DNA of 64,000 bases from Asanoa ishikariensis. GTDB lineage: Bacteria > Actinomycetota > Actinomycetes > Mycobacteriales > Micromonosporaceae. The number at the start of each line of letters is the position of its first letter. The stretch's first letter is position 1. The stretch spans positions 186,001-250,000 of the forward strand of contig NZ_FNQB01000003.1 in the NCBI RefSeq assembly GCF_900107455.1, written 5' to 3'. Under the pieces are notes generated by a model, which made no database searches, was not told where the DNA came from, and saw only the letters and a program-made list of their open reading frames with translations. Below, one piece after another: positions 1 through 64,000 of the stretch. Both the position numbers and the translations under genes were made by a program.

Positions 1-1
1 G

Positions 2-298
2 ATCCGCGCGCTGTTCGGCGACCTCGCCGGCGACCTGCTGATGACCTCGCAGGAGGGCAGCTTCGGCCACAACGGTGCGCCCACCGGCGCCCTCGGCGTC
101 GCACTGACCCTGCTGATGATGAAGAACCGCACGGTCTGCCCGACCGCCAACTGCGAGCGGCCGCTGGACTTCCTGCCCTTCGACCCGGTGCCCGGTTTCC
201 AGAGCGTCCCGCTGGCCTTCGACCACGCGCTCAGCTTCACCTACCAGCTGGGCGGCGTGCAGAGCGCCATCCTGCTCGGCAGCCCCGACGCCCTGTAA
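2..298 (+). CDS. Ketosynthase-like protein, C-terminal part (5' end outside window)
   Basis: The visible 98 residues are the C-terminal end of a beta-ketoacyl synthase fold. They hold the GHNGAPTGALG segment (the second His-containing loop of ketosynthases), a PTANCE stretch matching the usual PxxN motif, and a terminal glycine-rich strand ending QLGGVQSAILLG. The lysine that normally sits four residues before the GH is glutamate here (SQEGSFGH). The protein may therefore be a decarboxylation-impaired or chain-length-factor-like partner rather than a standard condensing enzyme. It ends with TAA 27 bp before a large polyketide synthase on the same strand, so the two are probably cotranscribed. 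The catalytic cysteine region lies upstream of the window and could not be checked. Confidence 0.7.
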   Translation: MRALFGDLAGDLLMTSQEGSFGHNGAPTGALGVALTLLMMKNRTVCPTANCERPLDFLPFDPVPGFQSVPLAFDHALSFTYQLGGVQSAILLGSPDAL

Positions 299-325
299 CC
301 CCTTTCAAGAAGAGGAACAGCTTTC

Positions 326-3300
326 GTGGAACACGAGCACATCGCGATCGTCGGGATCGGCTGCCGGTTGCCCGGCGACGTCGACTCGCCGGCCGCCCTG
401 TGGCGACTCCTCGCCGACGGCCGCGACGCCGTCGGCCCGTTCCCGGCGGGCCGACCGTCGCCGGGCGCCGCGACGCCACCCGACGGCGGCTGGCTGACCG
501 ACGTGACCGGGTTCGACGCCGACTTCTTCGGCGTCTCCCGCCGCGAGGCCGACGTGCTCGACCCGCAGCACCGGCTGATGCTGGAGGTGGTGTGGGAGGC
601 GTTCGAGCATGCCGGCCTCCCGCCCGACGGGCTGTCCGGCGAGTCGACCGGCGTCTACCTCGGGCTCAGCTACGACGAGTACATGCAGCGCCTGGCCGGT
701 CAGCCGGAGGAGCTGGCCGGCGGGATCCTGACCAACGGGCACTGCGTGGCCGCCGGGCGAATCTCGTACCTGCTCGGCCTGCACGGTCCCGCCGTCACCG
801 TCGACACCGCCTGCTCGTCCGGCCTGGTCGCGGTGCACCAGGCCGCGCAGGCGCTGCGCGACCGGGAGTGTGACCTGGCGGTCGCCGGCGCCGTCAACCT
901 GATCGTCGACGAACGCACGACCCGCGAGTTCACCCGGTTCGGCATGCTCTCCCCGACGGGCCGGTGCCGGGCGTTCGACACGCAAGCCGACGGCTTCGTG
1001 CGCTCCGAGGGCGCCGGCGCGGTCGTCCTCAAGCGGCTCGGCGACGCGCTGCGTGAAGGCGATCGGATCCTGGCCGTGGTACGCGGCTCGGCGGTCAACC
1101 AGGACGGCCGCTCCGACGGACTGAGCGCGCCGTCGGCCGAGGCGCAGGAGCAGGTCTACCGGGCGGCGCTGGTCCGGGCCGGCCTTGACGCCAGCCAGAT
1201 CGGCTACGTCGAGGCGCACGGCACCGGCACCCGGCTCGGCGACCCGACAGAGCTGTCCAGCCTGACCCGGGTGTACGGGGGCCAGGGCCGGGCGGTCGCG
1301 GTCGGCTCGATCAAGACCAACATCGGGCATCTCGAACCGGCCGCCGGCATCGTCGGCCTGATCAAGACCGTGCTGTCGCTGGACTACGGCCTCATCCCGG
1401 GCAACCTGCACTTCACCGGCTGGACCCCGGGCACCGACCCGTCGGCCGCCGGTCTGTTCGTGCCGACCGGCACCACCCGCTGGCCGGACGGCGCCGCCGT
1501 GCGCCGGGCCGCGGTCTCCTCGTTCGGCTTCTCCGGCACCAACGCGCACGTCGTACTCGAAGAGGCGCCGAACCTGCCGTCGGCCCCGGCCGTGCCCCGG
1601 CCGACCGTCGAGCCCGAGGTCGTGGTGATCCCGGCCGGCTCGCGCGGGGCGCTGCCCGCCGCGGCCGCGCGGGTCGCCGACTGGCTCGACGGCGACGGGC
1701 GCGACGTGCCGCTGCGCGACATCGCGCACACGTTCGCGCTGCGCCGCGGCGCCGGGCGTGGTCGGCTCGGCGTCGTCGCCACCGACACCGAGGAGCTTTC
1801 GGACCGGCTGCGGGCGTACGCGGCCGGCCACGTCGACCCGGCCGTGGTCGACGGCGAGGTGCACAGCGGCGTCGTACGCGGCGCGGTCTGGGTGTTCTCC
1901 GGTCAGGGTTCGCAGTGGCCCGGCATGGGCCGCGAGCTGCTGGCCGCCGAGCCGGCCTTCGCCGCCAGCCTGACCCGCACCGACGCGCTGATCGGCACCG
2001 AGGCCGGCTTCTCCGTGCTCGACGTGCTGCGCTCCGGCCAGCCGGTATCCGGCTGCGGCTTCGTACAACCGGTGCTGTTCGCCGTCCAGGTCGCGCTTGC
2101 CGATCTGTGGCGCTCCTACGGCGTCAGCCCCGCCGGCGTGATCGGCCACTCGATGGGCGAGGTCGCGGCCGCGGTCGTGGCCGGCGCCCTCTCACTCGCC
2201 GACGGCGTCGCGGTCATCTGTCGCCGCTCGGCCCTGCTGGAGCGGATCGCCGGCGCCGGCGCGATGGCCAGTGTCGGGCTCGGCCGCTCGCAGGTCGAGG
2301 CGGACATCGCCGCGGCCGGCGCGGGCGAGGTCGTGTCCGTCGCGGTGGTGGCCGCATCGGCCAGCACCGTGATCGCCGGCGACGACGAGTGGGTGCGGCT
2401 GCTGGTCGACTCCTGGGACGCCGAAGGCGTGCCGGCCCGGCTGGTCGCCGTCGACGTCGCTTCACACTCGCCGCAGGTCGACCCGCTGCTCCAGGACCTC
2501 GACGCGGCGCTCAAGGACCTGCGGCCGCGCGAGCCCGTCGTGCCGTTCTACTCCACCGTGCTCGACCCGCGCTCGGAGCAGCCGGCGTTCGACGCCGACT
2601 ACTGGTGCCGCAACCTGCGCCAGCCGGTGCGCTTCTCGGCCGCGGTCTACGCCGCGGCGGCCGACCGGCACCAGGTGTTCCTCGAGGTCTCGCCCCACCC
2701 GGTCGTCGCCGCCGCGGTGCGCGACAACCTGTCGCCCGAGGCCGTCGTGGTTGGCACCCTGCGCCGCGAGGAGCCCGAGCTTCCGACGTTCCGCACGTCG
2801 CTGGCCGCGCTGCACTGCGCGGGCGTTCCGGTCGCCTGGTCCGTCCTGTACGGCGACGCCGAACTCGCCGACCCGCCGGCCATCACCTACGACCGTCGCC
2901 GCCACTGGGTCGACGTCTCACCGGTCGCCCCTGCGGCGGCCCCGGTCGGCCTGCCCGGCGTGCACGCCGAGGTCGCCGGCGACCCGGTGCGGCACACCTG
3001 GGTCGGCGACGCCGGGCTGCTCGCGTGTGCGTTCCTGGCCGACCACCGGGTGCACGACGAGCCGGTGCTGCCGGGTGCGGCGTTCCACGCGCTGGCGCTG
3101 AGCGCCGCCTGCGCGGTGTTCGCCGCGCCGGCAGACGAGGTGTCGGTCGAGAACCTGACGTTCCGCGAGTTGCTGCGGCTCGCGGACCACACCGAGGTCA
3201 GCACCACCGTGACGGTGATCGGGCCGGACCGGGCCGAGTGCGAGATCTTCGCCCGCGGCGCCGACGGCGCGTGGGTCCAGCATGCCGGCGCGGTGCTGCG

Positions 3301-6300
3301 CTCTGGCCGGTCCGCCGCTGCTCCTGACGCGGTGCCGATGTGTGACGTGCCTTCCGACAGCGACGCGCTGTATGCGGCCATGCGGTCGCGCGGCATCGAA
3401 CACGGTCCGGCGTTCGCCGGGCTGAGCGGGCTGACCCGGTCCGCGGACGGTTCCGCCGCGCGGGCCGTCATCGTCCCGCCGCTCGCCGCGGTGGGAGCAC
3501 TCGCGATCCACCCGGTGCTGCTCGACCTGTGTGCGCAGCTCCTGGTCGCGACCGTGCTCGACGTCCCGGGCCAGGGACTGGTGCTGCCGGTCGGCATCGC
3601 CCGCGTCGCCGTGACCGGCGACCTGTCGCAAGCCGCCTTCGCCGAGGCCCGGCTGGACTCGTCGGACGACGAAGGGTTCGCGGGCGACGTCGTGCTCCGC
3701 GACGGCGCCGGCGCCGCCGTGCTGACCGTCGCCGGGCTGCGGTGCGTGCGCCAGCGCGTGCCCGCCTCGGCGGCCGACCGACCGGAGTCCTGGCTGATCG
3801 AGTCGCACTGGGTGCCGGCACCACCGGTGTCCGGTGCGGTGGTCGGCCGGGTGCTGCTGCTCGGCGAGGGCGGCGGCGCCGTGCTGCCGGTCGCGGCCGC
3901 GCTGCGGTCCCGCGGTGCCGCGGCCGACGTGGTGGACGTGCCGCTCGACGAGCCGGTGCACGGCCTGCTAGGCGGTGTGCTGCCGGGCGTGGTCGCGCTG
4001 GTCTGCGGCTCCGCCGTGGCCGCCGGCGACGCCGCGCTCGACCGGACCCGACGGGTGGTCGCCGTGGCCCAGGCGCTGTGCACCGAAGCGGTGCCGCCCC
4101 GGCTGGTGCTGGTCACCGGGGGAGCCCTGGACGAGGCGGCGCTGCGCGGCGTCGTCCGGGTGCTCGCGATCGAACACCCGGAGCTGCGGGCCACGCTGGT
4201 CGACTCGACCGACGCGGACCTGCTCGCCGCGGAGCTGCTGGCCGACGGTGCGGACGACGAGGTCCGGCACCGGGCGGGGGAGCGGTCGGTGGCCCGGCTG
4301 GCGTACGCGCCGGTCCCCGAGACGTCCTTCGTGGACGTCCGCTGCGGCGTCGACGGATTCCGGCTGCGTGCCGGCCGCCTGGGCGACCTGTCTGGGCTGG
4401 AGCTGGCGGCCTGCCACCGGCGCAGGCCCGGGCCGGGCGAGGTGGAGATCCAGGTGACCGCGGCCGGGGTCAACTTCCGCGACGTGCTCACCGTCCTCGG
4501 CCTGCTGGGCCATCCAGAGTCCTCAGCCTCCGGGACGCTGGCGCGTCCCGAAGCCTTCCGGTCACCGGGCGACGGCCACGACGTCCGCTACCGCATCGGC
4601 TTCGAGTGCGCGGGCGTGGTCAGCGCCGTCGGCTCCGGTGTGCCGCTCGCCGTCGGCGAGACGGTGCTCGCGGTCGACCTGCGTGGCGGCGCGTTCGGCT
4701 CCTTCCTGACGGTGCCGGCGACCGCGGTGGCCCGGATGCCGGGCGGGCTCGATCCGGTGGTCGCGGCCGGACAGCTCACCGGCTACCTGACCGCCTGGTA
4801 CGCGCTGCGACACGTCGCCGGGGTGCGCTCCGGCGAGCGGGTGCTGATCCACAGCGGCACCGGCGGCACCGGCCTCGCCGCGATCGCGGTGGCCCGCCGG
4901 CTCGGCGCGACCGTGCTGGCCACGGCGGGCACGCCGGAGAAGCGGGCCCGGCTGCGCGAGCTCGGCATCGCGACGGTGATGGACTCGCGATCGCTGGACT
5001 TCGCGGCCGAGACGCTGGCCGCGACCGGCGGCGAGGGCGTCGACGTCGTGCTCAACTCCCTCGCCGGACCGGCGATCCGGGCCGGCCTGTCGACCCTGCG
5101 GCCGTTCGGCCGGTTCGTGGAGCTCGGCGTGCGGGACATCCTCGCCGACCGTGCCATCGGCCTGGCGCCGCTGCGGCACAACATCACCTTCAGCACGGTC
5201 GACCTGATCGAGCTGCAGAACCGGCGCCCGGACGTGTTCGCGACGGTGCTCCGGGAGGTGCTGACCGGGCTCGCCGACGGATCCCTGCCGCCGTTGCCCG
5301 TGCGGTCGTACCCGCTGACCTCGGCGACCGACGCGCTGCGGACGATGGCCGCGGCGGCGCACCAGGGCAAGCTGGTCCTGACCGTGCCGGGCTCCGGGAC
5401 GGTGCGGGCGGCGCGCCCCGACGGGCCGCCGGTGCGGCCGGACGGGTCGTACATCATCACCGGCGGCCTGACCGGCGTCGGTCTGGCAACGGCGTCCTGG
5501 CTCGCGTCCCGCGGCGCCGGTCACCTGGTGCTCAACGGCCGGCGGGCGCCCTCCACGGAAGCGGCGGCCACGATCGCTTCGCTGCGGGCGGCCGGCACCC
5601 GGGTCACGGTGATCCGTGGTGACATCGCCTCGCCGGGCACCGCGGACGCGCTGGTGACGGCGGCGACCGCGTTCAACCGACCGCTGCGCGGCGTGCTGCA
5701 CGCGGCGATGGTGCTCGCCGACGCGGCGCTGCTCACGGTGGCGGACGACCAGTTCGACACGGTCTGGCGGCCGAAGGTGGTCGGCGCCCGGGCGCTGCAC
5801 ACCGCGGTCACCGGGCACCGACCTGACTGGTTCGTGGTGTTCTCCTCCATGGCCTCGCTGATCGGCAACGCCGGCCAGACGGTGTACGCGGCGGCGAACT
5901 CGTGGCTCGACGGCTTCGCCGAATGGCGCGCGGCCCAGGGCCTGCCGACGCTGGCGGTCAACTGGGGCCCCTGGGGTGAGACGGGCGCGGCGACCGACTT
6001 CGCGGCGCGCGGCTACACCACGATCGGCACGTCCGACGGCTTCGACGCACTGTCCACATTGCTGACCCACGACCGCGTGCGCACGGGGGTCATCCCGGGT
6101 CCGCCGTCGACCTGGGTGCCGGCACCGGACGCGCCGTTCTTCGGCTCGCTCCTATCACCAGTGGAGGCCGCGACCGCCGCGGAACCGACCACCGTGGACG
6201 TCCGGGCCGACCTGGCCGCGACACCCGCGGGCCTGGCCCGGCGGACGGCACTGGAGTCGTACGTCGGCGGCCACGTCCAGGCGGTCATGCGGCTGGGCGA

Positions 6301-6496
6301 CAGCGTCCTCGACCCGCAGGTGCCGTTGCGCGCGCTGGGCTTCGACTCGCTGCTGGCGATGGAGCTCCGGGCGCGCCTGGAGGCCGGGCTGGGCGTCAAG
6401 CTGGCCGGCAACTTCGTCTGGCAGCATCCGACCCTGGCCGCGCTGGCCGAGGGTCTGGCCGGGCACATGGACCTGGCGCTGGAGGCCGACGAGTAG
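326..6496 (+). CDS. Iterative type I polyketide synthase, mycocerosic-acid-synthase-like (KS-AT-DH-ER-KR-ACP)
   Basis: This 2056-residue protein is one complete fully reducing module. KS spans about residues 5-430 with Cys163 (DTACSS), His298 (EAHGTGT) and His335 (NIGH). AT has Ser609 (GHSMGE) and a later VASHSPQVDP segment. DH has His907 (DHRVHDEPVLPG) and Asp1067. ER has the GTGGTG nucleotide loop near 1510. KR has TGGLTGVG near 1710 and Tyr1854. ACP has Ser2008 in LGFDSL. Order, length and the AT signature resemble mycobacterial mycocerosic acid synthase and its Pks5-like relatives, which elongate acyl chains with methylmalonyl-CoA; that specificity is inference. There is no thioesterase, so another enzyme must take the product. 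The GTG start follows AGAGGA. The DH motif has Asp where Gly is usual (HxxxG). Confidence 0.9.
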   Translation: MEHEHIAIVGIGCRLPGDVDSPAALWRLLADGRDAVGPFPAGRPSPGAATPPDGGWLTDVTGFDADFFGVSRREADVLDPQHRLMLEVVWEAFEHAGLPPDGLSGESTGVYLGLSYDEYMQRLAGQPEELAGGILTNGHCVAAGRISYLLGLHGPAVTVDTACSSGLVAVHQAAQALRDRECDLAVAGAVNLIVDERTTREFTRFGMLSPTGRCRAFDTQADGFVRSEGAGAVVLKRLGDALREGDRILAVVRGSAVNQDGRSDGLSAPSAEAQEQVYRAALVRAGLDASQIGYVEAHGTGTRLGDPTELSSLTRVYGGQGRAVAVGSIKTNIGHLEPAAGIVGLIKTVLSLDYGLIPGNLHFTGWTPGTDPSAAGLFVPTGTTRWPDGAAVRRAAVSSFGFSGTNAHVVLEEAPNLPSAPAVPRPTVEPEVVVIPAGSRGALPAAAARVADWLDGDGRDVPLRDIAHTFALRRGAGRGRLGVVATDTEELSDRLRAYAAGHVDPAVVDGEVHSGVVRGAVWVFSGQGSQWPGMGRELLAAEPAFAASLTRTDALIGTEAGFSVLDVLRSGQPVSGCGFVQPVLFAVQVALADLWRSYGVSPAGVIGHSMGEVAAAVVAGALSLADGVAVICRRSALLERIAGAGAMASVGLGRSQVEADIAAAGAGEVVSVAVVAASASTVIAGDDEWVRLLVDSWDAEGVPARLVAVDVASHSPQVDPLLQDLDAALKDLRPREPVVPFYSTVLDPRSEQPAFDADYWCRNLRQPVRFSAAVYAAAADRHQVFLEVSPHPVVAAAVRDNLSPEAVVVGTLRREEPELPTFRTSLAALHCAGVPVAWSVLYGDAELADPPAITYDRRRHWVDVSPVAPAAAPVGLPGVHAEVAGDPVRHTWVGDAGLLACAFLADHRVHDEPVLPGAAFHALALSAACAVFAAPADEVSVENLTFRELLRLADHTEVSTTVTVIGPDRAECEIFARGADGAWVQHAGAVLRSGRSAAAPDAVPMCDVPSDSDALYAAMRSRGIEHGPAFAGLSGLTRSADGSAARAVIVPPLAAVGALAIHPVLLDLCAQLLVATVLDVPGQGLVLPVGIARVAVTGDLSQAAFAEARLDSSDDEGFAGDVVLRDGAGAAVLTVAGLRCVRQRVPASAADRPESWLIESHWVPAPPVSGAVVGRVLLLGEGGGAVLPVAAALRSRGAAADVVDVPLDEPVHGLLGGVLPGVVALVCGSAVAAGDAALDRTRRVVAVAQALCTEAVPPRLVLVTGGALDEAALRGVVRVLAIEHPELRATLVDSTDADLLAAELLADGADDEVRHRAGERSVARLAYAPVPETSFVDVRCGVDGFRLRAGRLGDLSGLELAACHRRRPGPGEVEIQVTAAGVNFRDVLTVLGLLGHPESSASGTLARPEAFRSPGDGHDVRYRIGFECAGVVSAVGSGVPLAVGETVLAVDLRGGAFGSFLTVPATAVARMPGGLDPVVAAGQLTGYLTAWYALRHVAGVRSGERVLIHSGTGGTGLAAIAVARRLGATVLATAGTPEKRARLRELGIATVMDSRSLDFAAETLAATGGEGVDVVLNSLAGPAIRAGLSTLRPFGRFVELGVRDILADRAIGLAPLRHNITFSTVDLIELQNRRPDVFATVLREVLTGLADGSLPPLPVRSYPLTSATDALRTMAAAAHQGKLVLTVPGSGTVRAARPDGPPVRPDGSYIITGGLTGVGLATASWLASRGAGHLVLNGRRAPSTEAAATIASLRAAGTRVTVIRGDIASPGTADALVTAATAFNRPLRGVLHAAMVLADAALLTVADDQFDTVWRPKVVGARALHTAVTGHRPDWFVVFSSMASLIGNAGQTVYAAANSWLDGFAEWRAAQGLPTLAVNWGPWGETGAATDFAARGYTTIGTSDGFDALSTLLTHDRVRTGVIPGPPSTWVPAPDAPFFGSLLSPVEAATAAEPTTVDVRADLAATPAGLARRTALESYVGGHVQAVMRLGDSVLDPQVPLRALGFDSLLAMELRARLEAGLGVKLAGNFVWQHPTLAALAEGLAGHMDLALEADE

Positions 6497-6514
6497 TCGT
6501 CCACCACCAGATCT

Positions 6515-6548
6515 GCCGCGGCCGGGGCAACGAAGCCCCGGCCGCGGC
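6515..6548 (+). terminator. Hairpin terminator after the polyketide synthase
   Basis: A perfect 14-bp GC-rich stem (6515-6528 with 6535-6548) closes over a 6-nt AACGAA loop, 18 bp after the stop codon. No long T tract follows, which is common for actinobacterial terminators. Confidence 0.8.
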
Positions 6549-6568
6549 TTCGTCTTGGGCAAATGCCG

Positions 6569-6597
6569 TTGCCGCCCGAGCGAAGTGGACCTACTCT
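6569..6597 (+). promoter_or_regulatory. Candidate vegetative promoter of the leader/tRNA-like/rtcB unit
   Basis: TTGCCG (6569-6574) and TACTCT (6592-6597) are separated by 17 bp, a good fit to a housekeeping-sigma promoter. It lies just after the polyketide synthase terminator and would start transcription near 6604, about 30 nt ahead of the leader ORF. Assignment is by eye only. Confidence 0.45.
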
Positions 6598-6634
6598 GTG
6601 CCTCACAGCACGATCGAGGCAGGAGATCCCCGAG

Positions 6635-6760
6635 ATGACGTGGCAGCCCACAGCGCAAGCGACACGGTGTCCGTTGGCGTGCGCCACCGCGGGCCTGCCC
6701 TTCGCCGGGCGACCCGCCGCTGGCAATCGGCTATGCCCCGCGGGACAACGGTTGAGCTGA
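6635..6760 (+). CDS. Candidate 41-codon leader peptide upstream of rtcB
   Basis: An ATG at 6635 stands 8 nt after a strong AGGAGA ribosome site and opens 41 codons ending in TGA at 6758-6760. The peptide has three cysteines, several prolines and no recognisable domain. About 76 percent of third codon positions are G or C, lower than in neighbouring genes, so it may be a leader peptide or not coding at all. Nested self-complementary segments lie inside it (for example GCGGG...CCCGC enclosing GCCC...GGGC near 6693-6721). An intrinsic terminator follows 22 nt after its stop, then a tRNA-like element and rtcB. This order is what an attenuation leader would look like. An alternative GTG-started frame (6598-6822) runs through the terminator and lacks a good ribosome site. 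Confidence 0.35.
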   Translation: MTWQPTAQATRCPLACATAGLPFAGRPAAGNRLCPAGQRLS

Positions 6761-6782
6761 GCACGCCTCGCGCGCTCACGCC

Positions 6783-6818
6783 GCCGCCCACCCGCATCCT
6801 GGGTAGGGCGGCCTTTTT
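6783..6818 (+). terminator. Intrinsic terminator between leader ORF and tRNA-like element
   Basis: GCCGCCC (6783-6789) pairs with GGGCGGC (6806-6812), with an inner ACCC/GGGT extension, and is followed at once by CTTTTT (6813-6818). A true T tract is rare in this GC-rich window, so this is the clearest Rho-independent terminator here. It ends only 2 nt before the tRNA-like element, so readthrough would be required for any upstream promoter to reach rtcB. Confidence 0.8.
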
Positions 6819-6820
6819 CT

Positions 6821-6904
6821 GACCTGATGGCGTCGCTGGTGCGGCGGTCGGTCCGCAAAACCGAATCCCGGAAACGGGCAAAGGGTTCAATTCCCTGTCA
6901 GGTC
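6821..6904 (+). tRNA. tRNA-like element with long variable arm (anticodon loop CCGCAAA)
   Basis: A 7-bp perfect acceptor stem joins 6821-6827 (GACCTGA) with 6898-6904 (TCAGGTC). The T arm is canonical: loop TTCAATT closed by AGGG/CCCT, with the fifth pair an A-G mismatch. A 5-bp anticodon stem (6848-6852 with 6860-6864) closes a 7-nt loop CCGCAAA, whose middle triplet is GCA (Cys). A 4-bp variable-arm hairpin with a GAAA tetraloop (6867-6878) makes it class II. Departures from a working tRNA are the missing U33 (C instead), a poorly formed D arm, extra bases before the anticodon stem, and no encoded CCA. It stands 29 nt before rtcB on the same strand, so it may be a regulatory tRNA mimic or a ligase substrate rather than a decoding tRNA. 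Confidence 0.6.
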
Positions 6905-6933
6905 TCGATCACACCATCCACTGGGGAGAGACG

Positions 6934-8133
6934 ATGAGTTACACGCTGCTGCCGGGCACCCGGGCGCCGGTCCGGGTCTGGACCGATCCCGCGACGATCG
7001 AGGCCGACGCTGCCCGGCAGCTCCGCAACATCGGCACGTTGCCGTGGGTCGACGGTGTCGCCGTGATGCCCGACGTGCACTTTGGCAAGGGTGCGACGGT
7101 CGGCTCGGTCATCGCGATGCGGCAGGCGCTCGCGCCGGCCGCGGTCGGTGTCGACATCGGTTGCGGCATGTCCGCGGTGCGCACCAACCTCAGCGACGCT
7201 GACCTGCCCGACGACCTCGGGCCGCTGCGCCGGGCGATCGAGTCCGCCATCCCGGTCGGCTTCAACGCGCACGACGAGGCGGTCGACCCGCACCGGATCC
7301 ACGGCCTGCCGACCGCCGGCTGGGCCGAGTTCTGGAAGGGTTTCGGCGCGCTAACCGCGGACGTCGGCGGCCTGGAGCCGCGGGCGTCGCGGCAGCTCGG
7401 TTCGCTCGGCGGCGGCAACCACTTCATCGAGGTCTGCGTCGAGCAGGGCGGCCCGGACGCGGGGCGGGTCTGGTTGATGCTGCACTCGGGTTCGCGCAAC
7501 ATCGGCAAGGAGCTCGCGGAGCGGCACATCCGGGTCGCCCGTGGGCTGCCGCACAACGCCGACCTGCCGGACCGGGACCTCGCGGTGTTCGTGTCCGGCA
7601 CGCCGGAGATGGACGCGTACCGCCGGGACCTGAGCTGGGCGCAGCAGTACGCGGCGCGCAACCGGGCCATCATGCTCGCGCTGCTGTGCCGGGTGCTGCG
7701 GGAGGCGGTCGCGCACGTCCGCTACGACGAGCCGATCTCGTGCCACCACAACTACGTGGCCGAGGAGACGTACGGAGGCGTCGACCTGCTGGTCACCCGC
7801 AAGGGCGCGATCCGGGCCGGCCGGGGTGACCTGGGCATCATCCCGGGTTCGATGGGCACGGGCTCGTACATCGTGCGCGGGCTGGGCAACGACGACGCCT
7901 ACAACTCGGCGTCGCACGGCGCGGGCCGGCGGATGTCGCGCACGAAGGCGAAGAAGACGTTCACGGTGGACGACCTGGCCGAGCAGACGGCCGGCGTCGA
8001 GTGCCGCAAGGACGCCGGCGTCGTCGACGAGATTCCCGGCGCGTACAAGGACCTCGGTGCGGTCATCGCCGAACAGGCCGACCTGGTCGAGGTCGTGGCC
8101 CATCTCAAGCAGGTGGTCTGCGTAAAGGGCTGA
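6934..8133 (+). CDS. rtcB: RNA-splicing ligase RtcB (3'-phosphate RNA ligase)
   Basis: The 399-residue protein carries the RtcB signatures in order: PDVHFGKG near 50, VDIGCGM with metal-binding Cys77, GGGNHF near 160, LHSGSRNIG near 190, CHHNY near 270 and SHGAGRRMSR with the guanylylated His at 328. RtcB joins RNA 3'-phosphate or 2',3'-cyclic phosphate ends to 5'-OH ends using GTP and Mn2+. In bacteria its known role is repair of tRNAs and rRNA cut by stress nucleases. The ATG follows GGGGAGAG. No archease, RtcA or RtcR gene is adjacent; instead a tRNA-like element, a terminator and a small ORF lie directly upstream, suggesting a different mode of control. Confidence 0.95.
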   Translation: MSYTLLPGTRAPVRVWTDPATIEADAARQLRNIGTLPWVDGVAVMPDVHFGKGATVGSVIAMRQALAPAAVGVDIGCGMSAVRTNLSDADLPDDLGPLRRAIESAIPVGFNAHDEAVDPHRIHGLPTAGWAEFWKGFGALTADVGGLEPRASRQLGSLGGGNHFIEVCVEQGGPDAGRVWLMLHSGSRNIGKELAERHIRVARGLPHNADLPDRDLAVFVSGTPEMDAYRRDLSWAQQYAARNRAIMLALLCRVLREAVAHVRYDEPISCHHNYVAEETYGGVDLLVTRKGAIRAGRGDLGIIPGSMGTGSYIVRGLGNDDAYNSASHGAGRRMSRTKAKKTFTVDDLAEQTAGVECRKDAGVVDEIPGAYKDLGAVIAEQADLVEVVAHLKQVVCVKG

Positions 8134-8189
8134 ACCGCATGGGCCAGCCCGGCGCGCGATGCGGGCGGGGCGTCGGCGATGCTGTGGGT

Positions 8190-9029
8190 GTGGAGTACGT
8201 GTCCAGAGTGCCGCGACCGCCGCTGGACGGGTTGATCGACGACCTCTACTACCTGGAGGGCGCGCCGCCGTACGCCCGGCTGACCCTGCCGGCGAGTCCG
8301 GCGGCGCTGCTCATCGTCAACCTCGGGGCCCCGTTCCGCATCCGCGCCGGCAGCGACATCAAGGCGGCCGAGTACGCCGACGGCTGCGTGATCACCCCGC
8401 CCACCCGCGCGTTCGAGTTCGGCTACCCACCCCGAACCCGGTCCGTCGGCGTGCACCTCAAGCCGTGGGGGCTGGGGCCGTTCCTGCCGATGCCCGCGGC
8501 CGAGCTGTGCGACCGGCCGGTGACGTTGGAGCAGGTGTGGGGCCGGCCCGCCACTGCTGAGTTGCGAGACCGGTTGGCCACGGCGGACGGACCGCACGAG
8601 ATGCTGACGGTGCTCGAGGAGGAGCTGAAGCGACGGCTGTGCGAGACCGCCGGCCTGGGGCTGGTCCGCCATACGAGCAGCGTCATCGCGGCGACCGGCG
8701 GGGCGGTGGCGATCGGCGACCTGAGAGTGGCAGCCGGTGTCAGCAGCACTCATCTGGCACAGCGGTTCAAGGAGCTCATCGGTGTCACGCCGAAGCGGCT
8801 GGCCCGCACCTACCGCTTCGCCTCCACCGTGCTCGCGATCGACCCCGCCGGACCGACCGACTGGGGCGACCTCGCCGGTGGCGCGGGCTACTTCGACCAG
8901 GCCCACTTCGGCCACGAGTTCCAGGCGTTCACCGGGCTCACGCCGACCCGGTACGTCGAAGTCCGGCGGCGGTTCCTGCGCGAACATCCCGGCCACGTGC
9001 TGGACGGCTGGCCGCTGCCGGCCGATTGA
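8190..9029 (+). CDS. AraC family transcriptional regulator
   Basis: About 279 residues. The C-terminal half has the two helix-turn-helix units of AraC/XylS proteins, with AAGVSSTHLAQRFKELIGVTPKRLAR and, later, GAGYFDQAHFGHEFQAFTGLTP, the usual second-helix signature. The N-terminal part begins with RVPRPPLDGLIDDLYYLEG, a segment typical of AraC proteins with a DUF6597-like sensory domain. I chose GTG 8190 because homologous proteins usually begin just before YVSRVPRPP; an in-frame ATG at 8139 is possible. It follows rtcB on the same strand. Its target may be the adjacent RibD-C reductase gene, which is inference. Confidence 0.8.
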   Translation: MEYVSRVPRPPLDGLIDDLYYLEGAPPYARLTLPASPAALLIVNLGAPFRIRAGSDIKAAEYADGCVITPPTRAFEFGYPPRTRSVGVHLKPWGLGPFLPMPAAELCDRPVTLEQVWGRPATAELRDRLATADGPHEMLTVLEEELKRRLCETAGLGLVRHTSSVIAATGGAVAIGDLRVAAGVSSTHLAQRFKELIGVTPKRLARTYRFASTVLAIDPAGPTDWGDLAGGAGYFDQAHFGHEFQAFTGLTPTRYVEVRRRFLREHPGHVLDGWPLPAD

Positions 9030-9095
9030 ATTCTTACAAGAGCGACAGCTCACGCCACGCTAATTTGAGGGCACCCCAACGCAGAGGAGCGCCCC

Positions 9096-9677
9096 GTGGG
9101 CAAGGTGGTCATGTACAGCTCGGTGTCGGTGGACGGCTTCATCGCGGACGAGAAGGACCAACCCGGACCGCTGTTCGACTGGTTGACCAGCGGTGACGTC
9201 CCGTTGGACGAGAGCGGCGTGTTGAAGGTGTCGCAGACCTCCTACGACTACACCCGGCCGTACTGGGACCAGATCGGGGTGACGATCGCCGGCCGCCACG
9301 TCTTCGATATGACGGACGGCTGGGACGGGAAGCCGCCGAGCGGGGTCGACCACGTGGTCGTCGTGACGCACCGGCCGGCGCCCGAGGGCTGGGACCATGC
9401 GGCGCCGTTTCACTTCGTCGACGGCGTCGAGGCGGCCGTGGCCAAGGCGCAGGAGCTCGCGGGTGACCGCTTGGTCGAGGTCGCCGCCGGCGACGTCGGT
9501 GGCCAGGCGCTGGCCGCAGGTCTGGTCGACGAGGTGCGCATGGACGTCGTGCCCGTCGTGCTCGGGTCCGGCAAGCGCTACTTCGGGTCGGTCGACGCGC
9601 AGCACCTGTTGGAGGATCCGGACGTGATGATTCAGGGCAACCGGGTGCTTCACCTGCGCTATCAGGTGCGCCGCTGA
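9096..9677 (+). CDS. RibD C-terminal / dihydrofolate-reductase-like protein
   Basis: The 193-residue protein starts VMYSSVSVDGFIAD, the strand and loop that open the dihydrofolate-reductase-like RibD C-terminal fold. It ends with VVPVVLGSGKRYFG, the usual second signature. This family holds riboflavin-pathway reductases but also many stand-alone NADPH reductases of unknown substrate; there are no riboflavin genes nearby. The GTG start at 9096 is preceded by GAGGAG. It is one of three such paralogues in the window (with 42066-42641 and 43054-43656). Confidence 0.85.
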   Translation: MGKVVMYSSVSVDGFIADEKDQPGPLFDWLTSGDVPLDESGVLKVSQTSYDYTRPYWDQIGVTIAGRHVFDMTDGWDGKPPSGVDHVVVVTHRPAPEGWDHAAPFHFVDGVEAAVAKAQELAGDRLVEVAAGDVGGQALAAGLVDEVRMDVVPVVLGSGKRYFGSVDAQHLLEDPDVMIQGNRVLHLRYQVRR

Positions 9678-9773
9678 CCGATCCTTGGCGCCGGCTCGCC
9701 TAAAAAGGCTATCCGCTTCGTTAACATGGCGACGACAATAGGAATTGCCGTCGCCATAGTTGCGGGAGCCTGC

Positions 9774-11318
9774 GTGGGATACGACAACGATGGCCGGTTG
9801 CCACTGATCTACGTGCGCGGGTTCGCCGGATCGGGCATCGACAAAGCCGTCGAGGATCCGTTCTACGGATTCAACGAAGGATCCGTTCACGTTCGTGTCG
9901 ACGGATTCGGGGATCCACAGTTCTACCAGTTCGAAAGCCCCATGCTCCGGCTGATGATCGACGAGAACTACCGGCTGCTCGTGCACGGTGACCAGCGCGC
10001 CTTTCTCCAGCACAGCGGTGACGGTGAGGTCGACGCGAACACGCTGTGGATCCACCGTTTCTACGACGTGTCGGCCTCGACGTTCTCCAAACGACCGACC
10101 GAGTTCAGCATCGAGAACGCGGCGGCGGACCTTTTCGACCTCATCGAGCTCGTGCGCCGCAAGACCGGAGCGCCGAAGGTGTTCCTCGTGGCCCATTCGA
10201 TGGGTGGGTTGATCTGCCGATCGGTCATCCAGCGACACATTCCGCTGTTGTCCGGGAAGGCTACCGACTACATCGCACGATTGTTCACGTACGGCACGCC
10301 ACACGGCGGCATCGAATTCGACGTCGGTTTCGGGCTGATCGAAAAGCTTCGAGACCTGACCGGGATCAGCGGCGCCGACATCTTCGGTCCGGGCCGGATG
10401 TACGAGTACCTGACCCCGGCCCTGCCCGGGGCGCCGAGCGAGGACGATTTCGACGCGCAGGTCATGCCGCCGGACGGGTTTCCCGTCGACGAGGTCTTCT
10501 GCCTGGTCGGCACCAACCCGGCGGACTATCAGGTGGCGCTGGGACTCTCCTCGAAGCTGGTGGGAGCGCGAAGCGACGGACTCGTCCAGGTCGACAACGC
10601 CTACGTCGAGGGTGCCAACCGCGCGATGGTCCACCGCAGCCACAGTGGAACGTTCGGCATCGTCAACTCGGAGGAGGGCTACCAGAACCTGCGGCGCTTC
10701 CTCTTCGGCGACCTCATGGTCCGGGTCGACCTCGTCGGCCTGTCACTGCCGGACGACCCGGACGACGACGTGGTGTGGCAACTGGAGACCCAGCTGTCCA
10801 TCCGGGGCCTGCCCGTCCTCATGCACACGCAGACCGCGGCCCAGTACTGTCCGGTTCAGCTCGAACGAACCTCGGCCCAGGACTCGACGGATGCGCCCTT
10901 CCCCCTGGTGACCACCTTCCTGTCGTCGAAGCTGGCACCGCGGCGGGACGGCCAGCCGCGGGCCGCGCGGCATTTCCTGAAGCTGCGACTCATCTCGCTG
11001 CGGGTGCGCGACGGCGTGTTCGACTTCCTCGACCACATGGAGCAGGCCGAGGACTGGCAGGACCTCCTGTTGGTCGACATCGCACCGGACCCGGCGGGCA
11101 CCTCGTCCGCGCCGCTGCGGTGCTGGGCCACCTGGAACAGGACGGTGACAAAGGCGATCCGGTCGTGGGAGCCGCAACCGTCCGATCTCCTCGAGGACGC
11201 GAACACGACCGCGGGTGTCTGGCGAGGAGAGATCCAGATGCCCCCGGAGGTCCGCGAGCTGCTGGGGGAGAACGCCCGGCTGTCGATCACCGTCACGCCC
11301 CGCTCGGCGGCCGGCTGA
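9774..11318 (+). CDS. Alpha/beta hydrolase, esterase/lipase type
   Basis: About 514 residues. LIYVRGFAGSG opens the fold and VFLVAHSMGGLICRS supplies the nucleophile elbow (Ser in HSMGG); TYGTPHGG follows as in lipase-like serine esterases. A His in MVHRSHSGTF could be the catalytic base. The C-terminal 200 residues after about 330 form a separate region rich in beta strands that I do not recognise. I start at GTG 9774 because GGGAG lies 6 nt upstream; an in-frame ATG at 9726 lacks a ribosome site and would add a short hydrophobic segment. No signal peptide is present from 9774, so it is probably cytoplasmic. Confidence 0.75.
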   Translation: MGYDNDGRLPLIYVRGFAGSGIDKAVEDPFYGFNEGSVHVRVDGFGDPQFYQFESPMLRLMIDENYRLLVHGDQRAFLQHSGDGEVDANTLWIHRFYDVSASTFSKRPTEFSIENAAADLFDLIELVRRKTGAPKVFLVAHSMGGLICRSVIQRHIPLLSGKATDYIARLFTYGTPHGGIEFDVGFGLIEKLRDLTGISGADIFGPGRMYEYLTPALPGAPSEDDFDAQVMPPDGFPVDEVFCLVGTNPADYQVALGLSSKLVGARSDGLVQVDNAYVEGANRAMVHRSHSGTFGIVNSEEGYQNLRRFLFGDLMVRVDLVGLSLPDDPDDDVVWQLETQLSIRGLPVLMHTQTAAQYCPVQLERTSAQDSTDAPFPLVTTFLSSKLAPRRDGQPRAARHFLKLRLISLRVRDGVFDFLDHMEQAEDWQDLLLVDIAPDPAGTSSAPLRCWATWNRTVTKAIRSWEPQPSDLLEDANTTAGVWRGEIQMPPEVRELLGENARLSITVTPRSAAG

Positions 11319-11339
11319 CGCCGGTAGGGTCAACGTCCC

Positions 11340-12128
11340 ATGGAGCACCATGACGAGACCCTGGGTGCGTACGTAGGACGGGTGCAGGCTGACCCGAAAG
11401 CGATCGCGGTCATCGTCGTGGGATCGGTAGCTCGTGGCACGGAACGACCCGACTCGGACGTCGACGTGTATCTGGTCGTACCCGATGACGTCTTCGACTC
11501 GGCCGTTGCCGCCAATCGGGTGATCTTCGTCGAGCACTCCGACTCGACATATCCGGGCGGCTATGTCGACGTCAAGCTCGCCACCGTCGCGTTTCTGAAT
11601 GCCGCCGCCGAGCGCGGGGACGATCCGGTGCGCGCGTCGTTCGAAGGTGCCCGGGTGGCCTGGGTCCGGGACGGTTACGACCTCGCCGCGCAGGTCGCCG
11701 CGATCCCCGTGCTTCCCTCGACGGTCTGGGAAAGCCGAGCGGCATCCTTCATCTCGCAGGTCCGGTTGCACGGCACCGACTTCCTGCGGGAAGCGATCGC
11801 GTTGGACAACACCTTCCTGCTGCACCACGCCGCCGTACACACCGTAGGCGCCGGTGGGCGAGCCCTGCTCGCGCTGAATCGCAGGCTCTATCGCGGGCCG
11901 AAGGACCTCGACGCCACGCTCGCTACCCTCGACCGCATACCCGACGGATACGGCGACCTCGCTCGGCGGCTCATCACCCGGCCCAGCCGAGAAAGCGCCG
12001 ACGCGTACGTGCGGGCGTTGGAGGCCTTCCATCGCTGGCCGGTGGATCGCGTGGCGAGTGACTCGATCTTCATTCGGGACAACGAGCTCGGCTGGCTCAC
12101 CGGGATACTGCCGCCCGAGTTCCGCTGA
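11340..12128 (+). CDS. Nucleotidyltransferase-domain protein (Pol-beta/MNT fold)
   Basis: The 262-residue protein has the nucleotidyltransferase signature IVVGSVARGTERPDSDVDVYL: a GS motif followed by the DxD metal pair. A helical C-terminal region follows, with a layout like aminoglycoside or toxin-antitoxin MNT-type nucleotidyltransferases. It starts 21 bp after the lipase-like gene and may be cotranscribed. No HEPN partner gene is adjacent, so a MNT-HEPN toxin-antitoxin role is not supported. The substrate is unknown. Confidence 0.8.
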   Translation: MEHHDETLGAYVGRVQADPKAIAVIVVGSVARGTERPDSDVDVYLVVPDDVFDSAVAANRVIFVEHSDSTYPGGYVDVKLATVAFLNAAAERGDDPVRASFEGARVAWVRDGYDLAAQVAAIPVLPSTVWESRAASFISQVRLHGTDFLREAIALDNTFLLHHAAVHTVGAGGRALLALNRRLYRGPKDLDATLATLDRIPDGYGDLARRLITRPSRESADAYVRALEAFHRWPVDRVASDSIFIRDNELGWLTGILPPEFR

Positions 12129-12134
12129 CCGGGG

Positions 12135-13292
12135 CTAACTTCGGCGCGCGCGCCGGTTGACCAGCACCAGCACCACGACGAGCGCCGCCGCCAGCACCAA
12201 CGCCAGGACGATCGCGATCAGGACCCAGGAGCCACCGGAGCCCTCCCGCTGTTCGCTGCCCGCGTCCGCCGGCGCCGCGCTGGCCGAGGGTGCCGGGGGA
12301 GCGCCCAACGGGTTCGCCTCGACGGCAGGCACCTCGCGGGTCAGCGCGGCGAGCACGTCGACCGAGCCGAAGCCGTACTCCGGGTCCCGGCCCTTCGCGC
12401 CCCGGTCGCGGGCCGTGCTGACCACGCGGTTGACCACGTTCGCGGCGTCGAGGCTCGGATAGCGGGCCCGGACCAGGGCGACGACGCCCGAGACGATCGC
12501 CGCGGAGGCGCTGGTGCCTTCGTACACGGCGTAGTCGCCCTCTGCGACGCCGGGCCGGGTCGGCGCGACGATGGCCTCGCCGGGTGCGGAGACGGCCATC
12601 GCCTGACCGACGATCGTGCCGTCCCAGAGGGCACCGGACCGGGTCGCGCCGCCGACGGCGATGACGCCGGGGATGCTGGCGGGCATCGGGATCTCAAGAT
12701 AGGTGCTGCCGGTGTTGCCGGTCGCGGCGACGACCACGACGTCCTTGCTGAGCGCGTATTCGACCGCTTCGACGACCTCGGGATCGTCGCGTTCCGTGCC
12801 GAGCGACACGTTGATGACGTCGGCTCCGTTGTCGACGGCCCACCGGATGCCCGCCGGCGCCTCGCGCAGCCCGGACGGCCCGAGACTTACCGGCAGGATC
12901 TTCGCCTCGGGGGCGATCCCGAGAGCGTGCCGCTCGTCGCCACCCCGCGCGGCGATGAGGCCGGCCATCGCGGTGCCGTGCCCGGCCGTGCGATCCGGAT
13001 CGGTCCGTCCATCGTCAACGGAGCCGGGGCCGAAGCCCTTGCCGGGCAGCACCTGGCCCTTGAGATCGGGATGGGAGGCCTGCACGCCGCTGTCGATCAC
13101 CGCGACCACGACACCCTTGCCTTTCGACAGCCGGTGCGCCTGCGGGATCTTGAGCGCGTCGAGATGCCATTGGAGGCTCCGGACGGTGTCGGAGGCGCGG
13201 GCCGGCGCGGGTGCCAGCAGCGGGCCGAGGCCGGTCGCGGCGACCAGCACGAGCACGGAGCAGGTCGAGCGGACGACCTGTCGGAAACCCAT
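12135..13292 (-). CDS. Subtilisin-family serine protease, mycosin (MycP)-like
   Basis: The 385-residue protein has a signal peptide (residues about 1-33), an S8 protease domain with catalytic Asp67 (VIDSGV), His105 (GHGTAMAG) and Ser261 (GTSASA), a Pro/Ala-rich linker and a C-terminal membrane helix ending in RRARRS. This layout is that of mycosins, membrane-anchored proteases of type VII secretion systems. No EccB/C/D/E or WXG100 genes are in the window, so this is an orphan mycosin-like gene. It is convergent with the nucleotidyltransferase gene. Confidence 0.85.
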   Translation of the reverse strand: MGFRQVVRSTCSVLVLVAATGLGPLLAPAPARASDTVRSLQWHLDALKIPQAHRLSKGKGVVVAVIDSGVQASHPDLKGQVLPGKGFGPGSVDDGRTDPDRTAGHGTAMAGLIAARGGDERHALGIAPEAKILPVSLGPSGLREAPAGIRWAVDNGADVINVSLGTERDDPEVVEAVEYALSKDVVVVAATGNTGSTYLEIPMPASIPGVIAVGGATRSGALWDGTIVGQAMAVSAPGEAIVAPTRPGVAEGDYAVYEGTSASAAIVSGVVALVRARYPSLDAANVVNRVVSTARDRGAKGRDPEYGFGSVDVLAALTREVPAVEANPLGAPPAPSASAAPADAGSEQREGSGGSWVLIAIVLALVLAAALVVVLVLVNRRARRS

Positions 13293-13369
13293 GACTTCCC
13301 CAATGGTCTACGTGGACACGAGCGCCCGGAACCGTATCTCGCGCGCGTGGCCGGCGCAGCCCCTGTGGC

Positions 13370-13400
13370 GCGGCCGGCGCACTGCGTGTGCGCCGGCCGC
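13370..13400 (-). terminator. Hairpin downstream of the SGNH esterase gene
   Basis: A perfect 12-bp stem (13370-13381 with 13389-13400) with a 7-nt loop lies 9 bp beyond the stop of the minus-strand esterase gene, between it and the mycosin gene. It most likely ends the esterase transcript. Confidence 0.65.
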
Positions 13401-13409
13401 GACGACCGA

Positions 13410-14969
<1,560 letters not shown>

Positions 14970-14973
<4 letters not shown>

Positions 14974-15575
14974 GGCGTGCGGCGCCCGCCGTACGACGCC
15001 GTCAGCGCGTCGACCACGGTCACGGCGTCCGCCTCGGCGAGGTCAGCCGGGTAGACGGGGAGGAGGTCGTCCCAGACGACCAGCCACGAGCCGAACAACT
15101 GGGCCTGTCCCTCCGGCCGTGCGAAGAACCAGATGTGCAGATGCGCGCCACCGTCGCCGAAGCGGTAGACGTGGGCCCGGGAGATGTGCGGCAGCGCCTG
15201 CACGTGGCGGGCGATGTGCGTGCTCAACACCCCGAGCTCGGCGGCCAGGTCGTCGGGCAGGTCCACCAGGTCGTAGTGGTCGCGCGGGTGCAACATGAGG
15301 ACCAGCGGCACGCCGGCCCCCGCGATCTGGGTCAGCCGCCAGCGGTCGTCGAACCAGATCCCCTTGTCCCGGCCACGGCACGAGACGCAGTCCGACGGGT
15401 CCTCGCCGTCTCGCGGCGGCTCGGGCAGCACCGGCGGACGCAGCGGCGGGACCCGCAGCCCGTCGGGTTCGAACGGACTGATGTCCCAGCCCGTCATCCG
15501 CGCCAGCGGCAGCCGGCGCTCGCTGTCCGCGGCAGCGACGGCGTGCTCGTAGAACTCATCGGGTGACAGGGCCAT
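14970..15575 (-). CDS. HIT-superfamily-like protein
   Basis: The 201-residue protein has a CVSCRGRDKGIWFDD segment resembling the zinc-ribbon start of GalT/HIT proteins, LVLMLHPRDHYDLVDL in the middle, and AHLHIWFFARP in the position of the HIT motif (HxHxH replaced by HLHIW). It probably binds a nucleotide, but the degenerate motif leaves hydrolase activity uncertain. The gene converges with DUF2277 and is followed 18 bp upstream on the map by the CPBP protease-like gene on the same strand. Confidence 0.65.
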
Positions 15576-15593
15576 GATCGACAGGCTAGTTGA

Positions 15594-16217
15594 TCAGGCG
15601 GCGTGGTAGAACAGGTCTCCGAGGCCGATCGTGAAGGCCAGCACGCCGTAGAGGCTGTGCTCGACGCACACGGCCAGCAGTGACCGGGTGCGCTGGTAAC
15701 GGCGGGCGAACAGAGCGCCGCCGGCCAACGTGAGCAGCACCGACCAGATGCTGCCGAAGATGACGTGCGCGAAACCGAACGCCACCGCGCTGGCCGCGGC
15801 CGCCGCCCACCCGGTGCCGAACACCGGCGCGTAGCGGTCCAGCAGGAATGCCCGGAACAGCACCTCCTGCGGGTACACCGAGAACAGCGGGTAGAACACC
15901 GCCACCGCCAGCCACAACCAGGGCGTCTCGCGCGGTAGGTCGAACAGGTGCGCGGGCCGGAACGCCGCCACCACCGCGATGCCGACCACCGCCGCGGCCG
16001 CCCAGGTCAGCAGGATCGGCCGGAGCGCCGGACGCAGGCCCGCGGCACCCCACAGGACGACGCCGGGGCGGCGCCGCAGGTGCCAGAACGCGAGCCCGCC
16101 GGCGACCAGCAGCACCGGGATCGGGCTGCCGGGGCTGCCCAGCAACGCGTACCCGCCGACGGCGCCGAAGAACAGGACGACGAACTCGACACCACGCGCG
16201 ACCCGCACGCGCCGCAA
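15594..16217 (-). CDS. CPBP-family intramembrane protease-like protein
   Basis: A multi-pass membrane protein of about 207 residues with at least five hydrophobic segments. VYPQEVLFRAFLLDR fits motif 1 of CPBP (Abi/Rce1) proteases, FGFAHV motif 2 and EHSLYG motif 3. Motif 1 normally has two adjacent glutamates; the first is Gln here, so activity may be altered. The start is uncertain: TTG 16217 leaves room for the divergent gene, while an ATG at 16307 would run into it. Confidence 0.7.
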   Translation of the reverse strand: MRRVRVARGVEFVVLFFGAVGGYALLGSPGSPIPVLLVAGGLAFWHLRRRPGVVLWGAAGLRPALRPILLTWAAAAVVGIAVVAAFRPAHLFDLPRETPWLWLAVAVFYPLFSVYPQEVLFRAFLLDRYAPVFGTGWAAAAASAVAFGFAHVIFGSIWSVLLTLAGGALFARRYQRTRSLLAVCVEHSLYGVLAFTIGLGDLFYHAA

Positions 16218-16261
16218 GCTACCGGCCGTCTCCCAACGGAAGGCGTGGTAGGACTGTCTGG

Positions 16262-16654
16262 GTGATCTACGAGTCGTTACACCTGAGTGTCGCCATCGCT
16301 CGACCACCGGCCGAGGTGTACGCGTTCGCCGCGAATCCCGAGAACCTGCCGCGCTGGGCGGCCGGGCTCACCGGGGCGGTCGCGCGGGTCGGCGAGCGCT
16401 GGGTGGGTGACACGCCGGACGGTCCGATCGTGATCATGTTCGCGCCGCCGAACCCGTTCGGGGTGCTCGACCACGACGTGACGTTCCCGTCCGGGCAGAC
16501 CTTCTACAACCCGATGAGGGTGTTCGCCAACGGCGCGGGCAGCGAGGTCGTGTTCACGGTCTTCCGGCGCGAGGGCACCGGTCCCGAGGCGTTCGAGGCC
16601 GACGCCGCGGCGGTGCTGACCGACCTGCGTACCCTCAAGTCGCTCTTGGAATGA
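16262..16654 (+). CDS. SRPBCC / START-like family protein
   Basis: The 130-residue protein has the SRPBCC beginning SLHLSVAIARPPAEVYAFAANPENLPRWA, the hydrophobic-ligand cavity fold, and a C-terminal helix with LTDLRTLKSLLE. The family includes polyketide cyclases and lipid-binding proteins; the ligand here is unknown. It starts with GTG and its last 20 bp overlap the convergent hydrolase gene. Confidence 0.8.
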   Translation: MIYESLHLSVAIARPPAEVYAFAANPENLPRWAAGLTGAVARVGERWVGDTPDGPIVIMFAPPNPFGVLDHDVTFPSGQTFYNPMRVFANGAGSEVVFTVFRREGTGPEAFEADAAAVLTDLRTLKSLLE

Positions 16655-17606
16655 GGTGGGTCCGGAGGAACTCGGTGATCTCGGCGCGGGCCGCCCTGGC
16701 CTGCGGCACCATGCCCGGCATGCTGAGGAACGCGTGACCCGCTCCGGGGTGTTCGGCGAGTCGCACCGGTGTCCCGGCCGCGCCCAGCCGTGCGGCGTAG
16801 GCGCGTCCGTGATCGGCCACCGGGTCCAGCGCCGGCACGACGACCAGCGTCGGCGGGAGCCCGCTCAGGTCGTCGGCGTACAGCGGCGACACCGCCCGCG
16901 GGTCCGTCCCTTCCGGAACGGCCAGGCGACGGAACAGCTCCATCTGCTTGACGGTCAGCGTCGGGGTGCTGGCGTGCTCGGTCATCGAGGGATAGTCGTA
17001 CGCCGTCGAGGTCAGGTCCACGCACGGGTTGACGAGCACCTGGGCCCGCAGGGACCCCTTGGCCCGGATGGCGGCCAGGGCGGTGACCATCGAGCCGGCG
17101 CTCTCGCCGAAGACCGCGACCCGCTCCGGGTCGATGCCCCACCGCTCGCCGTGTCGCAGCACGTGGCTGAGCACGTCCCAGCCGTCGTCGACCGCGGCGG
17201 ACATCGGGGTGCCGGCGGCGACGAGTCGGTGCTCGACCGACACGACCACCGCGGGCACCCGACCGGCGAGGTGGCTGTTGATCCAGTCGCTCTGCACGGC
17301 GGTGCCCACGAACCCGCCACCGTGCACGTGGAGCACGAGCGGGAGGGCGGTGGCGCCGGCGTGGGCGGGCGACGGCCGGTAGACCCGGACGCGGAGCTCC
17401 CGGTCGGGCAGCGACACCGTCTGCCAGTCGATCGTGGTGCCGCGGTTCGGGAACCCGGTGACCACCCGCATCAGCGGTGACGCCCGCCTGCGGTTCTCGG
17501 CGTCACGGAACGCGTCGAGCGCCTCGGTCGGCATGGTCAACCAGTCCGGTTCCTTTCGCACGGCGTGCAGCAGCCGGATGCCCAGCGGTTGGCGGGTGTC
17601 GCGCAT
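16635..17606 (-). CDS. Alpha/beta hydrolase, hormone-sensitive-lipase type
   Basis: 323 residues. LHVHGGGFVG gives the HGG oxyanion loop and VFGESAGSM the nucleophile elbow (GESAG). ALDPVADHGRAYA supplies the Asp, and GAGHAFLSM the His. This is the typical layout of bacterial HSL-like carboxylesterases that act on short acyl esters. It is divergent from a TetR gene 73 bp away with a perfect palindrome between them, so it is the probable target of that regulator. Confidence 0.9.
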   Translation of the reverse strand: MRDTRQPLGIRLLHAVRKEPDWLTMPTEALDAFRDAENRRRASPLMRVVTGFPNRGTTIDWQTVSLPDRELRVRVYRPSPAHAGATALPLVLHVHGGGFVGTAVQSDWINSHLAGRVPAVVVSVEHRLVAAGTPMSAAVDDGWDVLSHVLRHGERWGIDPERVAVFGESAGSMVTALAAIRAKGSLRAQVLVNPCVDLTSTAYDYPSMTEHASTPTLTVKQMELFRRLAVPEGTDPRAVSPLYADDLSGLPPTLVVVPALDPVADHGRAYAARLGAAGTPVRLAEHPGAGHAFLSMPGMVPQARAARAEITEFLRTHLIPRAT

Positions 17607-17638
17607 GGGTCCTCCTCGATCGCAGTTTCGCTACTTGA

Positions 17639-17650
17639 GGTATCGATACC
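17639..17650. promoter_or_regulatory. Palindromic operator candidate GGTATCGATACC
   Basis: A perfect 12-bp palindrome sits between the divergent hydrolase and TetR genes and overlaps the presumed promoters of both (TTGAGG runs into its left edge). It is the only strong dyad in the gap, so it is the likely TetR operator. Confidence 0.55.
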
Positions 17651-17679
17651 GACGGTAGCACAATTGCTAGGCTGTGCCC

Positions 17680-18228
17680 ATGGCTCCAACCCGGCCGCCC
17701 GGCCGCCCCCGCTCCAGCGTCGACGCGACTGTCTTCGCGGCGACGCTGCGCACGGTCGACGAGCTCGGCTACACGCACGCCACGGTCGACCGCATCGCCG
17801 CCGCGGCCGGGGTCGCGAAGACCACGATCTATCGGCGCTGGCCGTCCAAGGGCGCCCTGATCACGGCCTGCCTCGTGGACGCGTTCGGGCCGCTGCCACT
17901 GGAAAGCGGGAGCCGGGCGGAGCTCATGTCGTCAGCCATCCGCTGGGGCGCGGCGAAGATCAGCGAACCGGGGATCGGCGCGGCCTTCGCCGGCGTGTTC
18001 ACCGACGCCATCAACGACCCGGCCCTGCGCGAGATCCTGTCGACCCAGTTGCAGGACCCCTACCGGCTCGCACTCCAGGAGGCGCTGGGCGAGCCCGAGA
18101 CCCGGGTCCTCTTCCTCATCGACGTCGTCATCGGCACCCTGCTGCACCGGATGGGCATGACCGGCGAGCCGATGGTCGACGCCGATGTCGACGCCCTGGT
18201 CGAGATGGTCGTACGCGTCCTGCCCTAG
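17680..18228 (+). CDS. TetR/AcrR family transcriptional regulator
   Basis: 182 residues. The N-terminal helix-turn-helix reads HATVDRIAAAAGVAKTTIYRRWPSKGAL, the standard TetR DNA-binding signature, followed by an all-helical ligand domain of the TetR_C type with PALREILSTQLQDPYR. The ATG at 17680 is favoured; an in-frame ATG six bases earlier is possible. Together with the divergent hydrolase and the palindrome between them, it looks like a local substrate-sensing repressor. Confidence 0.9.
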   Translation: MAPTRPPGRPRSSVDATVFAATLRTVDELGYTHATVDRIAAAAGVAKTTIYRRWPSKGALITACLVDAFGPLPLESGSRAELMSSAIRWGAAKISEPGIGAAFAGVFTDAINDPALREILSTQLQDPYRLALQEALGEPETRVLFLIDVVIGTLLHRMGMTGEPMVDADVDALVEMVVRVLP

Positions 18229-18240
18229 GGGGTGCCCTTT

Positions 18241-18265
18241 GTTTGGCGGGTGGCCGCGCGGGTAT
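18241..18265 (+). promoter_or_regulatory. SigB/SigF-type promoter of the diacylglycerol kinase gene
   Basis: GTTT (18241-18244), 15 bp, then GGGTAT (18260-18265) match the general-stress sigma consensus (SigB/SigF type: GTTT, 14-16 bp, GGGTAT). A start near 18272 would leave a 20-nt leader that includes the AAGGAG ribosome site. A SigB/F-family sigma gene lies at 31398-32207. Confidence 0.55.
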
Positions 18266-18291
18266 CTCGTCGTGCGACCCAAGGAGCGCCG

Positions 18292-19278
18292 ATGCCAGCC
18301 GTACGACAGGAACGAAACCGCGAGTCTGCGGTCGTCTTCAACCCGGCGAAGGTCTCCGACCTCGACCAGCTCCGCGAGACCGTCGACGGCGCGTTGGCCT
18401 CCGCCGGTTGGCCCGCCCCGCGGTGGCTGGAGACGACCGCTGACGATCCCGGCTACGGGCAGACCCGCGCCGCCGTCGAGGCGGGTGCGGGCGTGGTGTT
18501 CGTCTGCGGTGGCGACGGCACCGTCATGTCGGCGCTGGGCGCGCTGGTCGGCACCGAGACGGCGATGGCCATCCTGCCGGCGGGCACCGGCAACCTCCTG
18601 GCCGCCAACCTGGGCATCTCGACCGACCTGGCCGCCGGCATCCAGGTCGCGCTGGACGGCGGTGAGCGCCGGATCGACGTGGGAGTCGTCGACGACCGGC
18701 ACTTCGCCGTCATGGCCGGGATGGGCTTCGACGCGCGCATGCTCGAGGACACGTCCGACACCGTGAAGGCGCGCATCGGCTGGCCGGCGTACGTGCTGGG
18801 CGCCCTGCGGCACCTGCGGGACCGCCCGATGCGCCTGACGATCCGGGTCGACGACGGCCCGCCGATGCGGCGTCGCGCCCGGTCGGTCCTGATCGCGAAC
18901 GTCGGCCGGCTACAGGGCGGCGTCAAGCTCATGGCCGACGCGACCCCCGACGACGGACTGCTCGACGTCGCCGTGCTCACCCCGCGCACATTGCGCCACT
19001 GGGCGGCGCTGGGCCTCGCGGTCGTGCGGCACCGCACCCGCGTACCGTCGATGCAGGTGTTGCAAGGGGCCAGGGTGGAGGTCCGCAGCGACCGGCCGCA
19101 GCCCCGGCAGCTCGACGGCGACCTCATCGAGCCCGGTGATGCCCTCGTCGTCGAGGTGCGCCCCGAGGCGGTGTGGCTGTGCGTGCCGCAGCCGGCCGAA
19201 CACCCCGACCTGGCCGAGGACGCGGAGGCGGCGGCCCGGCGCGGAGCACGACTCGTCGAAGCGAAGCCGGCCCACTGA
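18292..19278 (+). CDS. Diacylglycerol kinase-family lipid kinase
   Basis: 328 residues. VFVCGGDGTVMSAL is the GGDGT nucleotide-binding motif of the diacylglycerol/sphingosine kinase catalytic domain, and LPAGTGNLLAANLGI the following GTxN motif. GMGFDARML and LDGDLIEPGD are conserved in bacterial DgkB/YegS-like kinases. It phosphorylates a lipid such as diacylglycerol, returning it to phospholipid synthesis. ATG 18292 follows AAGGAG perfectly. The SigB-type promoter upstream suggests induction under stress. Confidence 0.9.
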   Translation: MPAVRQERNRESAVVFNPAKVSDLDQLRETVDGALASAGWPAPRWLETTADDPGYGQTRAAVEAGAGVVFVCGGDGTVMSALGALVGTETAMAILPAGTGNLLAANLGISTDLAAGIQVALDGGERRIDVGVVDDRHFAVMAGMGFDARMLEDTSDTVKARIGWPAYVLGALRHLRDRPMRLTIRVDDGPPMRRRARSVLIANVGRLQGGVKLMADATPDDGLLDVAVLTPRTLRHWAALGLAVVRHRTRVPSMQVLQGARVEVRSDRPQPRQLDGDLIEPGDALVVEVRPEAVWLCVPQPAEHPDLAEDAEAAARRGARLVEAKPAH

Positions 19279-19279
19279 C

Positions 19280-19636
19280 TCAGCTCTCCCGCACTTCCAG
19301 GTGGCTGAGCGACTCTCCGCCCTTGCGGTTGTCCGATCGGCCGTATTTGCTCTCGATCAGGCTCTCGAGCTTCTGCACGGCACCGCCGCAGGCCTCGCCC
19401 ACGGACCCCGCGTGGTGCGTGACGGCGACCGGTTGCCGGCCGGCCAGCCGGGCCTCGATCACGCACCGCTTGTCGTCGACGCTGGGCCGTCCGGAGGTCT
19501 CGCTGCCGACGTGGACCTCCACGCGGGTGACGTGATCGCCGAAACGCGACAGCCCGGACTCGACGTCGCTCTCGATGCGCTGGACCATTCCGTCGCTGAC
19601 GTCCACGTTCCGGTCCGTCTGGACCTGAATCTGCAT
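19280..19636 (-). CDS. HPF/RaiA-like ribosome-associated protein
   Basis: The 118-residue protein starts MQIQVQTDRNVDVSDGMV and has the beta-alpha-beta layout of hibernation-promoting factor (RVEVHVGSET, then CVIEARLAGRQPVAV). It lacks the C-terminal dimerisation domain of long HPF. A C-terminal helix (QKLESLIESKYGR) resembles the helix that lies in the ribosome mRNA channel. ATG 19636 was chosen because GAGGAG precedes it; the gene converges with the diacylglycerol kinase gene one base away. Confidence 0.7.
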   Translation of the reverse strand: MQIQVQTDRNVDVSDGMVQRIESDVESGLSRFGDHVTRVEVHVGSETSGRPSVDDKRCVIEARLAGRQPVAVTHHAGSVGEACGGAVQKLESLIESKYGRSDNRKGGESLSHLEVRES

Positions 19637-19934
19637 GCGGCATCTCCTCATTACGCGGTGTAACCAACCCTTCGACCGTACGCCCTTACTTCGGTGACGC
19701 GGCTTTCACCGAACAGGCGTACGCTTCGGATGTCGCCCGAACCCCCCGGTGGCGTGACAGTCCGCTTTTCGGTGGACGCGCCCGCAGAGGTCGAGAGTTC
19801 TTTCCAGGGCGAGCCCAGAGCTCGGAGTCGTTTCCCGGCGCAGCTACGCGTCGGGTAGTCCGCGTGCGACCACAGTGGACTCTGGCTGCCTGGCGCCCGG
19901 GGACCCCCGACGGCAGCAACAGAGGAGAACGACC
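19637..19934. other. Divergent intergenic region with an 8-bp inverted repeat
   Basis: No gene is visible in these 298 bp between the HPF-like and hydrolase genes. TTCGGTGA (19690-19697) and TCACCGAA (19706-19713) form an 8-bp inverted repeat with an 8-nt spacer about 54 bp upstream of the HPF-like start, a possible operator. No clear promoter could be assigned. Confidence 0.4.
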
Positions 19935-20789
19935 TTGGACGCCAGCGCGCACCCGATGCACCTGACCGACGCCGAGCAGGTCGACCGGGCGAACGAGACC
20001 GGCAAGACCCCGGTCGTGTTCATCCACGGCCTCTGGCTGCTGCCCAGCAGTTGGGACCGCTGGGGACCGGTCTTCGAGTCGGCCGGCTACGCGCCGCTGT
20101 GCCCCGGCTGGCCGGACGACCCGGACACCACCGAAGAGGCCAACGCCCATCCGGAGGTCTTCGCCAACAAGACCGTCGGGCAGGTGGCGGACCACTACGC
20201 CGCCCTGATCGGCAAGCTGACCAGGAAGCCGGCCGTGATCGGGCACTCGTTCGGCGGCCTCATCGCCCAGATCCTGGCCGGGCGGGGGCTGTCGGCCGCG
20301 ACGATATCGATCGACTCCGCGCCGTTCCGTGGCGTGCTGCCGCTGCCCATCTCGGCGTTGCGGTCCGCGGCCGCGGTGCTGGCCAACCCGGCCAACCGCC
20401 ATCGCGCCGTCCCGCTCACCTACGAGCAGTTCCGCTTCGCGTTCGCCAACGCCGTCGACGAGGTCGAGGCGAAGGAGCTCTACGAGGTCTTCGCCGTCCC
20501 GGCGCCCGGCGCGCCCGTCTTCCAGGCCGCGGCCGCCAACCTCAACCCGTGGACCGAGGCCAAAGTGGACACTGAGAACCCGGACCGGGGTCCGCTGCTG
20601 ATCATCTCGGGCGAGAACGACCACACGTCCCCGCGCGCGATCAACGACGCCATCTTCAACAAGCAACTCCGCAACACGGGCGTGACGCAGTTCGCCGAGA
20701 TCGCGCACCGGGGGCATTCGCTGACCATCGACTCCGGTTGGCGCGAAGTGGCCGACACCTCGGTCGCGTTCCTCAAGCGGTTCGCGTAG
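19935..20789 (+). CDS. Alpha/beta hydrolase
   Basis: 284 residues. VVFIHGLWLLPSSWDRW opens the fold, AVIGHSFGGLIAQIL holds the nucleophile elbow, SGENDHTSP the acid region and EIAHRGHSLTID the catalytic His. It resembles non-haem peroxidase or lipase-like hydrolases; the substrate is not evident. TTG 19935 is the start because GAGGAG sits 7 nt before it and upstream in-frame codons have no ribosome site. An SDR gene follows 11 bp later, so the two form an operon with the next oxidoreductase. Confidence 0.85.
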   Translation: MDASAHPMHLTDAEQVDRANETGKTPVVFIHGLWLLPSSWDRWGPVFESAGYAPLCPGWPDDPDTTEEANAHPEVFANKTVGQVADHYAALIGKLTRKPAVIGHSFGGLIAQILAGRGLSAATISIDSAPFRGVLPLPISALRSAAAVLANPANRHRAVPLTYEQFRFAFANAVDEVEAKELYEVFAVPAPGAPVFQAAAANLNPWTEAKVDTENPDRGPLLIISGENDHTSPRAINDAIFNKQLRNTGVTQFAEIAHRGHSLTIDSGWREVADTSVAFLKRFA

Positions 20790-20800
20790 GGGTGGGGACC

Positions 20801-21682
20801 ATGGCCCAGCTTCCCGGTGGCCCGATGGTGCGCCGCCACGTGCTCGTGACCGGTGCCACCTCCGGCATCGGCAAGGCGACCGCGCTCGGCCTGGCGCGGT
20901 TGGGCGCGCGGGTGTCGGTCGTCGGCCGGGACCCCCGGCGCACCGATGCCGCGGCCGACGAGATCCGCGCCGCCGGCCGGCGGCGGGTGGGCGTGTACAT
21001 CGCCGACCTGTCGTCGCAGGAGCAGGTGCGGCGGCTGGCCGACCAGGTTCTGGCGGGCATGCCGCGGATCGACGTGCTCGTCAACAACGCGGGCGGCTAC
21101 TGGAACACCCGGCACCTCACCGTCGACGGGCTCGAGCGCACCCTGGCTCTCAACCATCTCGCGCCGTTCCTGCTCACCAACCTGTTGCTCGACCGGTTGC
21201 GGGAGAGCACGCCGGCCCGGGTGGTCACGGTGTCCTCCCGTACGCAGGCCAGCGGTCGGATCGACTTCGACGACCTGCAAGGCGAACGCGACTACTCCGG
21301 CGCACGCGCGTACACCCAGTCGAAGTTCGCCAATGTCCTGTTCACCTACGAGCTCGCCCGGAGGTCGCCGGACGCCCTGGTGACGGCCAACGCGGTCCAT
21401 CCCGGTGTGGTCAACACCGGGTTCGGCGCCGAGGATCCCGGTGTGGTCCAGCGGTTGCTGGTCCCGCTCCTGCGGCCGTTCATGAAGAGCCCGGCCCGCG
21501 GCGCGGCCATGTCGATCCACGTGGCCTCCGCCCCGGAGCTCGAGCAGGTGACGGGTCGCTACTTCGGCAACGGGAAGCCCGGACAGTCCGCTGCCCTCAG
21601 CAAGGACGAGGCCACCGCGGCCCGGCTGTGGCAGGTGAGTGCCGACCTGGTCGGGCTGAGTGCCCCCGTGCCACCCTCCTGA
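20801..21682 (+). CDS. Short-chain dehydrogenase/reductase
   Basis: 293 residues. VLVTGATSGIGKATALGLARLGA is the Rossmann TGxxxGIG motif, DVLVNNAGGYW the NNAG motif, VVTVSS the catalytic Ser strand and YTQSKFANVLF the YxxxK active site. The overall sequence is like retinol-dehydrogenase/WW-oxidoreductase-type SDRs that use NADP. It lies between a hydrolase and a zinc-less alcohol dehydrogenase on the same strand, suggesting one small-molecule pathway. Confidence 0.9.
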   Translation: MAQLPGGPMVRRHVLVTGATSGIGKATALGLARLGARVSVVGRDPRRTDAAADEIRAAGRRRVGVYIADLSSQEQVRRLADQVLAGMPRIDVLVNNAGGYWNTRHLTVDGLERTLALNHLAPFLLTNLLLDRLRESTPARVVTVSSRTQASGRIDFDDLQGERDYSGARAYTQSKFANVLFTYELARRSPDALVTANAVHPGVVNTGFGAEDPGVVQRLLVPLLRPFMKSPARGAAMSIHVASAPELEQVTGRYFGNGKPGQSAALSKDEATAARLWQVSADLVGLSAPVPPS

Positions 21683-21712
21683 TCGCTCGCCCTCGGCCCG
21701 AGAGGCCACGCC

Positions 21713-22708
21713 ATGACCACGACCGGAACGACCGTGAACCACGCGATCCTGCAGGACGGGTACGGCGCGGCCGACCTCCTGCGGTTCGCCAAGGTGCCGA
21801 CACCGAAGATCGCCGCGAACGAGGTGCTCCTGCGCGTCCACGGCGCCGGGCTCGACCGGGGCACCTGGCACATGATGGAGGGCCGGCCGTACCTGCTGCG
21901 CCTGATCGGCTTCGGGATGTTCAAGCCGAAGACCCAGGTGCCGGGCATCGACGTGGCCGGCACGGTCGTCGGCGTCGGCTCGGCGGTGACCAGGTTCGCC
22001 GCCGGCGACGAGGTCTACGGGATCGGACGTGGCTCGTTCGCGACCTTCGCGGCGGCCCGGGAGGACAAGCTCGCGCGCAAGCCGGGCAACCTGTCCTTCG
22101 CGCAGGCGGCGGTGGTGCCGGTATCCGGCCTCACCGCGCTCCAGGCCCTCACCGACGTCGGCCGGGTCCAGGCCGGACAGCGCGTGCTGATCACCGGTGC
22201 GTCCGGCGGTGTCGGCAGCTACGCCGTGCAGCTCGCGAAGTCCTTCGGCGCCGAGGTCACCGGCGCGTGCCGCACCACCAAGCTGGACTTGTTGCAGTCC
22301 CTCGGCGCGGACCATGTCATCGACTACACCCGGCAGGACTTCGCCGACGGCACCCAGCGCTACGACCTGATCCTCGACATCGCCGGCCGCCCCACCCTCG
22401 CGCAGCTCCGCCGGGCCCTCACCCCGACCGGAACCGCGGTGATCATCGGTGGCGAGGACGGCGGCAAGTGGACCGGGGGATTCGGCCGTAACCTACGCGC
22501 GGCGGCGACGTCGCCGTTCGTGTCCCAACGCCTGGTCATGTTCGCCGCCAAAGAGCGCGGAAGCGATCTTGAACGGCTCACGGCGCTCATCGAGGCCGGC
22601 CGGCTCACACCGACCCTCGACAAGACCTTCTCCCTGTCCCGGGTACCCGAGGCCATGCACTACCTCGAGGCCGGGAGGGCCCGCGGCAAGGTGGCGATCA
22701 CCGTCTGA
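21713..22708 (+). CDS. NAD(P)-dependent alcohol dehydrogenase / quinone-oxidoreductase-like (MDR family)
   Basis: 331 residues of the medium-chain dehydrogenase type. PGIDVAGTVVGVGSAVTRF and VLITGASGGVGSYAVQLAKSFGA (nucleotide-binding loop) are typical of zinc-independent quinone oxidoreductases. None of the usual zinc-ligand cysteines is present. It ends in the standard motif EAMHYLEAGRARGKVAI. It is third in the hydrolase-SDR-MDR row, with a 30-bp gap to the SDR gene. Confidence 0.9.
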   Translation: MTTTGTTVNHAILQDGYGAADLLRFAKVPTPKIAANEVLLRVHGAGLDRGTWHMMEGRPYLLRLIGFGMFKPKTQVPGIDVAGTVVGVGSAVTRFAAGDEVYGIGRGSFATFAAAREDKLARKPGNLSFAQAAVVPVSGLTALQALTDVGRVQAGQRVLITGASGGVGSYAVQLAKSFGAEVTGACRTTKLDLLQSLGADHVIDYTRQDFADGTQRYDLILDIAGRPTLAQLRRALTPTGTAVIIGGEDGGKWTGGFGRNLRAAATSPFVSQRLVMFAAKERGSDLERLTALIEAGRLTPTLDKTFSLSRVPEAMHYLEAGRARGKVAITV

Positions 22709-22795
22709 TCGGCTATTTCCGCGTTCGCCCGCATGGCCGCTGACCTGGTGTGATGCTGGAAGGGGCAGGTCAGCTGCCACGGGAGGTCGTGTGCC

Positions 22796-24034
22796 GTGGC
22801 GAGTCTTCGCGAAGAGTTCGACGACATCGTCGACAACCGTCGGGTCAGCACGGTCTTCCAGCCGGTCGTCGACCTGCGGACCACCCGGGTGATCGGCTAC
22901 GAGGCCCTGACCCGGGGTCCGCGGGGCTCCTCCTTCGAACAGCCGATGAAGCTGTTCGCCCACGCCTATCGCGTCGGGCGGTCGGCGGAGCTGGACTGGG
23001 TCTGTCGCGCGACCGCGATGCAGGCAGCGTTGCTCGCCGGCATGCCGCCGGAGGTCACGCTGTTCGTCAACGCCGAGCCGGCCTCGATCGGCGTTGACTG
23101 TCCCGACGACCTGCTCGACACCGTCATGCTGGGTGCGCGGCGGCTCAGCGTCGTGGTCGAACTGACCGAACGCAATCTGACCCACGACCCCGCGGGAGTC
23201 CTGCACGCCGCATTCGTCGCGCGGGCCAACGGGATCGGCATCGCCATCGACGACGTGGGCGCCGACCCCGCGAGCCTCGCCATGATGCCGCTCGTCCGTC
23301 CCGACGTCATCAAGCTGGACCTCTCGCTCATCCAGAACCGGCCCGACCTCGTGGTGGCACGCACGGTCAACGGTGTGCTCGCCGAGGTGGAGCGCACCGG
23401 CGCCACCGTGCTCGCCGAGGGCATCGAGTCGCCCCGCCACGCGGCGATGGCCCTGGCGATGGGCGCGACCCTGGGACAGGGCTGGCGGTACGGGCGGCCC
23501 GCGCCGCTGCCCGATGGCTGGTCCTCGTCGACGGGGGCCGGCGGACTGACCATCAGCCATGACCCGCCGTCGTCGCGGACACCGTTCGAGGTGGTGACCG
23601 CCAAGCGCGCCACCCGGCCCGCGACCCGACAGCTCCTCGCGTCGATGAGCCGGCACCTGGAATATCGCGCCGCGGATCCCGCCGAGCCCAGCGTGCTGGT
23701 CGCGTGCTTCCAGCACGCGCGCCGGTTCGGCCCCGCGCTCGTCCGCCGCTACACGTCGCTGGCGGCGGCGAGCGTCATGGTCGCGACCTTCGGCGTCGGT
23801 ATGCCGGACGAGCCGGCCGAAGGCGTACGCGGCACAGCGCTGCGCGCCGACGACCCGCTCGCCCAGGACTGGGTCGTGGTCGTGGTCGGGCCACACTTCG
23901 GCGCGGCGTTGGTCGCCCGACAGCCACCCTCCGATGAGCGAGGCGAGGACACGCCGTACGACTACGCCGTCACCTACGACCGCGACCTGGTGATCGCGGC
24001 GGCGCAGAGCCTCGTGCGGCGGATCGAGGCCTGA
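22796..24034 (+). CDS. EAL-domain protein with C-terminal DICT sensory domain
   Basis: 412 residues. Residues about 10-240 are an EAL domain: YEALTRG in the ExL position, ELTER, AIDDVGAD (second metal pair), KLDLSL, AEGIE and GQGWRYGRP. Most catalytic residues for c-di-GMP hydrolysis are present, although NAEP replaces the usual NxxP region and DDVG the DDFG motif. The C-terminal 150 residues (from SRTPFEVVTAKRATRP) are a DICT domain, a putative light- or ligand-sensing module often linked to EAL or GGDEF domains. GTG start, with GGGAGGT upstream. It could be a c-di-GMP phosphodiesterase or a sensory protein. Confidence 0.85.
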   Translation: MASLREEFDDIVDNRRVSTVFQPVVDLRTTRVIGYEALTRGPRGSSFEQPMKLFAHAYRVGRSAELDWVCRATAMQAALLAGMPPEVTLFVNAEPASIGVDCPDDLLDTVMLGARRLSVVVELTERNLTHDPAGVLHAAFVARANGIGIAIDDVGADPASLAMMPLVRPDVIKLDLSLIQNRPDLVVARTVNGVLAEVERTGATVLAEGIESPRHAAMALAMGATLGQGWRYGRPAPLPDGWSSSTGAGGLTISHDPPSSRTPFEVVTAKRATRPATRQLLASMSRHLEYRAADPAEPSVLVACFQHARRFGPALVRRYTSLAAASVMVATFGVGMPDEPAEGVRGTALRADDPLAQDWVVVVVGPHFGAALVARQPPSDERGEDTPYDYAVTYDRDLVIAAAQSLVRRIEA

Positions 24035-24037
24035 CCG

Positions 24038-24445
24038 CTACAACTTCGGCGTCGGCGCCGGCGTGCGCGAGATGCGTTGATATTCGCGGCTGATGTCGCC
24101 GTCCTGCACGGTCAGGACGGCGTCGGTGCAGAAGTACTCCTCAGGCGAGTTGGTGACCAGCAGCTTTCGATCCACTTCGACCGCTCCGTTGATCCGCAGG
24201 ACGTCGCGACCGCTCGTCTTGTTGTTCCTGAAGAACGCGCGACCGTCGTTCGCCCGGTAGTTCCAGGTCGACCTGCCCCGCAGGGTGAACTCGTAGGTGC
24301 GACCGCCGTTCTTTCCCACCAACACCCGGCCTTCGCGCAGGTCGTCCCACACGGTGCCGTTGGCGTTGAAGTGCCGCACCTCGCCCTTGCCGCGCAGCCG
24401 GAAGACGATGTCGGTGCCGTAGATCGGCAGCGGCCCCTCCCACAC
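24038..24445 (-). CDS. Hypothetical protein; probable C-terminal remnant of an Hsp70-like protein
   Basis: A 135-residue reading frame rich in beta strands (RHFNANGTVWDDLREG, FTLRGRSTWNYRANDG) resembling a repeated small beta domain of the kind appended to actinobacterial membrane or Hsp70-like proteins. In the same frame it can be read further upstream to about 24530 (SPTPNSLFDQCLIGAWR), a linker-like start that runs out of the end of the neighbouring Hsp70 fragment in a different frame. It may still be translated from GTG 24445, but the context suggests a broken gene. Confidence 0.4.
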   Translation of the reverse strand: MWEGPLPIYGTDIVFRLRGKGEVRHFNANGTVWDDLREGRVLVGKNGGRTYEFTLRGRSTWNYRANDGRAFFRNNKTSGRDVLRINGAVEVDRKLLVTNSPEEYFCTDAVLTVQDGDISREYQRISRTPAPTPKL

Positions 24446-24858
24446 AGTGGCCCGCCAGGCCCCGATCAGACACTGGTCGAAGAGCGAGTTGGGTGTCGGA
24501 CTGGCCGCCGCCGACGAGGTAGACCCCGGTCAGGTCGGCCGCCGGAATCCGCGACGCCGCCAGGGCGGCCCGACTCGCGACAACGGTGCGCTCGAGCAGC
24601 GGGCGGGCGAGGGCGTCGAGCTGTTCCCGGCCCAGGGGAGCGTCGTCTGCTAGCAGCGGCACCCGGATCTTCGTCGCGGTGCGCCGGGACAGGGTCTCCT
24701 TCGCCGCGCGGACGGCGTCCCCGAGTCGGCGGCTGACCCGCCGATCGGCGTCGGAGTCGGGCGCGATCAGCCGCTGCCAGGCGGCCGGGTCGCGGGAGCC
24801 GTAGACCGCCCCGAGGTGGGCGACGATCGTCGCGTCGAGGTCGAGACCGCCGGCTCAC
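24446..24858 (-). pseudogene. Fragment of an Hsp70-like (DnaK-family) ATPase
   Basis: Read on the minus strand right after an in-frame TGA at 24856-24858, the sequence begins AGGLDLDATIVAHL, matches the GGxDxD loop of the actin-like fold, continues AAKETLS, REQLDALARPLLERTV and reaches LTGVYLVGG, the adenosine-binding motif of Hsp70. It then goes out of homology (GGQSDTQLALRP) and the beta-rich tail at 24038-24530 continues in another frame. The N-terminal ATPase half and the peptide-binding domain are missing, so at least one large deletion and a frameshift have occurred. LapA-like gene 24883-25212 lies directly upstream. Confidence 0.65.
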
Positions 24859-24882
24859 CTTTTCGGCGGTGGCGCCGGCCGG

Positions 24883-25212
24883 TCAGTGGCGCCGGCGGCG
24901 GGCCATCAGGCGGAGCTGGGTGATCCGGGCGGCGCCCACGATCATGGTCAGCAGCGCGGCGCCGACCGCGGCGATCAGCAGCGCCAGGGCCAACGGCAGG
25001 CTGCCGTCCAGGCCGAGGAAGTTGACCTCGACGCTGCGGGTGTTCTGCAGCATGAAGATGATCAGCACGATCGACAGGAGGGCGGCGGCGCAGATCCCGA
25101 CCCAGGCATTGCTGGTGCGGGTGCGCGGCGACCGGTTTCGTTCTGCCATCGCGCCCGGACGGACGGAGGAGTCACCGGATGCGTCTTGCGTGTGGCGCAC
25201 GTCGTTGGACAT
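24883..25212 (-). CDS. LapA-domain (DUF1049) membrane protein
   Basis: 109 residues. Two membrane helices (about 35-55 and 70-95) are separated by NTRSVEVNFLGLDGSLPLALALL, the hallmark of LapA/DUF1049 proteins, which are small inner-membrane proteins linked to envelope and lipopolysaccharide functions in Gram-negatives. Their role in actinobacteria is unknown. ATG 25212 is preferred; an earlier in-frame ATG at 25320 would cross an inverted repeat and lacks a ribosome site. The tail is strongly basic. Confidence 0.75.
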   Translation of the reverse strand: MSNDVRHTQDASGDSSVRPGAMAERNRSPRTRTSNAWVGICAAALLSIVLIIFMLQNTRSVEVNFLGLDGSLPLALALLIAAVGAALLTMIVGAARITQLRLMARRRRH

Positions 25213-25263
25213 GACATCCCAAGGGGTAAGCCGGTGTGGCAGGCACCTCAAGGCTGGGATGTC
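25213..25263. repeat. 9-bp inverted repeat at the lapA start
   Basis: GACATCCCA (25213-25221) and TGGGATGTC (25255-25263) form a perfect inverted repeat with a 33-nt spacer, directly before the LapA start codon. It could be an operator or a leader hairpin. Confidence 0.45.
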
Positions 25264-25396
25264 GTCGAGTCCGGAATGACTCAATCGTACACCCGTTCGG
25301 TCCAAAGGAGAGATATCCACTCACGCCGAAACGGGGTAGCGTCCGAGTCGGCGTCGACCTCCGGCGAGCGATGACGACCGACCATGAGAGCAGGCA

Positions 25397-25855
25397 GTGG
25401 TGAGTCTGCACCTGTCCAGCGCCCGCGGAGCGGACCGGCGGGTCGTGGTGAGCTGCGACGTCGCGGGTTGCCCGGTGCAGGTCGAGCCGCCCCCGATCGA
25501 GTCGTGGCGCAACGACGCGGACGCCCGGGTCTACGCGCGTGAGCATGCCAAGGGCTGGACTCACGACGCGGCTCGGCAGACCGACTACTGCCCGACCCAC
25601 GCCGCGTCGAGCACCGCCCCGGCCGCCGGTGTGGTGCCGCCGCGCCCCACGACGGCGGCCCGCGACGAGGCTGGCAACCCGCTCGACCGTGACGAGTACG
25701 CACAGCGGCTGCGCGCGCGGCTCGCCGAGGGTGGAGAGGCGGCGGTCGCCGCCCGGCTCCTCGAGGAGTTGGCCGGCATCTACCGCGGCGAGACCATCGG
25801 CGCGCTGGCCCACGACGTCGCCGCTCTCCTGGACCGACGCGGCCGGCAGCCGTAA
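25397..25855 (+). CDS. Hypothetical protein with possible zinc site
   Basis: 152 residues of unknown family. The N-terminal part has SCDVAGCPVQ and DYCPTH, a Cys-Cys-Cys-His set that could hold zinc. A Pro/Ala-rich linker follows and then a helical C-terminus (EYAQRLRARLAEGGEAAVAARLLEELA). There are no membrane segments. The GTG start is taken at 25397. It converges with the sigma-like gene 7 bp away. Confidence 0.55.
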   Translation: MVSLHLSSARGADRRVVVSCDVAGCPVQVEPPPIESWRNDADARVYAREHAKGWTHDAARQTDYCPTHAASSTAPAAGVVPPRPTTAARDEAGNPLDRDEYAQRLRARLAEGGEAAVAARLLEELAGIYRGETIGALAHDVAALLDRRGRQP

Positions 25856-25861
25856 CGGCGG

Positions 25862-26308
25862 TCACGCGGCCAGGTCGCCCACCCGGCTGAAGGTCCCGGG
25901 GGCCGTACGAACCGTCGCCCGTCCGGTGCCCAGCAGGGTCACGAGCTCGCAGTAGGTGTGTTGGTCGTGGCCGTCCTCGCGCGCCGGCTCGCCATCTGCG
26001 GCGCGGATCCGGGCCTCGACGTGCCGGGCGGTGACCGACGTGATCCAGGCGCAGGTCTCGCATACCTCGTGGCCGAGGTGGTGCCCGGCCAGGTGCCAGA
26101 TCTCGACGAAGGTCGACCGGGTGACGGCTCGAGCATCAAGCGGAGGCACCAGTCGGATGGCGTCGCGCCAGACCCGCATGGCCTGGAACGCGTACAGAGT
26201 CCGGAACGCCGCGCGATCGCGGGCGGCTATCCGGGTGACAAGCGCATGCAGTCGGTTGCCGTGCATGACGGTGCGGGCGGGGTCAGCGTGGATCAATGTC
26301 CGTGTCAT
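25862..26308 (-). CDS. Degenerate ECF sigma-factor-like protein A
   Basis: 148 residues. RDRAAFRTLYAFQAMRVWRDAIRLV and TFVEIWHLAGHH align with the region 2 helices of ECF sigma factors, the core RNA-polymerase-binding and -10 recognition part. The C-terminal half keeps only a weak echo of region 4 (ELVTLLGTGRATVRT). It may be a decayed or regulatory sigma relative. Its upstream region carries a 26-bp element that recurs before the second sigma-like gene (30286-30786), so the two are probably co-regulated. Confidence 0.55.
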   Translation of the reverse strand: MTRTLIHADPARTVMHGNRLHALVTRIAARDRAAFRTLYAFQAMRVWRDAIRLVPPLDARAVTRSTFVEIWHLAGHHLGHEVCETCAWITSVTARHVEARIRAADGEPAREDGHDQHTYCELVTLLGTGRATVRTAPGTFSRVGDLAA

Positions 26309-26310
26309 GT

Positions 26311-26364
26311 GCCGCTCCGGTGCGTCTCGAAGAACCTGGACGCGCCGCCGGGGGCCGGAGCGGC
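26311..26364 (-). promoter_or_regulatory. Inverted repeat overlapping the ribosome site of sigma-like gene A
   Basis: GCCGCTCCGG (26311-26320) and CCGGAGCGGC (26355-26364) are perfect 10-bp inverted arms 2 bp upstream of ATG 26308. On the minus-strand transcript the downstream arm contains the GGAG of the ribosome site, so folding would hide it. Confidence 0.5.
26339..26364 (-). repeat. Shared 26-bp upstream element, copy 1
   Basis: This stretch differs at only 3 of 26 positions (4, 16 and 18) from 30821-30846. Each copy ends about 31-35 bp before the start codon of a sigma-like gene on the minus strand. A common promoter or operator is the simplest reading. The remaining sequence of this 304-bp gap to the next gene holds no further gene I can support. 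Confidence 0.6.
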
Positions 26365-26612
26365 GAACGGCTGTCAGCGTAACCCGAGAACAGTCCGAAA
26401 AGGACTTTTGGGCGCCGGCATCTCGCTGGTGGGACTTCCTTGAAAGGGGCGTAGGCTAGACCTGTCGCTCGAGACCCCGGTGGCCGACAAGCCCGCCTGT
26501 TGGCGGATGCTCCGCACCGATCCACGATCTCCATGACGACGATCCCACTAGGTGCTGGCACGTCAGTTGCCCCGTGCGCCGTCGCGACGTCTCAGTCAGG
26601 ACGGTTATCACC

Positions 26613-27098
26613 ATGCTCACCACCACCGCACGCACCACGATCGCCTCGGCCACGCCGCCTTCGTCGCCGCGGCTCGTCCTCACCCCTGTCCGGGACCGGC
26701 AGGCGGTTCTCGACGGCGGGTGGTGGCCGCGGTCCTGGGATCCGGTGGCCGAGCTTCCGGGGCTCGTACTGGCCCTGTCCGCCCGCTACGGGACGATCCG
26801 GCAGGTCATGCTCAACAACGTCGCCTGGGACACCCGCTTCAGCCGGCTGGCGGTCGGCGACGGTGTGGTGCGGGTCGGTTGGTTCGCCAGCGTCGACCCG
26901 GCGGTGGTGATCGCCACCACCTACGCCGGTGACCAGGTCGATCTGCTCGTCGTCCCGCCGCGGACCGATGCCGCGGCAGCCGAGAAGGCGATGGCCGAGG
27001 CGGCCGACCCGGCCACGCGTACGCGAGCGCAGCACATCCTCTCCGCCTCACCGACGGCGCCGGGTGGTCACACCGTCCGCCCGATGGTGTCGAGGTGA
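26613..27098 (+). CDS. DUF5994 family protein
   Basis: 161 residues. After a short Thr-rich start the protein has DRQAVLDGGWWPRSWDPVAELPGLV and VAWDTRFSRLAVGDGVVRVGWF, the hallmark of the DUF5994 family of actinobacterial proteins of unknown function. ATG 26613 follows AGGACG. Its 3' end overlaps the convergent desaturase gene by 31 bp. Such proteins often lie in stress-gene clusters, as here, but no function is established. Confidence 0.75.
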   Translation: MLTTTARTTIASATPPSSPRLVLTPVRDRQAVLDGGWWPRSWDPVAELPGLVLALSARYGTIRQVMLNNVAWDTRFSRLAVGDGVVRVGWFASVDPAVVIATTYAGDQVDLLVVPPRTDAAAAEKAMAEAADPATRTRAQHILSASPTAPGGHTVRPMVSR

Positions 27099-28117
27099 CG
27101 TAGGGCCTGCGCGTAGGACGCGACCAACCCGGTCTCGGCGTAGGACACCCGGTGGGCGGCACAGAACTCGCGGACGATGTGCTGGGCGTGCCGCAGGTTG
27201 GCGCGCGGCATCGACGGGAACAGGTGATGCTCGATCTGGTAGTTCAGGCCGCCGAGCGCGAAGTCGGTCAGCCAATGCCCGCGCACGTTGCGCGAGGTGA
27301 GCACCTGGCGCCGCAGGTAGTCGGCGGCGTCCGCGGTACTCAGTTGGGGCATGCCCTTGTGGTTCGGTGCGAAGGAGCAGCCGAGGTAGAGCCCGAACAG
27401 GCCCTGGTGCACGGCGATGAACGCCAGTGCCATCCCCGGAGACAGGACCCAGAACACGAGGCACAGATAGCCGGCGGCGTGTACGCCGAGCAAGGTCAGC
27501 TCGCGTACGCGGGGCCGCGTGGGGTCGCCGACCAGGTAACGCACGCTGGCGACGCGGAGGTTGATCGCCTCCAGCAGCAGCAGCGGGAAGAAGCTCCACG
27601 CCTGGAAGCGGTACAAGAACCGGGCGAGGCCGACGCTGGCCCGCGCCTGGCCGGGGGTGAAGATCAAGGCTCCGGCGCCGACGTCCGGGTCCTTGTCCTC
27701 GTCGTTCGGGTGGGCGTGGTGGCGGCTGTGCTTGTCGACCCACCAGCCGTAGCTGAACCCGACGCCGAGGTTGGCGAGCGCGACGCCGGCGACGTAGTTG
27801 GCCCGGCCGGACCGGAAGATCTGGCGATGACCGGCGTCGTGCCCCAGGAACCCGAGCTGGGTGGAGATCACCGCGAAGTAGGCCGCGGTGGCGAGTTGCC
27901 ACCACGAGTCGCCGATCAGGATGAGGGCGGCGACGCCGACGGCGCACATCGCGGCCATGACGGCGATCTTCCCGAGGTAGTAGCCGGGACGCCGGTCCAA
28001 CAGGCCGGCGTCCTTTATCTCGCGGGAGAGTTCGGCGTACGCGCTTCCCCGGGATCGTTCGTGTGGCACCGCGCCGTTCTTCGCGTACGCGGCCGGGGGT
28101 GTGGTTATCGACGGCAT
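27068..28117 (-). CDS. Membrane fatty acid desaturase (first copy)
   Basis: 349 residues with four hydrophobic segments and three His boxes: HDAGHRQ, HSRHH (in YGWWVDKHSRHH) and QIEHHLFP. These bind the di-iron centre of membrane acyl desaturases, which introduce double bonds into acyl chains. LTSRNVRGHW and NYQIEHHLFPSMPR are near-identical in the second copy (34090-35148), so the genes are paralogues. The start is ATG 28117 behind CAGGAG. A STAS-domain gene ends 31 bp upstream on the same strand, so the two form an operon. Confidence 0.9.
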   Translation of the reverse strand: MPSITTPPAAYAKNGAVPHERSRGSAYAELSREIKDAGLLDRRPGYYLGKIAVMAAMCAVGVAALILIGDSWWQLATAAYFAVISTQLGFLGHDAGHRQIFRSGRANYVAGVALANLGVGFSYGWWVDKHSRHHAHPNDEDKDPDVGAGALIFTPGQARASVGLARFLYRFQAWSFFPLLLLEAINLRVASVRYLVGDPTRPRVRELTLLGVHAAGYLCLVFWVLSPGMALAFIAVHQGLFGLYLGCSFAPNHKGMPQLSTADAADYLRRQVLTSRNVRGHWLTDFALGGLNYQIEHHLFPSMPRANLRHAQHIVREFCAAHRVSYAETGLVASYAQALRHLDTIGRTV

Positions 28118-28148
28118 CGGGGCTCCTGCCACGGGTCGGTACGGCTCG

Positions 28149-28538
28149 TCAGGTGGGCACCGGATCGAGGACGCGTTCGTGCGGATCGAGCCACGCGTCA
28201 GGCAGCCGGTCGGACCGTGCCGCGATGGAGTCGGTCGACGTGAGGCAGAGCAGACGCACGGTCTGCGGGGTGGCTCGGCACAGCAGGGTGACGCAGTCGC
28301 GCGGCACGCCATGGACGAGACGGACCAGGAAGTTGACGAAGGTGGCACCAGCGAAGGACACCTCCGCGAGGTCCACGAACAACCGCGGTGGCGCAAGGCG
28401 ATGGAGGTCAGCAGCGGTGTCCGTCAACACCGCCGCGCAGTCTTCGTCGATTTCGCCGGTCAGCCGCAGGCACGCGACATCGTGCTCGGTGCGCAGCGAT
28501 AGGGAGAAGAATTCGGTGTCGTGCCGAAAAGTCGTCAT
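28149..28538 (-). CDS. STAS-domain protein (anti-sigma-factor antagonist type)
   Basis: 129 residues. CLRLTGEIDEDCAAVLTDTAADL and LFVDLAEVSFAGATFVNFLVRLVHG follow the STAS fold of SpoIIAA/RsbV-like antagonists. The segment after DLAEVSF usually carries a phosphorylatable Ser (DSSG); here it is AGAT, leaving a Thr as the only candidate. It would normally bind an anti-sigma kinase, but none is adjacent. It is first in an operon with the desaturase gene 31 bp downstream. Confidence 0.8.
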   Translation of the reverse strand: MTTFRHDTEFFSLSLRTEHDVACLRLTGEIDEDCAAVLTDTAADLHRLAPPRLFVDLAEVSFAGATFVNFLVRLVHGVPRDCVTLLCRATPQTVRLLCLTSTDSIAARSDRLPDAWLDPHERVLDPVPT

Positions 28539-28793
28539 GTCCGCCCTCGGATTCGCCGAACGCGAATGCCGAGGTCTGGGGCATCGCCCGCAATTGGACG
28601 ACGCAAGTCTAACCCCAGGTGCCGCGTCGCCGACGACTCCTGCGGGCGGAGCGTAGGGTATGTGTGAAAAACGTCTGCCCTGGTCCCCGGCAGCGCCGAC
28701 TTCACAAAGAAGGTGCGGCCCACCCATGGCATCGATCCGTCCCGCATTGATCCGGGCGGCCGGCGTGCGTCCGCACCGAGTCAGGTCGCGACG

Positions 28794-29528
28794 ATGAGTG
28801 CCGCGGCGGACCGGTGGGCCCGGGCGCACGAGTTGATCGCCGAACAGCCCGGCCAGGCTGACCGGCCGGGCAACGTCGCTGACGCGCTGCGCCGGATCTG
28901 CGGCGCCACCGCGACCGCACTCACCGCGTCCGGGGTCGGGGTCAGCGTGGTGACCGGCGAGGGCGAGTGGGGCTTGGCCATCGCATCGAGCCCTGCCAGC
29001 CAACTCCTGGAGGAGTTGCAGTTCACGCTCGGGGAAGGGCCGTGCATGGACGCCATGGCGACCGGACGCCCGGTCCTGGTCGCGGACGTGGCCGGTGACG
29101 CGACCGACCGCTGGCCGATCTACAGCTCGGCGGTGCGGGAGAGGGGAGTGCGGTCGGTGTTCGCGTTCCCGTTGCTGGCCGGGTCCGCGAGCGTGGGCGT
29201 CCTCGACGTCTTCCGGGGCCGGCCTGGCGCGATGGACGAAGAGGACGTCGCGCAATCGCTGACCTTCGCGGCGATCGCGCGTACCGCCGTCCTCGACGGA
29301 CAGCACGAGGCGTCGGTCGACGACGTGCCGGACGGTTTCGACGAGAGTCCGGGTTATCGCACGGAGGTCTTCCAGGCCCAGGGGATGGTGATGGTGCAGC
29401 TCGGTGTCACGCTCGCCGAAGCGTTGCTGCGCCTGCGCGCGCATGCGTACGCCAACGAACGCACGCTCGCGGATGTCGCCCGCGACGTGGTCGCGCGCAC
29501 GGTGCGCTTCGATCGGGAACAGCAGTGA
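28794..29528 (+). CDS. GAF-ANTAR regulatory protein (first of tandem pair)
   Basis: 244 residues. Residues about 35-170 form a GAF-type sensor domain (LGEGPCMDAMATGRPVLVADV) and the C-terminal 60 are an ANTAR domain (AQGMVMVQLGVTLAEALLRLRAHAYANERTL). ANTAR domains bind dual hairpins in RNA and cause antitermination. It is divergent from the STAS gene and followed 19 bp later by a paralogous GAF-ANTAR gene. Confidence 0.9.
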   Translation: MSAAADRWARAHELIAEQPGQADRPGNVADALRRICGATATALTASGVGVSVVTGEGEWGLAIASSPASQLLEELQFTLGEGPCMDAMATGRPVLVADVAGDATDRWPIYSSAVRERGVRSVFAFPLLAGSASVGVLDVFRGRPGAMDEEDVAQSLTFAAIARTAVLDGQHEASVDDVPDGFDESPGYRTEVFQAQGMVMVQLGVTLAEALLRLRAHAYANERTLADVARDVVARTVRFDREQQ

Positions 29529-29547
29529 CAGGGGTACGGAGGTTGCC

Positions 29548-30276
29548 GTGACCACTCTTTCCGCACAGCGGTTGGCCGAGGTGTTCGTCGAGGTGTCCGA
29601 CACCCTCGTCGACGAGTTCGACCTGGTCGAGTTCCTGCACGTGCTCACCATGCGCACGGCGGAGATCGCTTCGGCCAGCGTGGTCGGTCTGGTCCTCGCC
29701 GACCGCCAGGGTCATCTGCATTTCATGGCGGCCTCCCGCGAGGACGCCCGGTTGCTGGAGCTCTTCCAGCTCCAGAACGACGAAGGCCCCTGCCTCGACG
29801 CGTTCCGCAGTGGCACCGCGGTGGTCAACACCGACCTGCGCGAGGACGGTGGGCGCTGGCCGCTGTTCGCGCCGCACGCCACCGCGGCCGGGTTCCGTTC
29901 CGTGCACGCGTTTCCACTGCGCCTCCGGGCGCAGGTGATCGGCGCGCTCAACGTGTTCGGCACGAACGCCGCGAGCCTTGATCGTGACGACGTGCCACTG
30001 GTGCAGGCCTTGGCCGACCTGGCATCGATCGCGCTCGTGCAGGAACGCACGATCCGGCAGGGACAGGTGCTGGCCGAACAGCTGCAGGGCGCCCTCAACA
30101 GCCGGATCGTCATCGAACAGGCCAAGGGCGCCGTGGCGCAGCACCGCGGGGTCAGCGTGGACGAGGCGTTCGAGCTGATCCGCGGTTTCGCCCGAGGCAA
30201 CAACCGTCGGCTGGGCGACGTCGCGCGTGCGGTGGTCGCCGGCGCGGACGGCCTCGGCGGTCTCATCCGCCCCTGA
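29548..30276 (+). CDS. GAF-ANTAR regulatory protein (second of tandem pair)
   Basis: 242 residues. The GAF domain (LQNDEGPCLDAFRSGTAVVNTDLREDG) and the C-terminal ANTAR domain (SRIVIEQAKGAVAQHRGVSVDEAFELIRGFARGNNRRL) are clear. GTG 29548 follows GGAGG. Tandem GAF-ANTAR genes probably arose by duplication and may form heterodimers, which is inference. It converges with the sigma-like gene B. Confidence 0.9.
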   Translation: MTTLSAQRLAEVFVEVSDTLVDEFDLVEFLHVLTMRTAEIASASVVGLVLADRQGHLHFMAASREDARLLELFQLQNDEGPCLDAFRSGTAVVNTDLREDGGRWPLFAPHATAAGFRSVHAFPLRLRAQVIGALNVFGTNAASLDRDDVPLVQALADLASIALVQERTIRQGQVLAEQLQGALNSRIVIEQAKGAVAQHRGVSVDEAFELIRGFARGNNRRLGDVARAVVAGADGLGGLIRP

Positions 30277-30289
30277 GCCCGACGCTCAG
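30273..30289. terminator. Small convergent hairpin
   Basis: CTGAGC (30273-30278) and GCTCAG (30284-30289) form a 6-bp stem over a 5-nt loop. It spans the stop codons of both converging genes and may be a weak bidirectional terminator. Confidence 0.35.
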
Positions 30290-30786
30290 ACCGTGGCGTC
30301 CAGCGGCGGCAGGACCCGGAGCCGAGCGGCGGCTACCGTTTGGCGAACGTCGGGCGCGATGACCGACATGAGCTCCCGAACCTGACGTTCGACGTCCGTT
30401 TCAGGGATCTGCAAGGTCTGGGCCGCTTGCTTGAGATCGTGACCGCCGAACACGGTCAGCGCCAGGATCGCCTCTGGTGTCCCGGCTGATCGCCGCGTCG
30501 CGGTCCCGAATCGTTCGATGGCCGCCAGCCGTCCGATGCACCGCCAGAAGACGGAGCGGGCCAGTGCGACGCGGGTGTGTCCGCTCGACGCGCGGGGGTA
30601 CTGGATCGGCCGGCAGGCGGTGGCGAGTGTCGCGGCGACGACGTCGCTCGCAGCGTCGATGTCGTCGAGCAGGATCGCCGCCAGGCAGAGCAGGGGGCCG
30701 GCGTGGTGGCGACACAACGCGCGCCCATGCGCACGGCGCCGGCGCTCGATGGTCGTGATGGAGGCAGGCAGGGCTCGGATGGTCAT
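30286..30786 (-). CDS. Degenerate sigma-factor-like protein B
   Basis: 166 residues. The N-terminal helices (LDDIDAASDVVAATLATAC) resemble sigma region 2, and ILALTVFGGHDLKQAAQTLQIPETDVERQVREL resembles the region 4 helix-turn-helix of ECF sigma factors. The first part is weakly conserved, so promoter recognition is uncertain. ATG 30786 follows CGAGGT; a GTG at 30825 would place the start inside the shared 26-bp element, which argues against it. Confidence 0.55.
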   Translation of the reverse strand: MTIRALPASITTIERRRRAHGRALCRHHAGPLLCLAAILLDDIDAASDVVAATLATACRPIQYPRASSGHTRVALARSVFWRCIGRLAAIERFGTATRRSAGTPEAILALTVFGGHDLKQAAQTLQIPETDVERQVRELMSVIAPDVRQTVAAARLRVLPPLDATV

Positions 30787-30820
30787 CGCGTACCTCGGCG
30801 GGTCAGCGTTCGCGGAAACT

Positions 30821-30846
30821 GACACGCCGCCGGGGTCTGGAGCGGC
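30821..30846 (-). repeat. Shared 26-bp upstream element, copy 2
   Basis: It differs at 3 of 26 positions from 26339-26364 and lies 35 bp before sigma-like gene B in the same orientation and spacing. Unlike copy 1 it has no partner arm for a hairpin, so the shared signal is probably in DNA or promoter sequence rather than RNA structure. Confidence 0.6.
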
Positions 30847-30979
30847 TTTGCGAGCCTAGCGCCGGCCCCAGCGCCACAGCACATATCGACGCAGCGGGCA
30901 CCTCCAATGAGGACGGCGATTCCCCGCACAGACGGCGGTGGCCGGCGTCAGAGACGCCGGCCACCCAGGTTGCTTCAGA

Positions 30980-31153
30980 TCAGCGCTTGAACGCGTCCTT
31001 GATCTTCTCGCCGGCCTGCTTCACGTCCGCCGAGGCCTTGTCGCCACGACCCTCGTTCTCGAGGTCCTTGTCGTCGGTGGCCTTGCCCACGTGCTCCTTG
31101 ACTTCGCCGCCGGCCTCTTGGGCCTTGTTCTTGGCCTTGTCATCGAGTCCCAT
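30980..31153 (-). CDS. CsbD family stress protein
   Basis: A 57-residue gene. The protein runs MGLDDKAKNKAQEAGG and has KEHVGKATDDKDLENEGRGDKASADVKQAGEKIKDAFKR: the charged, hydrophilic CsbD-like composition with a GDKAxxDVKQ core. CsbD proteins are general-stress proteins of unknown mechanism, controlled by SigB in Bacillus. A GGGGAC ribosome site precedes the ATG and a SigB-like promoter lies about 70 bp upstream. Confidence 0.85.
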   Translation of the reverse strand: MGLDDKAKNKAQEAGGEVKEHVGKATDDKDLENEGRGDKASADVKQAGEKIKDAFKR

Positions 31154-31221
31154 GCGTCCCCATCTCTGTGCACCCGCGCCGCCACGGATCTCTCTTGCGC
31201 GGCGCGTGGTGTCTAGGAGGA

Positions 31222-31246
31222 ATGCCCGCGAAACCGCGAACGAAAC
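31222..31246 (-). promoter_or_regulatory. SigB/SigF-type promoter of the CsbD gene
   Basis: On the minus strand GTTT (31246-31243), 15 bp, then GGGCAT (31227-31222) match the general-stress consensus except for C at position 4 of the -10 element. The same GTTT-15-GGGTAT layout precedes the diacylglycerol kinase gene. The SigB/F-family gene is adjacent. Transcription would start near 31215. Confidence 0.5.
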
Positions 31247-31397
31247 GCTGGCCTCGCGACGGCGCTAGCTGGGATGCCTCATCCTTTCGGCTAGCTATTA
31301 GCTGGCCGTTCGGCTACGGTTGCCCTGGATCAAGCAATCGAGGGGTCTCCCAACCTGGCGAGTCGGGCCGACCGGACGAACAGGTTGAGGAGCGACG

Positions 31398-32207
31398 ATG
31401 ACCACCGTTACCGTGCGGCGCAGCAGGGCCGATACCGTCACCGACGAGCGGCACGCGACGACCGCGACCACCCTGCTGGCCGCGTTCACCTCCCTCCCCG
31501 TCGACCATCCCCGGCGGGCCCTGGCCCGCGAGCGCGCGATCAACGCCTGGCTCCCGCTCGCCCGACACCTCGCCCACCGTTACGCGGGTCGCGGCGAGCC
31601 GACCGACGACCTGGTGCAGACCGCGTCGCTCGGGCTGGTGAAGGCGATCGACCGGTTCGACGCCGACCGCGGCATCGACTTCGCGGGCTTCGCCATCCCG
31701 ACCATCGTCGGCGAGATCAAACGCCACTTCCGGGACCGGACCTGGTCCGTGCGGGTGCCGCGCCGGCTCCAGGAACTGCGCCTGGCGATCACGACCGCGA
31801 ACAACACGCTGACGCACACGCTGGGTCGCTCACCGACCGTCGCGGACATCGCCGTGCATCTCGGCGTCAGCGAGGACGACGTGATCGACGGGCTTGAGGG
31901 CGCCCGTGCCTACCGCGCCACCTCGCTGTCGACCCCGATCGGCCACGGCGACAACACGGGGGAGCTGGGTGACCTGCTCGGTGGCGTCGACGACGGCTTC
32001 GAGCTCACCGAGAACCGCCTGGTGCTCGGGCGTGCGCTCGGTGTGCTCGACGACCGGGAGCGCCGGATCCTGACCCTGCGCTTCTTCGGCAACCTCACGC
32101 AGTTGCAGATCGCCGAGCAGATCGGCATCTCCCAGATGCACGTGTCCCGTCTGATCACCCGCGCCCTGGCCACGCTGCGCCGGCACCTCGAAGACCACCG
32201 CGGCTGA
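31398..32207 (+). CDS. RNA polymerase sigma factor, SigB/SigF/SigG family
   Basis: 269 residues. Region 2 reads LVQTASLGLVKAIDRFDADRGIDFAGFAIPTIVGEIKRHFRD, region 3 has GRSPTVADIAVHLGVSEDDVIDGLEGARAY, and region 4 ends QIAEQIGISQMHVSRLITRALATLR. These are the signatures of the actinobacterial SigB/SigF stress family. ATG 31398 follows GAGGAG. It is the natural candidate to read the GTTT-N15-GGGTAT-like promoters nearby. No RsbW/RsbV pair is directly adjacent; the nearest antagonist-like gene is STAS 28149-28538. Confidence 0.9.
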   Translation: MTTVTVRRSRADTVTDERHATTATTLLAAFTSLPVDHPRRALARERAINAWLPLARHLAHRYAGRGEPTDDLVQTASLGLVKAIDRFDADRGIDFAGFAIPTIVGEIKRHFRDRTWSVRVPRRLQELRLAITTANNTLTHTLGRSPTVADIAVHLGVSEDDVIDGLEGARAYRATSLSTPIGHGDNTGELGDLLGGVDDGFELTENRLVLGRALGVLDDRERRILTLRFFGNLTQLQIAEQIGISQMHVSRLITRALATLRRHLEDHRG

Positions 32208-32220
32208 GGCGACGGGCCGG

Positions 32221-32856
32221 TCAGGCGTCGAGGTACGCCAGGACGGCCAGGACACGGCGGTTGTCGTCGTCCGAGGGCGGCATGTCCAGCTTCGTCAGTA
32301 TGTTGTTGATGTGCTTGCTCACCGCCTTCTCGGTGATGCGCAGCTTGGCCGCGATCGCGGCGTTGGAGCGGCCTTCGGCCATCTCGCCGAGCACCTCGCG
32401 TTCCCGGGGGGTGAGGACCGCCAACGGCTCCCGACGGGCGAGGAGCTGTGCGATCACCTCGTGGTCCATGGCGGTGCCGCCGGCCGCGATCCGGCGGACG
32501 GACTCGACGAACTCGTCGACGTTCGACACGCGATCCTTGAGCAGGTAGCCCACCCCGCCGTGCGGAGTGCTGAGCAGTTCCCGGGCGTACAGGGTCTGCA
32601 CGTGCTGGGAGAGCATCAGGATCGGCAGCCCGGGTATCTCGGTGCGGGCCGCGATCGCGGCCTGCAGGCCCTCGTCGGTGAACGTCGGCGGGAGGCGCAC
32701 GTCGATGACCGCCACGTCCGGCTTGTGCTCCAGCAGGGCGGGCAGCAATGCCGGGCCGTTGTCGACGGCGGCGACGACCTCGAAGTCGAAGGCCTGCAGC
32801 AGCCGGATCAGCCCGTACCTCAGGAGGGCATGGTCCTCGGCGATGACAACGCGCAC
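32221..32856 (-). CDS. NarL/LuxR-type response regulator (DesR-like candidate)
   Basis: 211 residues. The receiver domain has Asp8, phosphoacceptor Asp52 (VIDVRLPP) and the conserved K in LLKDRV. A LuxR-type helix-turn-helix follows: LTPREREVLGEMAEGRSNAAIAAKLRITEKAVSKHINNILTKL. Its start overlaps the histidine kinase gene by 37 bp, so the two are translationally coupled. The pair is divergent from a desaturase gene, as with DesK-DesR in Bacillus. Confidence 0.9.
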   Translation of the reverse strand: MRVVIAEDHALLRYGLIRLLQAFDFEVVAAVDNGPALLPALLEHKPDVAVIDVRLPPTFTDEGLQAAIAARTEIPGLPILMLSQHVQTLYARELLSTPHGGVGYLLKDRVSNVDEFVESVRRIAAGGTAMDHEVIAQLLARREPLAVLTPREREVLGEMAEGRSNAAIAAKLRITEKAVSKHINNILTKLDMPPSDDDNRRVLAVLAYLDA

Positions 32857-33998
32857 GGCACCTCCATGGTGATCACAGTGGGTCCCCCCGGTGGGCTCGA
32901 CAGGGCGATCGTGCCGTCGAAGGCCGCGAGCCGGCGTTCGATGCCGAGCAGACCCGTACCGCCCGCGGGGTCGGCCCCTCCCGCGCCGTCGTCGGAGACG
33001 ACGATGGTCAGCGCCCGGTCCGCGTGCCGCAGCGACACCGATCCGGTACGCGAACGGCTGTGCCGGATCAGGTTGGTCAACACCTCGGCGACGGCGAAGT
33101 AGGCCGCGGACTCCACCGGTGCGTCGGGCCGGCCCGGCAGGTCGCCCTCGACGACTATGGGGACCGGCAGGCTTAGCGCCAGTGCCCGGACCGCGCCACC
33201 GAGGCCACGTTCGGCGAGCACCGGCGGGTGGATGCCGCGGACGAGGTGCCGCAGCTCGACCAGCGCGGCGCCGCTGGACTCACGCGCCTCGGCGAGCAGT
33301 TTGTGTGCCTCCGCGGGGTTCCGGTCCATCAGCTTGTCGGCCAGACCGATCACCATGCTCAGCGAGACCAGCCTGGCCTGGACGCCGTCGTGCAGGTCGC
33401 GCTCGATGCGCCGAAGCTCGGCCGCCTGGGCGTCGACCGTGTCGGCCCGGGTCACCGTGAGCTGCGTGACCCGCAGCCGGAGGTCGGCGGACCTGGTCGG
33501 TGCCAGGAAGAGCCGGGCGAAATGGGCGTCGAAGCGGCGCACCGGCAGCGCCAGCGCCGCGAGGCCGTACAGCGGCAGCAGGATCGTGATGGTTCCGAGC
33601 CCGAGCCCGACGATCGCGCCAGGCACCAGCCAGGCGAGGTCCCGCCAGGTGGCCGCGTCGGTCACAGTCCACCGGAAGTACCGCCAGCCACCGGGGATGG
33701 CCCGTTGCGGCGCCGGATGGTATGGCCGGGGCACGAGCACACCGGTCCGTGAGGCGCGTCTGCGCTCCAGGTCGGTCCGCAACCGGACCAGCTTCGTCGT
33801 CCACAGCACCAACGCCAGACCGAGATAGGGCACCGGGGTCAGCCCCAGGGCGAGGACCGACAGGAGCAGCAGCGGGATGTTCGTGGCCGCCAGGCCGATC
33901 GTGGTCGACCCGTCGAGCACGCAGTGTGACGCCCGCCTGACCCATCGGTCCAGCCGTCCACTGCTTCCGGGTATCTCCACGGGTCCAATAGTGCCCAC
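32820..33998 (-). CDS. Membrane sensor histidine kinase (NarX/DesK type)
   Basis: 392 residues. The N-terminal half has four hydrophobic segments in two hairpins (about 33-70 and 125-160). It is followed by a HisKA_3 helix with RIERDLHDGVQARLVSLSMVIGLA and an ATPase domain with VLTNLIRHSRS (N box) and DDGAGG (G1 box). This is the DesK/LiaS class of kinases, which often sense membrane state. It starts 91 bp from the divergent desaturase gene. Confidence 0.9.
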   Translation of the reverse strand: MGTIGPVEIPGSSGRLDRWVRRASHCVLDGSTTIGLAATNIPLLLLSVLALGLTPVPYLGLALVLWTTKLVRLRTDLERRRASRTGVLVPRPYHPAPQRAIPGGWRYFRWTVTDAATWRDLAWLVPGAIVGLGLGTITILLPLYGLAALALPVRRFDAHFARLFLAPTRSADLRLRVTQLTVTRADTVDAQAAELRRIERDLHDGVQARLVSLSMVIGLADKLMDRNPAEAHKLLAEARESSGAALVELRHLVRGIHPPVLAERGLGGAVRALALSLPVPIVVEGDLPGRPDAPVESAAYFAVAEVLTNLIRHSRSRTGSVSLRHADRALTIVVSDDGAGGADPAGGTGLLGIERRLAAFDGTIALSSPPGGPTVITMEVPCALSSPRTMPS

Positions 33999-34019
33999 TC
34001 GTCTCGCGGTCGAAGAGTA

Positions 34020-34029
34020 GTGCTAGCAC
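34020..34029. promoter_or_regulatory. Palindrome GTGCTAGCAC between kinase and desaturase genes
   Basis: A perfect 10-bp palindrome lies in the 91-bp gap between the divergent histidine kinase (ATG 33998) and desaturase (ATG 34090) starts. It is the most symmetrical site in the gap and a candidate response-regulator operator. Confidence 0.4.
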
Positions 34030-34089
34030 CACCTCGCCGGAGGGCGTAGCGCTCCTGACGGCCCGGCCCGCATCCGGTTTGCTGGGAAC

Positions 34090-35148
34090 ATGACGATCAC
34101 CATCGAGCCGACGACCGCCGCGCCGCCGGCGCGGACAGCGACCGGCAGCGACTTCGCCGTCCTGTCCCGCCGGATCAACGACGCGGGACTGATGCGGCGC
34201 CGGCCCGCCGTGTACGCTCTGCGGCTGAGCGTCGTCACGCTGATGCTCGTGGGCGGTTGGGCCGCGTTCTTCCTCATCGGCTCGTCCTGGTGGCAGTTGG
34301 TCACGGCCGCCTTCCTCGCCGTGACGTTCACCCAGGTCGCCCTCGTCGCCCACGACCTGGCCCACCGCCAGGTGTTCCGCACCAAACGACCGGGCGAGAT
34401 CGCCGGACGCATCGCCGGGAACCTCGGCGTCGGGATGAGCTACGGCTGGTGGATCGACAAGCACACCCGTCACCACAACAACCCCAACCATGACGACCTC
34501 GACCCGGACGTCGCGCCCGAGGTGCTCATCTGGGCCACCGAGTCGGCGCTCGGCCGGCGCGGGCTGAAGGGCTTCATCACCCGGCACCAGGCCGCGCTCT
34601 TCTTCCCGCTGCTCACCCTGCTCGCCATCGACCTGAAGGTGTCCAGCGTCAAGGCGCTGCGCGCCGGCGTGGTCAAGCGCCCCCGCGTGGAGACCGCGCT
34701 GCTGGTGGTGCACGCCATCGCGTACCTGTCGGCGCTGTTCCTCGTCCTCTCGCCCCTGCAGGCCGTTGCTTTCCTCTTGGTGCACCAGGCGCTGTTCGGC
34801 GTCTACCTCGGCATGACGTTCGCGCCCAACCACAAGGGCATGCCGCACCCGACGGGCGACGAGGACTTCCTTCGCAAGCAGGTGCTGACCTCCCGCAACG
34901 TGCGCGGTAGCTGGCTCACCGACGCCGCCATGGGTGGTCTGAACTACCAGATCGAGCACCACCTGTTCCCGGGCATGCCGAGTCCCAACCTGCACAAGGC
35001 CCAACCGATCGTGCGGGAGTACTGCGCGGAGATCGGTGTCGACTACGCACAGACCGGCCTCGTCACGTCCTACCGGCAGGCCCTGAGCTACCTCCACGAG
35101 GTGAGCGCGCCGGCCCGCGCCGAGCACGAGGCTCGTACGGCCCGCTAG
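34090..35148 (+). CDS. Membrane fatty acid desaturase (second copy)
   Basis: 352 residues. Three His boxes are present: HDLAHRQ, HTRHH (YGWWIDKHTRHH) and QIEHHLFPGMP. Hydrophobic segments match those of the first copy (27068-28117), with which it shares LTSRNVRG and FAPNHKGMP. Its divergent placement next to a DesKR-like pair suggests temperature- or membrane-fluidity control. The ATG at 34090 has no strong ribosome site; the GGGAA nearby may serve. Confidence 0.9.
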   Translation: MTITIEPTTAAPPARTATGSDFAVLSRRINDAGLMRRRPAVYALRLSVVTLMLVGGWAAFFLIGSSWWQLVTAAFLAVTFTQVALVAHDLAHRQVFRTKRPGEIAGRIAGNLGVGMSYGWWIDKHTRHHNNPNHDDLDPDVAPEVLIWATESALGRRGLKGFITRHQAALFFPLLTLLAIDLKVSSVKALRAGVVKRPRVETALLVVHAIAYLSALFLVLSPLQAVAFLLVHQALFGVYLGMTFAPNHKGMPHPTGDEDFLRKQVLTSRNVRGSWLTDAAMGGLNYQIEHHLFPGMPSPNLHKAQPIVREYCAEIGVDYAQTGLVTSYRQALSYLHEVSAPARAEHEARTAR

Positions 35149-35171
35149 CTCGGGCGGGCATGATGGCTGTC

Positions 35172-35567
35172 ATGCCGTCGGTCTTCTCCATGGTCATCGC
35201 GGGCGACCTGCCCGGCCGGTTCGTGTACCGCGACGACCGGGTGGTCGCGTTCCTCAGCATCGCGCCGCTCACGCAGGGCCACACGCTGGTGGTCCCCGTC
35301 GCCGAGGTCGACGACTGGACCACCCTCGACCCGGAGTTGTGGAGCCACGTGACGTCGGTCGCGGCCCTGCTCGGCCGGGCCGTCCGAAAGGCGTTCGACG
35401 CGCCGCGCGCGGGCCTGGTCATCGCGGGCTTCGAGGTGCGGCACGCACACGTGCACGTCTTCCCGGCGCACGGCATGGCCGACTTCGACTTCGCCAACGT
35501 CCGCCACGACCCGCCGGAGTCAGAGCTCGACGAGGCACAACGCCGCATCGTGGCCGCCCTGGAATGA
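35172..35567 (+). CDS. HIT-family nucleotide-binding protein
   Basis: 131 residues. PSVFSMVIAGDLPGRFVYRDDRVVAFLSIAPLTQGHTLVVP is the conserved HIT opening and HAHVHVFPAHG the HxHxH histidine triad. The family hydrolyses nucleotide-phosphate bonds in dinucleotide or AMP-amidate substrates. I start at ATG 35172; two in-frame ATGs at 35160 and 35163 are possible. Its stop overlaps the start of the next gene (ATGA), so they are coupled. Confidence 0.9.
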   Translation: MPSVFSMVIAGDLPGRFVYRDDRVVAFLSIAPLTQGHTLVVPVAEVDDWTTLDPELWSHVTSVAALLGRAVRKAFDAPRAGLVIAGFEVRHAHVHVFPAHGMADFDFANVRHDPPESELDEAQRRIVAALE

Positions 35568-35959
35568 CCCGCGCGCTGGTCGGCATCGCGGTCGCGGTCG
35601 TGGTCACCTGGCTCATCCTGGTCGCCGCGTTGGCGATCGGCCGGCCGCGCGGTGGGCTGCTCAAGGAGGCGCTGCGGCTGCTGCCGGACCTGCTCCGCCT
35701 GCTGAGTCGGCTGGCGGCCGACCGCGACCTGCCGCGCGGCGTCCGGGTGCGGCTGGCGCTGCTGCTCGGCTACCTGGCGCTACCGATCGACCTGATCCCG
35801 GACTTCATCCCGATCCTCGGGTACGCCGACGACGCGATCCTGGTCGTCATCGTGCTGCGCGGCACGGTCCGTCGCGCCGGCCTGCCCGCGGTCCGCCGGC
35901 ACTGGCCGGGCACGGACGACGGCTTCGCGGCTCTGCTCCGCCTGACCGGGGTGCGATGA
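35564..35959 (+). CDS. DUF1232 (YkvA-like) membrane protein
   Basis: 131 residues. An N-terminal membrane helix (about 5-27) is followed by LLPDLLRLLSRLAADRDLPRGVRVRLALLLGYLALPIDLIPDFIPILGYADDAILV, the DUF1232 core with the conserved PIDLIPDFIP and GYADD motifs. The role is unknown. It overlaps the preceding HIT gene by 4 bp (ATGA) and the next gene by 4 bp (ATGA), so the three form a tightly coupled operon. Confidence 0.85.
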   Translation: MTRALVGIAVAVVVTWLILVAALAIGRPRGGLLKEALRLLPDLLRLLSRLAADRDLPRGVRVRLALLLGYLALPIDLIPDFIPILGYADDAILVVIVLRGTVRRAGLPAVRRHWPGTDDGFAALLRLTGVR

Positions 35960-36474
35960 TGGCATGGATGGACGTCACCGTTGTCCGCTCGAACGTCCGG
36001 AGCATCGTCGGGCTCCTGGGCCTCGGCCTGCTGATCGCGGCCGTCGTGCGCCTGGCGCCGGATGTCGACGCTGCTCCACCGCAAGAGTGGCAGCCGCCGG
36101 CGGGCTACGCCGTCGCCGAAACGGTGCCCGTGAGCGCGGATCGCATGCTGCGGCTGTGGATCGGGCCGGCGGGCTGGCACGTCGAAAGCCTGTCCGCCGG
36201 GCGAAGCGAATCAGCGATGGGCGCCGCCCGCGGCGGTGACCAGTTCGCGGTGAGCGAGATCCTGGGCGGATTCGTCGGGGTCGTTCCGACCGCCGGGACC
36301 CACGCGGTGACGATCCGCGCCCCGGGCGACGCTCCCGTGCACGTGGACGTCCACGACGGCATGTTCCTGGCGCCCGTGTTCCCGGCCGACCAGCAGTTGC
36401 TCGTCACCCCACTCGACGCCAACGACAAGCCGCTCACCGCAGAGGTATCCGTGCTGATCGCAGGCCGCGGCTGA
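35956..36474 (+). CDS. Hypothetical membrane-anchored protein
   Basis: 172 residues. A single hydrophobic segment at about 15-33 (VGLLGLGLLIAAVVRLAP) is followed by a soluble domain with WIGPAGWHVESLSAGR and HVDVHDGMFLAPVFP, predicted to lie outside the membrane. No family recognised. It overlaps the DUF1232 gene by 4 bp. Confidence 0.6.
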   Translation: MMAWMDVTVVRSNVRSIVGLLGLGLLIAAVVRLAPDVDAAPPQEWQPPAGYAVAETVPVSADRMLRLWIGPAGWHVESLSAGRSESAMGAARGGDQFAVSEILGGFVGVVPTAGTHAVTIRAPGDAPVHVDVHDGMFLAPVFPADQQLLVTPLDANDKPLTAEVSVLIAGRG

Positions 36475-36502
36475 CTGGGGAGTAGTCACTGCTCGCGTGC
36501 GG

Positions 36503-37042
36503 TTAGCTGATCTGGTTGACGAAGATCCCGACCGGGATAGACACCGCGACCGCGGCGAGGAACCACCACAGCGCGTCCCACTTCATTCTCTGCGCGATCC
36601 GCTCGGCGATCGTGTCGACGCGGTCCTCGGCGTCGTCGCTGATGGGGCCGAAGGCGGCACGGTACGCGTCCGGAGCCGGTGGCGGTCGTAGCCGCCGGGA
36701 TGCCGGTGCGGTCCGCGAGGCCTTTCGCCGCATCCGCAGGCCAGAGTCGGACTCGCGCAAGCCTCGGCTACGGCGACCTTCGTCGAATTCCTCATCGTCG
36801 ACGTGCTCGGCGAGGACCCGGATGGTGCCTTCCGCGGGAGGTCGGTGCGTGTCGACGTAGGACGACCACCGTGCGGCAGGCAGGTCGTCGTACCTGCGCA
36901 TTCGCAGTTCCAGCGGGAGCGCCACGGCGGCCACGAGCAGGGCGATGCCGGCGAGCCACAAGGACCACGGCGGATCGGCGGAGACGCCGGCGGCGCCGAC
37001 CAGCAGCGAGAACAGGACGGCGACCCGGGTGAACGACCTCAT
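36503..37042 (-). CDS. Hypothetical membrane protein
   Basis: 179 residues. Two N-terminal hydrophobic segments (about 8-22 and 27-44) precede a charged, Arg-rich middle, and a final membrane helix lies near the C-terminus (WWFLAAVAVSIPVGIFVNQIS). The layout resembles small Streptomyces/Micromonospora membrane proteins of unknown function. It converges with 35956-36474. ATG 37042 is preceded by GGATGG, a weak ribosome site. Confidence 0.6.
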   Translation of the reverse strand: MRSFTRVAVLFSLLVGAAGVSADPPWSLWLAGIALLVAAVALPLELRMRRYDDLPAARWSSYVDTHRPPAEGTIRVLAEHVDDEEFDEGRRSRGLRESDSGLRMRRKASRTAPASRRLRPPPAPDAYRAAFGPISDDAEDRVDTIAERIAQRMKWDALWWFLAAVAVSIPVGIFVNQIS

Positions 37043-37273
37043 CACGCCATCCAACCGGTGCTCGCCGGCCGTTGCTGTCACTCGGCCGGCTGACGGCCCG
37101 CGGTCCTGTCCGGTGTCGTCCGGCGTCGCGCAAAGACCAGACAGCCTCAGCCAGCGGCGACAGGTGTCGATTCCGAAGCTTGTCGGGATCCGGCCGTTGC
37201 GGCGCGCCTGCCGGTTTGCTGTGCCAGGGGACGTTCTCGGGGGCGGCCCACGGCGACACAATCGGGAGGATCG

Positions 37274-37612
37274 ATGGGGATGGCGAAAAGCAGGATCGGG
37301 TCTCGGCTGCTGGCCGGCGCGGCGATGGCGGCGGCACTGACGACGGCTTCGGTCGCTGTCGTGGGGGTGCCGGCCGCCATGGCCGTGCCGTACAACTGCT
37401 CCGTGGGTGGGTCCGGCAACGTCGGATGGGTGATCTGCACCGGGGGGACCGGGTCGTACCAGGCCGTCGTGAGCTGCGACGTCTGGCTGGGCCGCGACTA
37501 CACCCGCACCGGTGCGTGGGAGGCGGTGGGCAGCGGCTGGCGCAGCACCGCGGCCTGCAACTCGTCGGAGGGCGCGTACAACCGGCGCTTCAACGCTTTC
37601 GGTCCGCTCTGA
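37274..37612 (+). CDS. Small secreted protein with disulfide-capable cysteines
   Basis: 112 residues. The signal peptide is clear (RLLAGAAMAAALTTASVAVVGVPAAMA) with cleavage after AMA. The mature part of about 70 residues has four cysteines (NCSVGG, VICTGG, SCDVW, AACNSS), suggesting two disulfides. Nothing similar is recognised. The ATG at 37274 follows GGGAGGATCG. A perfect hairpin follows the stop, so it is a monocistronic unit. Confidence 0.7.
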   Translation: MGMAKSRIGSRLLAGAAMAAALTTASVAVVGVPAAMAVPYNCSVGGSGNVGWVICTGGTGSYQAVVSCDVWLGRDYTRTGAWEAVGSGWRSTAACNSSEGAYNRRFNAFGPL

Positions 37613-37618
37613 GGTTCG

Positions 37619-37651
37619 GCCGCCTTCCGGGTTCGGCTCCCGGAAGGCGGC
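37619..37651 (+). terminator. Terminator of the small secreted protein gene
   Basis: A perfect 13-bp stem (37619-37631 with 37639-37651) with loop TTCGGCT lies 6 bp after the stop codon. Confidence 0.75.
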
Positions 37652-37725
37652 ACTCTCGGGCTCTTGTCACTCCACGCGGGAATGGTGCTCGTGTCGCGGA
37701 CGTGCGCTTCGGTGTCGATGACAGC

Positions 37726-38580
37726 ATGTTGTTTATGTCGACTGGTGTGGTGCTGCCCGAAATGCCGAACCGGTTGCGGGAGGTATTCCGGCGTTGGGAC
37801 GGCGACGGGCGAAACGGCCAGGGCGGGATGTGGTGGAACCGGGCCACTTGGCTGACCGGGTTGCCGAAGTACCAAGAACTTTTCGCGTCGTTGCCCGACA
37901 GAGTCGATCGCGCGACTGTCGCGCGGCATGCGGCGAACGCGGCGGATGGCGAGATCGAAGCAGAGCGGGCCTTCGTTGCCGCGATGGTGTGGGGGTATGG
38001 GCCGACCGGGTACGGCGCCTACCGAACTGCGCGGGTGCTCGGGGAGAACCCGGAGGCTCGTCCGACCCTGCACACAGCGGCGCAGATCGTTAAACGCGAT
38101 GGCGGGGCACGGGCTTTTGAATGGCTGAGCGAGCACCGCCTGCGGTATCTGGGGGTCTCCTTCGCGACGAAGTATCTGTACTTCTGCAATGGGCCGGACG
38201 CGCCGCCGGCGTTGATCCTCGACCAGTTGGTGCAGCGGTGGCTTCGTCAGCATGCTGGCTGTCATCTGCGGTTGGAGTGGCACGTCGGCGATTACGACCG
38301 GTATTTGCGGATGGCGTGTTCGTGGGCAGAGGTGTTGGGAATCGCAGCAGGCGATGTGGAGTATCTGATGTTCAGCGATGCCCTCGTCGACGAGCCCGGA
38401 AGGACTGCCGCGCTCGCGGACGGTTCTCTCGACGACCCCGAGGACGGCGCCGTGCTGACGGCGATTGAAGAGGCGGCTGTGGCCTTCGCCGCTCTTGCGG
38501 ATGTCAGCCCGGCTGACGTGGACGACTTCGAACGAGGTATCCGCCAGCTGAAGCGGATCGTGCTGGCACGCAACGCCTGA
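37726..38580 (+). CDS. 8-oxoguanine DNA glycosylase OGG-fold-like protein
   Basis: 284 residues. WWNRATWLTGLPKYQELF and LRYLGVSFATKYLYFCN match the actinobacterial 'OGG-fold' proteins, in which WWNR and a GxxFxTKFLYF-like core recur. Their function is not established despite the name. The codons are visibly less GC-biased than those of neighbours (for example GTT, TTT, ATC AAA-type codons near 37730-38100), so the gene may have been acquired. Start ATG 37726 is best supported by where homology begins. Confidence 0.6.
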   Translation: MLFMSTGVVLPEMPNRLREVFRRWDGDGRNGQGGMWWNRATWLTGLPKYQELFASLPDRVDRATVARHAANAADGEIEAERAFVAAMVWGYGPTGYGAYRTARVLGENPEARPTLHTAAQIVKRDGGARAFEWLSEHRLRYLGVSFATKYLYFCNGPDAPPALILDQLVQRWLRQHAGCHLRLEWHVGDYDRYLRMACSWAEVLGIAAGDVEYLMFSDALVDEPGRTAALADGSLDDPEDGAVLTAIEEAAVAFAALADVSPADVDDFERGIRQLKRIVLARNA

Positions 38581-38645
38581 TCGACCGGGCTCAGCCGGCG
38601 CACAGCGTTCGTTTGCGATGATCTCTCGCGTCGGGGGGAGCGAAC

Positions 38646-39392
38646 ATGAGCGACTGGTATCGGCAGACCCAGATCAGCGACAGCCTGGTGCGGATCTCGG
38701 AGCCGCACGTACGCCCGCTGTTGTCCGCGAACCTCTGGTGGCTCCGCGGCACCGACCGCGACATCGTCGTCGACGCCGGGCTGGGGGTCGTGGCGTTGCG
38801 CGACGAGATACCGGCGATGTTCGAGCGTGACCCCCTGCTCGCCCTGACCCACTCGCACCTGGACCACTCCGGCGGAGCACACGAGTTCCGGGAACGGGCC
38901 GCACACTCCGCCGAGGCCGACACCCTGGCGGCAGGCCCGCCCGCGAGCCTCTACGGGCCTGAGCTCTTCGAGAAGCTCGCCATCCGGGACGTCGGTGAGC
39001 CGCCACCCGGTCTCCTGCTCGACGCGCTGCCGCGCCCCGACTACGAACCACGCGGCTACCGGGTCGAACCGGCACCACCGACCCGCCTCGTCGACGACGG
39101 GGACCGCATCGAGTTGGGTGGGCGCGCCCTCACCGTGCTGCATCTGCCCGGGCACTGCGCGGGAAGCATCGCCCTGCTCGAGGAGCGCACCGGCGTGCTC
39201 TTCTCCGGCGACGTCAGCTACGACGACGTCCTGATCGACACGCTCCCGGACTCCTCGGTACCCGCGTACCGGCGCAGCATGGAACGGCTCATGAAGTTGG
39301 AGGTCTCCGTCGTCCACCCGGGGCACGGGCACTCCTTCGACCAGGCCCGACTTCGCGTGCTGGCCCAGAACTACCTGCGAAGCAGGTCCTGA
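38646..39392 (+). CDS. Metallo-beta-lactamase-fold hydrolase
   Basis: 248 residues. THSHLDHSGG is the HxHxDH metal site, LHLPGHCAGSIALLEE gives the next His, VLFSGDVSYDD the Asp and VVHPGHGHSF the last His: all five motifs of the MBL fold are present. The substrate is not evident. The ATG follows GGGGGAGCG. Confidence 0.9.
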   Translation: MSDWYRQTQISDSLVRISEPHVRPLLSANLWWLRGTDRDIVVDAGLGVVALRDEIPAMFERDPLLALTHSHLDHSGGAHEFRERAAHSAEADTLAAGPPASLYGPELFEKLAIRDVGEPPPGLLLDALPRPDYEPRGYRVEPAPPTRLVDDGDRIELGGRALTVLHLPGHCAGSIALLEERTGVLFSGDVSYDDVLIDTLPDSSVPAYRRSMERLMKLEVSVVHPGHGHSFDQARLRVLAQNYLRSRS

Positions 39393-39459
39393 CCCCGAGA
39401 CGCCGTACCCCACGCCGCACCGCGGTCGTTCACCGATCGCGGAAGCGGAAGGATCACGC

Positions 39460-41253
39460 ATGGTGGAACGGGAAGTCTCACGTCGGGCGGTGCTCGGCGC
39501 CGGGCTCGGGGTCGGTGTCGCGGCGGCCGTCGGTGGTGTCGACGTGCCGGCGGCGGTCGGACGGGCACGGACACCGGTGAGCATGTCGATGCACACCCAC
39601 TCGTCGTTCAGCGAGGGTGGAAGCTGGGCCGACGGCGGCGGTGGGGCGAGCATGCTGTCGCAGCTCGAGCAGGCCAAGCGGACCGGCACCGACGTGGTCT
39701 GGTGGACCGACCACGACTGGCGCATGGAGGCGTACGGCTACTACGACAGCATCCGCTTCGACGGCACCGACGAGAGTCAGCAACTCGCCTGGATCCCCCA
39801 GAACGAGGGCCCGGTCACCGGTGCGGGGCACGCCTTCGTCGACGAGCCGCACAGTCCCGGCGAGCCCGGCAAGGCGTTGCGGGTCACCGGCACCGGCACC
39901 AGCGCGACCGAGTGGGGTCGCACGTGGATGTTCGGGGACGGCGGCAACAGCTTCTACACCACGAACCTGACCGACACGACGCTGACGATCGACGTGCTGG
40001 CCGAGCGGACCGGTCCGGACGCGGAGCTCGTGGTCCAGCTCGAGACCTCGTACCGGCCAGCGATCGCCGGGCGCCCGGCCGGGGTCTACGTGCTGGAGTA
40101 CCGCGTCGGCACCCAGGCGTCCCGCACCGTGGAGGGCGAGCTGACCGGTGTCGTGACCGTACCGGCGACCAGCGGCTGGCAAACGCTCAAGATCCGCCCG
40201 CGTAAGGACATCCGGAGGTTCTGGCCGGATCTCGTGGCCGAGGACTCGGCGCTGGCGCGACTGCGGTTCGGCGTGCGGGCCCGGAACCACGCGACCGCGC
40301 AGGGCCTGTTCGACCACCTGAGGTTCAAACGGACCCGGGATCAACTCCGTTGGGCGGTACGCGAGCAGCGTGACCTGATGAAGCGGCTCCGGCGCGAGTA
40401 TCCGGGGATCACCCAGTTGCTGGGCTCCGAGGTGTCGATGGTCCGGCACCTGAACGTCTACATGGAGGACTTCGAGCTGTTCCCGTACCCGGACCGCGGC
40501 ACGGCCCCGGTGCTGGACGACAGCGTGACGGCGGCGCGGGAGATGGTGCGCTGGTACCACGAGCGCGGCGCTCTGGTGCAGTACAACCATCCGCCGATCG
40601 ACGCCGCCGAGCTGGTCTCCAGCCGGGCGCTCGGCTGCGACCTGATGGAGACCGTCGACCCGGGCGGCGTCTCCACCATCACGAAGCAGCGGCTCGACCT
40701 GTTCGACGTCGCCGCCCGCAACGCCATCTTCCTCACCGCGACCAGCCGGAACGACGACCACGCCGGGCGCGACTGGTCGAAGAAGGACCTCTTCCAGACC
40801 TCGGCCTGGTCGAAGTCGCGCAGGGCCAGGGACCTGATCGCCGCGCTGGCGGCCGGTCAGGTGTTCCTGAACCACCAGCGGCTGTGGGCAGCCGGCTCAC
40901 TCGACCTGGTCGTCGACGGCCGCCGGGCGATGGGCCAGGTCATCAGGACCGATCTGGCGTACGTGCCGGTCGAGATCTTCGCGGCGAACCTGCCCGAGGG
41001 CGCGCGGGTCGACGTCGTGGTGGGTGTCTGCGACCGCTCGGGTGCGACCACCCGCAGCATCGTGCGGCAGTCCTTCCCCGGAGACGAGCGGCTGCTGTTC
41101 CGGCTCGACCGCGGCGTGCGCGGGAGTTACCTGCGCGTCGAGGCGTTCGACGCCGCCGGCGTGCCGCTGGGCTTCGGCAACCCGATGTGGCTGCTCCCGG
41201 ACGACGACGGGATCGAGGTGCCGAAGGCCCGCCGGTTTGACCTGCGTCACTAA
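39460..41253 (+). CDS. Tat-exported PHP-domain-like phosphoesterase
   Basis: 597 residues. SRRAVLGAGLGVGVAAAVGG is a twin-arginine signal. MSMHTHSSFSEG carries the first HxH of PHP metal phosphoesterases, WWTDHDWR a further metal site, and YNHPP a later one. Residues 90-280 form an inserted beta-sandwich-like region. The family is CehA/McbA-like. The protein probably acts outside the membrane. Confidence 0.75.
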   Translation: MVEREVSRRAVLGAGLGVGVAAAVGGVDVPAAVGRARTPVSMSMHTHSSFSEGGSWADGGGGASMLSQLEQAKRTGTDVVWWTDHDWRMEAYGYYDSIRFDGTDESQQLAWIPQNEGPVTGAGHAFVDEPHSPGEPGKALRVTGTGTSATEWGRTWMFGDGGNSFYTTNLTDTTLTIDVLAERTGPDAELVVQLETSYRPAIAGRPAGVYVLEYRVGTQASRTVEGELTGVVTVPATSGWQTLKIRPRKDIRRFWPDLVAEDSALARLRFGVRARNHATAQGLFDHLRFKRTRDQLRWAVREQRDLMKRLRREYPGITQLLGSEVSMVRHLNVYMEDFELFPYPDRGTAPVLDDSVTAAREMVRWYHERGALVQYNHPPIDAAELVSSRALGCDLMETVDPGGVSTITKQRLDLFDVAARNAIFLTATSRNDDHAGRDWSKKDLFQTSAWSKSRRARDLIAALAAGQVFLNHQRLWAAGSLDLVVDGRRAMGQVIRTDLAYVPVEIFAANLPEGARVDVVVGVCDRSGATTRSIVRQSFPGDERLLFRLDRGVRGSYLRVEAFDAAGVPLGFGNPMWLLPDDDGIEVPKARRFDLRH

Positions 41254-41257
41254 CGCG

Positions 41258-41281
41258 GCGCCGGACGTCACATGCCGGCGC
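41258..41281 (+). terminator. Short hairpin after the PHP gene
   Basis: GCGCCGG (41258-41264) pairs with CCGGCGC (41275-41281) over a 10-nt loop, 4 bp after the stop. Confidence 0.35.
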
Positions 41282-41300
41282 GCTGTGCCGTCCTCGGGTC

Positions 41301-42080
41301 ATGAGACGAATGATTCGGGCCGTCACCGTTCTGCTGGCGCTGGTGACCCTGGCCGCGGGGTGCTGGGCGCTGTTCGCGCCGGCCGACTTCGCGGAGTTCG
41401 TGGACTTCCCGCCCAGCCGGCACTTCGTGCATGACGCCGGCGCGTTCCAGCTCGGCCTCGGTGCCGCGCTGCTGCTCGCGGTCGTGTGGGCCGACGGATT
41501 CACGGTCGGTCTGGGCGGCTACCTGGTCGGCGGCGTGGCGCACACCGCGTCGCACGTCGCCGACCGCGACCTCGGCGGCGACAACGGCCAGACCGTGCTG
41601 ATCGCCGTGGCCGCCGCGCTGGCCGCCGTCGCCCTCCTGGAACGATGGCGCCAACTCGGTTGGGTCCTCGGCCGGGTCGACGGCACGGCGACGCCGGACT
41701 GGGCACCGTTCGCCCGGCAGAAGACCGTCGCGCTCACCACGTTCCGCCGTGACGGCACCCCGGTCGCGACGCCGGTCAGCATCGTCGTGGTGGGCGAGCG
41801 GGCCTACGTGCGCAGCTATCAGAAGGCATGGAAGACCCGCCGCATCCGCAACAACCCGGCCGTCACCGTCGCGCCGTCGACCGCACGCGGCGCACCGACC
41901 GGCCGCGCGGTTCCTGCCGTCGCGCACCGGCTGACCGGTGCGGAGAACACCGCGGCCGCCCGCGCGCTACGCGCCAAGTACCCCCTGCTGCACGGGGTGC
42001 TCGTGCCGCTGACGCACCGGCTGGGACGGCGCACGACCGGTCGTACCGTCCACTTCGAACTGCGATCATTCGTCGGCTGA
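41301..42080 (+). CDS. Membrane domain fused to PPOX-class F420-dependent oxidoreductase
   Basis: 259 residues. The first 115 residues hold four hydrophobic segments (DUF4345-like). The rest, from FARQKTVALTTFRRDGTPVATPVSIVV to HFELRSFVG, is a split-barrel PPOX domain with WKTRRIRNNPAVTVAPST and RGAPTGRAV, the signature of the Rv2061-type F420 family. The two parts are normally separate proteins. The gene ends 15 bp into the convergent RibD-C gene. Confidence 0.75.
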   Translation: MRRMIRAVTVLLALVTLAAGCWALFAPADFAEFVDFPPSRHFVHDAGAFQLGLGAALLLAVVWADGFTVGLGGYLVGGVAHTASHVADRDLGGDNGQTVLIAVAAALAAVALLERWRQLGWVLGRVDGTATPDWAPFARQKTVALTTFRRDGTPVATPVSIVVVGERAYVRSYQKAWKTRRIRNNPAVTVAPSTARGAPTGRAVPAVAHRLTGAENTAAARALRAKYPLLHGVLVPLTHRLGRRTTGRTVHFELRSFVG

Positions 42081-42641
42081 GGCGCCGCCCTGGTAGTGCG
42101 ACACCACGACCTGGCCGTCGACCGTACGCGCGTCGACCAGACGAAGGTTCTGTCGCTTCTCCGGCGCGGCGAACAGCCGCCGGCCGCCACCGAGCACGAC
42201 CGGATGCACGGCGACGTGGTACTCGTCGACGAGCCCGAGCTCGGTCAGTGCCGCCGCGAGCGCCGCGCCGCCCGTGAGCAGCAGGTCGCGGCCGGGTTGG
42301 GCCTTGAGCGCCGCCACCTCCTCGGCCAGGTTGGCGCGGATGACCCGCGTGGTCCACTCGTCGCCCGCGTAGGTACGCGAGAAGACGATCTTCGGTGTGG
42401 CGCGCCAGAACGGGGCGAAGGCGGTGACGTGCGGGTCGTCGGACATCGACTCGGCGTCGGGCCAGAATCCGACCATCATCTCCCAGACCGGCCGCCCGAA
42501 CAGCAGGGTGTCGACCCTGGTGTCCAGACTTTCGGAGTACGCGGACAGCTCAGGACCCATTCTCGGCCAGTCGAACTCCCCGTTGGGCCCGTCGATGAAC
42601 CCGTCCACGGACGTGTGCACCCAGTAGATGACCTTGCGCAT
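42066..42641 (-). CDS. RibD C-terminal / dihydrofolate-reductase-like protein (second copy)
   Basis: 191 residues. YWVHTSVDGFIDGPNGEFDW and DEYHVAVHPVVLGGGRRLF frame the reductase fold, with LLFGRPVWEMM and LLLTGGAALAAAL between. ATG 42641 follows GAGGC. Stand-alone family members are common in actinobacteria; the substrate is unknown. Two paralogues (9096 and 43054) lie in this window. Confidence 0.85.
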   Translation of the reverse strand: MRKVIYWVHTSVDGFIDGPNGEFDWPRMGPELSAYSESLDTRVDTLLFGRPVWEMMVGFWPDAESMSDDPHVTAFAPFWRATPKIVFSRTYAGDEWTTRVIRANLAEEVAALKAQPGRDLLLTGGAALAAALTELGLVDEYHVAVHPVVLGGGRRLFAAPEKRQNLRLVDARTVDGQVVVSHYQGGASADE

Positions 42642-42720
42642 CGGTTGCCTCCTCGTGTGCTGTTCGAAGCTACGTCGGAGCCGACCGCCGCGCTTCGACA
42701 TCCGTACCCAAGGAGTGAGA

Positions 42721-43061
42721 TGGCAGTTCCGAAGTTGGTGCGGGCAGCCATGCGCGTCGCGGCCCAGCACCAGTTCGCCTACTCCAGCGCGACGTCGCAC
42801 GGGCGCCTGTGGGTGGTGTCTCTCGACGGCGGTGGCCACGGCAAGACCCCGCACGCCGGTTTCGCGGAGCCGGGGGAGTGGCTGCGCCTCGGCGGCACCG
42901 TCGTGATCGACGACTTCACGCCGACCACCGACTGGCCGCCCCGCCACGGCGGCGAGGTCGACCATCCGCGCCTGCGCTGGCTCGACCACCCGCGCCTGCG
43001 CGCCACCCAGCTACGGCTCACCCCCGACCTGGCCGTCGTGATCGGCACCCGGATCAGTTGA
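42721..43061 (+). pseudogene. O-methyltransferase with internal deletion
   Basis: 113 residues, about half the usual length. The first 30 residues (MAVPKLVRAAMRVAAQHQF) resemble the N-terminal helix of class I methyltransferases. The sequence then jumps to LDGGGHGK, LRLGGTVVIDDFTPTTDWPPRHGG and a typical tail (WLDHPRLRATQLRLTPDLAVVIGTR). The SAM-binding motif I and the strands between are gone. The frame is open and has a start after AAGGAG, so a short protein may be made, but it cannot bind SAM in the usual way. Confidence 0.6.
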
Positions 43062-43656
43062 GCACCGCGTACGTCAGGTGGGTCGCGTGCGGTGAGACCA
43101 CCACGTCCGTCTGTCGCAGCCGGGGTGCGGGCTGATCGCCCGGTCGGAACAGTGGCGTGCCGGCGCCGACCAGGCACGGCGAGAGGTGCAGGCGCAGCTC
43201 TTCGGCCAGGCCCAGGAGCACGCTCTGGCGTACGACGTCGGCACCGCCCATGACCACGACCGTCTTGTCGCCGGCCGCCGACCGGGCGTGGCCCACCGCC
43301 TCGCAGATGTCGGTCGCGAAGCTGAACCGGTCGCCGAGCCGCCACGACGAAGGCGGGGAGTGGGTCACCACGACCACCGGCGGGCCGCCCGTCGCCTGGT
43401 CGTTGCCGGCGCCGTAGCCGAGCTCCTCTGTCCAGCCGTGCGGGCCGTCGACGAAGTCGAACAGGCGGCGGCCCATCACCACCGCGCCGGTCTCGTCGAG
43501 GCCGCGGCACAGGATCTCCGAGTCGACCGGGTGGCCCGCGAAGACCCAGCCGTGGATCGGCTCGCCGTCGACGCCTAACCCGTGTTCGAGGTCGGCTCCG
43601 CGCGCTGCCACGTACCCGTCGAGGGATATGGAGATGTCAGCGACAACCTTGCCCAT
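43054..43656 (-). CDS. RibD C-terminal / dihydrofolate-reductase-like protein (third copy)
   Basis: 200 residues. DISISLDGYVAA opens the fold; VVMGRRLFDFVDGPHGW, VVVMGGADVVRQSVLLGLAEELRLHLSPCLVGAGTPLF follow. It is a stand-alone reductase-fold protein. It overlaps the end of the methyltransferase relic by 8 bp and is followed on the same strand by the acyltransferase gene. Confidence 0.85.
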   Translation of the reverse strand: MGKVVADISISLDGYVAARGADLEHGLGVDGEPIHGWVFAGHPVDSEILCRGLDETGAVVMGRRLFDFVDGPHGWTEELGYGAGNDQATGGPPVVVVTHSPPSSWRLGDRFSFATDICEAVGHARSAAGDKTVVVMGGADVVRQSVLLGLAEELRLHLSPCLVGAGTPLFRPGDQPAPRLRQTDVVVSPHATHLTYAVLN

Positions 43657-43662
43657 ATCGGA

Positions 43663-44820
43663 CTAGCTTACGCCGATCTGCTCCGGCTGTCGTGACCGCT
43701 GCGCGGGGATCGGCGGGCGGGGCCGACGGCGCAGAAGGCGCATCGCGGGCGCCTCGACGTATCGGTGCAGGGGCAGGGCGACGGCGTATGAGACGACCAG
43801 TAACCCGATGCCCAGCGACATCGCCTGCCATGCGGGGTAGTCGTGCGACCGGCCGAGGATGGTCATCGTCGTGGTGACGATCGTCAGATGGACCAGGAAG
43901 AAGGCGTACGACGCGTCGCCGAGCCGGACCAGCACGGGGTGCCGCCAGATCGACCGCGCGCCGGTCAGGTCGGCGGTCGCGGCGGCCGGGATCAGCAGCG
44001 CGGTCGTGGCCAGCACGGCGGCGGTGTCGCGTACCTGGTGGGGGAGCAGGTTGACGATCAGGTAGTTGGCGGTGAACAGCGCCGACGCGAGCGGCAGCCC
44101 GGGGCCACGCCACGCGCCGGAGCGCACCAGCAGCGCCAGCGTGATGCCCAGTGCGAACTCGACGCACCGGGTGACCGGCAGGATGTAGACGAACCACCGC
44201 TGGAAGGCCGGGTCGACGAATGCGTGCGCGATCAACGGCATCAGCAGGCCGAGCACGACGAAGAAGGCCGCCGCACCGCCCAGCGCCCGGCCGGTGAGTC
44301 GGCGCAGCAGGGGGAGGAGCAGTGGGAACGCCGCATAGAACGCGATCTCGCAGGAAAGCGACCAGGCCACCGGATTGATGCCGAGATAGGTGACATCGTC
44401 CGGATACCACGCCTGCACGAGGAACAGGCTCGTGGTCAGGTTGTGGCCGTTGACCTGGTTCATCCGGTTGCCGATGGGATCGGCCAGATCGCCGACCCAC
44501 TTCGAGGCGACCGCCAGCCCCAGCGCGACGACGTACGCGGGATAGATCCGCAGCACCCGTCCGGCGAAGAAGCGACCGAGCGGCCGGGCGCTCCCGCCGC
44601 GGGCGGCCCAGGTGAGCACGAAGCCGGAGAGCACGAAGAAGAACGAGACGCCGAGGTCGCCCGGGTCGAGCAGCAGGTGCCCGACGTCGTGCGCGAAGCC
44701 GCCGACGGGGATGAACGAGTACGCGTGCACGCCGAACACGAGCAGCGCGGCGGCGAAACGCAGACCCGTCAGGGACGGCAGGCGAGAGGTCGGAGCGGTA
44801 GCCGAGGGGGATTCGGGCAT
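43663..44820 (-). CDS. Acyltransferase-3 (OafA/YrhL) family membrane protein
   Basis: 385 residues with about ten membrane segments. SLTGLRFAAALLVFGVHAYSF opens with the catalytic-loop His of acyltransferase-3 proteins (RFxAALLVVxxH), and GVSFFFVLSGFVLTW and RFFAGRVLRIYPAYVVAL follow in the usual order. Such proteins O-acetylate cell-surface sugars or secondary metabolites. The stop is 6 bp from the RibD-C gene start. Confidence 0.9.
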   Translation of the reverse strand: MPESPSATAPTSRLPSLTGLRFAAALLVFGVHAYSFIPVGGFAHDVGHLLLDPGDLGVSFFFVLSGFVLTWAARGGSARPLGRFFAGRVLRIYPAYVVALGLAVASKWVGDLADPIGNRMNQVNGHNLTTSLFLVQAWYPDDVTYLGINPVAWSLSCEIAFYAAFPLLLPLLRRLTGRALGGAAAFFVVLGLLMPLIAHAFVDPAFQRWFVYILPVTRCVEFALGITLALLVRSGAWRGPGLPLASALFTANYLIVNLLPHQVRDTAAVLATTALLIPAAATADLTGARSIWRHPVLVRLGDASYAFFLVHLTIVTTTMTILGRSHDYPAWQAMSLGIGLLVVSYAVALPLHRYVEAPAMRLLRRRPRPPIPAQRSRQPEQIGVS

Positions 44821-44887
44821 AGAACGGCGACCTTATCCGGGTCGCGCGTCGATCGCATCCGGGCGTACCCGAATTGTGGACTACCGC

Positions 44888-45460
44888 TCAGTGCGCGCGG
44901 CGGCGCCGCAGCAGCAGCAACACGACGAGCCCGACGACCACGACAGCGCCGCCACCGACGGCCCACGGGACGGCGTTGCTCGATGGCTCGCCGCCGGGCA
45001 GCGCGGCGACCGGCTCGATGGCCGGTGCCGACGTGGGCGCGGCGGTCGGCGCCTCGAAAGCGGTCGGCGTCGCGGTGGGCTCGGGCGGCGCCAGCTTGTT
45101 GGTGAACGTGTAGCTGCCCGAGATCGTGTGCCCGTCCCCGGACACGGTCTTCCACTCCACCGTCACCACGCCGACCGGCAGCGGCCGCACCGGCTGGGTG
45201 ATCGTCTTGTCGACCGCGGTGGGCTCGGCCTCCTGGTACTTCGCGCCGTCCGCGCCGCGTACCACGACCACGCTGCCGTCCTGCCTGATCAGCCCGCTGA
45301 AGGTCAGCTTCAGCGCGGTGACCGGCTTGGTCACGGTCGACCTGGCCGCCGGCACCGACTTGGACAGCTTCGTGTGCGCCGCGGCGGGCGTGGCGGGGGC
45401 GACGACTACGACCAGCCCCACGAGCAGGGCGGCCAGAACGGCGGCAGAGCGGCGACGCAT
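44888..45460 (-). CDS. CopC-domain copper resistance-like protein
   Basis: 190 residues. A signal peptide (residues about 1-34, ending AAAHTKL) is followed by the CopC beta-barrel, beginning HTKLSKSVPAA, with VEWKTVSGDGHTISGSYTF at the C-terminal metal-site region. A Pro/Ala/Thr linker and C-terminal membrane helix (VGGGAVVVVGLVVLLLLRRRR) complete a YcnJ/CopC-anchored layout. The mature N-terminal His is at the cleavage site, as needed for Cu(II) binding. ATG 45460 follows GGAGG. Confidence 0.85.
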   Translation of the reverse strand: MRRRSAAVLAALLVGLVVVVAPATPAAAHTKLSKSVPAARSTVTKPVTALKLTFSGLIRQDGSVVVVRGADGAKYQEAEPTAVDKTITQPVRPLPVGVVTVEWKTVSGDGHTISGSYTFTNKLAPPEPTATPTAFEAPTAAPTSAPAIEPVAALPGGEPSSNAVPWAVGGGAVVVVGLVVLLLLRRRRAH

Positions 45461-45546
45461 CGATCCTCCAGATGTCGTTCCCGACAAACTAGCGGCTCGC
45501 CGACGACCGGTGTGACATCAGGCGGGTGCGTGGCGCTGGTGATCGT

Positions 45547-46095
45547 GTGGAGGAGTCACTGACCGATCGCCTCGACGACCTGGAGTGGTGGCTGCGGATG
45601 CTCCGCCGTCCGGTCGTCGACCTGCTGGTGCCCGGCCTACCGGCGGACGGCACCACCCGGCACGGCCCGCTGCCGCCCGTGGTCGTCGAGTGGTTCGGCT
45701 GGCACGACGGCGTCACCCGTGCGCCGGGTCAGGACCATCGGGACGTCGAGGTCATCCCCGGGTACGCGCCCCTCGCGCTCGCCGAGGCGGTCGGGCTGCG
45801 TCCCGCGTACGAGGAGGACCCGGTTCTGCTGCTCGGCGACGGCTGGCTCCCGCTGCTGGCGACGGAGGAGGGTGACCTGTTCGCCGCGCTCTGGTCCGGC
45901 CCGTACGAGCCGCGGGTGGTCGCGATCCGCTCCGGCGAGCCGACCCGGATCGAGTTCACCGACCTGCCCGCGATGGTGGAGTTCTTCGTCGAGTGCTTCC
46001 GGCGGGGTGGCTTCACCGTGGACGCCGACGGCCGGTTCACCGCCGACCGGGCCCGATACGAGGAGCTGTATGACGAGCTCGACAGCCCTCACTGA
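45547..46095 (+). CDS. SMI1/KNR4 (SUKH)-like protein
   Basis: 182 residues. VVVEWFGWHDG, DVEVIPGYAPLALAEAV, LLATEEGDLFAALWSG and TDLPAMVEFFVECFRRGGF follow the order of SMI1/KNR4 domains, which are common immunity proteins of polymorphic toxin systems. No toxin gene is adjacent. GTG 45547 is taken as start. The next gene overlaps it by 26 bp. Confidence 0.6.
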   Translation: MEESLTDRLDDLEWWLRMLRRPVVDLLVPGLPADGTTRHGPLPPVVVEWFGWHDGVTRAPGQDHRDVEVIPGYAPLALAEAVGLRPAYEEDPVLLLGDGWLPLLATEEGDLFAALWSGPYEPRVVAIRSGEPTRIEFTDLPAMVEFFVECFRRGGFTVDADGRFTADRARYEELYDELDSPH

Positions 46096-46489
46096 GCCGG
46101 TGCGACTGGAACTCGACCGGTGGGCGGACGGCCGCGCGTCCTCCCTCAACCGGACCGACCCGACCGCGGACGAGATCGAGGCGGCGGTGCGCGCGCTGGA
46201 CCAGCGGCGGCACACCGAGCTCGTCCTGACCGGCCACGACGGTCAGTACCTGGCGGTCGAGGGTGGCGCTGGGCACTACCTCGTGCACCTCGGCTCCGAC
46301 GAGCACGACGACATCATCGCCCTGCGTACGCCGGCCGCGGAGCGCGGTGAGGTGGAGGTCGTCGCCGCCGGGCGGGTCCGCCGGGTCGACCGCCGCTCGG
46401 TCGTCGACCTGGACACCGCGCTGCGCGCTGTCCGCGCCTTCGCCATCGACGGTCGGCCGGACTCCACCCTGTACTGGGGATCAGGCTGA
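46070..46489 (+). CDS. Imm1-like immunity protein candidate
   Basis: 139 residues. LVLTGHDGQYLAVEGGAGHYLVHLGSDEHDD and a tail ending ALRAVRAFAIDGRPDSTLYWGS follow the pattern of Imm1-type immunity proteins (strand, DExxx, final W). Overlap with the SUKH-like gene by 26 bp implies translational coupling. Imm1 assignment is by eye and tentative. Confidence 0.5.
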   Translation: MTSSTALTEPVRLELDRWADGRASSLNRTDPTADEIEAAVRALDQRRHTELVLTGHDGQYLAVEGGAGHYLVHLGSDEHDDIIALRTPAAERGEVEVVAAGRVRRVDRRSVVDLDTALRAVRAFAIDGRPDSTLYWGSG

Positions 46490-47416
46490 CGCCAGCGCCT
46501 CCGCCGGGCGGCGTTCGTCGAGGCGGACCAGCGCGACGCCTGCGACGATCAACGCACCGCCGGCGATCTGCACCGTGGTCGGCAACTCGTCCAGCACGAG
46601 CCACGAGACCAGCACCGCGAACAGCACCTCGGTGAGGCCGACGAACGACGAGAGCCGGGCGCCGAGCGCGCGTGCGGCGGCGATGCCGGTCACGTAGGCG
46701 ACCACGGCCGCGACCAGCGACAGGCCGGCCACCGGCACGAGCCAGCTCATCCGCTGGTCGCCGAGGGTGACCTGGCCGAAGGTGGCGTGCATCGGCAGCA
46801 GCCCGGTCGCGCCGAGCACCAGGAGAACCACCGCGCCGATGGCCATGCCGGCGGTGGCCAGGGCCAACGCGGGCACTTCCCCCTCTGAGGACTCGCGGGC
46901 GCCGAGCACGAAGTACGACGCCAGCCCGACGCCGGCGAACAGGCCCCAGGCCACGCCGACCAGGGACAGCCGGGCGCCGCCGCTCAGGTCGAGCACCAGG
47001 ACCAGCCCGACGACGGCGGTGACCGCGCCGGCCGTGGTCAGGGCCCTCGGCCGCTGGCCGTGCGCCGCCCACATCCAGAACACGACGAGCACCACGCCCA
47101 GGTATTCGAGCAGAAGCGCGACGCCGACCGGCAGGTAGCGGATCGCGTTGAAGAAGCCGACCTGGGCCGCACCCACGCCGAGCACGCCGAACAGCGTGAT
47201 GCTCGTCAGGTCGCGGCGCACCGCACCCCAACGGCCGCGCAGCGCGATCACGGTCGGCACCGCGAGCACCAGCGCCGCGATCCCGACCCGGGCGGCCACC
47301 GCGGCCGGCGCCGTCCAGCCGGCATCCAGCAGCGCGTGCGCGAACGGGCCGGACGTGCTGAACGTCAGGGCCGAGAGCAGCGCGAGCAGCAGGCCGAACG
47401 AGCGGGTCGGTGCCAT
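46481..47416 (-). CDS. EamA-family (DMT) transporter
   Basis: 311 residues with ten hydrophobic segments in two five-helix EamA halves, e.g. GLLLALLSALTFSTSGPFAHALLDAGWTAPAAVAARV and SFVGLTEVLFAVLVSWLVLDELPTTVQIAGGALIVAGVAL. The family exports small metabolites such as amino acids. It is divergent from a CGNR regulator 70 bp away, a recurring arrangement in actinobacteria. Confidence 0.9.
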   Translation of the reverse strand: MAPTRSFGLLLALLSALTFSTSGPFAHALLDAGWTAPAAVAARVGIAALVLAVPTVIALRGRWGAVRRDLTSITLFGVLGVGAAQVGFFNAIRYLPVGVALLLEYLGVVLVVFWMWAAHGQRPRALTTAGAVTAVVGLVLVLDLSGGARLSLVGVAWGLFAGVGLASYFVLGARESSEGEVPALALATAGMAIGAVVLLVLGATGLLPMHATFGQVTLGDQRMSWLVPVAGLSLVAAVVAYVTGIAAARALGARLSSFVGLTEVLFAVLVSWLVLDELPTTVQIAGGALIVAGVALVRLDERRPAEALASA

Positions 47417-47446
47417 GGAGCTCCCCTGTCATGACCAAAGCCGGTT

Positions 47447-47468
47447 TACACTCATGACGTTAGGTGTA
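47447..47468. promoter_or_regulatory. Inverted repeat TACAC-N12-GTGTA
   Basis: TACAC (47447-47451) and GTGTA (47464-47468) form an interrupted dyad in the 70-bp gap between the EamA and CGNR genes, a candidate CGNR operator. Confidence 0.4.
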
Positions 47469-47486
47469 CGACTGTTAGGGGTCAAG

Positions 47487-48017
47487 ATGGTTTTCGCCCA
47501 TGACACCGAGGCTGCCCTCGTGGAGACCGCCGCGCTGGTCAACACCCCGCTGGACGACATCGCGGCGCTCGACGCGTTCCTTCGCGAGCACGAGGACACC
47601 GGGGTCCGCGCCGGCACCCAGGACGAGCTCGAGTCGGTGCGCGCGCTGCGCCCGAGGTTCCGCCGGTTCTGGGAGCTCGGCGAGGACGAGCTCGTCGAGA
47701 CGGTCAACGCGCTGCTGGTGGAGAGCCGCCCGTTGCCGCAACTGGTCAGCCACGACAACTGGGGCTATCACCTGCACGCGGTGCCCCGGGACGCGCCGCT
47801 CGCCGTCCGGATGACCGTGGAGGCCGCGATGGCCCTGGTCGACGTGGTCCGCACCGGTGCGCTGGACCGGCTGCGCGGGTGCGCGTACCCGGACTGCGAC
47901 AACGTCCTGGTCGACCTGTCCAAGAACCGCTCGAAGCGCTTCTGCGACGCCGGTTGCGGCAACAAGTCCGCGGTCAACGCCTACCGGGCACGCAGGGCGG
48001 CTGCCGTCCAGCCTTGA
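47487..48017 (+). CDS. CGNR zinc-finger transcriptional regulator
   Basis: 176 residues. The N-terminal ABATE domain begins VFAHDTEAALVETAALVNTP. The C-terminal zinc finger reads CAYPDCDNVLVDLSKNRSKRFCDAGCGNKSAVNAYRARR, with four cysteines and the CGN-like CGNK signature (CGNR in most relatives). ATG 47487 follows AGGGG; an in-frame ATG at 47454 would start inside the dyad. It likely controls the divergent EamA exporter. Confidence 0.9.
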   Translation: MVFAHDTEAALVETAALVNTPLDDIAALDAFLREHEDTGVRAGTQDELESVRALRPRFRRFWELGEDELVETVNALLVESRPLPQLVSHDNWGYHLHAVPRDAPLAVRMTVEAAMALVDVVRTGALDRLRGCAYPDCDNVLVDLSKNRSKRFCDAGCGNKSAVNAYRARRAAAVQP

Positions 48018-48105
48018 TCAGATCCGCCCGGCCGTACTACCGTTCCATCGAAGATGGCTACTCGGCGGGAGCCGTCGTCCGATCAGGCCCACCCCTGGAG
48101 AGACG

Positions 48106-48780
48106 ATGTCGCGTAAGACCGGTAAGCCGTCCTATGTGCGCCAGGCCGAGCAGGCCCAGAAGCGCCGTGTGCCGTTGGCCGCCACCATCGCCGGCATCGT
48201 GGTCGCCGCGCTGGCCGCCGGGCTGGTCGGCTTCCTGATCGGACGGCCCGACGCGACCACCCGCGCGATCGACGACCTCAAGGCGCAGGAGGCCCAGCGC
48301 GACCGCGACCAGATCAAGTCGCTGACCGACGTGGCGCGGTCCTCCCAGGAGAAACTGACCACGCTGCTCGATCAGTACGACGTCGCCGTCGCCAGCGGTA
48401 AGCCGGCCGACGCGACGGCGATCGCCGACTGGCAGCGGACGGTCAAGGAACTGGTGGCCGCGCACGCCGACAGCCCGTCCGGCACCACCGCGACCAACGT
48501 CGCCCGCGGCGGCTTCCGCAGCGCGGTCGGCGACTTCCAGGTGGCGCTGGACCTCTACGCGGCGGCCGTGACCGGCCCCGCCGACCGGCAGCCCACCCTG
48601 GTGGAGATCGCGGGCCGCGCGCGCACGGCCGCCGCGACCGCCTGGTCGGTGGCCGCCGCCCAGCTCGACCAGATCAATGTGGACGCCGGCTTCGGCCACC
48701 AGCACGTCTACCTCCAGACGAAGCAGGGCAGCGGCGCCTTCACCGCCGACGGCGAAGAGGAAGGCCACACCGGCGGCTAG
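48106..48780 (+). CDS. Hypothetical membrane-anchored helical protein
   Basis: 224 residues. A single membrane helix near 23-45 (LAATIAGIVVAALAAGLVGFLIG) is followed by a long helical region (DLKAQEAQRDRDQIKSLTDVARSSQEKL) likely to form a coiled coil outside the membrane, and a Gly-rich tail with GFGHQHVYL. Not recognised. ATG follows GGAGAGACG. A 20-bp terminator overlaps its stop codon. Confidence 0.6.
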   Translation: MSRKTGKPSYVRQAEQAQKRRVPLAATIAGIVVAALAAGLVGFLIGRPDATTRAIDDLKAQEAQRDRDQIKSLTDVARSSQEKLTTLLDQYDVAVASGKPADATAIADWQRTVKELVAAHADSPSGTTATNVARGGFRSAVGDFQVALDLYAAAVTGPADRQPTLVEIAGRARTAAATAWSVAAAQLDQINVDAGFGHQHVYLQTKQGSGAFTADGEEEGHTGG

Positions 48781-48824
48781 GAAGGGACCCTTGCAATCGG
48801 AAAGCGATTGCAAGGGTCCCTTCC
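48780..48824. terminator. Long perfect terminator hairpin
   Basis: A 20-bp perfect stem (48780-48799 with 48805-48824) with loop GAAAG begins in the stop codon of the preceding gene. AAGGGACCCTTGC-type stems of this form are common terminators in Micromonosporaceae. Confidence 0.85.
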
Positions 48825-48831
48825 TTACCTC

Positions 48832-48861
48832 TTGACGCTGATGGATTCGCATCCCTAAGGT
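48832..48861 (+). promoter_or_regulatory. Promoter of the rhamnose-type ABC operon
   Basis: TTGACG (48832-48837), 18 bp, then TAAGGT (48856-48861) fit a housekeeping promoter, with start near 48869 upstream of the operator at 48880. Confidence 0.55.
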
Positions 48862-48879
48862 CTTCACCACAGCGGTTTA

Positions 48880-48891
48880 TGAAACGTTTCA
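48880..48891. promoter_or_regulatory. LacI-type operator TGAAACGTTTCA
   Basis: A perfect 12-bp palindrome with the central CG typical of LacI-family operators lies between the promoter and ATG 48907. Repressor bound there would block transcription. No LacI gene is in the window. Confidence 0.65.
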
Positions 48892-48906
48892 CGGCCGGGA
48901 GGTGCG

Positions 48907-50388
48907 ATGCTGGCGCTGCAGCGGGTGAGCAAGTCCTTCGGCGCTGTCGCGGCGCTGCGCGACGTCGACCTCGAGCTGGTCGCCGGCGAGGCGCACGCGC
49001 TGGTGGGCGAGAACGGCGCGGGCAAGTCCACGCTGGTCCGGATCCTCGCGGGAGTGCATCCGCCGGACACCGGCACGGTGCTGCTCGACGGCGCACCGGT
49101 CACCTTCGGCGGTCCGGCCGATGCCCGGGCGGCCGGCATCGCGGTGATCTACCAGGAGCCGACGCTGTTCCCCGACCTGTCGGTCGCGGAGAACATCTTC
49201 ATGGGCCGGCAGCCGCGCCGCAGCCTGCGCCGGATCGACACCGCCGCGATGCGCGCCCGGTCCCGCGAGCTGTTCGACCGGCTCGGCGTGCGGCTCGACC
49301 CCGACCGCCCCGCGCGTGGCCTGTCCATCGCCGACCAGCAGCTCGTCGAGATCGCCAAGGCACTGTCCACCAACGCCCGCGTGCTGGTGATGGACGAGCC
49401 GACGGCCGCACTGTCCGGTGTGGAGGTCGAGCGGCTGTTCGCGGTCGCCCGGTCCCTGCGCGACGAGGGCGCGGCGGTGCTGTTCATCTCGCACCGCTTC
49501 GACGAGGTGTTCGACCTGTGCGAGCGGATCACGGTGATGCGCGACGGCCGCCGGGTCGACACCGCTCCCGCGTCGCAGCTCACGGTCGACGCGCTGGTCC
49601 GCAAGATGGTCGGCCGCGACGTCGCCACCCTGTTCCCCAAGGTCGACACCACGCCCGGTGACGTCCGGCTCGACGTGCGCGGCCTGACCCGGCACGGCTT
49701 CTTCTCCGATGTCAGCTTCACGGTCCGCGGCGGCGAGATCGTCGCGCTGGCCGGCCTGGTCGGCGCCGGGCGCAGCGAGGTCGTGCGGGCCGTTTTCGGC
49801 GTCGACAAGCCGGACGCCGGCGAGGTCCGGGTCGACGACAAGCCGCTGCCGGCCGGCGACACGCCCGCCGCGATCGCCGCCGGGCTCGCGCTCGTGCCGG
49901 AGGACCGGCGCCAGCAGGGCCTGGTGATGGAGCTGTCGGTCGAGCGCAACGCCACGCTCCCGCGCCGCTGGGCCCTGTCCCGGGCCGGGCTGCTGTTCGG
50001 CGGTGCGGAGCGCCGGTCCGCCGCGACCTGGACGCAGCGGCTTCAGGTCAAGGCCGGCCGCCCGACCGACCCGGTGGCCACGCTGTCCGGTGGCAACCAG
50101 CAGAAGGTCGTACTCGCCAAATGGCTTTCGACCGAGCCCCGGGTGTTGATCGTCGACGAGCCCACCCGGGGGATCGACGTGGGTACGAAGGCCGAGGTGC
50201 ACCGCCTGCTCTCGGAGTTGGCGGCCGACGGGGTGGCGGTGTTGATGGTCTCCAGCGAACTGCCGGAGGTGCTCGGAATGGCCGACCGGGTCCTGGTCAT
50301 GCGGGAGGGCCGGCTCGTCGCCGACATCCCGCGGGCCGGTGCCGACGAGGAGTCGGTGATGGTCGCCGCGACCGGGGCGCAGTCGTGA
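48907..50388 (+). CDS. Sugar ABC transporter ATP-binding protein (rhamnose type)
   Basis: 493 residues with two ABC domains: Walker [10 protein letters not shown] near 38, an ABC signature at about 143 ([12 protein letters not shown]), Walker [11 protein letters not shown], and a second half with LSGGNQQKV and [13 protein letters not shown]. The second domain lacks a full Walker A, as is normal for RbsA/RhaT-type proteins. The operon also has two permeases, a binding protein and a rhamnose mutarotase. It follows the LacI-type operator. Confidence 0.95.
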
Positions 50389-51386
50389 CGGCCCCGACCA
50401 CCGCCGTGCACCGCGTCTTCGTGGTGCGCGAGCTCGGCATCGCCCTGGCGCTGGTGCTGCTGGTCGGCGTGACGTTCGCGGTCAACACCCGGTTCCTGTC
50501 GGCGCAGAACGTCAAGGACCTGCTGCTCGGCTCCACGATCCTGGCCATCCTCGCGGTCGGCCAGGCGATCGTGATCATCACGCGCAACGTGGACCTGTCG
50601 GTCGGCTCGATCCTGGGCCTGGCCGCGTTCGCCACCGGCAACCTGTTCGTCAGCAACCCGGGTATGCCGATCCCGGTGGCCCTGCTGGCCGGCATCGGCC
50701 TGGGCGCGTTGTGCGGCGCGGTCAACGGCGGCCTGATCGCCGCCGCGCGGGTGCCGGCGCTGGTGGTCACCCTCGGCACGCTGTACGTGTTCCGCGGCGT
50801 CGACTACACCTGGGCGACCGGCAAGCAGATCAACGCGGCCGACATGCCACACAACTTCCTCGCTCTCGGCACCCGCAGCATCCTCGGCGTACCCGTGCTG
50901 GCTCTCTTCGCGGTCGTCGTGCTGATCGGCGCCGGGATCTTCCTGCGCTCGTACCGCAGCGGGCGTGAGCTCTACGCCATCGGCTCCGACCCCGACGCCG
51001 CCCGCCTCTACGGCATCCCGGTCGGCCGGCGCGTCTTTTGGGCCTTCGTCGCCAGCGGCGCCCTCGCGGGCTTGGCGGGCGTCCTGCACGCGGCCCGGTT
51101 CGGCACGATCGACGCCAACGCCGGCCTGGGCAGTGAGCTCAACGTCGTCGCGGCGGTGGTCGTCGGCGGCGTCGCGATCTTCGGCGGCAGTGGCTCGGTC
51201 TACGGCGCCGCCCTCGGTGCGGTCCTGCTCACCACGATCGGCAGCGCGCTGCCGGTGCTCGGCATCAACCCGTTCTGGCAACGGGCCGCGGTCGGCGTGC
51301 TGATCCTCGCCGCCATCGGCCTGGACCGCTCGCTGGCCGTCCGGCTGGCCCGGCGACTTCGAGGAGGCAGCGACCGTGGCCGTTGA
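50385..51386 (+). CDS. Sugar ABC transporter permease (first)
   Basis: 333 residues with about nine membrane segments. [24 protein letters not shown] and [26 protein letters not shown] are the signatures of ribose/rhamnose-type (RbsC/RhaP) permeases. GTG 50385 overlaps the ATPase stop (GTGA), so translation is coupled. It forms the translocation path with the second permease. Confidence 0.95.
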
Positions 51387-52416
51387 CACGCCGGTCCGCG
51401 AGCCGGTCACCCCGCCGTCCCGTACCCGCGCTCGCGGTGTGCTCGGCTCCTGGGACCTGCTCGTCCTCGTCGCCCTCATCGCGGTGATCGTCGTCGGCAG
51501 CCTGACCATCGACGGGGTCGGCAACCCGCGCTTCTACCGCTTCGTGATCCTCGAGGCGATCCCGATCGCGCTGATCGCCCTGCCGATGACCCTGATCGTG
51601 ATCACCGGCGAGATCGACCTGAGCGTGGCGTCGACGGTCGGCCTGACGTGCAGCGTGATGGGCTGGCTGTGGCAGGCCGGCGTGACCTCGCTGCCGTTGC
51701 TGATCGCGATCTCGCTGGCGCTCGGCGCCGTGCTGGGCGCGGTCAACGGCATCTTCGTCACGGTCTTCGGGCTGCCCTCGCTCGCCGTCACGATCGGCAC
51801 CCTCGCCCTATATCGCGGGCTCGCCTACGTGGTGCTCGGCGACAAGGCGGTGGCCGACTACCCGATCTCCTGGACGACGAACATGATCGCCCCGATCCCC
51901 GGCACGGTGGTGCCCTGGTTCGTGCTCGTCGTCGCCGTCCTGGCGCTGCTGTTCGGCGTGCTGCTCCACGCGACCCCGATCGGCCGCGGGCTCTACGCGA
52001 TCGGCAACAACGCGGAGGCATCGGCGTACTCCGGGATCGCGGTTCTGAAGACGAAGTTCTGGTTGTTCGTGGCGACCGGCATGGTCGCCGCTTTGGCGGG
52101 CGTCTTCTGGACGTTCCGGTTCGCGTCCGCCCGGGCCGACAACGCCAACGGCCTCGAGCTGTCGGTGGTGGCGGCGGTACTGCTGGGCGGCGTGTCCATC
52201 TTCGGCGGTCGCGGCGGCCTGCTCGGTGTGGTCGCCGCGGTCGCGCTCCTCGGCACATTACGCAACGCGTTGCAACTGGCCGACGTCCCGGCCAACGCGT
52301 TGACGATCGTCACCGGAACGCTGCTCATCGCTTCTGTCGTCGGGCCCAACGTGGTGCGCATGGCCCGTGGGCGGCTACGCCGACGACCACCCCCTGGAGA
52401 AAGGACCCAACCATGA
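51376..52416 (+). CDS. Sugar ABC transporter permease (second)
   Basis: 346 residues with about nine membrane segments. LIVITGEIDLSVASTVGLTCSVMG and VVAAVLLGGVSIFGGRGGLLG match RhaQ/RbsC-type permeases. GTG 51376 overlaps the first permease gene by 11 bp and its stop overlaps the binding-protein gene by 4 bp (ATGA). Confidence 0.95.
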   Translation: MAVDTPVREPVTPPSRTRARGVLGSWDLLVLVALIAVIVVGSLTIDGVGNPRFYRFVILEAIPIALIALPMTLIVITGEIDLSVASTVGLTCSVMGWLWQAGVTSLPLLIAISLALGAVLGAVNGIFVTVFGLPSLAVTIGTLALYRGLAYVVLGDKAVADYPISWTTNMIAPIPGTVVPWFVLVVAVLALLFGVLLHATPIGRGLYAIGNNAEASAYSGIAVLKTKFWLFVATGMVAALAGVFWTFRFASARADNANGLELSVVAAVLLGGVSIFGGRGGLLGVVAAVALLGTLRNALQLADVPANALTIVTGTLLIASVVGPNVVRMARGRLRRRPPPGERTQP

Positions 52417-53480
52417 GGATCACAGGTGTACGCGTCGTCGCGGCGACCGTCCTCGCGGCTTTGACGCTCGCGATGGGCGCCTGCGCCGAGGACGGCTCCG
52501 GCAGTGACACGGGCACGGGCTCGGGTGACGCCGGGAACTCCACCGGCACCATCAAGGAGGGCCTGAAGGTCGCCTTCCTGCCCAAGCAGGTGAACAACCC
52601 GTACTTCGAGACGTCCGACAACAAGGGCGGCAAGTCCGCGGTCGAGGAGTTCAAGGGCAACTACTCCCAGACCGGTCCGTCCGAGGCGAGCCCGTCGGCG
52701 CAGGTCTCGTACATCAACACGCTCTCGCAGCAGCAGACCGACGTGATCGTGGTGTCGGCCAACGACAAGGACGCCATCTGCGGCGCCCTGACCGAGGCCA
52801 AGACCGCCGGCGCGAAGATCGTCACGTACGACTCGGACACCAAGCCCGAGTGCCGCGACGTGTTCGTCAACCAGGCGACCGCGGACGGCATCGCCAAGTC
52901 CCAGATCAAGCTGATCTCGGACGCGGTGGGCCCGGAGGGTGGCGAGATCGCGATCCTGTCGGCGACGGCGAACGCGACGAACCAGAACGCCTGGATCGAG
53001 ATGATGAAGACGGAGCTCGCCAAGCCGGAGTACGCGAAGCTGAAGCTGGTCGACACCGTCTACGGCGACGACCAGGACGAGAAGTCGTTCCAGGAGGCGC
53101 AGGGTCTCCTCGCCAAGCATCCGAACCTCAAGGGCATCATCTCGCCGACCACGGTCGGTGTGGCCGCGGCGGCCCGGTACCTGTCGGGCTCGTCGTACAA
53201 GGGCAAGGTGCAGTTGACCGGCCTGGGCACCCCGAACCAGATGCGCGCGTTCGTGAAGGACGGCACCTGCAAGGCGTTCGCGCTGTGGAACCCGGCGGAT
53301 CTGGGCTACCTGGCCGCGTACGCGGGTGCGGCGCTGGCCTCCGGAATCATCACGGGCAAGGAAGGCGACTCGTTCAAGGCCGGCAAGCTCGGTGACTACA
53401 AGGTCGGCGCGGGCGGCGAGATCGTGCTGGGTGACCCCTTCACCTTCGAAGCGTCCAACATCGACCAGTTCGACTTCTAG
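52413..53480 (+). CDS. Sugar ABC transporter substrate-binding lipoprotein
   Basis: 355 residues. A lipoprotein signal ends in LAMGAC with Cys24 as lipid anchor. The mature protein has KVAFLPKQVNNPYFE, VIVVSANDKDAICGAL and a periplasmic-binding protein type 1 fold of the RhaS/RbsB class. It captures the sugar, probably rhamnose given the mutarotase gene next to it. The ATG overlaps the previous stop. Confidence 0.95.
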   Translation: MRITGVRVVAATVLAALTLAMGACAEDGSGSDTGTGSGDAGNSTGTIKEGLKVAFLPKQVNNPYFETSDNKGGKSAVEEFKGNYSQTGPSEASPSAQVSYINTLSQQQTDVIVVSANDKDAICGALTEAKTAGAKIVTYDSDTKPECRDVFVNQATADGIAKSQIKLISDAVGPEGGEIAILSATANATNQNAWIEMMKTELAKPEYAKLKLVDTVYGDDQDEKSFQEAQGLLAKHPNLKGIISPTTVGVAAAARYLSGSSYKGKVQLTGLGTPNQMRAFVKDGTCKAFALWNPADLGYLAAYAGAALASGIITGKEGDSFKAGKLGDYKVGAGGEIVLGDPFTFEASNIDQFDF

Positions 53481-53504
53481 TCTCTTAAGCGAAGGGTGGG
53501 TGGC

Positions 53505-53822
53505 GTGCGCCGGATCTGTTTCACGCTCCAGGTGCGTCCTGAGCTCCTGGACGAGTACCGGCGCCGCCACGCCTCGGTCTGGCCGTCGATGCTGGCCGCC
53601 CTACGGTCAGCGGGCTGGCACGACTATTCCCTGTTCCTGCGCGACGACGGCCTGCTGGTGGGTTACTTCCTGACGTCAGACCTGGACGCGTCCCTGGCCG
53701 CGATGGAGTCGACGGAAGTAAACGCCCGCTGGCAGGCCGAAATGGCCCCGTTCTTCGTCGACCTGCCGGGCGGCCGACCCGACCGGGGCTTCGTCGTCCT
53801 GGACGAGGTCTTCCACCTCTGA
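53505..53822 (+). CDS. rhaM: L-rhamnose mutarotase
   Basis: 105 residues. CFTLQVRPELLDEYRRRHASVWPSMLAALRSAGWHDYSLFL is diagnostic of RhaM, which interconverts alpha and beta L-rhamnose anomers. HxxxWP and HDYSLF hold the active-site His and Tyr. The gene is last in the transporter operon. No isomerase, kinase or aldolase for rhamnose is in the window, so catabolism must be elsewhere. GTG 53505 is the favoured start. Confidence 0.9.
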   Translation: MRRICFTLQVRPELLDEYRRRHASVWPSMLAALRSAGWHDYSLFLRDDGLLVGYFLTSDLDASLAAMESTEVNARWQAEMAPFFVDLPGGRPDRGFVVLDEVFHL

Positions 53823-53827
53823 CCGTC

Positions 53828-54304
53828 TCAGTCGTGGTCGTAGACGGTGGTGCCGACGTCGCGCGCGCACAAGGCAGCGACGATGAGCGGCTCGACCTGT
53901 TCCCAACGGCCGCCGGCCAGTCCGCAGCCGATGCGAGGCAGATGAACGGTGGCACCGAGCCGCACCGCATCCTCGGCCACGGTGTTGAGACAGCGCTCCA
54001 CGGCGTCGTATCGGATCGGCGGCCCGTTGCTGCCGGTGCGCATGCCGTGCTGGGCAACCATGTTGGCCACCCAGAGGTCCGGTCGGACCTGGACGAGCTG
54101 GGTAGCACCGAGTCCGAAGTCGTTGCCTGACCGTTCGCGGTGCCACGTGCGGTAGGCGCGTTCGGGTTCGGGCCAGCGGCGGGAGATCGCCAGCACGAAC
54201 CCTTTGCCCCAGCCACCGAGGTCGTTGCACACGTGCGCGACAACCTTCGGACCCTTGGCCTGAGGACTGGTCGCGTCACCCTTGACGATCCGCAGCGGCA
54301 CCAC
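53828..54304 (-). CDS. Macro-domain protein (TARG1/Poa1p-like)
   Basis: 158 residues. VKGDATSPQ, HVCNDLGGWGKGFV and RIGCGLAGGRWEQVEPLI are macro-domain signatures of the ALC1/TARG1-like group, which bind or remove ADP-ribose. No partner ADP-ribosyltransferase is adjacent. The start is GTG 54304 (or GTG 54301). It converges with rhaM. Confidence 0.85.
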   Translation of the reverse strand: MVPLRIVKGDATSPQAKGPKVVAHVCNDLGGWGKGFVLAISRRWPEPERAYRTWHRERSGNDFGLGATQLVQVRPDLWVANMVAQHGMRTGSNGPPIRYDAVERCLNTVAEDAVRLGATVHLPRIGCGLAGGRWEQVEPLIVAALCARDVGTTVYDHD

Positions 54305-54412
54305 CCGGCGATGATCTCATCAGCCAAAGCTGCCGGTCGACTGCTTTCGGAGATCGGGCCGGTGGGGCAACCTCGGCGCCCACCGCGTCCGTCCCTAGAG
54401 CATGAGGTGGAA

Positions 54413-54934
54413 ATGAGCCGCATGACGGCCTCGGACGAGGCGGCGTTCCGCGACTACGTGAGCGCGCGGATGCCGGGCTGGCGGCGCACCGCCTACCTGA
54501 TGTGCCGCGACTGGCACCTGGCCGACGACCTGGTGGGAACGGTGTTGGGCAAGCTCTACCGTCGCTGGCGTCGCCGTTCGGAGATCAATGACGTCGATGC
54601 CTACGTGAACGGGATGCTGGCGCGTGCGGTGATCGACGAGACCCGCCGGCCGTGGCGCCGCGAGCACCTGGTCGACGAGTTCCCCGCCGACGGCACGGTC
54701 GTCGCCGCCGACACGGGCAGCGTCGACCGGCTGACCCTGGATTCCTACCTCGCCCGGCTCGGGCCGCGCCGGCGGGCCGTGCTCGTCCTGCGCTTCTATT
54801 GCGACCTGTCCGTCGAGGAGACCGCGGACGTGCTCGGCATCTCGCTCGGCACCGTCAAGAGCCAGACCGCGCGCGGGCTCGAGACCTTGCGCGCACTGTC
54901 GTTGACTCCCAACCAGATTAGGCAGGTGCCATGA
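54413..54934 (+). CDS. SigE-family ECF RNA polymerase sigma factor
   Basis: 173 residues. FRDYVSARMPGWRRTAYLMCRDWHLADDLVGTVLGKLYRRW is region 2 and LRFYCDLSVEETADVLGISLGTVKSQTARGLETLR is region 4 of the actinobacterial SigE family. It precedes by a 4-bp overlap a membrane protein that is probably its regulator. Confidence 0.9.
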   Translation: MSRMTASDEAAFRDYVSARMPGWRRTAYLMCRDWHLADDLVGTVLGKLYRRWRRRSEINDVDAYVNGMLARAVIDETRRPWRREHLVDEFPADGTVVAADTGSVDRLTLDSYLARLGPRRRAVLVLRFYCDLSVEETADVLGISLGTVKSQTARGLETLRALSLTPNQIRQVP

Positions 54935-55743
54935 GCTACCGGGCTCTCTTCGACGCCACCATTCCGGCCGAGCCGCCGCCACGGGACACCGTGGACGCCC
55001 TGATCGGCCGGGCCCGGCGCAGACTCGCACTCCAGCGCCTCGGGGCGACCGCCGGCGGGGTCGCGGTCGTGGTCGCGGCCACCGCGGGCGGCTTCGCGGT
55101 CGCGTCCGGGCCGGCGCCCTCGTGGGCGCCGGTTACGGTCGCTCCCATGACACCGGCGCCGACCACCTCAGCGGCGCCCGCCCCCCGGCCATCGACGTTG
55201 CGGGGGGTCGACTCCAAGGAGAGCACCGCGCACGCCGTCGCTCGCCTGAGATCCGCTTTTCCGCGGGCGATCCGCGACGCCGTGCCAGGTGTGCACCTCG
55301 GTGGTATGCCCACCGTCGTCCGCCGGAACGTGCCCGCCACCCCGACCGGGACCGGCGGGACCTATCCGGCGAGGTTCTTCTACGACATGCCGGCGCCGCT
55401 GACCGTTGAGGTGGCGGGCAGGCAGGGCAAGATCGGCTTCTCCCTGCATCGTCTGATCGAGGACTCCTTCTGCGAGCCGCCCAACGAGGACCCCGGAGGC
55501 CCGCCCAGGGCGACCGCGACGCACGAGAGCTCCTGCGTGGAAACGAAAGGACCCGGCGGTCAACGGGTGGTGATGGCCACGCTCGTCGGTCCGGAGCCGG
55601 GCCGCGTCGTCATCGACATGCGGGTCGACCAGCCGGACGGATCCATGGTCAACGTCTCCCTGGACAGCCCAACGGGCGCGGTGTTGACCGTCGAGCAGCT
55701 GCTGGCCATCGCCCTCAATCCCCGGGTCTCGTTCTATCCCTGA
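54931..55743 (+). CDS. Membrane protein, probable partner of the SigE-type sigma factor
   Basis: 270 residues. The cytoplasmic N-terminal 35 residues (DTVDALIGRARRRLALQRL) precede one membrane helix (about 38-60) and an extracytoplasmic domain with two cysteines (SFCEPPN, SSCVETK). This is the layout of anti-sigma-like or sigma-coupled proteins that follow SigE-type sigma genes. The ATGA overlap with the sigma gene supports function together. It lacks a recognisable zinc anti-sigma motif. Confidence 0.65.
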   Translation: MSYRALFDATIPAEPPPRDTVDALIGRARRRLALQRLGATAGGVAVVVAATAGGFAVASGPAPSWAPVTVAPMTPAPTTSAAPAPRPSTLRGVDSKESTAHAVARLRSAFPRAIRDAVPGVHLGGMPTVVRRNVPATPTGTGGTYPARFFYDMPAPLTVEVAGRQGKIGFSLHRLIEDSFCEPPNEDPGGPPRATATHESSCVETKGPGGQRVVMATLVGPEPGRVVIDMRVDQPDGSMVNVSLDSPTGAVLTVEQLLAIALNPRVSFYP

Positions 55744-55895
55744 GCCGCCCGAGCGCCAACCGAGTGAACAGGCACTTTCCACGTCCGTCGAAAGGCCATG
55801 CGTCGCACCAGGGCGGCCTGGCACGCTGCGGCAGGTATCTGTTGGAGCGGAGCGCAGGGGAGGCTCCGTGCATCCACGTCAACGGGGGCGGCGCT

Positions 55896-56354
55896 ATGGC
55901 AACGACGAACAGATGGCGGATCGGCGCGTTACTCGCGATTCTTTTGGTGGGCGTCGCGGTGCTGGTGCCGTCGGCCGCGGTCGCCGACGGGATCGGGGCG
56001 CGGGGAAGCTGCATTCCCAACGGCCAGTATCCCTGGACGACCGGCTACGAGAACGGCGACCAGATGATTCCCTACGGGGACGAGGATCCCACGAACAGCA
56101 TCGGGAACTGGTACGTCGCGACCTCGAACTGTCGCGACATCAACATGCGGGTGACGAGTTGGGGTGCGGGTGTGACGATCGGCGCCAAGGTCTGCACCCT
56201 CTACGGTGGCGGGAGCTGTCAACCCAACTGGACGTACTTCGGCGTCGGCAGCACGGGCTGGAAGGTTCTCGCTTACGGAGTGCCGGACACTGAGATGTTC
56301 TACATCCAGATGTACGGCACCGGCTACACCTCCACCGGTTTCGTGGCGTTCTGA
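55896..56354 (+). CDS. Small secreted protein
   Basis: 152 residues. The signal peptide (RIGALLAILLVGVAVLVPSAAVA) is cleaved after AVA. The mature part has paired cysteines (GSCIPNG, SNCRDIN, VCTLYG, GSCQPNW) and aromatic-rich strands (TYFGVGSTGWKVLAYG). Not recognised. Its 3' end overlaps the convergent symporter gene by 31 bp. Confidence 0.7.
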   Translation: MATTNRWRIGALLAILLVGVAVLVPSAAVADGIGARGSCIPNGQYPWTTGYENGDQMIPYGDEDPTNSIGNWYVATSNCRDINMRVTSWGAGVTIGAKVCTLYGGGSCQPNWTYFGVGSTGWKVLAYGVPDTEMFYIQMYGTGYTSTGFVAF

Positions 56355-57229
56355 GTGCCGCCGTCGGCTAGGTCTTTCCGGCGGGTCACCACGTAGCCGA
56401 AGGCCGCGGCGGTGAAGAACATGACGATGCCGTACACGGCGGCCGGGATGGCGATCCGGGTGTTGTCGAGCAGCGCCGGGCTGACCGCGATGGCGATGGC
56501 GAGCGTGCTGTTGTGGATGCCGATCTCCATCCCGGCGGCGATGGACTCGGGCTTGCCCATTCCGGCCAGCCGCGGTGCGCCGTACCCGATGGCCAGGCTG
56601 ATCAGGTTGAAGATCAGGACGATGGCGCCGACGGCGATGAAGTAGTCCGCGACGTTGGCGCGCTCGTTGAGGATGGCGCCGGTGATGACCGCGACCAGCA
56701 GGACGGCCGAGAGGATTTTGACCGGCTTCGCGAGGCGGTCGGCGAAGCCGGCGAAGCGCGACCGGATCACCATGCCGAGCGCGACCGGAACGAGAACGAT
56801 GGCGAAGACCTGAAGCACCTTGTCGAACTGGAGTCCGACCGTTTGGCTGTCTGGCTGGAAGTAGCCGGTCGACAGGTTCACGACCAGCGGCAGGGTCACG
56901 ACCGCCAGGACCGAGTTGACGGCGGTCAGCGTCACGTTGACGGCGACGTGGCCGCCGAAGAGGTGACTGTAGAGGTTCGCCGTCGTGCCGCCGGGTGACG
57001 CGGCGAGCAGCATCATGCCGACGGCCAACTCCGGCTCCAGGCCGAAGGCGAGGACGAGCCCGAAGCAGATCGCGGGCAGGACGATGACCTGGCAAGCGAG
57101 GGCGATGAGCATGAGCAAGGGGTACGTCGCGATGCGCCGGAAATCCGCGATCGACAGCCCGAGCCCGAGGCCGAGCATGACGATCGCCAACGCGATCGGA
57201 AGTCCGACGGTGGTCAGCCAGGAATCCAT
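56324..57229 (-). CDS. Bile acid:sodium symporter family (BASS) transporter
   Basis: 301 residues with about nine membrane segments. LLAASPGGTTANLYSHLFGG and GIHNSTLAIAIAVSP are the two discontinuous-helix signatures of the BASS family. Members import organic acids or bile salts with sodium. ATG 57229 is chosen over an upstream in-frame ATG at 57265. Confidence 0.85.
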   Translation of the reverse strand: MDSWLTTVGLPIALAIVMLGLGLGLSIADFRRIATYPLLMLIALACQVIVLPAICFGLVLAFGLEPELAVGMMLLAASPGGTTANLYSHLFGGHVAVNVTLTAVNSVLAVVTLPLVVNLSTGYFQPDSQTVGLQFDKVLQVFAIVLVPVALGMVIRSRFAGFADRLAKPVKILSAVLLVAVITGAILNERANVADYFIAVGAIVLIFNLISLAIGYGAPRLAGMGKPESIAAGMEIGIHNSTLAIAIAVSPALLDNTRIAIPAAVYGIVMFFTAAAFGYVVTRRKDLADGGTQNATKPVEV

Positions 57230-57282
57230 GCACGGATTTTGATCGGCATGTGAGCCAAGCGACATCCACTGGATCGGTGATC

Positions 57283-57819
57283 TTAAGTCTTGCTCGGCTC
57301 GCAGCTTCGGGGCGGGAGGGTTGGCTGTCCGGCGGCTGCCAGCTCTGCGATCGACACGCTGAACTCGGTTTGCGTGGCCAACTGCTTGAATTCATTCCCG
57401 ACAAGCACGTCGACAACGTCGTCGGTACGCGTCGCCTCGTATCCCATCTCAGCGGTATTGAGGAAGTAAGCGCCGATCACGTGAGCGTCGCCGACCGCCG
57501 CTGGGCCGTAGCGGAGCAGCGCGACCCCGTCGACGGCAATCTTCGCGTTGCCCTCGGCCAGCACTCGAACGGTGCGGTGGGTGAAGTCGGTCGCGACCGC
57601 GTCAGCCAGCCCCGGCCGATCGGTGGCATTCCATACCTTCACCTTCAGTTCGTCGTTCTGCTTGAAGGTCAGGTCGACAGTCGGCCACCCGGCTGGGCAC
57701 TGAGCGCCGACGGCGCGGCCGCGTTGCGAATCGTTCAGCAATGCGTACGTGGTGACCGTCAAGGTCAGGATGAGCAGGATGCTCGCGATCACGATCGCTC
57801 GCACTCGTGCAAAGGTCAT
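57283..57819 (-). CDS. LytR C-terminal domain protein
   Basis: 178 residues. One N-terminal membrane helix (about 7-28) is followed by KVKVWNATDRPGLADAVATDFTHR, the start of a LytR_C domain, and AEMGYEATRTDDVVDVLVGNEFK. LytR_C domains occur in cell-wall assembly proteins. ATG 57819 follows GGAG. It is divergent from the GH20 gene across a 167-bp gap with two dyads. Confidence 0.85.
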   Translation of the reverse strand: MTFARVRAIVIASILLILTLTVTTYALLNDSQRGRAVGAQCPAGWPTVDLTFKQNDELKVKVWNATDRPGLADAVATDFTHRTVRVLAEGNAKIAVDGVALLRYGPAAVGDAHVIGAYFLNTAEMGYEATRTDDVVDVLVGNEFKQLATQTEFSVSIAELAAAGQPTLPPRSCEPSKT

Positions 57820-57913
57820 AGCTCCGCCAGCGGGGTGGGGTACAGGTCTTGAAACCTCAGACACCCACGGACGTCGGAACGTTGCGGTCACGTTCTGTAA
57901 GGACTCTTTACTG

Positions 57914-57951
57914 TAGGTGGCCTCCGCACCTACCATCAACGGACGTTGATC
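57914..57951. promoter_or_regulatory. Two dyads upstream of the GH20 gene
   Basis: GTAGGTG (57914-57920) and CACCTAC (57928-57934) form a 7-bp inverted repeat with a 7-nt spacer. ATCAACGGACGTTGAT (57936-57951) is a second dyad, 7-bp arms around GA. They lie side by side in the divergent gap and could bind a repressor or two different regulators. Confidence 0.5.
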
Positions 57952-57986
57952 GATTCAGGCGTGCGCCCCGAGCAGGGAGGTCTGAC

Positions 57987-60434
57987 ATGCAGACGCCGAA
58001 CAGGACCCGGGGTACGCGAGCCAGACGGAGTCGCATTCGGCGGTTCGGCTCGATGGCGTTGGTCGTCACGCTCGCGATCCAGGCGGCCGGGCTGACCGGT
58101 CAGGTGGCCACGCCGGCGTTGGCGGACACGTCACCGGTCACGGCATCGCAGCTCGTGCCGATCCCCGCCGCCATGGAGGCCGTACCGGGGGAGACCTTCG
58201 TGGTCGGCCCGGCCACCAGGATCGTGGGAGCCGAGGAAGCGCGGGCCGTGGCCGACGCGCTCGCGACGACCATGCGGGCCTCGACCGGCTATCCGCTGCC
58301 CGTGTCGACGGCCGCGCCGCAACCGGGTGACATCGCACTCGGCCTGACCGACGACGCGGACCTCGGCGACGAGGGTTACCGGCTCGACGTCTCGGGCGCC
58401 GGCATCCAGATCGAGGCGCGGCGGCCGGCCGGGCTCTTCTACGGCATGCACACCCTGCGTCAACTGCTTCCGCCGTGGATCGAGAGCCCGACCGTGCGGC
58501 CCGGGCCATGGACGGTGTCCGGCGTGCGGATCACCGACACCCCGCGGTACGCGTACCGCGGCATGATGCTCGACATCGCCCGGCATTTCCAGCCGCCGGA
58601 CGTGGTCAAGCGTGTGATCGACAAGGCGTCCGCGTACAAGTTGAATGTCCTGCACCTGCACGTCAGCGACGACCAGGGCTTCCGGATCGCGATCAACGGC
58701 CGGCCCGAGCTCACGGCCATCGGCGGGCAGTTCTCGATCAACAACGACCCGGGCGGCTTCTGGACCCAGGCCGAGTACGTCGACGTCGTCAACTACGCGG
58801 CGGCGCACTTCATGACCGTCATTCCCGAGGTCGACTCGCCGGGACACACCAACGCGATCGTCATGTCCTACGCGGGGCCCGAGGCGAACCCGGTGCTGCC
58901 GGACGTCAACTGCACGAGGAACAATCCTCCACAATGGAACCTGACCGGGGCGGTCGGCTACAGCGCGCTGTGCCCCGAGAGCCCGAACACCTGGGCGATC
59001 CTGACCGACATCATCAACCAACTCAGTGCCATGACACCTGGGCCCTACTACCACCTCGGTGGTGACGAGGTGCCGGCGTCCACCCTGGCCAGCACCCGGT
59101 ACGTCAGCTTCGTCGACCAGGAAGCACAGATCGTCAAGGCGCAAAACAAGATCGTGATGGGCTGGGCCGAGATCTCCCAGGCGAACTTCGGCCAGCCCGG
59201 TTCACCACCGGCCGTCGCCCAGTTCTGGAACAACGGGAACCCGGCGGGCTCCGGCGGTGACACGGCCCGGCGGGCCGTACAGAAGGGCATGAAGGTCGTG
59301 ATGTCGCCGGCCAACCACACGTACCTGGACATGCAGCAGTTCGTCGGCAGCCCGCTCGGGCTGAGTTGGGCCGGCCGGCTGGACGTCTCGCAGTTCTACA
59401 ACTGGTCCGGCACCAGCAGCGACCCGGCGACGTACATCCCGGCGCGGACCACCGGCGGCGTCACCCTGCCGGCGGTGACCGACGCGGACATCCTCGGTGT
59501 CGAGGCGGCGATGTGGTCCGAGACCCTGCGCACCCTGGACGACATCGGCTTCCAGATGTTCCCGCGACTTCCGGCGACCGCGGAGATCGGCTGGTCGCCG
59601 AAGACCCACGCCGACCGCAACCTCGCGTCCTTCGTCAGCCGCGTCGCCGGCCACGGACTGCGGTGGCAGCTACAGGGCCAGAACTTCTACCCGTCGCCGC
59701 AGGTGCCGTGGCAGGTCGACGTGGCGGCACCGGACATCGCCGTGCGGGAGCGGACGGTCATGGGCGACATCGCCTCCGTGTCCACTCCGGGCGCGACGCT
59801 GGAGCAGGTGTCCGCGACGGTCGACTGGGGCGACGGAACCAGCTCGCCGGCGACCCTGAGCGGCACGGCCGGCACCAACAAGACCGCCAACGGCATCTAC
59901 ACGGCCACGGCCGGCCACACGTACGGGCGCAACGGCGTCTACCAGGCGACCATCACGGCGACCCGGCCAACCGGGAGCACGACCGCCCATTTCCAGGTCG
60001 TCGTGGACACCTGCACGTCGACGGTGTCGGGCACCCACCGCGGCCCGCTGGTCGTCAGTGCCGGGGTCACCTGCCTGGCCGGTGCCACGGTCTCCGGGCC
60101 TGTGACGGTCCGTCCGGGCGGATCGCTGGTCGCCACGGGCGCCTCGATTCAGGGCCCGGTGAGCGCTACGAGTGCGGCCCTGGTCGAACTGATCGGCGGT
60201 TCGGTCAGCGGACCGGTCAGCCTCGCCGGCACCACGGGTGAGGTCGAGGTCGAGGGGGTACGGATCAGCGGCCCACTCACCCTGACCGGCACGAATGTCG
60301 CCGCCGCACCCGTGCTCGCCGGCAACGTCGTCAACGGTCCGCTGTCCTGCACCGGCAACACTCCCGCGCCGGTCAACAACGGCCAGCCGAACACGATCCG
60401 GGGACCGGCGACCGGGCAATGTAAGGGTCTGTGA
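57987..60434 (+). CDS. Secreted GH20 beta-N-acetylhexosaminidase with PKD and repeat domains
   Basis: 815 residues. A signal peptide (ending LADTS, near 47) is followed by a GH20b-type N-terminal domain, then the GH20 barrel. YRGMMLDIARHFQ and HLHVSDDQGF are early signatures, and YHLGGDEVPAS carries the catalytic Asp360-Glu361 pair. W-rich motifs (MWSETLRTLDD) close the barrel. Residues about 600-690 are a PKD-type domain (WGDGTSSP) and the last 120 carry about five repeats with GPV or GPL, resembling a beta-helix. It releases GlcNAc from chitin or peptidoglycan-like substrates. ATG follows GGGAGG. Confidence 0.9.
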   Translation: MQTPNRTRGTRARRSRIRRFGSMALVVTLAIQAAGLTGQVATPALADTSPVTASQLVPIPAAMEAVPGETFVVGPATRIVGAEEARAVADALATTMRASTGYPLPVSTAAPQPGDIALGLTDDADLGDEGYRLDVSGAGIQIEARRPAGLFYGMHTLRQLLPPWIESPTVRPGPWTVSGVRITDTPRYAYRGMMLDIARHFQPPDVVKRVIDKASAYKLNVLHLHVSDDQGFRIAINGRPELTAIGGQFSINNDPGGFWTQAEYVDVVNYAAAHFMTVIPEVDSPGHTNAIVMSYAGPEANPVLPDVNCTRNNPPQWNLTGAVGYSALCPESPNTWAILTDIINQLSAMTPGPYYHLGGDEVPASTLASTRYVSFVDQEAQIVKAQNKIVMGWAEISQANFGQPGSPPAVAQFWNNGNPAGSGGDTARRAVQKGMKVVMSPANHTYLDMQQFVGSPLGLSWAGRLDVSQFYNWSGTSSDPATYIPARTTGGVTLPAVTDADILGVEAAMWSETLRTLDDIGFQMFPRLPATAEIGWSPKTHADRNLASFVSRVAGHGLRWQLQGQNFYPSPQVPWQVDVAAPDIAVRERTVMGDIASVSTPGATLEQVSATVDWGDGTSSPATLSGTAGTNKTANGIYTATAGHTYGRNGVYQATITATRPTGSTTAHFQVVVDTCTSTVSGTHRGPLVVSAGVTCLAGATVSGPVTVRPGGSLVATGASIQGPVSATSAALVELIGGSVSGPVSLAGTTGEVEVEGVRISGPLTLTGTNVAAAPVLAGNVVNGPLSCTGNTPAPVNNGQPNTIRGPATGQCKGL

Positions 60435-60439
60435 CCGTC

Positions 60440-60480
60440 CCATCAGGCCCGGGCGGGGTCATGCCCCCCGGGCCTGGTGG
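60440..60480 (+). terminator. Terminator of the GH20 gene
   Basis: A 14-bp stem (60440-60453 with 60467-60480, one mismatch) lies just after the stop codon. Confidence 0.7.
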
Positions 60481-60731
60481 TGACCAAAGTCCACGGGTAG
60501 CCAAGCCAAGCGACCGAGCGGGTTCTCGCACCGGTTGACTGGCCTGGTCGGGCAGGTGACATTGCTGCTCCTGCGGGCCGCTTGGTCCGTCGCCTGACCT
60601 GGACGCTCAAGCGGCACGGCGTCATCCGCGAGCTGCGCCGCAAGGTGGCGCCGAGCTGAACTCCGTCCGTGAGACGCCCTGCTCGGCGTTGGCATACGAG
60701 GCTGGTGCGGCGTGAGGGCCTGACTCGTAGC
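60481..60731. other. Gene-poor gap with a possible gene relic
   Basis: No intact gene is visible between the GH20 terminator and the next hydrolase. One frame ends with RLVRRLTWTLKRHGVIRELRRK before TGA at 60657-60659, an Arg-rich stretch like the end of a DNA-binding protein, but it has no start or support upstream. It may be a decayed 3' end. Confidence 0.3.
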
Positions 60732-61565
60732 ATGGTGCGGGTGACCGACACCGACTGGAGCACCGACCTCGCCGGCACGGGCGGCTACGCCGACGTGAAC
60801 GGCATCAACCTCTACTACGAACGCTACGGCGCGGGTCGACCGTTGGTCTTGCTGCACGGCGGCCTCGGCTCGGGCGAGATGTTCGGTCCGGTGCTGCCGC
60901 TGCTGGCCGCGACGCACGAGGTCATCACCGTCGACCTGCAGGGCCACGGCCGCACCGCGGACGTCGACCGGCCCCTTTCCCTCGACGCGATGGCCGCTGA
61001 TGTGGCGGCGCTGATCGACCACTTAGGCCTGGGGCAGGCGGACCTGGCGGGCTACTCCCTGGGCGGCGGCGTCGCGATGCACGTCGCGGCCAACCACCCG
61101 GCCAAGGTCGGCAAGCTCGTGATGGCGTCAGCCTGGCTGCGCACAGACTCGATCTACCCGGAGATGCGGGCGATGCAGGGCCAGGTGAGCGCGGCGGCCG
61201 CCGAGTTCATGGTGGACACCCCGATGTACCAGCTCTATCAGAAGGTCGCGCCACGTCCTGAGGACTTCGGACGCCTGCTGGACAAGATCGGCGACTTCAT
61301 GCGGCAGGGCATCGACTTCACGGAAAAGGTCAGTTCCCTGACCGTGCCGACGATGGTGGTCGGCGCGGACGCTGACCAGGTCCCACCGACGGCGTTCATG
61401 GAAATCTTCGGGCTGCTCGACGGCGGCAAGCGAGACGGCGGCTGGACCGGCGAAGGCCGCCCGGCGGGCGGACACGCCCTGGCCATCCTGCCCGGCGTCA
61501 CGCACTACTCGATCTTCAGCTCGCCCTTGTTCGCCGCGGTCATCCTCGACTTCCTCGACCGCTGA
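60732..61565 (+). CDS. Alpha/beta hydrolase
   Basis: 277 residues. LVLLHGGLGSGEMF is the oxyanion loop, LAGYSLGGGVAM the nucleophile elbow (Ser in GYSLGG), VVGADADQVPP the acid and LPGVTHYSIF the catalytic His. A typical cytoplasmic alpha/beta hydrolase of unknown substrate. ATG 60732 chosen; an upstream in-frame GTG would add an unconserved basic stretch. Confidence 0.85.
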   Translation: MVRVTDTDWSTDLAGTGGYADVNGINLYYERYGAGRPLVLLHGGLGSGEMFGPVLPLLAATHEVITVDLQGHGRTADVDRPLSLDAMAADVAALIDHLGLGQADLAGYSLGGGVAMHVAANHPAKVGKLVMASAWLRTDSIYPEMRAMQGQVSAAAAEFMVDTPMYQLYQKVAPRPEDFGRLLDKIGDFMRQGIDFTEKVSSLTVPTMVVGADADQVPPTAFMEIFGLLDGGKRDGGWTGEGRPAGGHALAILPGVTHYSIFSSPLFAAVILDFLDR

Positions 61566-61647
61566 CCCCGCTCACGTTCCACCCGCTGGCGGACGGGCCC
61601 GGCGGTCGGGGCCGCGAATCGACTGACCACGTCCGTGATCAGGCGCC

Positions 61648-61677
61648 CGCGGCGGCGCGGGGTGCTGCGCCGCCGCG
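61648..61677. terminator. Bidirectional hairpin between converging hydrolase genes
   Basis: A perfect 11-bp stem (61648-61658 with 61667-61677) with an 8-nt loop lies between the converging genes ending at 61565 and 61705 and could serve both. Confidence 0.55.
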
Positions 61678-61704
61678 AACGCGATGCCGTTCTGTCAGGT
61701 CAGG

Positions 61705-62619
61705 TCAGATGCGGCCGGCCATCTTCTCGATCTGGTCGAGGACGAGCTGGGGCCGGTCGACGGGAATGTCGTGGGAGCTGCCCTCGGCGGTGACGAGCTC
61801 GCGGTCGGGTCCGGCCTTCGCGAAGGTGGCGGCCGCGTCGCGCCAGCGCTGGACGTCTTCCGGGGAGCCGTCGAAAGGCGTCTTCGTGGAGACGATGACG
61901 ATCGCCGGCACCGTGTTCGGCCACGTGGCCTGGTGGTACTCGTGATGGGCGGGGCCGAAGTTGGCTGCCGTCGCGATGAGCTGTCGGTTCTCCTTTGTAG
62001 AAGGCTGCTTCTTCGCTTCCTCGACCTGTGGACCGGTGGCGGCCACGAGGCGGGCGATCTCCTGATCGGTGAAGAACGGCGGCAGGTTCGCGTCGACGAG
62101 CACCGCGCCGGAGACCAACTGTGGGTTCGCTCGCGCGAAGTACGTGGCGACCTCGCCCGCCTGCGAGTGCGAGACGAGGAGCACCTTCTGCGTCACGCCG
62201 AGCTGGCGTAGGCCGGCCTCCAGGTCGGAGACGGCGGAGTGGACGTTCCACGGGCCGGGTAGCTCGTCGCTGTTGCCCAGACCCGCACGGTCGTACGTGA
62301 TGATCATGGATCCGGTGTCTTGCGACAGTTTCGGGGCCAGGCGCTGCCAATAGGAGGAGTCCTCGCCGCCGCCGGCGTCCAGGACGATCGCGGGCAGGTG
62401 TCCAGGGGTGACGTGGAAGGCCAGCCGACGTCCGTCGACGTTGACCATCTTCAGGGTCGAAGCCGCCGGGCTGGCTGGGGCCGAGGCACTGGGCGGAGCC
62501 TGCGGGCCGGGGGCGGACGGCGGTGAGTTGCCGCACGCGGTCAACCCGGCTACGAGCGCTGCGGGCAGGACCAACGCCAGGGCGATGGAGCGACGCCGAG
62601 ACCTTAGTTTCGCGGTCAT
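61705..62619 (-). CDS. Alpha/beta hydrolase lipoprotein
   Basis: 304 residues. The signal ends in LTAC with Cys29 as lipid anchor, followed by a Pro/Ala/Ser linker. AIVLDAGGGEDSSYW, DRAGLGNSD and LVSHSQAGEVATY (nucleophile in HSQAG, a variant of GxSxG) are alpha/beta hydrolase motifs, and GSSHDIPVD supplies the His. It is anchored outside the membrane. ATG follows AAGGAAG. Confidence 0.85.
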   Translation of the reverse strand: MTAKLRSRRRSIALALVLPAALVAGLTACGNSPPSAPGPQAPPSASAPASPAASTLKMVNVDGRRLAFHVTPGHLPAIVLDAGGGEDSSYWQRLAPKLSQDTGSMIITYDRAGLGNSDELPGPWNVHSAVSDLEAGLRQLGVTQKVLLVSHSQAGEVATYFARANPQLVSGAVLVDANLPPFFTDQEIARLVAATGPQVEEAKKQPSTKENRQLIATAANFGPAHHEYHQATWPNTVPAIVIVSTKTPFDGSPEDVQRWRDAAATFAKAGPDRELVTAEGSSHDIPVDRPQLVLDQIEKMAGRI

Positions 62620-62802
62620 GGAACTTCCTTGGAATCTCGGCAAGGCCCAGGGCAACCTCGCTGCGCCCGGCTTTGCCTGCGGTGCGGAACGAGATCAATC
62701 CTGGGCTTCGCCGGCGTCCGGCACGATCCTGCTGACCGCAGCTTTTGAACGATGGAGAGCAGCAACACCACTCGGGGGTTGTCCCTACCTACCCTGGCTT
62801 CG

Positions 62803-63453
62803 TCACTTCAGGGCCACCGTCACCCCGCCGGAGAATGGCGAGTCGTGTAGCTCGACCGTGGTGAGCTTCGTTCCCTTTGGTACGTCGAAGACCAGCGTTC
62901 CCTTGAGTTGGTTGCCTGGGTTGATGTCCTGGAGGAACACGTCGGTGCCGTCGTTGGCGTACAGGCCCGCCGCGCCGTCGTGGGAGAACTCCGTGCCGTC
63001 GCCGTCGAACGCCTTCTGCGACGAGCCGTCGAACATCTGCGACTTGTTGCCGATGTTGCGGACGGACAGGTCGACGAGGCAGTACACGCCCAGGGCGTCT
63101 TCGCCGATCATGCTGTTGCCGACGCGGGTCGTACCGCAGGCGACTTTGGAGACCTTGAACTCGAACTTGCCGTCACGGGCGGCCTCGTTGAGCCCCGGCG
63201 TCGACACCTTCGGCGGCGCCTCGTCCACGGTGCCGCCGGCAGCGGTCACGGTGTCGGTCGTCGGGTCGTCGCCGCCGGCGTTCAGGGCGGCTATGCCGAC
63301 TCCGCCGCAGCAGAGCAGGAGGACCACGAACCCGCCGACGATCCACGGCGTCTTCGAACGCTTCTTTGCCGGCGGCGGGCCGAAATGCGGGACACCGCCG
63401 GGCGGCGGGAAGCCAGGCGGCGGGAAACTGGGCGGCGGGGGCTGGTAGGTCAT
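62803..63453 (-). CDS. DUF4352 domain membrane protein
   Basis: 216 residues. The proline-rich N-terminus (PPPPSFPPPGF), a membrane helix at about 36-57 and an extracytoplasmic DUF4352 domain with KFEFKVSKVACGTTRVGNS and CLVDLSVRNIGNKSQMFDGSSQ match lipoprotein-like DUF4352 proteins (immunoglobulin-like fold). The two cysteines may form a disulfide. Function unknown. Confidence 0.8.
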   Translation of the reverse strand: MTYQPPPPSFPPPGFPPPGGVPHFGPPPAKKRSKTPWIVGGFVVLLLCCGGVGIAALNAGGDDPTTDTVTAAGGTVDEAPPKVSTPGLNEAARDGKFEFKVSKVACGTTRVGNSMIGEDALGVYCLVDLSVRNIGNKSQMFDGSSQKAFDGDGTEFSHDGAAGLYANDGTDVFLQDINPGNQLKGTLVFDVPKGTKLTTVELHDSPFSGGVTVALK

Positions 63454-63725
63454 GGCGGGGCTCCGTGTTCGGGACCGAGAGCGGCGGGATCGACGCGGCC
63501 GGGCGTCTCGATCCCGCGGGCGCCCGGCCGCAGAACCAGGTAACCGGACGAAACGCCCGAGAAAGCAAGAAGACACAGAAATCGGGAGTACGGCGGCCCG
63601 GGCCGTCCAGGCGGACTACCTCGATAGAGATCGTGAGACACCGTGGTGAAGCCAGGGTGAAACCGGGTCGCCGCAGTCTTCCTCTCAGGCGTGGCCGATC
63701 GGGCCGCGGTAACGGGAGGACTGGC

Positions 63726-64000
63726 ATGACACGCGTGCCATCAGGGGCGGCGGTCGAGGTGACCGGGCTGCGTAAGGCGTTCGGCGACAAGGTGGTGCTG
63801 GACGGGGTCGATCTCGAGGTCGCCAGCGGCACCGTCTTCGCCCTGCTCGGGCCCAACGGGGCCGGCAAGACCACCGCTGTGCGGATCTTGTCGACGTTGA
63901 TCCGTGCCGACGGTGGTCAGGCTCGCGTCGCCGGGCACGACCTGGTCAAGGAAGCCGACGAGGTACGGGGAGCGATCGGCGTCACCGGGCAGTTCTCGGC
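63726..64000 (+). CDS. ABC transporter ATP-binding protein, DrrA type (3' end outside window)
   Basis: The visible 91 residues begin VEVTGLRKAFGDKVVLDGVDLEV and hold Walker A GPNGAGKTT near 43, then RVAGHDLVKEADEVRGAIGVTGQF, the usual DrrA-like sequence before the Q loop. Proteins of this type pair with DrrB-like permeases to export antibiotics such as daunorubicin. The permease would lie beyond the window. Confidence 0.85.
   Translation, partial: MTRVPSGAAVEVTGLRKAFGDKVVLDGVDLEVASGTVFALLGPNGAGKTTAVRILSTLIRADGGQARVAGHDLVKEADEVRGAIGVTGQFS

Follow-up and report, generated by a model that had tools for sequence, protein, structure and literature searches.

We consider a small gene group in the 64-kb window (the whole stretch of 64,000 nucleotides analysed here), where a leader, a tRNA gene and the RNA ligase gene rtcB follow one another on the forward strand. 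The tRNA gene is real and supported by covariation, and it looks like a second tRNA-Cys rather than a tRNA mimic. It is preceded by a WhiB7-type promoter, a short ORF and a terminator, and this layout is shared with tRNA arrays and other rtcB genes of related genomes. We read the group as a WhiB7-type stress operon, attenuated by its upstream ORF, that would supply a spare tRNA-Cys together with RtcB upon a translation stall. We give this reading a probability of about 0.6; the alternatives weighed below (a decoy, a leftover, a selenocysteine tRNA) are less likely.

The tRNA gene and its relatives

The element spans 6821..6905 on the forward strand. ARAGORN calls a tRNA-Cys(GCA) at 6821-6906, the sole tRNA in the window, and the only gathering-level Rfam match in the window is to tRNA-Sec (RF01852, 6820-6905, 52.1 bits, E 1.3e-7, cut-off 47). 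Minimum-free-energy (MFE) folding yields a cloverleaf whose variable hairpin has 4 bp; at -38.8 kcal/mol (z -3.37), this fold is equalled by none of 200 shuffles. In this predicted fold the acceptor and T stems have 8 and 4 bp (an 8/4 branch), the D stem has 6 bp with a 4-nt loop, and the anticodon stem has 5 bp; the flanks of the latter (G27/A45) are unpaired, and the stem stays at that length. A bulged A51a, a mark of the selC* tRNA-Cys genes discussed below, can be drawn by eye in the T stem of the window and of the same-genus genome G004; in another genome of the genus, G005, the T stem is a plain 4 bp. The anticodon GCA lies at 6855-6857 in the loop CCGCAAA, with C33 at 6854, and U73 at 6905 is the first base past the acceptor stem. 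The initial annotation, made from the sequence alone, had described the C at position 33 and the TTCAATT T loop as they are. It gave the acceptor stem 7 bp, however, where there are 8, the last being a U-G pair that covaries in relatives, and the D arm that it called irregular is regular. Its observation that no CCA is encoded stands and says little, because many housekeeping tRNA genes of this genome, the ordinary tRNA-Cys included, lack CCA as well. Since the RNA ends at U73, the short gap to rtcB is 28 nt rather than 29.

Do the stems hold in other genomes? A BLAST search of 101 genomes (its own and those of relatives) gives near full-length matches in three genomes of the same genus (G003, G004, G005), and pieces of 25-36 nt in G058, G073, G100 and, as a second match, in its own genome. 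Folded singly, the three closest homologues are weaker (z -2.10, -1.80 and -1.61), and the MFE structure of one of them (L131) is not a cloverleaf; the structural case therefore rests on covariation. Across the four genus sequences 98.1% of the pair cells are standard and 6 of the 27 pairs have changed on both sides, values as high being reached by 0 of 500 shuffles. A covariance check had been proposed with the initial annotation, and with these two-sided changes it supports the element.

A covariance model built on the four genus sequences (R1) was run over 300 Micromonosporaceae genomes and matches, at E 1e-6, in 30 of them, 26 outside the genus. These 26 relatives are mostly Cys genes of tRNA arrays: another tRNA lies nearby in 25 of the 26 loci, most of which are dense arrays. 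The array-type tRNA-Cys of genome G118 is solitary, with no other tRNA within 1.5 kb (L205), and none in 11.5 kb by ARAGORN and no rtcB by tblastn (L239). For the alignment, the four genus members were joined by 25 of the 26 outside loci, L221 being omitted as cut by a contig end; a second copy in G159 has no locus in the set. The anticodon GCA, U73 and the 6-bp D stem with its 4-nt loop are present in all 29 aligned sequences, and at position 33 there are 24 U, 4 C and 1 G. Among the 26 distinct sequences 97.9% of the cells are paired and 20 of the 27 pairs have changed on both sides, in an alignment that is fitted to the model; no shuffle reaches these values and no slide approaches them. 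The eighth acceptor pair is standard in all 26 (UG 14, CG 6, GC 4, UA 2). By these shared sequence features, the pairing and the covariation of the eighth pair, the element belongs to the tRNA-Cys family of the tRNA arrays. Its long variable hairpin is peculiar to one genus, L205 and L223-L225 having something like it in part; counted between the anticodon and T stems, the four genus sequences have 17-20 nt and the remaining 25 have 5-15 nt.

When R1 was applied to a phylum sample outside the family, 8 of 395 genomes gave a match, and all eight genes are Ser (3) or Sec (5) by ARAGORN, so that no 8/4 tRNA-Cys was found in this sample; since R1 is built on only four sequences, it may miss distant members. 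The leader and tRNA have no match in phages, and three 48-nt matches in Sinorhizobium plasmids (E 5e-3) are taken as chance; on these searches a phage or plasmid origin was rejected.

The conserved, rtcB-linked tRNA-like gene of the initial annotation is thus real, with covariation support. The accompanying claim that ordinary decoding is unlikely finds no support. GCA and U73 are described as the main identity elements for CysRS (PMC7609411, seen in part), and both are kept in 29 of 29 aligned relatives, with a normal U33 in 24. The gene is oddly built yet, judging from its sequence, apparently usable; its RNA is also a possible substrate of RtcB. The same counts speak against a tRNA-like RNA that sits beside rtcB as a decoy, a reading suggested by that position, by the unusual body with C33 in the window, L127 and L131, and by a proposal for YrlA in the available text of PMC7790460. 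The relatives sit among arrays of other isotypes, which better fits a decoding set, and we regard the decoy as unlikely.

The Rfam assignment raises a different alternative, a tRNA-Sec variant through which selenocysteine would enter proteins at Cys codons; sense-codon variants of tRNA-Sec are known (PMC7609411, in the part consulted). It has against it U73 and GCA, a separate UCA tRNA-Sec in the same genome (L001, 78.6 bits), and the shortness of the variable region (5-15 nt) in all 25 aligned sequences from other genera; we consider it very improbable. A plain tRNA-Sec identity is rejected on account of the anticodon, which is GCA and not UCA, of U73 and of the separate selC.

Within the genus, the window's own genome (G000) also has an ordinary tRNA-Cys with U33 (L171) and, near C2:1.893-1.897 Mb, a tRNA array without Cys (L148). 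The element's counterpart lies directly before rtcB in G003 and G004; in G005 it closes a tRNA array that lies on a different contig, and its position 33 is U. By ARAGORN, the arrays of G004, G002 and G003 and a nine-tRNA array of G001 all lack Cys. Since the program misses some such genes, weight is placed on R1, which gives no match in G001 and G002 and exactly one in each of the other four, G000, G003, G004 and G005. One genome thus has the gene at the end of its array and three have it before rtcB, no genome has it in both places, and two lack it; two genus genomes keep the leader before rtcB with no such tRNA. The six arrays of the genus (L147, L148, L255-L258) all end near a convergent tRNA-Arg(UCU), which may be their shared insertion place.

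This distribution could mean that the gene is a chance leftover, a reduced tRNA array that is co-transcribed with rtcB and of no present use. In favour of this, the array-type tRNA-Cys is missing from two genomes of the genus, the window's genome has its ordinary tRNA-Cys, and the element has C33. Compensatory changes keep the pairing in the three rtcB-linked copies, however, and the promoter, leader and terminator are conserved along with the tRNA; we think a leftover improbable.

A leader shared by tRNA arrays and rtcB

We turn to the sequence before the tRNA, all features being on the forward strand. The ORF directly upstream (326-6496) encodes a single-module polyketide synthase (PKS) and is closed by a terminator hairpin at 6515..6548 (detected stem 15) with a T-rich tail at 6549-6556, which sets the operon apart from it. 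The promoter at 6559..6597 consists of an AT-rich block gcaaatg (6559-6565), a -35 TTGCCG (6569-6574) and a -10 TACTCT (6592-6597), the 17-nt spacer fitting the pattern TKGMNN-N16-19-TANNNT. WblC promoters are reported to have the same build, with the block GAAAWY (PMC7157823, in part). In the window this block is weak, with A/T at 4 of its 7 positions and no exact GAAAWY; relatives come closer, with for example gaaatc and gaaaaag. The leader ORF at 6635..6760 has 41 codons, three of them for Cys (MTWQPTAQATRCPLACATAGLPFAGRPAAGNRLCPAGQRLS). The leader terminator at 6783..6818 is made of a hairpin (6783-6812, -22.4 kcal/mol) and a T run (6814-6818), and ends 2 nt before the tRNA. The initial annotation had named a sensor or a regulatory leader among the possible roles of the tRNA; since the terminator precedes the tRNA and none is seen in the gap between tRNA and rtcB, the tRNA is not the switch of this leader.

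The gene behind the tRNA, rtcB (6934..8133), encodes a 399-aa protein of the RNA ligase RtcB family (Pfam PF01139, E 1.7e-121) that can be aligned to RtcB chains of solved structure (1uc2 at E 2.5e-29); NCBIfam RtcB models match it only below their curated cut-offs. By Pfam the six proteins at 326-13292 are the PKS, RtcB, an AraC-type, a hydrolase-type, a nucleotidyltransferase and a subtilase protein. The comparison with proteobacterial Y-RNA operons, also drawn in the initial annotation, finds no footing here, as there is no Rsr or RtcA among these six and no gathering-level Y RNA in Rfam. A similar PKS gene end is seen by eye before rtcB in L128, L129 and L131.

Is the leader found elsewhere? 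A detector was used for a Shine-Dalgarno ORF that ends 10-30 nt before a terminator hairpin. It reports 19 of 20 tRNA arrays (2/60 shuffles), the one missed (L243) having been measured from the wrong first tRNA, and 22 of 24 Micromonospora rtcB genes (0/72 shuffles). The count for the rtcB genes of the window's genus is 4/6 against 2/18 shuffles, of which 3/6 are true, the detection in L129 being the PKS end with its terminator; other rtcB genes of the family group, one MAG included, give 4/13 against 1/39. Nothing is found before rtcB in genus g34 (0/7; shuffles 0/21), and rtcB outside the family stays at 5/68 against 7/204 shuffles. L242 is omitted from these counts because its upstream sequence is too short, and L244 and L245 are identical copies in one genome. 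A short Shine-Dalgarno ORF, M(R)xLAKPAxxRRG-like in most, lies some 150-230 nt before rtcB in the g34 loci L134, L135 and L137-L140, without the terminator or tRNA found at other loci; it is maybe a shorter form of the leader.

The promoter pattern stands before 39 of 46 leaders (L129, L165 and L245 dropped) and in 26 of 2820 random stretches, and a 7-nt block with at least 5 A/T, 3 nt upstream of the -35, accompanies 28 of these 39 promoters against 6 of the 26 random ones. A composite scan for promoter, ORF and terminator on both strands of 1.55 Mb of fetched loci gives 51 hits, 48 of them distinct by peptide, and all 48 lie 171-406 nt upstream of a same-strand tRNA (36) or rtcB (12). The scanned loci had been chosen for rtcB, tRNA arrays or WhiB genes, with some overlap in content, so the hits show specificity within these loci rather than a genome-wide frequency. 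The window leader is the sole hit in its 64 kb. The scan recovers the leader of L243 and 4 of the 6 rtcB leaders of the genus (window, L128, L129, L131; missed are L127, which has the tRNA, and L130), and its hits include rtcB loci of Rhizocola (L020) and of a Pseudonocardiaceae bacterium (L022).

The leader is not the only tie between rtcB and tRNA genes. ARAGORN finds a same-strand tRNA at most 300 nt upstream of rtcB in 5 of 11 Micromonosporaceae loci of a first set, in 9 of 37 further loci of the family and in 3 of 69 loci outside it; the 37 were chosen among the matches listed of 161 matching genomes and favour the best of these. A tRNA that ARAGORN missed is present in four more of these 37 loci (L127 and L131, and, by an Rfam scan of 13 of the 37, L144 and L160). 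The number of tRNAs at rtcB forms a graded series: some loci have none, others a single one (Arg in L141, Glu in L142), L153 has ten and L145 has 22. In the array of the window's own genome an HNH endonuclease gene (Pfam, L148 only) sits between Gly and Gln; a similar ORF is seen by eye at this position in most other arrays, and in Micromonospora rtcB occupies the HNH place. Outside the family, rtcB lies amid many tRNA genes in Kribbella (L063, L064, L076); in L064 an ORF and terminator before the first tRNA are seen by eye and were not found by the composite scan. The arrays of genus g32 (L237, L241, L244, L246, L254) have an extra ORF of about 250-340 codons in a 1.2-1.8 kb gap between the Pro and the Ser/Lys tRNAs.

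What may the leader sense, and what may its tRNAs withstand?

The next question is what such a leader might respond to. Of the 189 residues in the genus's six rtcB leaders, 12 are Cys; these leaders were read by eye and include L127 and L130, found by no detector. The background is 0.93% (3974 residues of window proteins), and 0 of 300 nucleotide shuffles are as high. The 18 array leaders have 31 Cys in 717 residues (3/300 shuffles as high) and the 22 Micromonospora leaders 20 in 865. Trp is found at 37/717 in array leaders and 49/865 in Micromonospora against a background of 1.33%, the shuffle control being for Cys alone, and part of this excess comes from UGG codons near the ORF end that are able to pair with the 5' arm of the terminator. 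Pairing between the ORF end and the terminator arm has a mean z of -1.25 over the 46 leaders (60 shuffles per leader), with 27 below -1 and the strongest values in arrays; in the window leader the alternative pairing is no better than in shuffles (z +0.35). Coding constraint on the peptide is weak, with a synonymous share of 0.344 against 0.249 expected in arrays and 0.283 against 0.268 in Micromonospora; the sequence pairs behind these values are not independent of one another.

The anticodon loops point to a second property. Position 33 is C in 44 of 369 distinct array tRNAs and 10 of 47 rtcB-linked tRNAs against 0 of 31 housekeeping tRNAs, the control being the window's genome only. C33 would be unusual for an elongator tRNA. 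Among array genes for Val-GAC, 11 of 12 distinct ones have C33 (e.g. L148 8250-8327) and the ordinary Val-GAC of the window's genome has U33; the rtcB-linked Gly-GCC genes have C33 in 9 of 9. Phage tRNAs are argued to escape nucleases through changes in the anticodon loop (PMC10264068), and tRNA-Cys is a reported target of the M. tuberculosis protein VapC4 (PMC10945364), both sources being available in part. By analogy, the array and rtcB-linked tRNAs could plausibly be a nuclease-proof reserve.

Combining these observations, the stress operon may be pictured as follows. The WhiB7-type promoter would give a leader RNA that carries the 41-codon ORF. In the unstressed cell, ribosomes would complete the ORF, the terminator at 6783-6818 would form and transcription would end. 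When ribosomes stall or falter in the leader, with Cys-tRNA cleaved or uncharged or with translation slowed by a drug, RNA polymerase would read through, and the spare tRNA-Cys and RtcB would be made. The spare tRNA would be processed, receive its CCA, be charged by CysRS through GCA and U73, and decode Cys codons; its altered body and C33 may let it escape the nuclease that had destroyed its normal counterpart, and RtcB would reseal the broken tRNAs. The same kind of leader would drive whole tRNA arrays in the relatives. As to the regulator, the genome has six WhiB proteins, one of them with an AT hook as in WhiB7 (L266), and a protein of this kind may control the promoter.

The direction of attenuation is borrowed from whiB7/wblC, where attenuation by an upstream ORF is described (PMC11550727). 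Parallels for the other steps are reported as well: six tRNA genes of S. coelicolor are under WblC (PMC7157823), whiB7 of M. abscessus rises when VapC5 cleaves tRNA (PMC10287673), and in Anabaena one repressor controls both rtcB and a silent bank of trn genes (PMC10272220); we draw on parts of each of these papers. A wider proposal, which we hold tentatively and with more doubt than belief, is a two-armed actinobacterial response to tRNA damage, in which stalling at Cys and Trp codons of the leader, brought about by a cleaved or missing tRNA, would induce a nuclease-resistant bank of structurally altered replacement tRNAs and a ligase to mend the broken tRNAs, through the shared WhiB7-type leader. 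The window would be its smallest form, with one tRNA and rtcB.

Known parallels and what the operon may mean

Every component of the operon has a known parallel. The selC* tRNA-Cys genes were reportedly described by Mukai et al. 2017. As PMC7609411 presents them in the text available, they are alike in the anticodon (GCA, or there also UCA), U73, the 8/4 branch, the tRNA-Sec-like body and, as far as the genus members go, the long variable arm, but occur in Firmicutes, Thermodesulfobacteria, Nitrospirae and Proteobacteria, in part accompanied by selB* and cysS*, and have a lengthened anticodon stem; the element here comes from an actinobacterium, is followed by rtcB, keeps 5 bp in its anticodon stem and has array relatives whose variable region is short. 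The Anabaena trn operon and rtcB, under TrcR, likewise form a stress-induced bank of extra tRNAs with rtcB under common control. There, to judge from part of PMC10272220, a trans repressor acts on separate loci, whereas here a WhiB7-type promoter, leader ORF and terminator lie in cis and rtcB is often inside the tRNA cluster. Mycobacterial tRNA arrays are also dense, with many isotypes and an HNH endonuclease gene, and the consulted text of PMC5966550 mentions no rtcB, leader or promoter, in contrast to Micromonospora with rtcB in the HNH place; the window itself, with its one tRNA, is not a dense array, and its relatives sit in such arrays. The whiB7/wblC attenuator and WblC regulon share the promoter build, the short ORF, the Rho-independent terminator and, in S. 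coelicolor, the six tRNA genes (PMC7157823, PMC11550727, both in part), but that attenuator is described on whiB7 and not, as here, on effector genes (tRNAs, rtcB) with Cys- and Trp-rich leader peptides. In the Salmonella rsr-yrlBA-rtcBA operon rtcB adjoins a tRNA-like RNA gene as well (PMC7790460, in part); in the window no rsr, Y RNA or rtcA is found beside rtcB, and the RNA bears the marks of a true tRNA. The literature searched, which covers few subscription papers, gave no report of a leader shared by tRNA arrays and rtcB, of a linkage of rtcB with arrays or of an actinobacterial 8/4 tRNA-Cys, and Anabaena is the only case there of tRNA arrays together with RtcB.

The actinobacterial 8/4 tRNA-Cys family adds to a form known from other phyla (PMC7609411, in part) and offers a natural series from short to long variable arm. 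One kind of leader before both tRNA arrays and rtcB links the two and indicates when they would act, namely when translation stalls. This bears on the role of the actinobacterial tRNA arrays and on what RtcB mends in bacteria, and the shared leader suggests that tRNA damage is met with one joint response of "replace and repair".
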